Positions 1 to 23,644 of a stretch of DNA of 23,644 bases are shown in pieces. This DNA is from a virus. The notes beneath the pieces are model-generated. The model did not search any database and was not told where the DNA came from. It saw nothing but the letters and a program-made list of their open reading frames with translations. Position 1 is the stretch's first letter. The number at the start of each line of letters is the position of its first letter. The stretch lies in the IMG/VR virus record IMGVR_UViG_3300025684_000844, positions 1 to 23,644 of that record. One strand, 5' to 3'. A program made the position numbers and the translations under genes.

Positions 1-1
1 A

Positions 2-2305
2 AAAGAAGGTGAAGAGACACCTGAAATTGAAAAATCTAAAGGGTTTACTATCGAAGCTTTAAAAGCGTTATCTAATAAGATGGTGGTACAAAGACCATCA
101 GGAATTGGTAGACAAACGGCTACGAGTATTGTATACTACACACCAGGGGAGCAAATCGTTGGTGTTGATATGGTATCTGGTGGTCTAAACATACCATTTA
201 AAATTGGTGATAAACTACCGGATGTAATTTCATGGGTTGAAGAAAGTGACCTAAAACTAACCTACACCCTACAACCAAGAAGGAAAAAACGTTTGAATGA
301 ACAAGACAGTAGTAATGAAATATCATTATATGACTTATGTTATCAAATCGCATTAGGAAGGTATGAAGAAGGTATGGAAGAAAGATTCACTGAAGAATTT
401 TTTGATGACCTTGTGGTTAGAAGTAAAGGTGGGGATTTATATTACAAATTTGAAACTATAGAAGATTTTTGTGAGTTCTTTTTTGATGGAGATACTGAGT
501 CGTCATGGAATTTAAGATACAGTGGTCCAGACTACGATTATTATACGGACAGTGTATATCAAGATACTACGGACGAAAATTATCATGTATTACAAATGAG
601 AACTGAAGATTCCGAAAAAGTATATAACAAAATGGAATCGTTAGGGTTTCCACTTAAAACCCCAAAAGAAAGGATTAACGGTAATTATTCTTTCATAAGT
701 GATGAGTGGTCAAACGAACTTGGAGGTATCTTAAAGTTTCATTTCCCTAAGTCAAATGAAACTTTGTCTGATTTATATGTTGATAGAATGACAGAGTCGT
801 ACGCTGAAGGTTATTCAGATGAACAAGTAAGGGCACATAACGAATGGTTAAATGCGGGTAAAAAATACTTAGGGATGGAAGAAATCTCTGAATATGAAGA
901 ATATACGTTTGATATTGGTTCTGTGATAGGGTATATGTTAATGAAGTCAAAGGCTAAGTCGTCAACGATGTCGAGTCTAATTGAGGGGACCCAACAGTTA
1001 AGGAATTCAATTGGTAGTGGTTCGGATATAAACGCAATGGATGAAGCAAGGTATGATTATCAAAAAGATGAACCGTTAGAAACGTTAAGGAACGAAATTA
1101 CGGATTGGGTTGAAACATTTATAGATGACACACTTGACGAACATAGTATGGAAATCAAAGAAATGGTCTCAGAAAAAAAACATATTACTAAAATAGGGTT
1201 TATAGGTGAAGATATTGATTTTTGGGACAATAATAGTCACAGGATTAATTGGTCAGAGGACCAAGAGATTATAAACAAATTTAAACCTGAAAACGTCAAA
1301 AAAACTGCAAATGGTAATACTATGTGTTATATCGGTTATTCGATTGATAAAGGTGGTCATATGGTCCTCATAAATGATATAAAGGCGGATAAACCAATAA
1401 ACAGTAGAAATACTTTTAAATCCTATGTTTTAACTATTAAGGAAATATATGATTACTTAAATCAAGTAAAGTTAGAGTTAAGTGAGAGTTTAATTATAGA
1501 ACAAAAAGACGAATTCATTAACTCATATTATGCAATGATGAGTGATTTAACAAAACACTATGGAGATGATAATGTTAAGTTAATTGGTTCTCCACCAAAG
1601 ATTGTAATTGGAGATACTATCATCACCTATAATGGTAAGAACTTACTTATCACTAAGAATAAGAAGGTTAGTACGATAACTGTAGACGAATATAAAACAA
1701 AAACGATTAACGGAGAAACTATCGATTACCCCTCAGTAGAATATATCACAAATAGAGTATCATTAAAAAAAGAAACTAAAAAACCTAAGAGAAACTTAAT
1801 TGACGGAACCACTGCAAGAGCTTCACAATCTTTTTGGGATGAGATTAAAGTAATAGAAGGAAGTCCTAAAAAAGACGGTAAACCTGTTCTTAAAGCATAT
1901 AAATTAGGTGACGGTAGAGTAACTATCGGTTGGGGACATACCGGAGCTATGACGGGTAAACCCGTTAAAGTTGGTGATGTTATAACCGTTTCACAAGCAC
2001 AAAAATTCTTACAAGATGATGCCACTAAAGCGGCTGATTGTGTTAGAGGGTTTTTATCTGAGTGGAAAGAACAAGGGTTAAATAGTTATATGATAACTCA
2101 AAATATGTTTGATGTTTTAGTATCATTATCGTTTAATGCTGGTTGTACAGGGTTAAGAAAATCTAAGTTTATCCAATTAGTGAAAAAAGGAGAACACGAA
2201 AAAGCCGCAAAACTATTACCTAATGACACCACTATGATAAATGGTAAGTTTACTAAAGGTTTAACTAATCGTAGAAAAGAAGAGGCTATAAAATACTTAA
2301 AATAG
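2..2305 (+). CDS. Large phage protein with C-terminal T4-type lysozyme (GH24) domain, 5' end outside window
   Basis: The reading frame is open from base 2, so the methionine at base 80 is probably internal and the gene begins outside the window. Numbering from that methionine, residues 1 to about 575 match no family I recognise and include many acidic and aromatic stretches. Residues about 578-741 are a GH24 muramidase domain, which cleaves the glycan of peptidoglycan. The catalytic Glu is E593 (IEGS), followed by GRVTIGWGHTG with T615, the helix with SLSFNAG, and the family's closing GLTNRRKEEA motif. The Asp that normally lies six residues before the Thr is a Leu here (L609, in YKLGDG), although D611 is close by. 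A lysozyme at the end of a long protein suggests a virion-associated lysin acting at entry, or an endolysin with a large targeting region; the sequence does not decide. The lysozyme call is secure and the rest is unknown. The last 9 bases overlap the convergent peptidase gene. Confidence 0.85.
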   Translation, partial: KEGEETPEIEKSKGFTIEALKALSNKMVVQRPSGIGRQTATSIVYYTPGEQIVGVDMVSGGLNIPFKIGDKLPDVISWVEESDLKLTYTLQPRRKKRLNEQDSSNEISLYDLCYQIALGRYEEGMEERFTEEFFDDLVVRSKGGDLYYKFETIEDFCEFFFDGDTESSWNLRYSGPDYDYYTDSVYQDTTDENYHVLQMRTEDSEKVYNKMESLGFPLKTPKERINGNYSFISDEWSNELGGILKFHFPKSNETLSDLYVDRMTESYAEGYSDEQVRAHNEWLNAGKKYLGMEEISEYEEYTFDIGSVIGYMLMKSKAKSSTMSSLIEGTQQLRNSIGSGSDINAMDEARYDYQKDEPLETLRNEITDWVETFIDDTLDEHSMEIKEMVSEKKHITKIGFIGEDIDFWDNNSHRINWSEDQEIINKFKPENVKKTANGNTMCYIGYSIDKGGHMVLINDIKADKPINSRNTFKSYVLTIKEIYDYLNQVKLELSESLIIEQKDEFINSYYAMMSDLTKHYGDDNVKLIGSPPKIVIGDTIITYNGKNLLITKNKKVSTITVDEYKTKTINGETIDYPSVEYITNRVSLKKETKKPKRNLIDGTTARASQSFWDEIKVIEGSPKKDGKPVLKAYKLGDGRVTIGWGHTGAMTGKPVKVGDVITVSQAQKFLQDDATKAADCVRGFLSEWKEQGLNSYMITQNMFDVLVSLSFNAGCTGLRKSKFIQLVKKGEHEKAAKLLPNDTTMINGKFTKGLTNRRKEEAIKYLK

Positions 2306-3343
2306 TCTCATTTGACTTCCTTCATATTTTTCAATTAAAAAGTGATATAGTTTTTTCATTTCAGATGACGTGAGAGACACTGTTGAACCACTTTCATATT
2401 CTTCTAATGTGATACCGGATTCTCCATCGTCAAAAACAACAACCTCATCACTAATCCATTTTGCCTTCTCAGATTCGTAAATGTCATCATAAATGTCATT
2501 AACATACTCTATTTTTTGATTTTCATAATAGAACTTATACTCGTATCCGTGTTGTGCAATATTAATTCCTGATTGAATCGCTCGGTCTACGTCATCGACA
2601 GATATAAATTCTTTTGGTGTGTGCATATTATAGTATCCACAAGATATGTTAATACAACTAACAGGTAATTTATCTTTAAGTACCATCACATCAGTATAAG
2701 GGTGTGACTGTTCAATCATAGGATTACCAAACGCCTCCTCAATAGATTGCTTCATTAAAGTAATGAAATCACCATTACTCTCATACAACCTAACACCTGA
2801 ACTTATCTCACTAATTAGGTGGTCACCAGGAGCATCGTACTCACACACAAAAGATACATCATCAAAAAATTCTAAGTCAGCATTTCTTGAACCAATACAA
2901 CCAATCTCTTCTGATACAAATAATGCAACTTTACACTCATCCAATCGATTAATAAGTTCTAAACAAATAAAAATACCACACTTATCATCACCACCAATAC
3001 CTGTAGGTTTACCATCGTTATCAACCCCATAAAGAATATCAAACACATCATCACCAAAGGATTTACCAAATGTGTCAGGTTTTGAACCAACAGACTCTAC
3101 CACATTAATCGGAGCGATTTCGTGGACAGTATCTGTGTGTGCGATAAAACATGGATATAGGTCTGATGAACCTTTAGTAATATAAATGTTACCCATACCA
3201 TCGGTATAGTAATCGACATTACCACCAGAAATAGATAATTCATCTAAATAATCGCATATATACGAAACCATATGTCCTTCTTCTTTTGATTTTGAAGGTA
3301 CGGAAAGCAGTGACTTAAATCTTGATAGGGTGTCTTTATTCAT
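2297..3343 (-). CDS. M20-family metallopeptidase, PepT-like
   Basis: A protein of 348 residues with the full M20 zinc-peptidase signature: AHTDTV (H69, D71), GGDDKCG (bridging Asp D119 or D120), SEEIG (catalytic pair E145, E146), D170 in CEYDAPG, and the closing H241 in HTPKEF. This set is typical of tripeptidase T and related cytoplasmic aminopeptidases that use two zinc ions, so the likely role is cutting short peptides to amino acids. No signal peptide is visible. The start at 3343 (MNKDTLSRF) is preferred to an in-frame methionine at 3403, because the latter lies beyond the promoter and inside a terminator hairpin. A host-type promoter lies directly upstream. The gene follows clpC on the same strand but is separated from it by a terminator. 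Exact substrate is unknown; a generic M20 hydrolase is the alternative. Confidence 0.85.
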   Translation of the reverse strand: MNKDTLSRFKSLLSVPSKSKEEGHMVSYICDYLDELSISGGNVDYYTDGMGNIYITKGSSDLYPCFIAHTDTVHEIAPINVVESVGSKPDTFGKSFGDDVFDILYGVDNDGKPTGIGGDDKCGIFICLELINRLDECKVALFVSEEIGCIGSRNADLEFFDDVSFVCEYDAPGDHLISEISSGVRLYESNGDFITLMKQSIEEAFGNPMIEQSHPYTDVMVLKDKLPVSCINISCGYYNMHTPKEFISVDDVDRAIQSGINIAQHGYEYKFYYENQKIEYVNDIYDDIYESEKAKWISDEVVVFDDGESGITLEEYESGSTVSLTSSEMKKLYHFLIEKYEGSQMRLF

Positions 3344-3360
3344 AATATATTTATTTGATA

Positions 3361-3391
3361 CAAAAATAGGTATAAAAAATGGTGTGGCAAA
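3361..3391 (-). promoter_or_regulatory. Bacteroidota-type promoter of the M20 peptidase gene
   Basis: On the - strand, TTTG (3391-3388), a 19-base spacer and TATTTTTG (3368-3361) match the Bacteroidota primary-sigma pattern TTTG / TAnnTTTG. The start codon is at 3343. The -33 element falls in the loop of the clpC terminator hairpin, so the terminator and this promoter share bases. Confidence 0.6.
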
Positions 3392-3405
3392 ATACCACAC
3401 CATTT
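3374..3405 (-). terminator. Rho-independent terminator of clpC
   Basis: A perfect 11-base-pair stem (3377-3387 with 3395-3405, core GGTGTGG/CCACACC) has a 7-base loop. On the - strand it is followed by a run of six T ending at 3374. It lies 18 bases after the clpC stop codon. Confidence 0.85.
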
Positions 3406-3422
3406 ATTTTATAATAAAAAGA

Positions 3423-5447
3423 TTATTTTTCTGTTACAATAATCTTATCACTTCCTTTGTTTACTTTGAACGTGTATTTTGTTCCTTCAACAATTCCTTT
3501 CTTAAGAACCTCCTCAGAGATGAAATCTTCTAAGTAGTCTTGAATTGCTCTTCGAATTGGTCTCGCTCCGAATTTAGAATCATATCCTCGTTCAGAAATC
3601 AAATCAATGATTGATGGTCCGAAGTTGATGTTATACCCTCTATCAACCAAACGTTTTGTTAACTTATTAAGTTCTAACTTAACAATTTGTGATACATTTT
3701 CTTTTTCTAATACTTTGAAGATAATGATATCATCTAAACGGTTTAAGAACTCAGGTGCGAATTGGTTTTTAAGTGCCTTTTGAATAATCCCTTTGGTCAT
3801 CTCTTCACGTTGAGCCGATGCTGAATCTGTTGAGAATCCTACACCCGTACCAAAATCTTGAAGTTTACGTGCTCCAACATTAGAAGTCATAATAATCAGG
3901 GTATTCTTAAAGTTAATCTTACGACCCAAACCATCAGTAAGGTGACCTTCGTCTAAAACCTGTAGAAGAATATTGAAGACATCTTTATGTGCTTTTTCAA
4001 TCTCATCAAAAAGGATTACTGAGTATGGTTTATTTTTAACCTGTTCTGTTAGTTGACCACCTTCGTCGTGTCCAATGTATCCTGGAGGAGAACCTACTAA
4101 ACGAGATACTGAGTGTTTCTCCATTAGTTCAGACATATCCACTCTAATCATTGCTGATTCATCACCAAATATTTCACGAGCTAATGTTTTTGCTAAGTGT
4201 GTTTTACCAACACCTGTTGACCCTAAGAAGATGAACGAACCGATTGGTCTGTTTGGTTCTTTAATACCTACACGATTTCTTCTAATTGCCTTAGAAATTT
4301 TTGTTACTGCTTCGTCCTGACCGATTACATTACTTTTTAGATTTTCCTCTAATGAAAGTAGTGATTTAGACTCGTCACTATCTAATCGAGAGATTGGAAT
4401 CTTAGTCATATCAGATACGATTTCATAAACATCGTCTTCCATAATCTTAGTACGGTCTTCGTTTTGTTTACGTTCCCACTCTTCCTTCTCGTTGTTTAAC
4501 TTATTAAGAAGTTTCTTTTCTTGGTCTCTTAGTTCAGCGGCTATCTCGTAGTTTTGGTTCTTAACTACATCCAACTTCTTCTTTTTAATTTCCTGTACGT
4601 CTTCTTTAAGTTTCTCAATAAACTCAGGGAGTTTAACCTCAACTTGTGCCTTAGCACCTACCTCATCTAAGATATCAATTGCTTTGTCAGGAAACTCACG
4701 GTCAGTGATATACCTTTCTGCCAATACAACACATGCGTTAAGTGATTCGTCTGTGTACTCAACTTTGTGGTGGTCCTCATATTTCCCTTTAACGTTGTTA
4801 AGGATAATTAAGGTCTCTTCCATTGAAGTTGCGTCAACCATTACTTTTTGGAATCTACGTTCTAATGCTCCGTCTTTTTCGATGTTTTCACGGTACTCAT
4901 CTAAAGTCGTTGCTCCAATACATTGAATCTCACCTCTTGAAAGTGCTGGTTTAATGATGTTGGATGCGTCTAATGACCCTGAAGAGTTACCTGTACCGAT
5001 AATGGTGTGAATCTCATCAATGAATACAATTACATTATCATTGTCTTGAAGTTCCTCTAAAATAGCTTTTAGTCTTTCTTCAAATTGACCACGATACTTT
5101 GTACCCGCAACAATAGATGTTAAATCTAATGAAACGATACGTTTATCTGCCAAATTCTTAGGACAATTCCCTTCGTGTATCATTATTGCCAATCCTTCAA
5201 CTAACGCAGTTTTACCACAACCTGGCTCACCAATAATGATAGGGTTGTTTTTCTTACGTCTTGATAGGATTTGAGCTACTCTTCGTATTTCTAAATCTCG
5301 ACCAATGACAGGGTCAATCTTACCCATCTCAGCCAACTTAATAAGGTCTCTCGAAAAATTATCAAGTACGGGTGTACGTGAATCTGTCTTTTGTTTTTTC
5401 ATCGGTAACTTTCTACCTCCACCTTGTTCTTCGAACTCAAAATTCAT
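3423..5447 (-). CDS. clpC: ClpC-type AAA+ unfoldase lacking the N-terminal domain
   Basis: This 674-residue Hsp100 protein has two AAA+ modules. D1 has Walker A GEPGCGKT (73-80), Walker B VFIDEI (141-146) and the ERRF arginine motif near 196-199. D2 has Walker A GSTGVGKT (409-416), Walker B ILFDEI (478-483) and NRLDD near 569. A short UVR-like coiled middle segment (about 291-326) marks ClpC or ClpE rather than ClpB, which has a long middle domain. VGF at 536-538 sits where ClpP-docking tripeptides occur, so pairing with host ClpP is plausible. The usual N domain of about 150 residues, which binds adaptors and substrates in bacterial ClpC, is absent; only about 25 residues precede the D1 lead-in TPVLDNF. 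The start at 5447 follows a host-type promoter by about 30 bases, so the N domain is not simply mis-annotated. It is transcribed divergently from dnaK. The family call is certain and the role in infection is inferred. Confidence 0.95.
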   Translation of the reverse strand: MNFEFEEQGGGRKLPMKKQKTDSRTPVLDNFSRDLIKLAEMGKIDPVIGRDLEIRRVAQILSRRKKNNPIIIGEPGCGKTALVEGLAIMIHEGNCPKNLADKRIVSLDLTSIVAGTKYRGQFEERLKAILEELQDNDNVIVFIDEIHTIIGTGNSSGSLDASNIIKPALSRGEIQCIGATTLDEYRENIEKDGALERRFQKVMVDATSMEETLIILNNVKGKYEDHHKVEYTDESLNACVVLAERYITDREFPDKAIDILDEVGAKAQVEVKLPEFIEKLKEDVQEIKKKKLDVVKNQNYEIAAELRDQEKKLLNKLNNEKEEWERKQNEDRTKIMEDDVYEIVSDMTKIPISRLDSDESKSLLSLEENLKSNVIGQDEAVTKISKAIRRNRVGIKEPNRPIGSFIFLGSTGVGKTHLAKTLAREIFGDESAMIRVDMSELMEKHSVSRLVGSPPGYIGHDEGGQLTEQVKNKPYSVILFDEIEKAHKDVFNILLQVLDEGHLTDGLGRKINFKNTLIIMTSNVGARKLQDFGTGVGFSTDSASAQREEMTKGIIQKALKNQFAPEFLNRLDDIIIFKVLEKENVSQIVKLELNKLTKRLVDRGYNINFGPSIIDLISERGYDSKFGARPIRRAIQDYLEDFISEEVLKKGIVEGTKYTFKVNKGSDKIIVTEK

Positions 5448-5479
5448 ATATAATCTATTTTTAGTTTATTACTTTAACA

Positions 5480-5510
5480 CAAATATACGACCATTTATCA
5501 TAAAAAACAA
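5480..5510 (-). promoter_or_regulatory. Bacteroidota-type promoter of clpC
   Basis: On the - strand, TTG (5510-5508), 20 bases and TATATTTG (5487-5480) match TTG / TAnnTTTG. The expected transcript start is about 25-30 bases before the start codon at 5447. A second -7-like box on the same strand, TATCTTTG (5609-5602), has no convincing -33 partner. Confidence 0.6.
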
Positions 5511-5536
5511 CATTTTTAACTCAATGTTATCTTAAG

Positions 5537-5559
5537 TGACAAACACTGACACTTTGTCA
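5537..5559. promoter_or_regulatory. Inverted repeat TGACAAA-N9-TTTGTCA between clpC and dnaK
   Basis: Two perfect 7-base arms (5537-5543 and 5553-5559) are separated by 9 bases, between the divergent clpC and dnaK promoters and about 27 bases behind the clpC -33 element. The arm-N9-arm layout recalls heat-shock operators such as CIRCE, but the sequence is different. Inside it, TGACAAA and TGACACT also form an imperfect direct repeat with a 3-base spacer. Operator function is inferred; the regulator is unknown. Confidence 0.4.
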
Positions 5560-5652
5560 TTATATGTCGTAATGGTAAATTATTTGTTATTGATTAGACC
5601 ACAAAGATACACTATTAAGTTAAACCACGAAATTTATTATGACTTATTTTAA

Positions 5653-5684
5653 TTTGGTCATTTAAAAAATAATGTTTACTTTTG
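5653..5684 (+). promoter_or_regulatory. Bacteroidota-type promoter of dnaK
   Basis: TTTG (5653-5656), a 20-base spacer and TACTTTTG (5677-5684) match the TTTG / TAnnTTTG consensus of the Bacteroidota primary sigma factor. The start codon is at 5720, giving a leader of roughly 30 bases. This suggests transcription by unmodified host RNA polymerase, probably early. Confidence 0.65.
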
Positions 5685-5719
5685 TATCGATAAATAAATT
5701 ATAAACAAATAAAATTAAT

Positions 5720-7573
5720 ATGGGAAAAGTAATTGGTATTGACTTAGGTACTACGAATTCATGTATTTCTGTAATGGAAGGTGGAGAACCTAAGGTGATT
5801 GTTAATTCTGAGGGAACAAGAACCACACCGTCAATTGTATCATTTAGAGACGGTAACATTTCAGTGGGTAACTCAGCTAAAAGAAGTGCGGTCACTAACC
5901 CTGAAAACACAGTCTTTTCTGCAAAACGATTTGTAGGTCAAAGATTTTCAGAGTTAAATGACGAACACAAAAACGTACCCTACACGGTTAAGAAAGGGAA
6001 TAACGACTCTGTTGTTATTGAAGCTGGAGGTAGAGAATACGTACCTCAAGAAATTTCAGCAATGGTATTACAAAACATTCGTAAGAGTGCATCGGCATTC
6101 TTAGGTGAGGAAGTTACCGATGCGGTTATTACAGTACCAGCTTATTTCAATGATTCACAGAGACAAGCAACTAAAGAGGCGGGTCAAATCGCAGGTCTTA
6201 ATGTATTACGTATTATCAATGAACCAACCGCAGCTGCATTAGCATACGGATTGGATAAGAAAGATACGGATATGAAAGTTGCCGTATTTGATTTAGGTGG
6301 TGGTACCTTCGATATCTCAATATTAGAATTGGGTGACGGAGTCTTTGAAGTATTATCGACAAACGGGGATACTCAGTTAGGGGGTGATAACTTTGATGAT
6401 GCAATTATCGACCACTTTATCTCACTAATTGAGATAAACTCAGGTATCGACATTGCTGAAGATGCGATGGCACTACAAAGAGTTAGAGACGCAGCTGAAA
6501 AGGCGAAGATTGAATTATCGTCATCAACTCAGACCACTATTAACTTACCATATGTAAGTGTTGGTCCTAACGGTCCTGTTCACTTTGAAACAACATTTAC
6601 TCGAGCGGACTTTGACCGTATCACTTCTAACTTAGTGAAACGTTCAATTAAACCGTGTATGGATGCAGTATCAGATGCTGGATTGACTTTAGGTGAAATT
6701 GATGAAATCATTTTGGTTGGTGGGTCTACTAGAATTCCAGCGGTACAGGATGCGGTTAAGAAGTATTTTGAAAAGGAACCAAGTAAAGGGGTTAATCCTG
6801 ATGAGGTTGTTGCTATGGGAGCGGCAATTCAAGGTGGTGTACTTTCAGGGGATGTGACTGACGTGTTACTATTAGATGTTACCCCACTTTCATTAGGTAT
6901 CGAAACTATGGGTGGTGTTATGACAAAACTAATTGACTCAAACACAACAATCCCAACAAAAAAATCTCAGTCATTCTCAACGGCAATTGATAATCAAACT
7001 GTGGTGGAGATTCATGTGTTACAGGGAGAGAGACCAATGGCTTCAGATAACAGAACTTTAGGTAAGTTTAAGTTAGAGAGTATTCCTATGGCGGCTCGTG
7101 GTGTCCCACAAATTGAAGTAACATTCGATATTGATGCTAACGGTATCCTTAACGTATCTGCAACTGATAAGGGAACAGGTAAAATTCAAAAAGTTCGTAT
7201 TGAGTCTTCAACAGGTTTGTCTGAAGAAGAGATTCAGAAGATGAAAGATGAAGCTGAGAAAAACAGAGAAGCTGATTTGAAAAAAGAAGAGGAAATTAAA
7301 ACAGTTAATGAAGCGGATTCATATATCTTTACCACTGAAAAACAAATGGAAGAGTTAGGTGATAAAATCACTGAAGATGAAAAAACTAAACTAACTGAAT
7401 TAACTAAGGAACTAACAGAAGCTAAGGACTCTAAAGACTTAGAATTAATTAAGACTAAAAAGACTGAGTTAGAAACTGTTTGGTCAGAAGTAACAGGTCG
7501 TCTTTATCAATCACCACCGAATGATGGTGATGACGATGGAACAACCGATGTCGACTATGAAGAAGTAAACTAA
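5720..7573 (+). CDS. dnaK: Hsp70 chaperone DnaK
   Basis: A complete 617-residue Hsp70. The ATPase domain begins [14 protein letters not shown] (phosphate loop 8-14), continues with [15 protein letters not shown] near 141-155 and [12 protein letters not shown] near 189-200, and has the adenosine motif [10 protein letters not shown] (331-340). The hydrophobic interdomain linker VLLLDVTPL (382-390) leads into the beta-sandwich substrate-binding domain, with QGERPMA near 435-441, then a helical lid. The tail is acidic and ends in DVDYEEVN, much like bacterial DnaK. No motif is damaged, so it should be active in ATP-driven folding, but DnaJ and GrpE are not in this window and would come from the host or elsewhere in the phage. 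It has its own host-type promoter and a strong terminator, forming a single-gene unit divergent from clpC. A DnaK gene inside a phage genome is unusual; recent acquisition from a Bacteroidota host is likely. Confidence 0.97.
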
Positions 7574-7576
7574 ATG

Positions 7577-7603
7577 AAAACCCCTCCAAGTGAGGGGTTT
7601 TTT
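7577..7603 (+). terminator. Rho-independent terminator of dnaK
   Basis: The stem AAAACCCCTC / GAGGGGTTTT (7577-7586 with 7592-7601) has a 5-base loop and continues into a T run ending at 7603. It begins 3 bases after the dnaK stop and insulates the late unit that follows. Confidence 0.9.
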
Positions 7604-7644
7604 ATGCTCTTTATTTATTGTCACATATTTAGTAACTTCTATAG

Positions 7645-7652
7645 TATTTATA
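7645..7652 (+). promoter_or_regulatory. Putative late promoter box TATTTATA
   Basis: An exact TATTTATA, followed by TATA, lies 16 bases before the start at 7669 and directly after the dnaK terminator. It is one of eight identical intergenic boxes in the window. Confidence 0.6.
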
Positions 7653-7668
7653 TATAGAATATTTTATT

Positions 7669-7929
7669 ATGGCAATAATTTCAGAAAAAATTAGTGGGAA
7701 GAACATTTTGGTATTAATCGAATCTTCAAATTTAAAGTCGGCAGAATACCACACTGACGATAAAACCTTAACGGTTGAATTTAAAAATGGTGTGAAGTAC
7801 GAGTACGAAGCAGTACCATGGAATCTGTTTACTAAATTTAGAATGACAGAATCTCAGGGTAGTTTCTTTAATAAAAACATTGCTCGTTCTTTTGAGTATA
7901 CAAAAATAGAAGAAGATGAAGAAGGATAG
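7669..7929 (+). CDS. KTSC-domain protein
   Basis: A small protein of 86 residues with the KTSC-domain pattern. A strand pair resembles LKSAEYHTDDKTLTVEF, followed by NGVKYEYEAVPWNLF and a closing SQGSFFNKNIARSF. The domain is common as a small stand-alone protein in bacteria and phages, and its molecular role is not established to my knowledge. The gene is first after a late-type box. Its end overlaps the next gene by 14 bases, so the two are probably translated together. No signal peptide or membrane segment is visible, and the C-terminus is acidic. Confidence 0.7.
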   Translation: MAIISEKISGKNILVLIESSNLKSAEYHTDDKTLTVEFKNGVKYEYEAVPWNLFTKFRMTESQGSFFNKNIARSFEYTKIEEDEEG

Positions 7930-8665
7930 AATCATACAATCGTTCAGTACAAAAGAAGTTTTATGTGGAGACATATGGGACGGAGCAATCGGTACCCCTA
8001 AAATGAAAGAAGAGGTTAGAGAAAAACTTTTAACGATTTCTGATGAGTTTTTAGACTTCTTAGTTATTGAATTAGACATTGCGGATATAATAATGACAGG
8101 TTCATTATCTAACTATAATTGGTCTGATTTTTCAGACGTTGATTTACACGTAGTATTAGATTTTGAAGATGTGGGTATTAATATGGAAATTATTAAAGAG
8201 TTTTTTAACTCTAAAAGAATTAATTGGAATACCTCTCACGATATCACAGTAAAGGGGTTTGAAGTTGAGTTATACGTTCAGGATGAAACAGAGGCTCATT
8301 TCTCTTCAGGAGTTTACTCGATTATGAAAGATAAGTGGATTGTTGAACCTAAACCAGGTGGTAGACAACCAGATGAGGAAAAACTTATTTCAAAAGTTAA
8401 ACAATGGATGACAATAATCGATGAGGTAGTTGCTGAATCACAAAGTAACGCAAACACGGATACTGTAATTGAAAATATTGATAAAATCAGAAAGAAATTA
8501 AAAAGATTCCGTTCAACGGGATTAGAAGAGTATGGTGAGTATTCTTATGAAAATTTAGTATTCAAATTCTTAAGGAGAAATGGATATATTGGTAAGCTTT
8601 TAGATGCAAAAAATGATTTGATTGACAAAAGTTTATCGTTAGATGAGATTAAAAACGAGGATTAA
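7916..8665 (+). CDS. Nucleotidyltransferase-fold protein
   Basis: A protein of 249 residues with the signature of the polymerase-beta-like nucleotidyltransferase superfamily: G62-S63, ten residues, then D74-V-D76 (MTGSLSNYNW, SDVDLHVV), with E118 in FEVELYVQD as a likely third metal ligand. Enzymes of this fold transfer a nucleotide to a protein, RNA or small molecule; nothing here identifies the acceptor. Residues after about 160 are helical and charged. No HEPN or antitoxin-type partner is adjacent, so it is not an obvious MNT/HEPN toxin pair. The ATG at 7916 overlaps the end of the KTSC gene and leads straight into the conserved part; no better start is seen. The fold call is fairly firm and the function is unknown. 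Confidence 0.65.
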   Translation: MKKDRIIQSFSTKEVLCGDIWDGAIGTPKMKEEVREKLLTISDEFLDFLVIELDIADIIMTGSLSNYNWSDFSDVDLHVVLDFEDVGINMEIIKEFFNSKRINWNTSHDITVKGFEVELYVQDETEAHFSSGVYSIMKDKWIVEPKPGGRQPDEEKLISKVKQWMTIIDEVVAESQSNANTDTVIENIDKIRKKLKRFRSTGLEEYGEYSYENLVFKFLRRNGYIGKLLDAKNDLIDKSLSLDEIKNED

Positions 8666-8687
8666 TTACCATTTTACTTTTACTTAA

Positions 8688-8695
8688 TATTTATA
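8688..8695 (+). promoter_or_regulatory. Putative late promoter box TATTTATA
   Basis: An exact TATTTATA, followed by TAGG, lies in the 71-base gap after the nucleotidyltransferase-fold gene and 41 bases before the start at 8737. It would drive the four-gene unit 8737-12885. Confidence 0.6.
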
Positions 8696-8736
8696 TAGGT
8701 ATACACATAAACTATTAATAGTTAAAAAACATTATA

Positions 8737-10002
8737 ATGAAACCATTAGGAAGTGAAAAACTAACGGGAGAAGATAAGATTAAGAGAATAATCGAAATCG
8801 CCCAGTACAAAACAAACAACGTGAATGAGAGTGTTTCTAAGACACAATACACGAAAAATGCCGTAGACGGTAATACATACGCAATCGTTAAAGAAAATGA
8901 TGGATACCACGTTATGGTGGGTCTAAATGAATCTGAATTAGATTACGTTGACGGTATCTTAAACAAAAACAAATATAGATTTAATTCTTACGCAGGAGCG
9001 TTAAAGAAAATTAATCTAATGTTAAAACCAATTAACGAAACATATAATGACGGTAACGAGGACCCTGTTTTAAACGAAAAGAAATTCGTCCTTAAAAAAC
9101 CTGTAGAGTCAGAACCTGAAATGGAAGCTCCAGTAATGGACGAACCTGAGATGGACGCACCAGCAATGGATGCTCCTGAGATGGAAGATGAAGGTGATAT
9201 GGACTTCGGAGGTTTAGGTGACGATATGGATTTAGATGTTGATGCTGACTTAGAAGATGATATGGAAGTATCTGATGAGGAATCATTAGGTGGTGAAGAA
9301 TCTGAAGAAGGTGGAGACAAACTAAAAACCGTACAGAAGTTAACAGGTAAGTTAGGTCAAAAACTAAGAGAAATGAAGATTGATTTAGAATCTTCAGACA
9401 TTAAATACGTTTTAAATTCAATCATATCTGCAATCGACTTATCTAAATTAAGTGAAGAAGATTTAGACGATGTAATGACTAACTTTGAGGAGTTAGAAAA
9501 CTTCGAAATCGAAGGTGATGGTGAAGAAGGTATGGAAGATTTTTCAGGTGAAGAAGAACCAATGACAGACGATGAAGAGTTTATCAGTGATGAAGACTTA
9601 TTAGGTAAAGAAATGGAAGAACCTGAAGGTGACTTAGCAGAGTTATTTAACTCAGTTGAGGAAGAAACTAACGAATCTGATTTAGACGAAGGAGCATTCC
9701 TTAAAGGTCTAACTTCTTTAGGTGGTAAATTTGTTGATTACTACAAAAATAATCCTGAAGCAAGAAAGGTCGTAAATTCATTTGCTAAGAATGCAGTTTC
9801 TAAAGGAACTGATATGGCAGCAGGTGAATTAGACAAATCAGACTCAGTAGATAAAAGTGGTAAAATCTCAAAAGCATTAAAAGGAATGAATCCTTCTGAT
9901 GATAATATCGATGCCCTAGGTAAGATGATTTTTGGAGATTTAAACGAAGATGACGTTAATAAAAAAATTGACGATGTCTTAGGTAAATACTTTTTAGACT
10001 AA
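8737..10002 (+). CDS. Acidic low-complexity protein, probably structural
   Basis: I do not recognise this 421-residue protein. Residues 1 to about 115 are mixed and contain a compact-looking stretch (GNTYAIVKENDGYHVMVGL). Residues about 124-300 are extremely acidic, opening with a degenerate repeat built on EPEM-DAP units and continuing with runs of D, E, G and M. The C-terminus (about 315-421) is helical and lysine-bearing (AFLKGLTSLGGKFVDYY) and could be a small folded domain. It is first in a tightly packed late-type unit and next to head genes, so an internal head or core protein is a reasonable guess, not a demonstrated one. Sequences such as VLNE and INE fit the [ILV]-x-E pattern cut by T4 prohead protease. 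There is a single base between its stop and the next start. Confidence 0.75.
   Translation: MKPLGSEKLTGEDKIKRIIEIAQYKTNNVNESVSKTQYTKNAVDGNTYAIVKENDGYHVMVGLNESELDYVDGILNKNKYRFNSYAGALKKINLMLKPINETYNDGNEDPVLNEKKFVLKKPVESEPEMEAPVMDEPEMDAPAMDAPEMEDEGDMDFGGLGDDMDLDVDADLEDDMEVSDEESLGGEESEEGGDKLKTVQKLTGKLGQKLREMKIDLESSDIKYVLNSIISAIDLSKLSEEDLDDVMTNFEELENFEIEGDGEEGMEDFSGEEEPMTDDEEFISDEDLLGKEMEEPEGDLAELFNSVEEETNESDLDEGAFLKGLTSLGGKFVDYYKNNPEARKVVNSFAKNAVSKGTDMAAGELDKSDSVDKSGKISKALKGMNPSDDNIDALGKMIFGDLNEDDVNKKIDDVLGKYFLD
9112..9189 (+). repeat. Degenerate in-frame repeat coding EPEM/DAP units
   Basis: About five diverged copies of a 12-18 base unit encode variants of E/D-A/E-P-x-M-D/E (for example PEMEAPVMDEPEMDAP). 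The copies differ at third positions, so the repeat is old or under protein-level selection. Confidence 0.6.
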
Positions 10003-10003
10003 T

Positions 10004-10426
10004 ATGAAATTAATTTATGTAAACGAGTTAGGACCTAACTATTTAGGTAACAATGTGTATGAGTTCATATTCGGATTTTCCGATAGTGAACCATTCGGTG
10101 AAGGATGGGAAACCGTACCGGCATCAGGTAATGCATTACCACCTGAAATCGAATACATAAAAAAAGTAGGTGTATTAAAAGAATCTTCTTTAAAACTACA
10201 CTTAATTCAGAATTCTGACTATTTTTGTGTTTATGACGCAGTAGAGGAAGTTATCGCCTTAGGGTGGGAAGATGCCGATACTGAGGAAGTTGTAGACCAA
10301 AATAAAACACGTTTAGTATTTAAATACGGAGAAACGTTAGAGGTTGTTAAAGACAAACTTTACGAACGTGACTTAGTTTTAGAATTCGATAAGATGACAA
10401 ATTTAATTAATGAAAATGAAGAATAA
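10004..10426 (+). CDS. Conserved-looking phage protein of unknown function
   Basis: This is a 140-residue protein with no motif I can name. It is compact, without low complexity, signal peptide or membrane segment. It begins MKLIYVNELGPNYLGNN and contains an acidic and aromatic stretch (YEFIFGFSDSEPFGEGW), then VLKESSLKLHLIQNSDYF. The pattern of strands and a short terminal helix suggests a small globular protein. It starts one base after the upstream stop, and its last 17 bases overlap the next gene. That tight packing with neighbours of virion type argues for a late assembly or structural role, but this is inference from context alone. Confidence 0.7.
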   Translation: MKLIYVNELGPNYLGNNVYEFIFGFSDSEPFGEGWETVPASGNALPPEIEYIKKVGVLKESSLKLHLIQNSDYFCVYDAVEEVIALGWEDADTEEVVDQNKTRLVFKYGETLEVVKDKLYERDLVLEFDKMTNLINENEE

Positions 10427-11516
10427 TAAAAATTACAAAGACTTAATCTCAGAAGGGTTTTCAGATAAAACATTATCTTCATTGAGTGAAAATCAAATCA
10501 AAGCAATACATTCTCGTGTATTTTCAGAGGCTACCTATAGAGTAGACGCTGATAATGTTGATAAGATTGCTGATAAAGTAGATTCTGATGACACCGTTGA
10601 GGTTAGAGAAGAAGAAGGACAATTAAACGAGTGGGGGTCATCAGACCAAACCGCGTTTAATCGTTCAATACATACGGACTTAGGGGAACCTACTAAAATG
10701 CCGAGTCCATTCGGTTCTGATTTAATAAGTGCTGCTGAAAGTGCGGTTGACTTCTATTGGGACGATTGGGAAGAATACCAAACAGATTACCAAGGATTAG
10801 TTGATAACGCTAAGAGATATTACTTAAGAGCGTACTTCCCTAGAGAGTTTGCAATGTTAGTTAAGATGTTCGAACCAATGGACGACACTAAAGAAGGTGA
10901 TTTAGAAGAGGAAGAATCTTATCAAAAACCATTATCTGCAGAGAAAGGATGGGAAAAGACAGTTGAATCTGATGTTGTTTCAGACAATAGATTATCTAAG
11001 ACTGACGGTTCTTTAAATAACGTAAAGTTCGTTAAAGATGGTGGTCAAGCTAAAGAAGTATCAAAAAGTGGTCACACAGGATTTGCACAACCAAAAGAGA
11101 AGGCAAATATCGGTGGAGCTAAAAAGGGTAACAAAAACATTTCAGGGTCTGTTAGTGAAAGTAGAACAACTAAAAAAGATTTAATCCAATACATTTCTGA
11201 GATGGTTGGTAAAACTATTAAGGTTAGTGAATCAGAAACTGAGTCATTACCTGATTTTATGAGTTTTGATGTTTTTGATGGTAAAGTGGATACGTTAGTA
11301 GGTAATGCACCTGTTGAGACACCTGTGAAACCAACAACAACACCGGGAATCAAACCAGGAAAACCTATTATCAAACCAAAACACAAACCAAAACCTAAAG
11401 CACAAATGGAAGATGAGAATATCGAAGAGAACGGTAGAACATTCGCTGGTGGTGATGAGACAAAGGGAGGTTTGCCGAAACAAAGAGGTTCTAAACACCC
11501 TAAAATGAAAAAATAA
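10410..11516 (+). CDS. Unknown late-unit protein with Pro/Lys-rich tail
   Basis: I do not recognise this 368-residue protein. The N-terminus (YKDLISEGFSDKTLSSLSE) is helical. A middle part with many aromatics (FYWDDWEEYQTDYQ, near 110-130) is likely folded. Residues from about 165 on are charged and probably extended. Near 300-335 there is a Pro/Lys/Thr segment (PVKPTTTPGIKPGKP), and the tail is basic. The ATG at 10410 lies inside the upstream gene; a second ATG two codons later (10416) is equally possible. Several [ILV]-x-E sequences (LISE, QLNE) resemble prohead protease sites. Such an extended, charge-segregated protein next to head genes suggests an internal virion protein, without proof. 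Confidence 0.7.
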   Translation: MKMKNNKNYKDLISEGFSDKTLSSLSENQIKAIHSRVFSEATYRVDADNVDKIADKVDSDDTVEVREEEGQLNEWGSSDQTAFNRSIHTDLGEPTKMPSPFGSDLISAAESAVDFYWDDWEEYQTDYQGLVDNAKRYYLRAYFPREFAMLVKMFEPMDDTKEGDLEEEESYQKPLSAEKGWEKTVESDVVSDNRLSKTDGSLNNVKFVKDGGQAKEVSKSGHTGFAQPKEKANIGGAKKGNKNISGSVSESRTTKKDLIQYISEMVGKTIKVSESETESLPDFMSFDVFDGKVDTLVGNAPVETPVKPTTTPGIKPGKPIIKPKHKPKPKAQMEDENIEENGRTFAGGDETKGGLPKQRGSKHPKMKK

Positions 11517-11517
11517 T

Positions 11518-12885
11518 ATGAAAAACAAAGGTTTTATATCAAAAAGTAGTATCTTAGCTGAAATCAAAAAAAATTTAGAAGAGATGCCAATGCAATTTGA
11601 CGGTCCACAAAGACCTGACCCATCAATAGAGAAATCTTTAGCCGATAAGACTACACCATTATCAGACAACCCAGCACTTGATGTTGATGTTGACTCTAAT
11701 GGTATCCCTGATAACTTTCAGGAGTTATTGGCGTCTGAAAGGTACGCAAGTGTCGTTAAGAAATTAAAAGACGCCACAGGTGTTGAAAACGTAGGAACAG
11801 GTATGGGTGGTATCATGCAATTGATGCCATTGATTGGACAATCATTTATGTCAATACAGAGAACTGAATCACAACATAAAAGTGAATTAGAGAAATTGGC
11901 GATTGAATTAGTAATAGCAGAAGAAGGACTTAGTGAGATTGAACCTGGTGAGTATGGTATAAAATCACATCCTGAAAAAAGATTTAAATTAGAGGCTAAG
12001 TTAGTCGGTATGGGTAACGTAAAGCAAGATGACTTTACACAGACTCCTAATGAAGAACCAAAAGAAGAGGATTTTGAAGCAGAAGAACAAGCATTCGAAA
12101 CATTTGACGAATTAAAGTTAGAGAGAGCGAAAAGACGTTTCATTAACTCTATCATGCAAGGGTCATCTAAAAGAGGTCACTATATGTACGCATTAGTACA
12201 GAAGGAACTAAGAGAACTAACAGGTTCGGATGAGTTATTCAACCAATACGGTGTTATGATGACTGCCAACGATATGTTATATTGGCAAGTACCAGCATCA
12301 ATGATGTTACCTGGTGGTTCACCTGGTGGTGGAGATGCACCTGTAGGTGGTAGAGAAGAGGTAGATATGGAAACAAATCCACCAACAATTAAAGCAACTG
12401 CAGTATCATTCCCAATCTTATTACACGAGTTAATTAAAGGGATTAAAGAATATTTCTCAGCATATTCAATGGACGATTTATCGTCTGAACAAGCAGAGAA
12501 AGTTATGGAATTAGAAGATACATTAGATAAAGAGATTTGGGATTTACGTTTAGGTCCAGCAATTTGGGACAGATTCAGAGCTTCTTATCCGAGTGATATC
12601 TTAGAAGATGAAGAAAAAAGATACTTACAAAACGCATTATACGCTGAGTTCGTAAACTTAGACGCTAAGACACTTTTATCATTAGCGAATGAAGTTGTAA
12701 AAGGGACCAATCAAGGAAAACAAACGTTACAACAATTAGTCGATGGTATTATCGAAAGAATGAAAGGTGAAGATGCTGAAGAAGCGATGAGTGCATTTAG
12801 AACGAATATGGAAGATATTTCTGACGGGTTCAATGACGATGACTTAGGTGATTTCTTATCGGGATTAGGTATTTCATTAAACTAA
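11518..12885 (+). CDS. Unknown late-unit protein, probably virion or assembly related
   Basis: A 455-residue protein that I cannot assign. It opens with SSILAEIKKNLEEMP, a pattern shared with neighbours, then a probably disordered segment with DVDSNGIPDN (a calcium-binding-like DxDxNG stretch near 55-65). A Gly/Met patch (GTGMGGIMQLM) and long helices follow. Near 270 there is a glycine loop (MLPGGSPGGGDAP). The C-terminal half is helical (HELIKGIKEYFSAYS, DLRLGPAIWDRFRASYP) and ends in an acidic tail. It starts one base after the upstream stop and is the last gene of its unit, 21 bases before a terminator hairpin. Lying next to the packaging genes it may be structural, but a regulatory role cannot be excluded. 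Confidence 0.72.
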   Translation: MKNKGFISKSSILAEIKKNLEEMPMQFDGPQRPDPSIEKSLADKTTPLSDNPALDVDVDSNGIPDNFQELLASERYASVVKKLKDATGVENVGTGMGGIMQLMPLIGQSFMSIQRTESQHKSELEKLAIELVIAEEGLSEIEPGEYGIKSHPEKRFKLEAKLVGMGNVKQDDFTQTPNEEPKEEDFEAEEQAFETFDELKLERAKRRFINSIMQGSSKRGHYMYALVQKELRELTGSDELFNQYGVMMTANDMLYWQVPASMMLPGGSPGGGDAPVGGREEVDMETNPPTIKATAVSFPILLHELIKGIKEYFSAYSMDDLSSEQAEKVMELEDTLDKEIWDLRLGPAIWDRFRASYPSDILEDEEKRYLQNALYAEFVNLDAKTLLSLANEVVKGTNQGKQTLQQLVDGIIERMKGEDAEEAMSAFRTNMEDISDGFNDDDLGDFLSGLGISLN

Positions 12886-12906
12886 AAAATACACACACAA
12901 TCATAT

Positions 12907-12933
12907 AAAAAGAGGACTTATGTCCTCTTTTTT
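12907..12933 (+). terminator. Rho-independent terminator of the 8737-12885 unit
   Basis: The stem AAAAAGAGGAC / GTCCTCTTTTT (12907-12917 with 12922-12932) has a TTAT loop and runs into further T. The next late-type box begins 23 bases later. Confidence 0.88.
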
Positions 12934-12955
12934 ATTTGTAAAAAAGGTATGATTG

Positions 12956-12963
12956 TATTTATA
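12956..12963 (+). promoter_or_regulatory. Putative late promoter box TATTTATA
   Basis: An exact TATTTATA ends only 4 bases before the ATG at 12968. If it acts as a -10 element, the transcript would start at or just inside the coding region, making it leaderless or nearly so. Confidence 0.5.
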
Positions 12964-12967
12964 TTAT

Positions 12968-13651
12968 ATGAGAATACTTTACGCACAACACTTAGACCTT
13001 AGTCTTAGGGCAGGATTTAACAGATTTTTTAATAGGGAGGTTAAGCAAGATATTATCGATATGACAAGAGTGTCGATAAAATCAACGCTAAAATTCTATA
13101 GTGATATTCATTTATATGTAGACATTGATAGTTATCAGTACTTTGATGACTTACCTGTGACTCTTCATGAACTTAAGACTCTTCCTGAGATATTTTGTGG
13201 TGCTAAATTAGAGGTCCTTAAAGACCAAAAAGATTTAGATTTCATATGGGTCGACCCTGATATATTTATTTCATCACCTTTTGATATTGATTACACTAAA
13301 TCATTTATGGTGGATAAATCCACTAAATTAGATGATATGTATTATGAGAGGTTATCTTACTTCTCTAAAGAGTATCCTAAGTATGAAATGGTGGGTGATT
13401 GGTTAAATAGTGGGTTATTATGGTTTAGAGATGCCGAGGTAATGGAGTACCATATTAAACTATATGAGGAACTATTAACACTCAGTAATGACGCACGTAT
13501 AGTGGAAAGTTGGAATATATCTCATTGTGGTAAAAAATTTGGTTATGGTAAGTTTAATCATACCAAAACACAATACCTTCACTTTGATGGATACAAAAAA
13601 TTCTTTGATGTAAGTAAGAATATGATAAAAGGATTAGAAAAATTATTATAA
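12968..13651 (+). CDS. GT-A-type glycosyltransferase-like protein
   Basis: A 227-residue protein resembling small nucleotide-sugar transferases. It has a metal-binding DxD motif in WVDPDIF (D96, D98), followed by the acceptor-side motif NSGLLWFRD (147-155), which is frequent in GT-A enzymes, and a closing HFDGYKK. The predicted reaction is sugar transfer from a nucleotide-sugar; donor and acceptor are unknown. The frame is open back to a TTG at 12953, but the ATG at 12968 is preferred because the earlier one would lie before the promoter box. Three bases separate it from the aminotransferase gene, and both precede the terminase in one unit. It could act on virion proteins, DNA bases or host surface glycans. 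Confident about fold, not about substrate. Confidence 0.65.
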   Translation: MRILYAQHLDLSLRAGFNRFFNREVKQDIIDMTRVSIKSTLKFYSDIHLYVDIDSYQYFDDLPVTLHELKTLPEIFCGAKLEVLKDQKDLDFIWVDPDIFISSPFDIDYTKSFMVDKSTKLDDMYYERLSYFSKEYPKYEMVGDWLNSGLLWFRDAEVMEYHIKLYEELLTLSNDARIVESWNISHCGKKFGYGKFNHTKTQYLHFDGYKKFFDVSKNMIKGLEKLL

Positions 13652-13654
13652 AAA

Positions 13655-14806
13655 ATGAAAGATATTATACCATTATTTAAAGTATTTATGTCTCCAACGG
13701 CAAAACATGAGGTTTCTAAAGTGTTGGATTCAGGATACATTGGGCAAGGACCTAAAGTTGAAGAATTTGAATCTTTAATTTCCGACAGGTTTGGTAATGA
13801 TAAGTTTGTTACGGTCAATAGTGGAACCAGTGGGTTACATTTGGCTTTACATCTTTTAAAGAAACCAATGGACAAACAAAATTGGCCAGGTGTTGTAGAT
13901 GGTGATGAGGTTTTAACCACTGCACTGACATGTACCGCAACAAATTTCCCTATAATCGCCAATGGATTACATATTAAGTGGGTCGATATTAATCCGAAAA
14001 CATTAAATATGGATTTGGATGACTTAATTTCTAAATTAAGTCCTAAGACAAAAATTATTATGGCAGTTCATTGGGGTGGATATCCTAATGATTTAAACGA
14101 ATTAAAGAAAGTTCAAGAAATATGTTTTAACCTTTATGGTTTTAGACCTATGATAATTGAAGACGCAGCCCATTCATTTGGTAGTGAGTACGATGGAAAG
14201 TATATTGGTAATCATGATAACATTGTGGTTTATTCGTTCCAAGCAATTAAACACTTAACCACTGGTGACGGTGGTGGTATTTTTTTCCCTAATGATGAAT
14301 TATATAAAAGAGCGAAACTGTTGAGGTGGTACGGCATTGATAGGGAGGAAAACAAAAAAGATTTTAGATGTGAAGAAGATATTGTTGAATGGGGGTTTAA
14401 ATTTCATATGAATGATATTAATGCCACTATCGGTATTGAAAATTTAAAACATATTGATGGTATAATCGAGACTCATATAGACAATTCGAATTATTACGAT
14501 AATAACTTAAAAGACGTTGAAGGTGTAACACTTTTAGAGAGAGAAGACGGGTTTAAACCATCTTTTTGGATTTATTCTATGATTGTTGACGATAGAGACG
14601 GTTTTTATAAGTGGATGAAGGAATGTAACATTATGGTCTCTCAAGTTCATGAACGTAACGATAAACACACTACAGTGAGTCAATATAGAACTACACTACC
14701 CGTATTAGATGATACAATAGGTAAGGTAGTATCAATACCAAATGGTTGGTGGGTTACGAAAGAACAAAGAGAGTATATTGTAAATTGTATAAAAAAAGGT
14801 TGGTAA
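13655..14806 (+). CDS. DegT/DnrJ/EryC1-type sugar aminotransferase
   Basis: A full-length (383-residue) PLP enzyme of the DegT/DnrJ/EryC1/StrS family, which makes amino sugars from keto-sugar nucleotides. Visible landmarks are the N-terminal LDSGYIGQGPKVEEFE, the cofactor-phosphate region TVNSGTSGLHLAL (53-65), IIEDAAHSFG with D170 pairing to the pyridine ring, and SFQAIKHLTTGDGG with K199 as the Schiff-base lysine. WGFKFHMNDINATIG and a C-terminal substrate region follow. No essential residue is missing. It lies directly behind a glycosyltransferase-like gene, so together they could make and attach an amino sugar. Its stop codon overlaps the terminase ATG (TAATG), which suggests coupled translation. 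The family is certain; the exact sugar cannot be told. Confidence 0.92.
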   Translation: MKDIIPLFKVFMSPTAKHEVSKVLDSGYIGQGPKVEEFESLISDRFGNDKFVTVNSGTSGLHLALHLLKKPMDKQNWPGVVDGDEVLTTALTCTATNFPIIANGLHIKWVDINPKTLNMDLDDLISKLSPKTKIIMAVHWGGYPNDLNELKKVQEICFNLYGFRPMIIEDAAHSFGSEYDGKYIGNHDNIVVYSFQAIKHLTTGDGGGIFFPNDELYKRAKLLRWYGIDREENKKDFRCEEDIVEWGFKFHMNDINATIGIENLKHIDGIIETHIDNSNYYDNNLKDVEGVTLLEREDGFKPSFWIYSMIVDDRDGFYKWMKECNIMVSQVHERNDKHTTVSQYRTTLPVLDDTIGKVVSIPNGWWVTKEQREYIVNCIKKGW

Positions 14807-16572
14807 TGACTAAACAAGAATTAGCCGCAGAATATAGTAAATGTCTTAGGGACACTCCATACGCACTTAGAACGTATTTGGAGACCTATGATAATACACA
14901 ACAGATGTATGTACCTTTCGTACTTTTCCCTGACCAAGAGAAATTGATTAACGATTACGACACATATAATGAAAATTTGGCCTTAAAATATAGACAGGCG
15001 GGTGTTTCAACTGCAACGGCAGCATGGGCAAGTAAAAAACTACAGTTTGCCTCACCTAAGAGACCTGAAAAAATCCTAATCATTGCGAATAAGTTAGATA
15101 CCGCAAAGGAAATGTTAACTAAGGTTAGAGGATTCTTAAACCAATGGCCCGATTGGATTAATGTTGGATTCTCGAAGGACAAAGATTCTCAGTCACATTT
15201 TAGACTTAATAATAGTAGTGAGGTAAAGGCGGTTGCAACATCTATGGATGCCCTGAGGGGTTACACTCCTACAATACTAATATTTGATGAGGCGGCCTAC
15301 ATTGAAGCAGGTGACGACTTTTGGGCAGCCTGTATGGCATCGCTATCTACGGGTGGTAAGGTGATTGTGGTATCAACACCTAATGGGTTTGATAAAATCT
15401 ATTACGAGATTTACGCTCAGAGTCAGTCAGGTATGAATGATTTTAAAATCACTGAAATGGTGTGGTACAAAGACCCTAGATTTACAAAGGATTTAGTATG
15501 GGTAAAATGTAAGGACATCATTCATTATATGTTAAATAGAGAGCAGTATGAGGATTCTGACGTGTTATTAAAAAACAACAATCAGGATGAGTTTAGTCAG
15601 TTAATGAAGGACGGATATAAACCATATTCAGGATGGTTTGAGCAAATGTCTAAAAAATTAAAATACGACAGACGTAAGATATCACAGGAATTAGAGAATA
15701 ACTTTTTAGGTTCAGGAGATAATGTTATTCCTGCGGATACTATTGAACGTATTAAGAATACGATGATTGAGGAACCTAAAGAAAAATATATGGCAGGACA
15801 ATTATGGTTATGGAAAGAACCGATTAAGGGTCACCGATATATTATGGGGGTTGATGTATCTCGTGGAGATAGTGAAGATTTCTCATCAATAACAATTATA
15901 GATTTTGACACGAGAGAACAGGTAGTCGAATATTTAGGAAAAATACCACCAGATGAATTGGCGGATGTTTGTTTTAAGTGGGGAACTATGTACAGTGCGT
16001 TTACTGTTGTCGATATCACTGGTGGTATGGGAGTTGCGACCGTTAGAAAACTACAGGAATTAGGATATAAAGATTTATATACTGACGGTGTCAATGCATT
16101 TGATAAGTGGTCGTGGAATCCAAAGGCTCAGGAAAAGATGCCGGGATTATCTTTTAACTCTAAAAGGACACAAATAGTTGCGTCTTTTGAAGAGGCATTA
16201 AGACATAATTTCGTTGTAAGGTCATCTAGGTTAGTTAATGAAATGAATACATTCGTTTATATTAATGGAAAGGCCGACCATATGAAAGGACAACACGATG
16301 ATTTAATTATGGCGATAGCGATGTGTATTTATGTTGGGGAATTTTCTTTTTCGTTACTTAAAGCGTCAGAAGAAAGTACTAAAGCGTTATTAGAAGGTTG
16401 GACCGTAACTGAGAGGGAAAAGATTCCTGGAGGAATATTCTCTCCTACATCATCACCGTATGACCCGTTAAGGGGATTACAGAATAATGGTAACAGAAGA
16501 AATAATGTTGCAACACAACAAGATTATCAGGATTTTTCTTGGCTTATGAAGTCGAGAAGAAGAAAAAGTTAA
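14806..16572 (+). CDS. Terminase large subunit, T4 gp17-like
   Basis: This 588-residue packaging motor has an ATPase and a nuclease domain. The start at 14806 is chosen because it overlaps the upstream stop; 20 further in-frame residues upstream lie within the aminotransferase gene. The Walker A region is deviant: KYRQAGVST (R63-T69) has no lysine in the GK[ST] position. Walker B is ILIFDEAAYIE (D161, E162) and the coupling motif is VVSTPNGF. The RNase H-like nuclease shows its acidic residues: D350 in GVDVSRGD, D403 in VVDITGG, and D498/D499 in QHDDLIMA. It should cut concatemeric DNA and translocate it through the portal encoded next. No small terminase is recognised in the window. Its promoter is probably the shared box at 12956, so packaging and sugar genes would be co-expressed. 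Confidence 0.95.
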   Translation: MTKQELAAEYSKCLRDTPYALRTYLETYDNTQQMYVPFVLFPDQEKLINDYDTYNENLALKYRQAGVSTATAAWASKKLQFASPKRPEKILIIANKLDTAKEMLTKVRGFLNQWPDWINVGFSKDKDSQSHFRLNNSSEVKAVATSMDALRGYTPTILIFDEAAYIEAGDDFWAACMASLSTGGKVIVVSTPNGFDKIYYEIYAQSQSGMNDFKITEMVWYKDPRFTKDLVWVKCKDIIHYMLNREQYEDSDVLLKNNNQDEFSQLMKDGYKPYSGWFEQMSKKLKYDRRKISQELENNFLGSGDNVIPADTIERIKNTMIEEPKEKYMAGQLWLWKEPIKGHRYIMGVDVSRGDSEDFSSITIIDFDTREQVVEYLGKIPPDELADVCFKWGTMYSAFTVVDITGGMGVATVRKLQELGYKDLYTDGVNAFDKWSWNPKAQEKMPGLSFNSKRTQIVASFEEALRHNFVVRSSRLVNEMNTFVYINGKADHMKGQHDDLIMAIAMCIYVGEFSFSLLKASEESTKALLEGWTVTEREKIPGGIFSPTSSPYDPLRGLQNNGNRRNNVATQQDYQDFSWLMKSRRRKS

Positions 16573-16581
16573 TGATTGACT

Positions 16582-16608
16582 AATAATAATTTAAGAACTA
16601 TTATTATT
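16582..16608 (+). other. AT-only hairpin between terminase and portal genes
   Basis: AATAATAAT (16582-16590) and ATTATTATT (16600-16608) form a perfect 9-base stem with a 9-base loop. It has no G or C pair and no T run, so it is at best a weak terminator or an RNA-stability element. It sits where other late units in this window have a terminator before the box. Confidence 0.35.
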
Positions 16609-16613
16609 CTGAA

Positions 16614-16621
16614 TATTTATA
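16614..16621 (+). promoter_or_regulatory. Putative late promoter box TATTTATA
   Basis: An exact TATTTATA, followed by TAGA, lies 7 bases before the portal start at 16629. The expected leader would be very short. Confidence 0.58.
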
Positions 16622-16628
16622 TAGAACT

Positions 16629-18470
16629 ATGGCAGAGCAAAAGTATACAATCTATCAAAGATTAGGAGGATTATTTAATGGGGTTCAAGGTGGAACACCT
16701 TTAAGTGACCCTACGCCTACATATAACTTTGATAGAAAAGAATTATTACGTACTGACAATAAAGAGGAGTACGAATTAGAAAAGTTACAGGCTCAGCAGT
16801 CAATGTACCTTACAGGTCAATGGAAAAAAGTTGATAGTGAGTTGTATCAGAAAGCGGTTTACCACGAACCAAATAGAATGGCGGGGTATTACGATTATGA
16901 ATCTATGGAGTTCACTCCTGAGATATCTGCCGCGTTAGACATCTACGCTGAAGAAGCAACTACTATGTCAGAACAGGGGTATATGTTAAACATATATTCA
17001 GAGAGTAAAAGAATTAAATCAATTTTAGGTGATTTATTCAACAACATATTAGATATCGACACTAACTTACCAATGTGGACAAGAAATACGTGTAAGTATG
17101 GTGATAATCTTTTATACCTTAAATTAGACCCTAAGAAGGGTATTATTGGAGCAAATCAATTACCAAACTTAGAGATAGAAAGAGTAGAGAAAGGAATGCA
17201 CATTAGTGGTTCTCACGGTAATACTGCTGATTCGGCAGAGGCAAGAGAAACTAAGTACGTTTGGAAAGAAAAGATGTTAGAGTTTAATGTATGGGAAGTT
17301 GCTCACTTTAGATTATTAGGTGACGATAGAAAATTACCGTACGGTACATCTATGTTAGAAAAAGCAAGACGTATTTGGAAACAATTAGTTTTGGCTGAAG
17401 ATGCGATGTTAATCTACAGAACTTCGAGAGCACCTGAAAGAAGGGTGTTTAAAGTATTTGTGGGAAATATGGACGACAAAGATGTTGACCAGTATGTAAA
17501 CAGAATTGCGAATAAGTTTAAACGTGATAACGTAGTAGACCCTATGAATGGTAATGTCGACCAAAGATATAACCAAATGGCGGTTGACCAAGATTACTTT
17601 ATTCCTGTTAGAGACCCTAACGCACCTAACCCTATTGATACACTACCTGGAGCTCAGAACTTATCTGAGATTGCAGATATCGAGTACATCCAAAAGAAGT
17701 TATTAGCGGCACTTAGAATCCCTAAAGCATTCTTAGGTTTTGAGGACGTAGTTGCTGATGGTAAGAATTTATCATTACAGGATATTAGATTCGCAAGAAC
17801 AATCAATAGAATTCAAAAGGCAATGATTCAGGAACTGAATAAGATTGCTATTATACACCTATACATGTTAGGTTTAGAGGATGAGTTAAACAACTTTACT
17901 TTAGGTCTTACAAATCCATCAACACAATCTGAATTACTTAAGGTTGAGGCATGGAAGGAAAAAATATTACTATATAAGGACGCGGTTGGTGACCCTGGTA
18001 ATGGTATTTCTGCAGTTTCACATACGTGGGCTAAGAAAACTATTTTAGGTATGTCAGATGAGGAAGTTAAGTTAGACTTACAACAACAACGATTCGAAAA
18101 GGCCATTGCTACTGAATTAGAAAATACCGCAAACGTAATTAAGAAAACGGGAGTATTCACAAACTTAGATAACCTATACGGAGAACCTGAATCAGAAGAA
18201 ACTGAAGAAGGTGGTGATGGTATGGATTCTGAATCTGATGGTGGTGATATGGGTGGTATGCCACCTGAAGGTGATGTTGGTGATTTAGGAGGTGACTTAG
18301 ATTCTGGCGGTGATATGGAAGAATTAGGTGAGTCATCATATAATGACTTATCGGTAATATTAGAGAATAAAGATTTCGGTAAACCTTCTACGTTAGACCT
18401 TTCTAAAGGACAGAAGGAAATTGCTGAAATGGAAAATACACTTAAAAAGATGTTAGGCGAAAGCAATTAA
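16629..18470 (+). CDS. Portal protein, T4 gp20-like
   Basis: A 613-residue portal of the T4 family, forming the dodecameric ring at the head vertex through which DNA is packaged. Typical stretches are MEFTPEISAALDIYAEEAT near 97-115, NTCKYGDNLLYLKLDP near 156-171, SRAPERRVFKVFVGNM near 268, and LPGAQNLSEIADIEYIQKKL near 340-359 followed by FLGFEDVVADG. T4 gp20 is about 524 residues; the excess here is mainly a C-terminal acidic Gly/Asp/Glu/Met tail (about 515-570, for example GGDMGGMPPEGD) and a final helical segment ending KKMLGESN. The tail recalls the acidic stretches of the 8737 gene and the scaffold, and might contact basic proteins or DNA in the prohead. It follows the terminase directly; sheath and tube genes that lie between them in T4 are absent here. 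Confidence 0.95.
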   Translation: MAEQKYTIYQRLGGLFNGVQGGTPLSDPTPTYNFDRKELLRTDNKEEYELEKLQAQQSMYLTGQWKKVDSELYQKAVYHEPNRMAGYYDYESMEFTPEISAALDIYAEEATTMSEQGYMLNIYSESKRIKSILGDLFNNILDIDTNLPMWTRNTCKYGDNLLYLKLDPKKGIIGANQLPNLEIERVEKGMHISGSHGNTADSAEARETKYVWKEKMLEFNVWEVAHFRLLGDDRKLPYGTSMLEKARRIWKQLVLAEDAMLIYRTSRAPERRVFKVFVGNMDDKDVDQYVNRIANKFKRDNVVDPMNGNVDQRYNQMAVDQDYFIPVRDPNAPNPIDTLPGAQNLSEIADIEYIQKKLLAALRIPKAFLGFEDVVADGKNLSLQDIRFARTINRIQKAMIQELNKIAIIHLYMLGLEDELNNFTLGLTNPSTQSELLKVEAWKEKILLYKDAVGDPGNGISAVSHTWAKKTILGMSDEEVKLDLQQQRFEKAIATELENTANVIKKTGVFTNLDNLYGEPESEETEEGGDGMDSESDGGDMGGMPPEGDVGDLGGDLDSGGDMEELGESSYNDLSVILENKDFGKPSTLDLSKGQKEIAEMENTLKKMLGESN

Positions 18471-18483
18471 CGGATTTTTAAGA

Positions 18484-18491
18484 TATTTATA
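18484..18491 (+). promoter_or_regulatory. Putative late promoter box TATTTATA
   Basis: An exact TATTTATA, followed by TAAA, lies 15 bases before the start at 18507, in the 36-base gap after the portal gene. Confidence 0.6.
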
Positions 18492-18506
18492 TAAAAAGTT
18501 TATATT

Positions 18507-19235
18507 ATGAACACCTTAGGGAAATTAAGAAATCAAGTCTACACAAAGTTAGCTGAATCATATACTAATAAGTCTGAATTCAAAAGAACATTGAATATGT
18601 TCATGTCAATACTAAATGAAAATACTAATCTTAAGAAAGTATTTAACATTTATTCTGACATCGAAAATAAGACAATCGAGAATAAAGAAATTGCTAGTGA
18701 GTTCATCATTGAAGCCGTTAATGAAATTAAAGATTTAATGAATACTGAATCTTATAAAAATGGTTTAACTAAACTTAATACTACCTTTGGTGATGTTGTC
18801 ACTGAGGATACTGATTTCTCTAACAACTTAGACACGTTAGTTCATAAGAATGGTTACGATACTTTAGTTGAAAGAATCGAATCTAAAAAATACCTAATCA
18901 ATAAATTAACTACTGAGAAAGTGGTTAGTGAGTCTATGACCGCAGTTACACCTTCAATTTTGGTGAGTTTATTAACCACTAAATTTAACGATAAGTTTGA
19001 TGTAATGAGTGAGTCTGAAAAAGAAAGATTTAAAAGATATACTACGTTAACCTCTACGGAGATTTCTGAAAGTATAGACACACTTAAGTCTGAAATAACT
19101 GAAACAATTACTCCATTAAAAGATAATAGCGATTTAGCTTCATTGATTTCCGAAGTGGAAAGTGAAGTTAATAATTCGAAAAATGACTTAAGTTCTTTAG
19201 TAAGATTAGAAGAGTTAAAAGAAAACTTAGTTTAA
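18507..19235 (+). CDS. Helical protein in the prohead-core position
   Basis: This 242-residue, almost entirely helical and highly charged protein has no cysteine or catalytic-looking motif. It starts MNTLGKLRNQVYTKLAESY and has stretches such as FNIYSDIENKTIENKEIA and long E/K/S-rich helices to the end. I cannot name a family. In T4, the small prohead core proteins gp67 and gp68 lie between portal and protease, the position this gene occupies, so a core or scaffolding role is a fair guess. [ILV]-x-E sequences such as KLAE and ILNE could be protease targets. It has its own late-type box. Its stop codon overlaps that of the convergent bS21 gene by 4 bases, so transcripts of the two genes are complementary at their ends. 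Confidence 0.7.
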   Translation: MNTLGKLRNQVYTKLAESYTNKSEFKRTLNMFMSILNENTNLKKVFNIYSDIENKTIENKEIASEFIIEAVNEIKDLMNTESYKNGLTKLNTTFGDVVTEDTDFSNNLDTLVHKNGYDTLVERIESKKYLINKLTTEKVVSESMTAVTPSILVSLLTTKFNDKFDVMSESEKERFKRYTTLTSTEISESIDTLKSEITETITPLKDNSDLASLISEVESEVNNSKNDLSSLVRLEELKENLV

Positions 19236-19426
19236 TTATTTTCTAAGTCGTTCTTTTTCTGAATATAAATTGCTTTAGATTTTTCTCTTCTTTTTGTTGC
19301 TGATGGTTTAGTGTATTGTTTTCTATCTCTAAGTGATTGTAACTGCTTAACATTTCTTACTTTTCTTTTATATCTCTTAAGCATACTCTCAATAGATTCA
19401 TTTTTCTTAGGTTTAATTATTAACAT
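19232..19426 (-). CDS. rpsU: Ribosomal protein bS21 homologue
   Basis: A 64-residue protein with the bS21 pattern throughout: MLII start, NESIESMLKRYKRK, LRDRKQYTKPS and a basic helical tail with AIYIQKK. bS21 sits on the small ribosomal subunit near the 3' end of 16S rRNA. In Flavobacterium, bS21 helps cover the anti-Shine-Dalgarno sequence, and as I recall a tyrosine at position 54 is involved; this protein has Y54. Phage-encoded bS21 is known from other large phages and is thought to exchange with the host protein. It is the only - strand gene in the head cluster and has its own late-type box, so it may be meant to bias translation late in infection. No Shine-Dalgarno-like sequence precedes its start (the bases before ATG are AACAATAT). 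The family call is strong; the effect on the ribosome is inferred. Confidence 0.93.
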   Translation of the reverse strand: MLIIKPKKNESIESMLKRYKRKVRNVKQLQSLRDRKQYTKPSATKRREKSKAIYIQKKNDLENN

Positions 19427-19461
19427 ATATTGTTTTTTAGATTTATGGAAGTTTATTCTAA

Positions 19462-19469
19462 TATAAATA
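19462..19469 (-). promoter_or_regulatory. Putative late promoter box TATTTATA for bS21
   Basis: On the - strand this reads TATTTATA followed by TTAG, 35 bases before the bS21 start at 19426. It is the only box on the - strand and points towards the only - strand gene in this region, which supports the motif being directional. Confidence 0.6.
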
Positions 19470-19584
19470 TACGAAAATTATCTAAGTATTAGACACTTAT
19501 ATTGTTTTATTTTTGACTCATCGTATTGTGTTTACTATATTATCAATAATAGTCACAATAAACAAAAGAAAAGAATGAACATAT

Positions 19585-20022
19585 ATGAAGTCAGGGAAAT
19601 ACATCGATTTAGATGTAAACGATAATTTTAAGTGTGGTTACGGAACCGTAGATTCTAAAAATTTAAAATCAATATACACTAAAATCTCGTGTTGGATTGT
19701 ACCAACAATAAGTACTGAAAATTGGTCCCCCGTTATAGGAGGACTTAAAAGAAAGATATCAAGTAAAATAAACGAATCACTTAAATCTAATCCTAATTTT
19801 AAACACGACAGATATATCGTAGATTTAGATATTCGGGCAAGTGGACTTGAAAGAGGTAAAAAATCATATATGAATTGTGAAATCACACTATTCACAAATG
19901 GTAGTCATGAAATAAAAGAAGACCCATTCAAAGGTAATATTAGTAATTTAATTAGTAGTGTTATAGATGAATCGGTTGTTAAGTATGACAAATTCTCGTA
20001 TCATAAAAATAAAAGAGGGTAA
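19585..20022 (+). CDS. Unknown small phage protein
   Basis: I do not recognise this protein of 145 residues. It is neither acidic nor repetitive: MKSGKYIDLDVNDNFKCGYG at the start, then CWIVPTISTENW, a basic helix (GLKRKISSKINESLK), and an alternating segment RYIVDLDIRASGLERGKKSY with MNCEITLFTNG, which looks like paired beta strands. The C-terminus is basic. No box of the late type lies in front; a -7-like TATTTTTG at 19508-19515 has no clear -33 partner. An ATG ten bases earlier (19575) is out of frame and short. The stop codon lies in the loop of a terminator hairpin, so the gene ends its own unit. Position between a ribosomal protein and the prohead protease gives no functional clue. Confidence 0.68.
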   Translation: MKSGKYIDLDVNDNFKCGYGTVDSKNLKSIYTKISCWIVPTISTENWSPVIGGLKRKISSKINESLKSNPNFKHDRYIVDLDIRASGLERGKKSYMNCEITLFTNGSHEIKEDPFKGNISNLISSVIDESVVKYDKFSYHKNKRG

Positions 20023-20035
20023 TCCCCTCTTTTAT
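20009..20035 (+). terminator. Terminator hairpin overlapping a stop codon
   Basis: ATAAAAGAGGG (20009-20019) pairs with CCCTCTTTTAT (20025-20035), with loop TAATC. The loop contains the TAA stop of the 19585 gene. The T run lies in the 3' arm. A late-type box follows 39 bases later. Confidence 0.75.
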
Positions 20036-20073
20036 CATTTACAACCATATACAATTTTTTCTTTGTAGTTATA

Positions 20074-20081
20074 TATTTATA
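20074..20081 (+). promoter_or_regulatory. Putative late promoter box TATTTATA
   Basis: An exact TATTTATA lies 22 bases before the prohead protease start at 20104. It is the only one of the eight not followed by T (GTATAG follows). Confidence 0.58.
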
Positions 20082-20103
20082 GTATAGTTAATACGACTAT
20101 GTT

Positions 20104-20793
20104 ATGAAAATATTAAAACCAACAGAAACGAATACAAAAGGAATCCTAATCGAATACGATGCAGGTCATATTTCCCCTAATGATAATAAAGAGATTATCA
20201 GAGAGATGAAGGAGATGGACAAAAAGGGTGACTTTATTATGTATGCCGTTTTACAGAAATATGATACCCCAAATAAGAATGGTAGAATATATGGTGAAAG
20301 AATCTTAAAAAGAGAAACAGAAAATTACAAAAAACTTATAGAACAAGGAAGAGCATTAGGTGAGTTAAATCACCCTGAGACTTCTTTAGTAGATTTAGAA
20401 AGAACATCACATAGAATTACTGAGTGTTGGTGGGACGGTAAAATCTTAATGGGGAAAGTTGAGTTACTTACTTCAGAGGCGTTTCGTACAACAGGACAGA
20501 TAACCTGTATGGGTGATATCGCGGCTAACCTATTACTACACGGTGTTGTGTTAGGTATCTCATCAAGAGGTGTCGGTTCTTTAAAGAAAACAGGAGAACA
20601 TAACGAGGTACAGGATGACTTTGAAATGGTATGTTTTGATTTAGTATCATCACCATCTACACCAGGTGCTTATCTATTCCAAGAAGAAGGAGATAGAGAG
20701 AAGTACTCAGAATCTATTGATAGTGACGAACCAACAATGGATTCTAAGACTGCTGACCTAATGAAGAAATTTAATTCTTTTTTGGGAAAATAG
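20104..20793 (+). CDS. Prohead maturation protease, T4 gp21-like
   Basis: A 229-residue serine protease of the T4 gp21 type, which degrades the scaffold and trims capsid proteins inside the prohead. The His motif is GELNHPE (H90), the nucleophile motif is GISSRGVGSL (S153 or S154), and the family's FDLVSSPSTPGA follows near 178-188, with D179 as a possible third residue. The stretch NKNGRIYGERIL (58-68) is also typical. Length and order are normal with no sign of damage. The gene stands upstream of the scaffold and capsid genes as in T4, with its own late-type box and a hairpin after it. Likely substrates in this window are the scaffold, the capsid N-terminus and possibly the acidic proteins at 8737-12885. 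Confidence 0.93.
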   Translation: MKILKPTETNTKGILIEYDAGHISPNDNKEIIREMKEMDKKGDFIMYAVLQKYDTPNKNGRIYGERILKRETENYKKLIEQGRALGELNHPETSLVDLERTSHRITECWWDGKILMGKVELLTSEAFRTTGQITCMGDIAANLLLHGVVLGISSRGVGSLKKTGEHNEVQDDFEMVCFDLVSSPSTPGAYLFQEEGDREKYSESIDSDEPTMDSKTADLMKKFNSFLGK

Positions 20794-20818
20794 TATAAAA
20801 ACAGATATTTATTCATTA

Positions 20819-20841
20819 GTAGTGGACTTTTTTGTCACTAC
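20819..20841 (+). terminator. Possible weak terminator after the protease gene
   Basis: GTAGTG pairs with CACTAC (20819-20824 with 20836-20841), extended by AC/GT across one bulged G, around a loop of six T. No T run follows, so termination would be weak. A late-type box follows 5 bases later, as at other unit boundaries. Confidence 0.35.
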
Positions 20842-20846
20842 AAATA

Positions 20847-20854
20847 TATTTATA
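20847..20854 (+). promoter_or_regulatory. Putative late promoter box TATTTATA for scaffold and capsid
   Basis: An exact TATTTATA, followed by TACA, lies 32 bases before the scaffold start at 20887. No box lies in the 34 bases before the capsid gene, so capsid expression probably depends on this one. Confidence 0.6.
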
Positions 20855-20886
20855 TACATAATAAACATAATTGAACATAGAAAAAA

Positions 20887-22086
20887 ATGGCAAAATCAAT
20901 TTTAGAAGAAGCATTACTTCAGGTAACACAACTTGAAGAAGCGGTAAAAAAGAACGCAAAAGAAATACTTGCTAACACAATGAAGCAAGAAATTGACGAA
21001 CTTGTAAGAGAATCTATGGAAGAACCTCAGGAAGAAGAAGAAGCAATTGCTGAAACTTCGGACGTTGAAATGGAAGAGTCTACGGACGAAACTGAAATCG
21101 ACGAACAACTTGAGGATTCGGACGAAGATGCAGACGAAGATGAAGACGAGTCTGATGACGACGAAGAAGTAATGGATGTTGACTCGGAAGAGGAAGACGA
21201 ACTTGACTTAGACGTTGAAATGAAAGATATGTCTTTTGATATGGATGACATCGAAATGCCATCGTTAGAATTACCATCACTTGATGATGAAGAGGAAGAC
21301 GAAGTCATTGACATGACAGGGGCATCTGACGAAGAGATTCTAAAAGTTTTCAAAGCAATGGGCGATGAAGACGGAATAATCGTATCACAAGACGAGGAAG
21401 GAACTGTCCACTTAGAGGACGGTGATGACGAGTACAGAATCGAAATGAACGAATCGGAAGAAGAAGATACTGAAGAAGTAGCTGAAGAAGAAGAGGTTGT
21501 TTACGAGATTGAATTGGACGAAGAAGAAACTGAAGAGGTTGAAATCGAGGAATCTGAAGAGATTGAAATCGAAGAAACTGAAGAAGAAGAAACTGAAGTC
21601 GAAGAAGGTGATATGGAGGAAGCATCAAGAACTCACGCGGCAGACGCTAGAGTACCTTCAAATCAAGGTAAAAAATATCAAGCAGGTCGTAAAGACTTGT
21701 CTGAAGATGTTGAAGCTTTAAAGAATAAGAATGTTGAGTTAACTGAAGCATTAAAAGTATTTAGAAATAAGTTAAACGAAGTTGGAGTATTCAACGCGAA
21801 CTTAGCTTACGCAACTAGACTGTTTACAGAACACACAACAACTAAAACTGAGAAGTTAAATATCTTAAAAAGATTTGACAGTATTGAAACATTAAAGGAA
21901 TCGAAATCTTTATACAATACTATCAAGAATGAGTTAGCAGGTTCAGATAATAAATTAACTGAAACTGTTGTTAATAAAATTTCATCATCACCAAAATCTG
22001 GTTCATCAGAGAAATTAGTGGAGTCTAAAACATATGAGAACCCACAAATTATCAGAATCAAAGAGATGATGGGAGTTTTAAAATAA
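20887..22086 (+). CDS. Prohead scaffold protein, T4 gp22-like
   Basis: A 399-residue protein in the gp22 position between protease and capsid genes. Residues 1-45 are helical (MAKSILEEALLQVTQLEEAV). Residues about 45-245 are a very long acidic stretch of E, D, S and V with few other residues. The C-terminal part (about 255-399) is folded or coiled-coil, with LSEDVEALKNKNVELTEALK and LNEVGVFNANLAYATRLFTE, the stretch I most associate with gp22-type scaffolds. It should form the internal core and be destroyed by the prohead protease. T4 gp22 is about 269 residues, so this one is extended by the acidic region. In that region the codons differ from the rest (more CTT for Leu and TCG for Ser than its neighbours). 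The role call rests on position plus the C-terminal similarity. Confidence 0.85.
   Translation: MAKSILEEALLQVTQLEEAVKKNAKEILANTMKQEIDELVRESMEEPQEEEEAIAETSDVEMEESTDETEIDEQLEDSDEDADEDEDESDDDEEVMDVDSEEEDELDLDVEMKDMSFDMDDIEMPSLELPSLDDEEEDEVIDMTGASDEEILKVFKAMGDEDGIIVSQDEEGTVHLEDGDDEYRIEMNESEEEDTEEVAEEEEVVYEIELDEEETEEVEIEESEEIEIEETEEEETEVEEGDMEEASRTHAADARVPSNQGKKYQAGRKDLSEDVEALKNKNVELTEALKVFRNKLNEVGVFNANLAYATRLFTEHTTTKTEKLNILKRFDSIETLKESKSLYNTIKNELAGSDNKLTETVVNKISSSPKSGSSEKLVESKTYENPQIIRIKEMMGVLK
21521..21608 (+). repeat. Glu-rich repeat region in the scaffold gene
   Basis: Short in-frame repeats of GAA/GAG with interspersed ATC, ACT and GTT encode units like EEVEIEESEEIEIEE. The pattern is irregular, so it reads as low-complexity acidic coding sequence rather than a recent tandem array. 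Confidence 0.6.
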
Positions 22087-22120
22087 TAAAATAATAAATT
22101 AAATTAAATATCCAATTAAA

Positions 22121-23644
22121 ATGGGAGCATTATTAGAATCAGGATTAGTTGGTAACATCGGGTTAAAACACCTAAAAGTTATCAAAGAAGACACAATCAA
22201 CAAATGGGACAAATTAGGCTTTTTAGAAGGTCTTAACGGTCACCAAAAAGAAAATGTAGCACAGTTATTTGAAAACCAAGCATCACATTTAATAAACGAA
22301 GCAGCACACACGGATTCATCAGGTTCTTTCGAAACTGTTGTATTCCCTATCGTAAGAAGAGTATTCTCTAAATTATTAGCTAACGATATCGTATCTGTAC
22401 AAGCGATGAACTTACCAATCGGTAAATTATTCTTCTTTGTACCTAAGATTCAAGAAAGAACTTCTACTGACGGACACTACGGAGTATACGGAGCACCAGG
22501 TAGCGAATTAGCACCAGATGCAGGTTTTGATGCAGGAGCTAAAAACTTATATGATAGATTTTACGAAGATGGGTCAAACGACTCAGGAATGTATGACTAT
22601 TCAAAAGGTAAATTCCAAGTTGCATCTTACGATAATACTGATGTTGATGAGTTAACAGTTACTTTTCCAGCAACTGGAGAAACAGAATCAAGATTATTAT
22701 TTACGGTTAAAGGTTTCCAAGACGCTGGAGCTGGTAAATTAGTAGGACCTAACGGTCAAGAAGTAGATTCTGAAGAATTTTTAGCTTCATTATCTGTTAA
22801 ATTTAACGATAAAGAAGTTGACTTTAGAGTAGTTACTCAAAAGTACGGTTCAGGTATCGTAGGTGGTTTAGTTAAAAAATCAACTCCAGCTGCTGGTGAA
22901 ACTCCAGGTGGTAGATACTTAAGTATCTGTGACGCTGATGGTATCATTCACTTAGAAGCTGATATCGAAGAGTACACTGAAGAAGGTTTCAAAGCATACG
23001 AATTTTTAGGAACTGAAACATTATCAGTTTCTTGGAGACAATACTTCGACATGGAATTTGAAGATGAAATCGGTGAGGTTTCTTTCGATTTAGAGTCGGT
23101 AACTGTTTCTGTAACAGAGAGAAAATTAAGAGCATCTTGGTCACCAGAATTGGCTCAAGACGTTTCTGCATTCCATAACATTGATGCTGAAGCTGAATTA
23201 ACGGCTTTATTATCAGAGCAAGTTGCAGCTGAAATCGATAGAGAAATCTTAAGAGATTTAAGAAAAGGTGCGGCATGGCAATTAAAGTGGGATTACAACG
23301 AGTGGAGATATGGTAACGGAGGTTCATCTTTCGCAGGTTACACTCAGAAAGATTGGAACCAAACGTTAATCACTAAGATTAACCAAGTTTCTGCACAAAT
23401 CCACAAATCTACCTTAAGAGGTGGAGCTAACTGGATTGTAGTTTCTTCTGAAGTTTCTGCGGTATTTGATGATTTAGAGTACTTCCACGTATCTAACGCA
23501 TCTCCTGAGCAAGATTCATACAACATGGGTATCGAGAAAGTAGGTACATTAGCAGGTAGATACCAAGTGTATAGAGACCCTTACTTCCCAGCAGGAAAAA
23601 TCTTAATGGGACATAAAGGTACATCTTTATTAGACACAGGTTAT
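22121..23644 (+). CDS. Major capsid protein, T4 gp23-like, 3' end outside window
   Basis: The frame opens at ATG 22121 and runs without a stop to the right edge, giving 508 residues; T4 gp23 has 521, so only the end is missing. Family stretches are PIVRRVFSKLLANDIVSVQ (75-93) and MNLPIGKLFFFVPKI (95-109), then SWSPELAQDVSAFHNIDAEAEL in the middle, and WIVVSSEVSAVFDDL and VYRDPYFPAGKILMGHKG near the end. T4 gp23 loses its first 65 residues by protease cleavage after a Glu; here LINE/AAHTD puts a matching site after E60. The product forms the hexamers of the head shell. No vertex protein (gp24) is seen within the window. The gene follows the scaffold after 34 AT-rich bases with no promoter box and no Shine-Dalgarno sequence, so it is probably co-transcribed. 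Confidence 0.96.
   Translation, partial: MGALLESGLVGNIGLKHLKVIKEDTINKWDKLGFLEGLNGHQKENVAQLFENQASHLINEAAHTDSSGSFETVVFPIVRRVFSKLLANDIVSVQAMNLPIGKLFFFVPKIQERTSTDGHYGVYGAPGSELAPDAGFDAGAKNLYDRFYEDGSNDSGMYDYSKGKFQVASYDNTDVDELTVTFPATGETESRLLFTVKGFQDAGAGKLVGPNGQEVDSEEFLASLSVKFNDKEVDFRVVTQKYGSGIVGGLVKKSTPAAGETPGGRYLSICDADGIIHLEADIEEYTEEGFKAYEFLGTETLSVSWRQYFDMEFEDEIGEVSFDLESVTVSVTERKLRASWSPELAQDVSAFHNIDAEAELTALLSEQVAAEIDREILRDLRKGAAWQLKWDYNEWRYGNGGSSFAGYTQKDWNQTLITKINQVSAQIHKSTLRGGANWIVVSSEVSAVFDDLEYFHVSNASPEQDSYNMGIEKVGTLAGRYQVYRDPYFPAGKILMGHKGTSLLDTGY

Follow-up and report, generated by a model that had tools for sequence, protein, structure and literature searches.

bS21 is the ribosomal protein most commonly encoded by phages. 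The closest described systems come from work on phage genomes and on the ribosome of Flavobacterium johnsoniae. Chen et al. reported that bS21 of phages related to the one studied here is transcribed with the late genes, proposed that the phage protein substitutes into host ribosomes, and noted divergence in the hinge region between helices 1 and 2 of the protein (Chen et al. 2022, PMC9723584). The criterion for a place in their clades a-e would be a similarity of the terminase large subunit (TerL) to those clades of at least about 70%, and the main text of that study makes no mention of promoters, gene leaders or rpsU autoregulation (PMC9723584). In F. johnsoniae, loss of bS21 or the Y54A substitution frees the anti-Shine-Dalgarno (anti-SD) sequence and raises SD-dependent translation of rpsU, while initiation on SD-less mRNAs drops when bS21 is lost (McNutt et al. 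2023, PMC9976891). Bacteroidota ribosomes that contain bS21 are already blind to SD sequences (PMC9976891). Finally, bS21 of the Pelagibacter phage HTVC008M enters Escherichia coli ribosomes in vivo (Mizuno et al. 2019, PMC6375957, as cited in PMC9723584).

Results

The stretch analysed here, hereafter the window, is a virus record of 23,644 bases, and counts given for the window cover that whole stretch. Its reverse strand carries at positions 19232-19426 a complete open reading frame of 64 aa with an ATG start and a TAA stop. The product matches the Pfam family Ribosomal_S21 (PF01165) at 48.5 bits (E 7e-13), which clears the curated cut-off of 27 bits, as well as PHROG 21469 (ribosomal protein S21, E 2e-8). 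These matches confirmed the complete bS21 homologue that a first-pass annotation had described as lying antisense within a head gene cluster, and the surrounding TerL, portal and prohead protease genes bear out that location. On one side lie, all on the forward strand, the genes for a T4-like TerL recognized by Pfam and PHROG (14746-16572, with a true start probably downstream of 14746), a T4-like portal protein (gp20, 16629-18470) and a conserved hypothetical protein of 242 aa (18507-19235); the latter gene is convergent with bS21, and the two stop codons overlap. On the other side, also on the forward strand, lie a conserved hypothetical gene of 145 aa named CN (19585-20022), which is divergent from bS21, a T4-like prohead core protease gene (Peptidase S77, 20104-20793) and a gene for an acidic scaffold-like protein (20887-22086). 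DnaK, a Clp-type ATPase and a protein with a lysozyme domain are encoded elsewhere in the window. The phage appears to infect Bacteroidota.

The order TerL, portal, 242-aa gene, reversed bS21, 145-aa gene, protease and scaffold is kept over the length of the contig in each of 26 IMG/VR loci. A search with the CN protein retrieved 80 contigs, which overlap with these 26 loci, and bS21 was found in the same place and on the same strand in 59 of them. Conversely, bS21 was not detected at the site in 18 contigs that carry both portal and CN, these contigs being fragments. Therefore, the site is fixed but its occupation by bS21 is optional, and the genes on either side are core genes. The bS21-less contigs examined had at the site either a short gap, in several cases with a terminator, or a small gene resembling those of membrane proteins. 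In five of them (L366, L376, L378, L381 and L384), a hairpin-plus-T terminator lies in the short gap and a box-like sequence precedes the next gene. CN, a core head-cluster gene that also occurs without bS21, was considered as a dedicated partner of bS21 and rejected as not specific, as it is found in at least 571 viral contigs and in the 18 contigs mentioned above. The structural model of CN is confident (pLDDT 87); the one fold that it clearly matches is that of an uncharacterized phage protein, and matches in the PDB are weak. In another phage clade (L018, L142, L196 and L205), the bS21 gene starts just after the apparent 3' end of a tRNA gene, and head-cluster genes are absent nearby.

Residues 1-60 of the window bS21 align without gaps to F. 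johnsoniae bS21 (7jil chain z, phmmer), which places the tyrosine of its AIYIQ motif on Tyr54, the host contact residue to which the first-pass annotation had assigned it. Furthermore, the C-terminal part facing the 16S tail is not truncated. By pattern match, a tyrosine in an AIYIQ-type motif occurs in 68 of 72 distinct viral bS21 proteins; among the other four, L210 carries its tyrosine in a variant of the motif, and the remaining three belong to another type. In the alignment, the hinge between helices 1 and 2 reads KVRNVKQ in the window bS21, whereas it reads KFDKTGT in the Flavobacterium host protein. Lys-Gln occupies the positions of the host Gly-Thr in nearly all phage clades, as part of a KVRNVKQ / TKQ signature. 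If the phage protein has an effect of its own, for instance by competing with host bS21 or by choosing among mRNAs, this altered hinge is its likeliest seat. The dN/dS ratio of phage bS21, in the pairs that allow dS to be estimated, is 0.05-0.15, indicating that the protein is kept by purifying selection.

A tree built on 65 columns, which are few, set the phage and host bS21 proteins fully apart, as Chen et al. also found (PMC9723584). A second chromosomal bS21, adjoining an rpoD-like sigma-factor gene, was found in two bacterial genomes (L291:7952-8146, reverse strand; L288:9655-9849, forward strand). These second copies have a phage-like hinge (KRKHRNVK) and no extended SD (-1.5 and -9.8 kcal/mol), and they exist alongside a normal rpsU that has a strong SD. 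In a third bacterial genome there is just one related copy, which lacks an SD (L290:9316-9510, forward strand). The second copies were considered as a source of phage bS21 on account of their similar hinge; the tree, which fully separates the phage and host sets, shows no direct descent.

The bS21 gene has its own late-type box, as had been claimed from the sequence alone. The box, TATTTATA, occupies positions 19462-19469 on the same strand, 35 nt upstream of the bS21 ATG, and is conserved in relatives. All eight copies in the window sit 4-41 nt upstream of a start codon on the same strand, a placement for which 2.6% of positions qualify (p about 2e-13). The genes that bear it are those starting at 7669, 8737 and about 12,968, the portal gene (box at 16614-16621), the 242-aa gene, the protease gene (box at 20074-20081), the scaffold-like gene (box at 20847-20854) and bS21. 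Across 14 relatives, no other block of the intergenic region is as well conserved as the bS21 box (GTATATTTAT). Furthermore, the box is present in 39 of 76 leaders of Tyr-type bS21 proteins, compared to a mean of 3.7 and a maximum of 10 in shuffled sequences. At the portal gene (16614-16629) and at a glycosyltransferase-like gene (12956-12968), the box ends 4-7 nt before the start codon, and these two genes may be expressed as leaderless late mRNAs.

Other genes of the window have promoters of other kinds. A sigma70-like TTGACT-N17-TATATT (19513-19541, forward strand) lies upstream of CN, with TTGAC conserved in most relatives. Unlike the head genes, dnaK and the clp ATPase gene are preceded by a host-type TTG-N20-TAnnTTTG (5654-5719 and 5447-5510), in which TAnnTTTG is a published Bacteroides promoter motif. 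Since the box marks the head genes and bS21 whereas dnaK, clp and CN have host-type or sigma70-like promoters, the arrangement points to two or more classes of expression, the head genes and bS21 being in one. The genes sharing the box, together with the published RNA data on related phages, lead us to infer that bS21 belongs to the late class.

Pairing of gene leaders was computed against the Bacteroidota 16S tail ACACCUCCUUUCU, and the tail GGAACACCTCCTTTCT was confirmed in two Flavobacterium genomes. The 22 nt before the bS21 ATG (19427-19448, reverse strand) lack G altogether, and their pairing energy with the 16S tail is +1.6 kcal/mol, revealing no SD before the gene. Nor was an SD found at a non-standard distance, the leader being almost free of G. 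The alternative anti-SD UCUCA of Chryseobacterium was ruled out for this leader, as its complement UGAGA is absent from these G-less 22 nt. In contrast, pairing energies for the 80 Flavobacterium-type rpsU leaders lay between -19.0 and -20.9 kcal/mol without exception. The window gene lacks the extended SD (below -13 kcal/mol) of autoregulated Bacteroidota rpsU. A first viral set of 44 distinct bS21 leaders ranged from +2.0 to -4.3 kcal/mol, and an enlarged set of 79 from -4.8 to +2.0 kcal/mol, with none below -6 kcal/mol. Across the phylum, 33 of 70 sampled host rpsU copies fell below -13 kcal/mol, in agreement with the report that a strong rpsU SD is common but not universal (PMC9976891). 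An exception came from outside the viral set: a 735-kb uncultured giant phage (L327, LR756501.1) has a Tyr-type bS21 preceded by AGGAGG (-12.1 kcal/mol). In this phage, 7 of 54 nearby genes also pass -9 kcal/mol.

The same computation was applied to 101 genes of the window and 16 syntenic relatives. Their starts pair more weakly with the 16S tail than the upstream mock region does (median -1.0 vs -2.5 kcal/mol, p 6e-5), and none of the 101 falls below -8 kcal/mol. T4 genes, analysed by the same method as a positive control, had medians of -5.6 to -5.7 kcal/mol vs -2.6 to -2.9 for the mock region. The TerL start at 14806 (-7.7 kcal/mol) was considered as an SD gene and rejected, being probably an artefact of choosing an internal ATG. 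SD-lessness is therefore the rule in these phages. The first-pass annotation was right that bS21 has no SD at its own start, and the idea that its leader is of the phage's own type is supported. Two of the three outcomes that it named as refuting were looked for and did not occur: Tyr54 aligns with the host contact residue, and strong SDs are absent from the other phage genes sampled. Since SD-lessness is general, the missing SD of bS21 need not be an adaptation; by itself it is no evidence of selection for escape from host control, and it may be the phage default.

Discussion

On balance, we consider it somewhat more likely than not that the window encodes a late-expressed bS21 of the Bacteroidota-phage type that is translated without an SD, keeps ribosomes SD-blind and stands outside the rpsU feedback loop. 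Phage late transcription through the TATTTATA box, which bS21 shares with the head genes, would produce the bS21 mRNA, and ribosomes would translate this mRNA, in common with the phage's other mRNAs, without the help of an SD, given a leader unable to pair. The protein would most likely enter host 30S subunits that lack or are losing bS21, where its Tyr54 would keep the 16S tail tucked away and hold the ribosomes in a state that translates SD-less phage mRNAs well. As the phage protein fills bS21-less subunits, translation of host rpsU would be expected to fall.

With an SD-less leader, synthesis of phage bS21 would not be tied to the host loop. The contrast with host rpsU leaders is so large that escape from the published loop can soundly be inferred. 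The earlier claim of escape is to that extent well motivated (PMC9976891), but an SD-less leader is also the phage-wide default. The companion claim that the protein resets SD use is unsupported: since SD blindness is already the condition of bS21-containing host ribosomes, the protein would maintain it, and resetting is the wrong word. Counting against the main reading, only 33 of the 70 rpsU leaders sampled across the phylum pass -13 kcal/mol; in a host without the feedback loop there would be nothing to escape. Further counts against it are the SD-bearing Tyr-type bS21 of the 735-kb phage and the many relatives, known from fragment contigs, without bS21 at the site.

A stronger version, which we hold to be rather unlikely, is that the SD-less late bS21 fills all bS21-less 30S subunits and thereby shuts off the SD-dependent host rpsU, so that ribosomes become loaded with the phage form and the host has no means of restoring its own bS21. 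If true, the phage would turn the host's own feedback loop against the host. What is at stake is whether phages can seize a population of ribosomes via a host regulatory loop, and the leader contrast turns this loose idea into a simple question: does phage bS21 lower rpsU expression in F. johnsoniae?

Alternatively, it is possible but rather unlikely that the phage protein simply replaces bS21 that is lost as host mRNA disappears, its SD-less leader being a default without regulatory meaning. Every sampled gene of these phages is SD-less, and ribosomes poor in bS21 initiate worse on SD-less mRNAs (PMC9976891), both of which agree with plain supply; the phage-specific hinge, with Lys-Gln in place of the Flavobacterium Gly-Thr in nearly all clades, would nevertheless be unneeded for it. 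That hinge is instead central to the proposal of Chen et al. that divergent residues make ribosomes prefer phage late mRNAs over those of the host. The conserved KVRNVKQ / TKQ signature, at positions whose divergence is reported in PMC9723584, fits this proposal. However, apart from A/T richness and the lack of an SD, the phage leaders share no obvious element, and host mRNAs are SD-less too, so that such ribosomes would have no clear feature to select by; we consider mRNA selection distinctly improbable. Location within the head cluster would suit a bS21 that is packaged in the virion, a possibility raised in PMC9723584, or one that acts on another RNA rather than on host ribosomes. Conservation of the ribosome-facing C-terminal residues, including Tyr54, speaks against such a role, which we regard as very improbable.

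The gene type, its setting, the conservation of its Tyr54, its late expression and the idea of ribosome substitution are already published (PMC9723584). As in clades a-e of Chen et al., the window has a reverse-strand bS21 between two hypothetical genes in a TerL, portal and prohead protease cluster, which in those clades also comprises capsid genes; Tyr54, a predicted Bacteroidota host and chaperone, Clp and DegT-type genes in the genome are further points of likeness. The best-ranked match to the portal protein in the phage collection searched has 39.9% identity, and none exceeds 60%. Late transcription is a feature of the phages of Chen et al. (PMC9723584), to which the window adds a shared late-type box. 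Chen et al. did not find bS21_CN in two outgroups, whereas both bS21 neighbours described here also occur in bS21-less contigs. HTVC008M likewise encodes bS21, but it belongs with another host group that is without the Bacteroidota anti-SD pocket. In the papers searched, which cover part of the literature, no treatment of phage bS21 leaders was found, and the contrast between viral and host bS21 leaders appears to be unreported there. F. johnsoniae bS21 is of the same family and of similar length and shares Tyr54 with the window protein; its rpsU has an extended SD (computed at -19 to -21 kcal/mol), whereas the phage gene has none. McNutt et al. speculated that autoregulation counters phage bS21; silencing of rpsU by an SD-less late phage gene is the opposite prediction.
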